The notes beneath the pieces are model-generated. The model searched no databases. It was given only the letters and a program-made list of their open reading frames with translations, and was not told the DNA's origin. A DNA stretch of 7,915 nucleotides from Candidatus Mcinerneyibacteriota bacterium (GTDB lineage Bacteria > AUK180 > JAQVHJ01). The position numbers were made by a program, and so were the translations under genes. The number at the start of each line of letters is the position of its first letter. The stretch's first letter is position 1. The stretch lies in NCBI GenBank assembly GCA_030630935.1, contig DAOVMD010000128.1:1-7915 (forward strand), written 5' to 3'. Positions 1-7,915 of the stretch are shown here, in pieces.

Positions 1-229
1 GGCATGCTAAGCAGGCTCTGCATAGAGTACATTTATCCCGGTCAACCACAGGTAGCCGAAGTGAAAAATCGTCCTTTGCAAGTACTCTGGGCGAAATAAA
101 ACCTTTCAAATTCGGTGATTCAACATCTGTATCTTTTAAAATATTTCCAACCCGGGAAGCAAGAGCAAGGCAGGATGAAATCGTGGTTTTTCCCGTACCA
201 CCTTTTCCGCTAAGGACTGCTATTTTCAC
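1..229 (-). CDS. MinD/ParA-family ATPase with ferredoxin insert (third copy; 3' end outside window)
   Basis: Only the first 76 codons are present; the gene runs off the left edge. The N-terminus is a P-loop of the deviant Walker A type, SGKGGTGKTT at residues 7-16. It is followed by the usual second beta-strand, but with DTDVESPN where the two complete copies in this window have DCDVEAPN or DCDVDAPD. A cysteine cluster (C67, C70, C73, C76) begins where the ferredoxin insert starts in the other copies. Its spacing is CX2CX2CX2C, and the next codon begins with C, so it cannot encode Cys in the canonical CX3C place. I take the GTG at 229 as start because it puts the P-loop at the normal distance; no ATG is available nearby. 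It begins 21 bp after the Mrp-ORP stop, so it is probably cotranscribed. The role is presumably that of the other MinD-ferredoxin proteins, an ATPase partner in metal-cluster handling; this is inference. Confidence 0.85.
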   Translation of the reverse strand, partial: MKIAVLSGKGGTGKTTISSCLALASRVGNILKDTDVESPNLKGFISPRVLAKDDFSLRLPVVDRDKCTLCRACLAC

Positions 230-250
230 TATTAATAATAGCTCACTTTA

Positions 251-613
251 TTAATGATCACAAATATTCTCTCCGATCTCGAGATTCTCTCCAACATATC
301 TCTTCACAATCTCTTCAGGAGAATCTCCATCTACAACACCTGTAATGACTTCAATACCAAATTCTGTAAAGAGATTTTTTGCACGGCTGCCCATTCCACC
401 GGCAATGATAATATCTGTATTCTGTTTACTTAACCATTCAGGAATTACTCCGGGCGCATGCGACGGCGGGGCTAAAGGTTCTGTTGCTTTTATTTCTGTT
501 CCTTTAACTTCAAACATTGCAAACTTCTCACAATGACCAAAATGTTCACATAACTTCCCTGCAACTGTAGGGAGGGCAATTATCGTAACATTAGAATCTT
601 TTTTCTCTGTCAT
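251..613 (-). other. Possible internal translation start giving a free NifX/ORP-like domain
   Basis: Met303 of the Mrp-ORP fusion lies in the linker just before the C-terminal domain. Its ATG (611-613) is preceded by GAGG with an 8-nt spacer, which is normal Shine-Dalgarno geometry. Initiation here would yield a 120-residue free ORP-like protein, the form in which this domain is encoded separately in many anaerobes. The linker is Lys/Glu-rich, so a purine-rich stretch is expected by composition and the site may be accidental. Suggestive only. Confidence 0.3.
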
Positions 614-1519
614 AGTTTTTTCCTCTTTTTTATTTTTCTTAACTTCAGATTTTTTTGATTCGGTTTTGGTTGACTTTAATAGTCCTTCGACCTCATCTAA
701 AATTTTATTATATTCAATCAGGGTCTTGGAATCTTCTTTCTCATCAAATATCGAAATACCGGAATCACCCATCTCAACAATCTCAGGGTCAATCGGGATT
801 GCACCAAGAAAATTCAATGAAAATTCTTCTGCAACTTTCTTCCCGCCATGTTTCTTAAAGAGGTCGATCTCTTCGCCGCAATGAGGACATGTGAACCCGC
901 TCATGTTCTCTAAAATTCCAAGAATCGGCATTTTAACCTGTTTACAGAAATTAATAGATTTCTTAACATCAGCAAGTGAAACATACTGTGGAGTTGTAAC
1001 GATAAGTGCCTGGCATCCAGGTACTGTTTGAGCCACCGTAAGCGGTTCATCACCGGTTCCCGGAGGTGAATCAATAATTAAGTAATCCAACTTACCCCAG
1101 TTTACATCTGCAATAAACTGTCGAATTACACCTATCTTGATTGGGCCACGCCAGATTAATGCGGAATCGGGATCTTGTAAAAGAAATTGGATTGAGATAA
1201 CATTCAAGCTCTCCGAATATGAAATAGGGATTACCTGCTTTGATTTATCATCAATATCTACACGCTTCTTCTCAAGACCTAAAATATTTGTGATACTCGG
1301 TCCGTGAAGGTCAGTATCTAAAATCCCTACTTTATAACCACGTTTCGATAAACCAATCGCCAGGTTTGCAGCAGTTGTACTCTTGCCAACGCCACCTTTA
1401 CCGCTCATAACCATAATTTTATGTGTTATTTCATTTAGCTTATCTTCAATCTGTTTGTTTTGAAGCATCTGCTGAAATTGCTTCTTTTGTTCTGCTGATT
1501 GAGGCTTGTCTTCAGCCAT
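251..1519 (-). CDS. Mrp/NBP35-family iron-sulfur carrier ATPase fused to a C-terminal NifX/ORP-like domain (MrpORP type)
   Basis: This 422-residue protein has two domains. Residues about 33-275 are an Mrp/NBP35 P-loop ATPase: deviant Walker A SGKGGVGKST at 39-48, the IIDSPPGTGDE strand and switch at 148-158, and the family CPHC motif (C211, C214) after ENMSGF, which in Mrp proteins bridges a [4Fe-4S] cluster across a dimer. There is no NBP35-type N-terminal ferredoxin motif. Residues 283-310 are a Lys/Glu-rich linker. Residues 311-420 are a NifX/NifB-C-terminal (dinitrogenase Fe-Mo cofactor, MTH1175-type) fold with CEHFGHCEKF at 324-333 and SHAPG at 353-357, the group that includes the orange protein of Desulfovibrio. 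Such MrpORP fusions are known from sulfate reducers, where they are linked to iron-sulfur biogenesis. The start has AGGAGG five bases upstream, and the gene begins 11 bp after the DUF59 stop. It may also make a shorter product from an internal ATG at 613. Family is very likely; substrate unknown. Confidence 0.95.
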   Translation of the reverse strand: MAEDKPQSAEQKKQFQQMLQNKQIEDKLNEITHKIMVMSGKGGVGKSTTAANLAIGLSKRGYKVGILDTDLHGPSITNILGLEKKRVDIDDKSKQVIPISYSESLNVISIQFLLQDPDSALIWRGPIKIGVIRQFIADVNWGKLDYLIIDSPPGTGDEPLTVAQTVPGCQALIVTTPQYVSLADVKKSINFCKQVKMPILGILENMSGFTCPHCGEEIDLFKKHGGKKVAEEFSLNFLGAIPIDPEIVEMGDSGISIFDEKEDSKTLIEYNKILDEVEGLLKSTKTESKKSEVKKNKKEEKTMTEKKDSNVTIIALPTVAGKLCEHFGHCEKFAMFEVKGTEIKATEPLAPPSHAPGVIPEWLSKQNTDIIIAGGMGSRAKNLFTEFGIEVITGVVDGDSPEEIVKRYVGENLEIGENICDH

Positions 1520-1530
1520 TTAGTCCTCCT

Positions 1531-1812
1531 CTATTCTTTTAATAGTTTATTTAAATCATCTTGTTTTATAAAATTCTCAACTGTGATATCCACTTTCTTA
1601 ACTCCGTCCAAAAGCATTAACTTTTCCTTAATCTTAAATGTAAGTGAATATGCTAAGGGACAAAGAAATGATGATGGTCTGAAAACAAGTGAAACAACCT
1701 GACCTGATTCATTATACTCAATATCCTTCACTAATTTTAACGCAACAACATCTGTGTAGAGTTCAGGGTCAATTATCTTTTTTAATTCTTCTATTATCTT
1801 TTCTTTATCCAT
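1531..1812 (-). CDS. MIP18/DUF59-family protein (SufT-like, iron-sulfur assembly)
   Basis: This 93-residue protein is about the normal size for a single MIP18 (DUF59) domain. It has the family DPE motif at residues 15-17 (IIDPELYTDVVALKLV) and the PSSFLCPLA segment with the conserved cysteine, C51. Proteins of this family (SufT, the PaaD N-terminal domain, eukaryotic CIA2) help mature iron-sulfur proteins or insert metal centres, often next to Mrp/NBP35 ATPases, as here. In some bacteria the domain is fused to the N-terminus of Mrp; here the two are adjacent separate genes. The ATG overlaps the stop of the upstream MinD gene by 8 nt (ATGGATAA), so translation is probably coupled. It acts in the cytoplasm, most likely as partner or cluster donor for the Mrp-ORP protein, which is inferred from position and family. 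Confidence 0.88.
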   Translation of the reverse strand: MDKEKIIEELKKIIDPELYTDVVALKLVKDIEYNESGQVVSLVFRPSSFLCPLAYSLTFKIKEKLMLLDGVKKVDITVENFIKQDDLNKLLKE

Positions 1813-2674
1813 TTAATCCTTCCATTAAGTTATTATAAATTTGGATAATAATTTCCTTCAATTCTTCCGACCTGAATTCTGTTAGAACCTTACCTTCCGA
1901 GACTGCTTCATTTACAATCGGGTCAAAAGGTATCTTACCTAATAATGTAATAGAATTTTCTAAACAATATTTATCTATATCATTGGTCTTATCTAAGTTT
2001 AAATCAAATTTATTGATAATATAAAATATATTTATTCCGAAATGCTGAACCAGTTTCACGGTCCTTTCAAAATCGGAGATGCCGGAGACAGTAGGTTCAG
2101 TTACAATAATAACATGATCAACCCCGGTTATTGAAGAAATCACAGGACAACCGGTCCCGGGAGGTCCGTCTATAAGAACGAAATCCCTACCCTTCTCTTC
2201 AGAAATTAAAGTTGCCTGATGCCGCGTCATAGTGATTAACTTACCCGAGTTCTCCTGACCCGGAAATAGTTTAGCATGTATCATATCACCAAAGATTGAA
2301 TTGGAAATATACCACTCCCCCGCAACATTAAGCTGCATCACAATCGCATCCGCAGGACAGATCCTTGGACACAATGCACAGCCATCACATAAAACTTCAT
2401 CTACAAAATATTTCTCTCCTTTAAAGATTGCATCAAATCTGCAGATATCCTGGCACTTTCCACAATTTATACATTTCTCAGGGTCAATGATTGCATTCTT
2501 CCCACCAAGAAATTCTGTGGTGGTCTTGATTTCAGGTTTTAATAACAAATGTAAGTCAGGAGCATCAACATCACAATCAACAAAGACTGAGTTTTTAAAA
2601 AGGGATGCAAGTGCACCTGCAATGGTTGTCTTACCTGTGCCGCCTTTACCGCTAATTATCGCTACTTGTTTCAT
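1805..2674 (-). CDS. MinD/ParA-family ATPase with inserted 2[4Fe-4S] ferredoxin domain (copy 2)
   Basis: The 289-residue protein has the layout of the MinD-ferredoxin ATPases of anaerobes. A deviant Walker A (GKGGTGKTT, 9-17) and the DCDVDAPD strand (33-40) come first. A ferredoxin insert follows with two CX2CX2CX3C clusters: C68, C71, C74, C78 and C96, C99, C102, C106, the second ending in CP. The ATPase resumes with the LIDGPPGTGCPV switch (167-178) and the base-recognition region around NKFDLN (221-226). Related proteins flank the orange-protein genes of Desulfovibrio and take part in that complex; a role in cluster or cofactor transfer is inferred. The ATG overlaps the upstream gene's TGA by 4 nt (ATGA), so the two MinD proteins are likely made in step and may form a heterodimer. 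It overlaps the DUF59 start by 8 nt at its 3' end. Confidence 0.93.
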   Translation of the reverse strand: MKQVAIISGKGGTGKTTIAGALASLFKNSVFVDCDVDAPDLHLLLKPEIKTTTEFLGGKNAIIDPEKCINCGKCQDICRFDAIFKGEKYFVDEVLCDGCALCPRICPADAIVMQLNVAGEWYISNSIFGDMIHAKLFPGQENSGKLITMTRHQATLISEEKGRDFVLIDGPPGTGCPVISSITGVDHVIIVTEPTVSGISDFERTVKLVQHFGINIFYIINKFDLNLDKTNDIDKYCLENSITLLGKIPFDPIVNEAVSEGKVLTEFRSEELKEIIIQIYNNLMEGLNG

Positions 2675-3528
2675 AATTGTTCAATTCTATTTAAAATGTT
2701 ATCAAGTATATCTTTATATATTTTCTTATATGGTTCTTCTTTTAAGATAATATCACCTTTTGAATATAACTCGGCTATACGCTTCTCAAATGGAATGCGA
2801 CCGATAATTGCTATATCCTCTGATTTACAATATGCGTCTATGATTTTATCGTTTGCACCGCTCTTGTTTATTACAACTGAAAAGTCCTTCTTTAATACCC
2901 GTAATAAATCAACTGCAAGCTGTAAGTCATAAAGTCCGAAAGGAGTCGGTTCCGTTACAAGAAGACAAAAATCTGAACCTAAAACACTATGAACAACTGG
3001 ACAGGATGTGCCGGGTGAAGAATCAATGAGATTGAACATGTCCTTAACAATATGCTGCTTTACTTTTTTAATTACCGGAACTCCTAACATCTCTCCAACT
3101 TTTAAAAAACCGGAGTAAATTGTAAGAGTATCACGACTACCCTTTCTGATCTTACCTATGTTCTTGTCAATTTCAAAGATCGCATTTTCAGGACACATTT
3201 CAAAACATGCCCCGCAACTATGACATAACTCATCAAAGATCATATGCTTCTTCTTAGACTTCATAATTACAATTGCATTAAATTCACAGACTTCCTGGCA
3301 AATTCCGCAGTATGTACATTTATCCGAATCAATTCTGGGAATCTTAATGTCAACTTGTTCCGTACTCTCAGGCTTGGCTTGAATAAATAAATCCACATTG
3401 GGTGCCTCAACATCACAGTCAAGTAAGTTAACTTTTCCAAATCGATCCTTCGCTGCATATGCAAGATTCACCAATACAGTGGTCTTTCCAGTACCACCCT
3501 TACCGCTTAATATCGTCATCACACTCAT
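2671..3528 (-). CDS. MinD/ParA-family ATPase with inserted 2[4Fe-4S] ferredoxin domain (copy 1)
   Basis: A 285-residue paralogue of the next gene downstream with the same architecture. It has deviant Walker A SGKGGTGKTT (8-17), DCDVEAPN (37-44), then cysteines C71, C74, C77, C81 and C102, C105, C108, C112 for two [4Fe-4S] clusters. The ATPase resumes at NLIDSSPGTSCPV (166-178), with DSS where copy 2 has DGP, and NKSGAND at 221-227. Predicted soluble, ATP-hydrolysing and redox-active or cluster-carrying. It is the first gene of the tightly packed half of the locus and follows a 134-bp gap holding its own promoter and a leader hairpin. AAAGGAG lies about 13 nt before the ATG at 3528, rather long; the in-frame ATG at residue 4 is an alternative start, but the choice does not affect the P-loop. 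Confidence 0.93.
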   Translation of the reverse strand: MSVMTILSGKGGTGKTTVLVNLAYAAKDRFGKVNLLDCDVEAPNVDLFIQAKPESTEQVDIKIPRIDSDKCTYCGICQEVCEFNAIVIMKSKKKHMIFDELCHSCGACFEMCPENAIFEIDKNIGKIRKGSRDTLTIYSGFLKVGEMLGVPVIKKVKQHIVKDMFNLIDSSPGTSCPVVHSVLGSDFCLLVTEPTPFGLYDLQLAVDLLRVLKKDFSVVINKSGANDKIIDAYCKSEDIAIIGRIPFEKRIAELYSKGDIILKEEPYKKIYKDILDNILNRIEQL

Positions 3529-3582
3529 ATTAAAATTTTAACTCCTTTAATAATATATACTATTATGTATAATGTTTTTCGG

Positions 3583-3624
3583 CCTGCGAAGGGAAAGGGC
3601 GCCCTGAATCTTTCCCTTAACAGG
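3583..3624 (-). promoter_or_regulatory. Stable hairpin at the predicted 5' end of the MinD-Mrp mRNA
   Basis: Positions 3583-3624 fold into a long hairpin: 4 bp (CCTG/CAGG), a 2x2 internal loop, then 9 perfect bp (AAGGGAAAG/CTTTCCCTT) around a 12-nt loop that contains the palindrome core GGCGCC. It begins at or next to the transcription start predicted from the -10 box at 3632-3637. No U-run follows on either strand, so it is not a standard terminator. It may stabilise the mRNA 5' end or act as a cis-regulatory leader. The structure is read directly from the sequence; the role is inference. Confidence 0.55.
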
Positions 3625-3663
3625 AACTTGAATTATAACACTATTAAAGCGAAAATTCAAGTT
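3625..3663. promoter_or_regulatory. 10-bp inverted repeat framing the internal promoter (candidate operator)
   Basis: AACTTGAATT at 3625-3634 and its exact complement AATTCAAGTT at 3654-3663 are separated by 19 bp. The arms cover the start of the -10 and the -35 of the promoter. Their centres are 29 bp apart, close to three helical turns, so they lie on the same face of the DNA. That is the geometry of a two-site operator. On the plus strand the second arm is followed by T-rich sequence, but that is the Lys-rich 3' end of the DUF5320 gene and no plus-strand gene precedes it. Confidence 0.45.
3632..3660 (-). promoter_or_regulatory. Sigma70-type promoter for the MinD/DUF59/Mrp-ORP genes
   Basis: On the minus strand, a TTGAAT -35 (3655-3660) and a perfect TATAAT -10 (3632-3637) are separated by exactly 17 bp. 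Transcription would start near 3625, giving a leader of about 97 nt before the ATG at 3528. This would let the ATPase genes be transcribed independently of the DUF134 genes upstream. No sigma54 -24/-12 signature was seen, although the related Desulfovibrio orange-protein operons are sigma54-dependent. Confidence 0.6.
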
Positions 3664-4010
3664 TATTTTTTTTCTTTTTTCAACTCATCGAGTCTCTTCT
3701 TTAAATCGTCGATATTCTGTGCAAGCATATCGATCTGTGATTCGAGAAATTTCTTCTCATCTTCCGGGGTAGGCTGCGGGGGTTGGTAATTGTAATTATA
3801 TCCCGGGTCTACATAGTTTGGGGGTACATTCCAATAATTACCCTGGCGAAAACCACGGCCAAAACCTCTACCCATTCCACGACCACGACCATAGCCATAG
3901 CCATAACCTTGGTTATTGTATCCGGGAACCGGATATCCTGCGCAAAATCCTAAACCTCTACCTGTCATCGGACCCATTCCGTTTGGACCTGTTCTGTCTC
4001 CTCTTGGCAT
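3663..4010 (-). CDS. DUF5320 family protein, long form with C-terminal coiled coil
   Basis: A 115-residue protein. The N-terminus has the family signature: MPRGDRTGP, then GMGPMTGRGLGFCAGYP at residues 11-27, with one cysteine (C23). Residues 31-56 are a Gly/Tyr/Arg-rich stretch (GYGYGYGRGRGMGRGFGRG), 57-80 a Pro/Asn/Tyr-rich spacer, and 82-115 a charged helix likely to form a coiled coil. DUF5320 proteins commonly sit beside NifX-like and DUF134 genes in anaerobes; their function is unknown. I place the start at the ATG (4008-4010), which has AGGAGG 8 nt upstream. An in-frame GTG three codons earlier overlaps that Shine-Dalgarno site and is not credible. The gene is a tandem paralogue of the next one upstream. 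Confidence 0.85.
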   Translation of the reverse strand: MPRGDRTGPNGMGPMTGRGLGFCAGYPVPGYNNQGYGYGYGRGRGMGRGFGRGFRQGNYWNVPPNYVDPGYNYNYQPPQPTPEDEKKFLESQIDMLAQNIDDLKKRLDELKKEKK

Positions 4011-4043
4011 CTTTCTCACCTCCTTTTAGTAGTGAATTTTTTA

Positions 4044-4070
4044 TTTTAATATTAATAATTTCTCTTCTCT
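4044..4070. repeat. 27-bp spacer repeat, copy A (before the long DUF5320 gene)
   Basis: This 27-bp AT- and pyrimidine-rich stretch is identical to 4318-4344. Each copy lies a short distance upstream, in the direction of transcription, of a DUF5320 gene, 274 bp apart. It shows that the DUF5320 genes were duplicated as a block including their leader, or that the leader is kept by selection. Confidence 0.8.
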
Positions 4071-4285
4071 TAACGATAACCACGACCAAAACCACCGCCG
4101 CGATTTGAACCTCTACCCATTCCACGACCAAAACCACCGCCGCGATTAAAGCCTCTACCCATTCCACGACCATAACCATAACCTTGGTTACTATAGCCTG
4201 GAGCAGGATATCCCGCGCAAAATCCTAAACCTCTTCCTGTCATCGGACCCATTCCACCTGGTCCTGTTCCGTTTCCTCTTGGCAT
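4070..4285 (-). CDS. DUF5320 family protein, short form lacking the coiled coil
   Basis: A 71-residue paralogue of the downstream gene: the N-terminal 46 residues are nearly the same (MPRGNGTGP, GMGPMTGRGLGFCAGYP, C23, then GYGYGRGMGRGF). It then diverges into a Gly/Arg-rich tail built from a 14-residue repeat (GRGMGRGFNRGGGF, GRGMGRGSNRGGGF) and stops at GRGYR, without the Pro-rich spacer and coiled coil of the long form. The ATG at 4283-4285 has GGAGG 8 nt upstream; the GTG three codons earlier overlaps the ribosome site. The tail resembles RGG-type nucleic-acid-binding segments, but that is compositional only. Function unknown. Confidence 0.82.
   Translation of the reverse strand: MPRGNGTGPGGMGPMTGRGLGFCAGYPAPGYSNQGYGYGRGMGRGFNRGGGFGRGMGRGSNRGGGFGRGYR
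4079..4172. repeat. 42-bp minisatellite inside the short DUF5320 gene
   Basis: A 42-bp unit, whose copies start at 4110 and 4152, encodes the 14-residue Gly/Arg repeat; a partial third copy lies at about 4079-4109. Copies differ at only a few positions around the Phe/Ser-Asn codons, consistent with recent expansion by slippage or unequal recombination. Confidence 0.7.
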
Positions 4286-4317
4286 CTTTCTCACCTCCCT
4301 TTATTATTTAGTTCATG

Positions 4318-4344
4318 TTTTAATATTAATAATTTCTCTTCTCT
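4318..4344. repeat. 27-bp spacer repeat, copy B (before the short DUF5320 gene)
   Basis: Identical to 4044-4070. It lies between the ferredoxin stop (4373) and the short DUF5320 start (4285). The bases between it and the ferredoxin stop are not shared with the other spacer. Confidence 0.8.
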
Positions 4345-4372
4345 CTTACCATTCTTATCTCCAAAATTATTT

Positions 4373-4843
4373 TTAACCTCTTTTTCCACGGCCCTTTCCT
4401 TGATTACCGGATTTTTTGTTAATTCCCGGACCTCGACCTCGACCTTTTCCTTTACCAATAAATTGACCTTTGCCTTGACCTTTGCCGAAACCCTGACCCT
4501 GACCCTTGCCAATAAATTGGCCTTGGCCCATACCTTTCCCTAAACCTTGACCAGTACCCTGACCCTGACCAATACCTTGGCTTTGACCTTGACCTTTCCC
4601 CAATCCTTGACCAGTTCCTTGGCTTTGTCCAATAAATTGGCTTTCATTAGAAGGATTCACTGTAATTGAATCAAAATCCAATGCACCTAACGGACATGAA
4701 GCAATACAATCTCCACAGCCGCTGCATAAATCTTCATTAATATGCGCAATGCTGTCAATCGTAATTGCTGCAAATCGACAGGAATCAATGCATACTCCAC
4801 AGCCGTTACAAGTTTCTTCATTAACCTTTACAATTTCTTTCAT
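4373..4843 (-). CDS. 2[4Fe-4S] ferredoxin with long Gly/Gln/Lys-rich C-terminal tail
   Basis: A 156-residue protein. Residues 1-62 are a bacterial-type ferredoxin with two CX2CX2CX3C clusters: C12, C15, C18, C22 and C40, C43, C46, C50. The second ends in the usual Cys-Pro; the first ends in Cys-Arg, which is unusual. Residues about 67-156 are low-complexity repeats of Gly-Gln, Gly-Lys and finally Gly-Arg, with QFIG recurring three times. A typical ferredoxin of this kind is only about 55-65 residues, so more than half the protein is tail. The start at 4843 is set by AAAGGAGAT just upstream; an in-frame extension to 4951 would lie inside DUF134 and lacks such a site. The gene begins 13 bp after the DUF134 stop, so they are cotranscribed. 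It could supply electrons or clusters to the ATPases downstream (inference). The tail's role is unknown. Confidence 0.88.
   Translation of the reverse strand: MKEIVKVNEETCNGCGVCIDSCRFAAITIDSIAHINEDLCSGCGDCIASCPLGALDFDSITVNPSNESQFIGQSQGTGQGLGKGQGQSQGIGQGQGTGQGLGKGMGQGQFIGKGQGQGFGKGQGKGQFIGKGKGRGRGPGINKKSGNQGKGRGKRG
4440..4650. repeat. Short tandem repeats coding for the ferredoxin tail
   Basis: A run of degenerate 6- to 12-bp repeats with CCTTGACC, CCCTGACC and CCAATAAATTG(G/A)C cores. The last occurs three times and encodes the QFIG(Q/K) motif. Such sequence is prone to length change by slippage, so tail length probably varies between strains. Confidence 0.65.
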
Positions 4844-4856
4844 TTTTAATCTCCTT

Positions 4857-5360
4857 TTATCTGTTTCCGCGTGCCGGACCACGACCCCGACCCTGACCCC
4901 GGTTTTGAGACCGACCACGACCGCGACCTTGGCAACATTGACCATGACCAAATTGCTCTGCGAGATTTTGAAGTTTTCCGCTGCCGCATTTCGGACATCG
5001 AATTAATACAGCGGCATTAATATCCTGCTCTATAATAAGTCCGCAATTCAAACAACGAATTCGATTCCCCATAAAATGGACAACACCTCCTTCAATCTGA
5101 AGAGACTTACCATTAATAAGAAAATCTGTAATTTTAAACCTTGCCTTCTCAACCAACCTTGTAAAGGTCGGTCGTGATATCCCCATTAATTCAGATGCAT
5201 CCGCCTGATCTAAACCCTTATAATCCGCGAGACGTAGTGCCTCGTATTCATCTAATGATAATATTACCGGCTCCAATTTTACGATAGGTACTTGAACCGG
5301 CTTGAAACTATTAAACCGCGGGGGTGACCCCACATTCCGATTCTTTTTAGGTCTCGTCAT
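4857..5360 (-). CDS. DUF134 family helix-turn-helix protein with zinc-ribbon and RG-rich tail; likely local regulator
   Basis: A 167-residue protein. Residues 1-24 are the basic DUF134 start (MTRPKKNRNV, then PPRFNSFKPVQVP). Residues about 34-80 hold the conserved LSLDEYEALRLADYKGLDQ and a helix-turn-helix (DASELMGISRPTFTRLVEKA) typical of this family of predicted DNA-binding proteins. Two CX2C pairs follow, C103/C106 and C122/C125, a plausible zinc ribbon. The last 30 residues are Gly/Arg-rich (QGRGRGRSQNRGQGRGRG) with a Cys-Cys pair at 142-143. It is the first gene after the strong promoter at 5406-5434, and a perfect palindrome overlies its transcription start, so autoregulation is a reasonable inference. 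GGAGA lies 8-9 nt before the ATG. The usual DUF134 protein is of similar or shorter length; the RG tail looks like a lineage addition. Confidence 0.9.
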   Translation of the reverse strand: MTRPKKNRNVGSPPRFNSFKPVQVPIVKLEPVILSLDEYEALRLADYKGLDQADASELMGISRPTFTRLVEKARFKITDFLINGKSLQIEGGVVHFMGNRIRCLNCGLIIEQDINAAVLIRCPKCGSGKLQNLAEQFGHGQCCQGRGRGRSQNRGQGRGRGPARGNR

Positions 5361-5385
5361 CTATTCAGTCTCCAATTTCAGAGTT

Positions 5386-5401
5386 ATGAACATATGTTCA
5401 T
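5386..5401. promoter_or_regulatory. Perfect 16-bp palindrome (candidate operator) at the DUF134 transcription start
   Basis: ATGAACATATGTTCAT is its own exact complement. It lies 4 bp downstream of the -10 box and covers the predicted +1, a classical repressor position. The DUF134 protein is the obvious candidate binder, though no binding site for this family is known to me. No second full copy occurs in the window; only an isolated half (GTTCAT, near 4311) was seen. Confidence 0.6.
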
Positions 5402-5405
5402 TATA

Positions 5406-5434
5406 AGTATAACATAAATAATCGAATTTGTCAA
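5406..5434 (-). promoter_or_regulatory. Strong sigma70-type promoter of the DUF134 gene set
   Basis: On the minus strand, TTGACA (5429-5434) and TATACT (5406-5411) are separated by exactly 17 bp. Transcription would begin near 5399, leaving a leader of about 40 nt before the ATG at 5360. It is the only promoter-like site this good upstream of the locus and probably drives DUF134, the ferredoxin and both DUF5320 genes. Confidence 0.75.
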
Positions 5435-5455
5435 GGTCTAAATAAGAAAAGTTTA

Positions 5456-5756
5456 ATGCATGCTTCGCATGCGTTCAAGTGTTTAAAAGTTCAAATGTTT
5501 AATAAATGTTTAAATGTGCGGATGCTGCGATAGTTCAATTGTTCAAGTGTTAAAAACTGTTTAAATGTTATTGTAGAGACGTGCTATGGCACGTCTGATA
5601 GTTCAATTGTTCAAGTGTTTTATAAAGGCATACTTTGCATGCGTTTAAGTGTTAATAATGTTACGATAGTTCAATAGTTAAATTGTTAAAAAAATGTTTA
5701 AGTGTGCGGTTGATATGATAGTTAAATTATTGAAGCACAGCGATTGCTACGCAATT
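5456..5756. repeat. Non-coding mosaic of degenerate direct repeats and small hairpins
   Basis: No credible gene lies here. A 23-bp direct repeat starting GATAGTTCAA is exact at 5529-5551 and 5597-5619, and degenerate at 5665; the three are exactly 68 bp apart. A weaker copy is at 5717. A second repeat is shared by 5505-5524 and 5693-5712 (two differences). Small hairpins are embedded: GCATGC-TTC-GCATGC at 5458-5472 (flanks extend it), a degenerate copy at 5628-5642, an 8-bp perfect stem AGACGTGC/GCACGTCT with loop TATG at 5577-5596, and GATTGC-TAC-GCAATT at 5742-5756. The 5458 and 5628 hairpins are each followed by GCGTT(C/T)AAGTGTT. The layout suggests decayed copies of a family of small intergenic elements. 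Confidence 0.65.
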
Positions 5757-6029
5757 AAGAATGAAAAATGAAGAATGATTTTGCATTATTTATTACAATG
5801 CTTTGAATAAGAGCATAATTTCTTAACATGAAAATTTTGTTTATCCTTAATTACCCAAAGAAAATAATCTTTCCTGCTCTCAGTTCCCTGTTCTCTGATA
5901 TCTGTTTTAATTATCTATTTAAAAATTCCTGAAGAAATAACATATTAATAATTATTAATATAAGATATAAGATGCCGGCACCCTAATCAATCACAAGTTA
6001 CCCGCCAGGGTATTTTGGGGTTTTTCATT
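5757..6029. other. AT-rich gap without a recognisable gene
   Basis: Nothing coding is supported here. It holds a 20-bp all-AT perfect palindrome (5942-5961) and a small GC stem TACCC/GGGTA (5999-6012) followed on the plus strand by TTTTGGGGTTTTT. The minus-strand nuclease-like gene at 6030 ends at its right edge, but the stem has no U-run in that direction, so I see no clear terminator for it. Confidence 0.5.
5942..5961. repeat. 20-bp perfect A/T palindrome
   Basis: ATATTAATAATTATTAATAT is its own complement. It lies downstream of the 220-residue gene and about 580 bp upstream of DUF134, with no promoter beside it. In sequence this AT-rich, chance is a real possibility. Confidence 0.35.
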
Positions 6030-6692
6030 TTAAAGGTCCTTTATTCTTGCAATTTTTTGGCTTCCTTGTTTACTACTTATAGAATAATTGCATAAAAAAA
6101 TAAATCCCTTTTTTTCAGAATATTTTTCCTTATTTCCAGATTTTAAATATATATTTCTAGCAATCTCTTTACTGTTATTTAATTTATCGATTATATTATC
6201 AATATGATTTTCAAATCTTTTTGTATCTTTTTTTGATTCAACTAATGTAATATACATAAAAATATTGTAAGCATTTTCATTTTCTTTTTTCAATAATAAT
6301 TTCATAAAAACTTCTACTAAATTTTGCAATGTACAATTTTTAGGTCCCTTCCATTCGATAAAAAATTCATTATTGGAATTATTTCCAATATAAAAATCAA
6401 AAGAACCCTGTTGTCCATTATTAATGATGTTTTTTATTTCATCTTTATCTTCATCTAAATATTTTTTTAGAGATCCCCAAGAGAATTTTTGATTACATGT
6501 ATTATATTCAGGCTTAATATATAAATTCTTCCATATATCCCTACCATATTTTTCATAAAGTAAATTTGAAAACATATGGTGGAAGTACCTTTCATTAAAT
6601 TTATCACTTTCAAAAGGCACAGGAATATCTGCTATTAATTGAATAATTTCATTAAAAATATTCTCGATATCGTTTTTATTTATATCCTTCAT
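6030..6692 (-). CDS. Hypothetical protein with possible PD-(D/E)XK nuclease-like core
   Basis: I do not recognise a named family for this 220-residue, Lys/Asn-rich soluble protein; no signal peptide or membrane segment is visible. Its middle has a pattern seen in restriction-endonuclease-like folds: an acidic residue in an N-terminal helix (E34, in NERYFHHMFSNLLYEKYG), then SFDFYIG with D99, a turn, and a beta-strand EFFIEWKG with E113 and K115, giving D-X13-E-X-K. A helix (TLQNLVEVFMKLLLKK) and a strand (AYNIFMYITLV) follow, as expected for that fold. The N-terminal half also resembles small proteins of defence or mobile loci in style only. AGAGG lies about 7-8 nt before the ATG. It stands alone, 108 bp from the NHL gene, in more AT-rich sequence than the iron-sulfur locus, which hints at acquisition. 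The nuclease idea is inference from motif spacing. Confidence 0.75.
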   Translation of the reverse strand: MKDINKNDIENIFNEIIQLIADIPVPFESDKFNERYFHHMFSNLLYEKYGRDIWKNLYIKPEYNTCNQKFSWGSLKKYLDEDKDEIKNIINNGQQGSFDFYIGNNSNNEFFIEWKGPKNCTLQNLVEVFMKLLLKKENENAYNIFMYITLVESKKDTKRFENHIDNIIDKLNNSKEIARNIYLKSGNKEKYSEKKGFIFLCNYSISSKQGSQKIARIKDL

Positions 6693-6800
6693 TTCGTACC
6701 TCTTTTTTTGTTATCTTAAGTTTTCTTCATTAGCGACAATTAGAATTACCAGCCAACGACAATTATTATTACTGTTTAAATTTTGAATATTCATTATATA
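6693..6800. other. Short intergenic spacer
   Basis: This AT-rich spacer between the NHL lipoprotein and the nuclease-like gene has a TATAAT on the minus strand (6793-6798) but no acceptable -35 at the right distance. CGACAATTA occurs twice within it. No small gene is supported. Confidence 0.4.
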
Positions 6801-7649
6801 TTATTTTACTTCAAATTTTTGTATTATGTCTAAATAAGCATCTGAAATATAAATATATCCTTCTTCATCTTTAGCAATACCCACGGGATATTGAAAATCT
6901 CCATCATTTGTTCCTGTTCCCCACTGTCCAAATTTTAATAAAAAATCCCCTTTTGTATTAAATATTTGAATCCTACCATTGTCAGCATCTGTTATAAGAA
7001 GGGCATTATATTTATTTAAATAACAGATATCACCAAGACTCTTAAAATCTCCATTTTCTGTTCCCCATTGTCCCCATTGTCCTAAATAAGTACCATCAGT
7101 GTCAAATTTTTGAATACGATGATTAATGTAATCAGATATATATACTTCATCATTATCATCAATACAAATCCATCTTGGTGCATTAAATTCTCCATTTCCT
7201 GTTCCAGGAGTTCCCCATTGTCCTAAATAAGCACCATCAGTGTCAAATTTTTGAATACGATTATTGTTTGAATCACAAATGTATAAAATTTTATTACTAT
7301 CAATTGAAATTCCAATAGGGGTATTAAATTCAGAATTTCCCGTTCCAGATGTCCCCCATTGTTTAATAAAATTTCCATTAGTATTAAATTTTTGTATACA
7401 GTTATTCCCAGTATTTACAATATATATATAACCATTCTTATCGCATACAATTCCTTGAATACCATTAAATTCCCCTTGACCAGAGCCAGATGTTCCCCAT
7501 TTCTTTATAAATAAAATTTCTTGAATCTCATTACTATCAGAGGTACCTGGCTCAAATGGTAGTTCTTCTCTTTTTTCACATCCTGAAAATATAATAAAAG
7601 AAGTCATCAATAGAAAGAATAATACAATTGTAATCTTTTTTATTTTCAT
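6801..7649 (-). CDS. NHL-repeat lipoprotein (beta-propeller), exported
   Basis: A 282-residue protein with a lipoprotein signal: basic start MKIKK, a hydrophobic stretch at 6-20, and FSGC with the lipidation cysteine at C24 (Phe at -3 is acceptable). A short linker follows, then five NHL-type repeats starting at W51, W98, W145, W195 and W243. Each runs WGT(S)G-G-G-EFN-P-GI..D..-YI-D--N-RIQKF-T-G, about 47 residues. Such propellers sit on the periplasmic or outer surface and usually bind partners or ligands rather than catalyse; the ligand is unknown. Five repeats is low for a closed six-bladed NHL propeller, so an atypical closure, or completion by the N-terminal strand, is possible. The start has GGTGA five nt upstream. 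Two adjacent repeats are nearly identical at DNA level, and a 9-bp tandem duplication adds GQW at about 192-197. Confidence 0.9.
   Translation of the reverse strand: MKIKKITIVLFFLLMTSFIIFSGCEKREELPFEPGTSDSNEIQEILFIKKWGTSGSGQGEFNGIQGIVCDKNGYIYIVNTGNNCIQKFNTNGNFIKQWGTSGTGNSEFNTPIGISIDSNKILYICDSNNNRIQKFDTDGAYLGQWGTPGTGNGEFNAPRWICIDDNDEVYISDYINHRIQKFDTDGTYLGQWGQWGTENGDFKSLGDICYLNKYNALLITDADNGRIQIFNTKGDFLLKFGQWGTGTNDGDFQYPVGIAKDEEGYIYISDAYLDIIQKFEVK
7081..7266. repeat. Near-identical DNA repeats within the NHL gene (141-bp spacing)
   Basis: About 43 bp beginning at 7081 recur at 7222 with only two differences. The 141-bp offset is exactly one 47-residue NHL repeat. This points to a recent blade duplication or gene conversion. 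Next to it, TCCCCATTG is duplicated in tandem at 7062-7070 and 7071-7079, adding three residues in frame. Confidence 0.8.
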
Positions 7650-7660
7650 TATTTCACCAT

Positions 7661-7807
7661 TTAAAATTTGATTTTCAACTTAAGATTAGGCTTGTAATTA
7701 TCAAAGTCCATACCAAAAGTAACTTTATTTGAATTTGTTCTGTCTTTAAACAAATATTTAAATCCATAATAAGACCCTAGCGTGAGTTTATCACGAAATA
7801 CATTATT
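7661..7807 (-). pseudogene. C-terminal remnant of an outer-membrane beta-barrel-like protein
   Basis: A 48-codon open stretch with no usable start ends just 11 bp before the NHL start. It reads as alternating-pattern strands: DKLTLGSYYGFKYLFK, then NKVTFGMDFDN, then NLKLKIKF and stop. A final Phe after alternating Leu/Ile/Lys is the usual C-terminal signature of outer-membrane barrels recognised by the BAM machinery. Upstream it meets TAA at 7808-7810; beyond that the same frame stays open only back to an ATG at 7870 (20 codons) with no ribosome site, and those codons do not look like barrel strands. It may be the relic of a deleted gene or the end of one broken by an in-frame stop. Codons are also compatible with chance, given the short length. 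Confidence 0.45.
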
Positions 7808-7915
7808 TTATATTTTTAAAAAAGATAAATATCGATATATTGGAAAATTATGGTTACCTTTCGCCAACATTGTAAGTATACACCAAAATAGATAAAAAAT
7901 GACTTGACAAAGAGA
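7808..7915. other. Right-edge non-coding sequence with a partial rightward promoter
   Basis: No gene is supported. TTGACA at 7904-7909 on the plus strand is a consensus -35; its -10 would lie outside the window, so a rightward gene may begin just beyond. On the minus strand TATACT (7875-7880) could be a -10 for the NHL gene, but the hexamer 17 bp upstream of it is poor and the leader would exceed 200 nt. Confidence 0.3.

Follow-up and report, generated by a model that had tools for sequence, protein, structure and literature searches.

The window analyzed here, namely the whole contig C30 (7,915 bp) of a draft genome (3.16 Mb in 471 contigs, ~80% complete), raises the question of why neighboring genes for unrelated folded proteins all encode Gly-rich segments. 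The ORF map of the window contains eight co-directional genes on the minus strand, with gaps of ≤134 bp and several overlaps, in the order (5′ to 3′) DUF134, ferredoxin, short DUF5320, full-length DUF5320, two MinD-type ATPases, PF01883, and MrpORP (Table 1). Because of the paired MinD-type ATPases with ferredoxin inserts, the PF01883 protein, and MrpORP, the eight genes are assigned to one ORP (orange-protein) type operon, and they are presumably co-transcribed. ORP operons encode metal-cluster proteins and are found mainly in anaerobes; the system is widespread and conserved.

The paired MinD-type ATPases with ferredoxin inserts and MrpORP are shared with the Desulfovibrio ORP operon and complex (Orp3, Orp4, Orp5, Orp8, and MrpORP) (PMC6345978, PMC3897727). 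Unlike in Desulfovibrio, a single operon is headed here by the DUF134, tailed ferredoxin, and two DUF5320 genes. Neither a stand-alone orange protein (Orp8, NifX type) was found on this incomplete contig, which ends at position 7915, nor a sigma54-dependent activator among the window ORFs scanned. One other NifX-type gene is present in the ~80% complete genome, on contig C365, and it has no Gly-rich tail.

Table 1. Features of the ORP-type operon in the window, with the Gly-rich tails of the DUF134 protein and the ferredoxin listed below their proteins.
Feature	Position	Strand	Evidence
DUF134 (PF02001) protein, 167 aa: HTH-like N-terminal part, C-terminal zinc-ribbon-like CxxC pairs, basic RG tail	4857..5360	-	Pfam 88.4 bits, cut-off 27
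RG-rich tail of DUF134, ~last 31 aa: 10 Gly, 8 Arg	4857..4952	-	Sequence
2[4Fe-4S] ferredoxin with long tail, 156 aa, ATG start at 4843	4373..4843	-	Pfam Fer4 47.9 bits; two CxxCxxCxxxC motifs
Gly-rich GQ/GK/GR tail of ferredoxin, residues ~66-156, degenerate tandem repeats of 42-60 bp	4376..4648	-	Sequence and repeat search
Short DUF5320 protein, 71 aa: conserved MPRGNGTGP..MTGRG N-terminus and Gly-rich segment, without C-terminal helix	4070..4285	-	Pfam 45.4 bits, cut-off 27, profile 1-55 only
Full-length DUF5320 protein, 115 aa: N-terminal motif, Gly-rich segment, C-terminal helix 82-114	3663..4010	-	Pfam 112.3 bits, cut-off 27, profile 1-99
MinD-type P-loop ATPase, first of pair, 2[4Fe-4S] ferredoxin domain inserted	2671..3528	-	P-loop and Fer4 matches
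MinD-type P-loop ATPase, second of pair, 2[4Fe-4S] ferredoxin domain inserted; 4 bp overlap with first	1805..2674	-	P-loop and Fer4 matches
PF01883 iron-sulfur cluster assembly-type protein	1531..1812	-	42.9 bits, above cut-off
MrpORP-type iron-sulfur carrier: Mrp/NBP35 domain and NifX domain	251..1519	-	NCBIfam NF041136 517 bits, cut-off 450

An earlier note on this DNA had described four consecutive, unrelated Gly-rich genes within positions 4070–5360. The segments are present on all four proteins, but the unrelated families number three because two of the proteins are DUF5320 (PF17253) paralogues, and the fourth gene lies at 3663–4010, outside that span. The Gly-rich part of DUF5320 belongs to the family itself; both paralogues bear GYGYGRG/GMGRGF segments, and whereas the full-length protein has the N-terminal motif, Gly-rich middle, and C-terminal helix, the short protein lacks the helix. 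The DUF134 protein shares the HTH-type domain and zinc-ribbon-like CxxC pairs of DUF134/UPF0251 (PF02001), but its RG tail, which ends in ...CCQGRGRGRSQNRGQGRGRGPARGNR and carries a net charge of ~+7.8 over the last 24 aa, is missing in most members sampled. The third protein has the two CxxCxxCxxxC motifs and the predicted fold of 2[4Fe-4S] bacterial-type ferredoxins but adds a basic Gly-rich tail of 91 residues (40% Gly, with 17 Gln, 11 Lys, and 4 Arg). This tail is longer than the domain (~58 residues), as the earlier note had observed for a stretch of ~90 GQ/GK/GR residues, and its charge of ~+13.8, against ~−7.5 for the domain, turns an acidic protein basic. Clustered RG/RGG repeats are clear in the DUF134 and DUF5320 proteins, whereas the ferredoxin tail is mainly GQ/GK. 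The AlphaFold2 models, which were built from alignments of few sequences (6 and 15), place the ferredoxin fold at residues 1–59 with pLDDT < 50 for the remainder, and give helix 82–114 as the only structured element of the full-length DUF5320 protein. The Gly-rich segments are predicted to be disordered, and are probably so in vivo.

Coding sequence of this kind is rare in the genome. The pattern GGNMGNGGNMGNGG, which codes for G[R/S]G[R/S]G, has nine matches in the whole 3.16 Mb assembly, four of which fall within 1.05 kb (C30:3877–4928; binomial P ~1.5e-12). None of the remaining five was taken as a further tailed protein: on contigs C109 and C93 the pattern falls within genes for ordinary enzymes, in sense or antisense, that on C356 is in no ORF, and the two on C42 read as Gly-Ser codon runs. 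Chance composition is ruled out by this genome-wide count together with random control regions.

To see how widely the segments recur, a survey was made of 80 loci that span many phyla of bacteria and archaea; the loci were fetched via alignment of the first MinD-type ATPase alone and therefore were not picked for Gly-richness. A segment was defined as a 24-residue window with ≥9 Gly, ≥4 GXG, ≥6 of the residues RKQMFYWN, and ≤4 Pro. Such segments were found in 65 of 1,270 ORFs, distributed over 46 of the 80 loci, and in 0 of 399 ORFs from 20 control regions of ~20 kb taken from other genome parts in a set of genomes that differs from that of the loci (P = 1.9e-8). With DUF5320-type proteins left out, the counts were 39/1,241 and 0/399 (P = 3e-5). 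The enrichment was stable over five thresholds, which were set after examples had been seen, and the loci underlying these statistics are not phylogenetically independent. Carriers are concentrated near the ATPase genes (55 of 612 ORFs within 2 kb versus 6 of 333 beyond 3 kb; P = 5e-6), their frequency declining from ~9–11% within 1 kb to ~2% beyond 3 kb. At least one of the 65 carriers is a spurious antisense ORF (L081 7473–8435). The types of carrier in this operon type are DUF5320, NifX, zinc-ribbon, ferredoxin, DUF134, and PadR proteins. That the segments recur across many lineages of bacteria and archaea suggests a role for them in making the parts of the operon work together.

Whether the tails are kept across orthologues, as the earlier note had asked, depends on the family. 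A Gly-rich segment is retained by all 51 DUF5320 proteins that have the N-terminal motif (51/51, looser rule), and DUF5320 was not found in the other species of the genus of genome G135. Among NifX proteins in the MinD-selected loci, 18 of 77 bear a segment and about three quarters do not. Ferredoxins of <300 aa in such loci have a segment in 12 of 25 cases, some of the 25 coming from loci picked by the DUF5320 profile and a few being ATPase fragments, compared with 0 of 26 ferredoxin-type proteins of <230 aa from elsewhere (strict rule), which include one from the window's own genome; when only MinD-selected loci are counted and fragments are left out by eye, the proportion is 4/10 (P = 0.004). 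Tailed ferredoxins are patchy even between relatives: no close orthologue of the window's tailed ferredoxin was found in the relatives searched, and the tailed ferredoxin of genome G084 had no tailed orthologue in its family. The tails of DUF134 are likewise patchy between relatives, variable, and confined to a minority of the sampled members. The last 35 residues of DUF134 contain on average 6.6 Gly near DUF5320-type genes versus 4.1 (P = 0.0035), a comparison without phylogenetic correction and with unequal locus lengths, and one DUF134 protein (L086) has a Gly/Arg tail of 35 residues.

Several single loci are also worth recording. One of the 26 outside ferredoxin-type proteins (L236 1381–1686), near an Mrp/NBP35 gene and outside the MinD-pair loci, has a shorter RG tail, GRGMGRGRGRGRWRGRGRWQ. 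Small ferredoxins in four loci (L085, L090, L111, and L175) have no Gly-rich tail and end in a short helix-like stretch resembling that of DUF5320. In the ORP-type locus L140, a PadR-type regulator (2192–2638) has the N-terminal head GGGGGRGRGGGGGRHRGRG, and the same locus holds a Gly-rich ferredoxin, a zinc-ribbon protein, and a DUF5320 protein.

The composition of the segments is similar across carriers. All main segment classes have 36–42% Gly, 11–26% Arg+Lys, and 0–3% Asp+Glu, such that the classes are alike in Gly content, in positive charge, in having almost no acidic residues, and in predicted disorder. The X of GXG varies by class, being Arg or aromatic in DUF5320, Met in NifX, and Gln or Lys in the window's ferredoxin. 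All four Gly-rich proteins of the window are basic, whereas its ATPases, PF01883 protein, and MrpORP are neutral to acidic (~−1 to −12).

The reading that we favor, with a probability of roughly 0.45, is that cationic, disordered Gly-rich segments would serve the co-assembly of ORP proteins. The segment may be a shared, low-specificity interaction element, disordered, Gly-rich, cationic, and nearly free of acidic residues, that forms the middle of DUF5320, ahead of the helix, or a tail or head on NifX, zinc-ribbon, ferredoxin, DUF134, and PadR proteins. Through contacts that would be many and weak (Arg–aromatic and Arg/Lys–acidic), the segments could hold small metalloproteins and regulators close together and close to the acidic ATPases (MinD type and MrpORP), and the DUF5320-type helix, where present, could provide oligomerization. 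Electrostatic docking and a role in cluster transfer would be part of such co-assembly. Low-specificity co-assembly is favored because Gly content, charge, and disorder are constant while X varies, and because basic tailed proteins are encoded beside neutral to acidic ATPases, PF01883 protein, and MrpORP. The operon arrangement, the enrichment of segments near the ATPase genes, their frequency on ferredoxins of such loci, the fusions of the DUF5320 module, the composition kept within one genus, and the third-position differences between ferredoxin repeat copies also speak for it. As X differs by class, the segments may not share one partner. A point against co-assembly is the patchiness of tailed ferredoxins and DUF134 proteins and the lack of a segment in most NifX proteins. 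In D. vulgaris, Orp3/4/5/8/9 form a complex to whose members MrpORP transfers Fe-S clusters, and MrpORP is located at a cell pole (PMC6345978).

A bolder version, which we consider unlikely, is that a portable cationic Gly-rich segment acts as an address tag gathering ORP metalloproteins and regulators into a condensate-like assembly for metal-cluster chemistry in anaerobic bacteria and archaea. If true, a shared disordered assembly element across unrelated folds would be a testable handle on the cellular organization of the ORP system, and would be a prokaryotic example of one low-complexity tag used across a pathway.

The main rival to co-assembly is RG-type nucleic-acid binding, in which RGG-box-like segments would bind RNA, G-quadruplexes, or nucleoid DNA and thereby tether the ORP proteins, DUF134, and PadR; we regard it as somewhat unlikely. 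The segments share with the RGG/RG low-complexity regions of RNA-binding and condensate-forming proteins a Gly/Arg-rich, acid-poor, and predicted disordered character, and Arg is the commonest X of GXG in most classes. Two families of DNA-binding type, DUF134 and PadR, bear the segment. One DUF134 and one DUF5320 protein are among the four M. mazei proteins that best match an RG-rich quadruplex-binding motif (PMC7565180), and Arg-rich low-complexity regions of prokaryotes are linked to RNA binding (PMC6821194). The literature searched contained no statement of the Gly-rich segment pattern, and PMC7565180 records the RG motif in DUF134 and DUF5320 without linking the two. However, the segments described here occur on metalloproteins of one operon type, and most carriers are metalloproteins or DUF5320 proteins. 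The window's ferredoxin tail, with only 4 Arg in ~90 residues, is of the GQ/GK kind and the NifX segments are Met-rich, both of which fit RG-type binding poorly, and a search of the window found no known RNA family or element.

Permissive linkers are a distinctly less probable explanation, according to which Gly-rich repeats would grow and shrink by slippage in flexible protein ends and be tolerated without being used. The ferredoxin gene and the short DUF5320 gene do contain tandem repeats of 42–60 bp, one of them at 92% identity and that in the short DUF5320 gene comprising 2.4 copies of 42 bp; segment sequence and length are variable, and the patchy DUF134 and ferredoxin tails also fit this explanation. 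On the other hand, neutral slippage ought not to favor one operon type across many phyla, and acidic residues are nearly absent. Nine DUF5320 homologues from eight species of genus g102 allow selection to be examined. Their pN/pS is 0.48 in the Gly-rich segment, 0.08 in the N-terminal motif, and 0.29 in the helix, and despite indels the segment remains within a length of 40–47, with 31–42% Gly, 12–15% Arg, and 20–31% aromatics. Composition is thus kept in this genus while sequence and length change, and the nearly constant fractions and the pN/pS of the segment argue against mere tolerance. Copies of the repeat in the window's ferredoxin differ mainly at third codon positions (18 of 30 differences in two pairs of copies), which is a weak sign of selection on residues because protein similarity had been used in part to pair the copies. 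Between the DUF134 proteins of genomes G002 and G003, the final stretch of the tail shows no amino-acid difference, and its DNA has a synonymous change.

It is very improbable that the segments would handle metals, binding Cu, Fe, or Mo species and passing them to orange-protein-type clusters. The NifX tails are GMGRGM-rich (Met 12%), the orange protein binds a Mo-Cu cluster (PMC6345978), and when D. alaskensis G20 is on copper or graphene-coated copper, the transcripts of its ORP-operon genes Dde_3197–3199 show some of the strongest changes (PMC10533852). However, the segments of the window's DUF134, ferredoxin, and DUF5320 proteins contain few Met, His, or Cys residues, and the class-dependent X of GXG also speaks against a metal ligand role.

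Recent spread of repetitive DNA between neighboring genes, which the earlier note had offered as a source of the shared composition, would be in keeping with the repeats and the tandem DUF5320 paralogues but appears extremely improbable, as tail codons and residues differ (GQ/GK, GR, and GY) and, in every comparison across families, between 17 and 60 of 60 synonymous-codon shuffles gave tail DNA at least as similar as the real tails. For the two DUF5320 paralogues, which alone come near to exceeding the shuffles, the figure was 5 of 60. Since the tail DNA is no more alike than the amino acids predict, recent copying between neighbors is not supported.

Part of the sharing in other genomes does reflect modular fusion and descent, because the DUF5320 module is fused to NifX and ferredoxins there. 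The Pfam DUF5320 model scores above its cut-off of 27 on a ferredoxin (L074, 37.9 bits), a NifX protein (L068, 32.5 bits), and two NifX-Fer4 fusions (L145 and L172, 40.8 and 27.5 bits). When only the C-terminal helix of DUF5320 was used as a profile, it matched the C-termini of Gly-rich NifX proteins (E = 1e-9 to 1e-14 in a small protein set) and matched no control ORF. The N-terminal motif MPRGDGTGP is also found at the start of zinc-ribbon proteins (L152 5671) and of a ferredoxin (L098 161). For the ferredoxin and DUF134 tails of the window, descent cannot be shown because neither is accompanied by a flanking DUF5320 module; judged from their sequences, recent copying seems disfavored for these tails, and they are compatible with old descent. 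Convergence for a common purpose, as envisaged by the earlier note, is partly supported: the recurrence on unrelated proteins of this operon type, the near-absence from ferredoxins elsewhere, and the conserved composition of DUF5320 speak for it, while the module fusions assign a share to descent.

The order of parts in the two NifX-Fer4 fusions (L145 5386–6261 and L172 5609–6373) is NifX, the DUF5320 Gly-rich/helix module, and a 2[4Fe-4S] ferredoxin, constituting a triple fusion.

Outside the operon, the non-coding region upstream of DUF134 (5455–5735) contains direct repeats, namely four copies of a 30-nt unit (GATAGTTCAATTGTTCAAGTGTT...) at a spacing of 52–68 nt, as well as two copies of a palindrome-like unit flanked by GCATGC. 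A 220-aa ORF at 6030–6692 gave no convincing family match. Further along the contig (6801–7649), 141-bp tandem repeats code for an NHL-repeat beta-propeller protein with a lipoprotein-like N-terminus.
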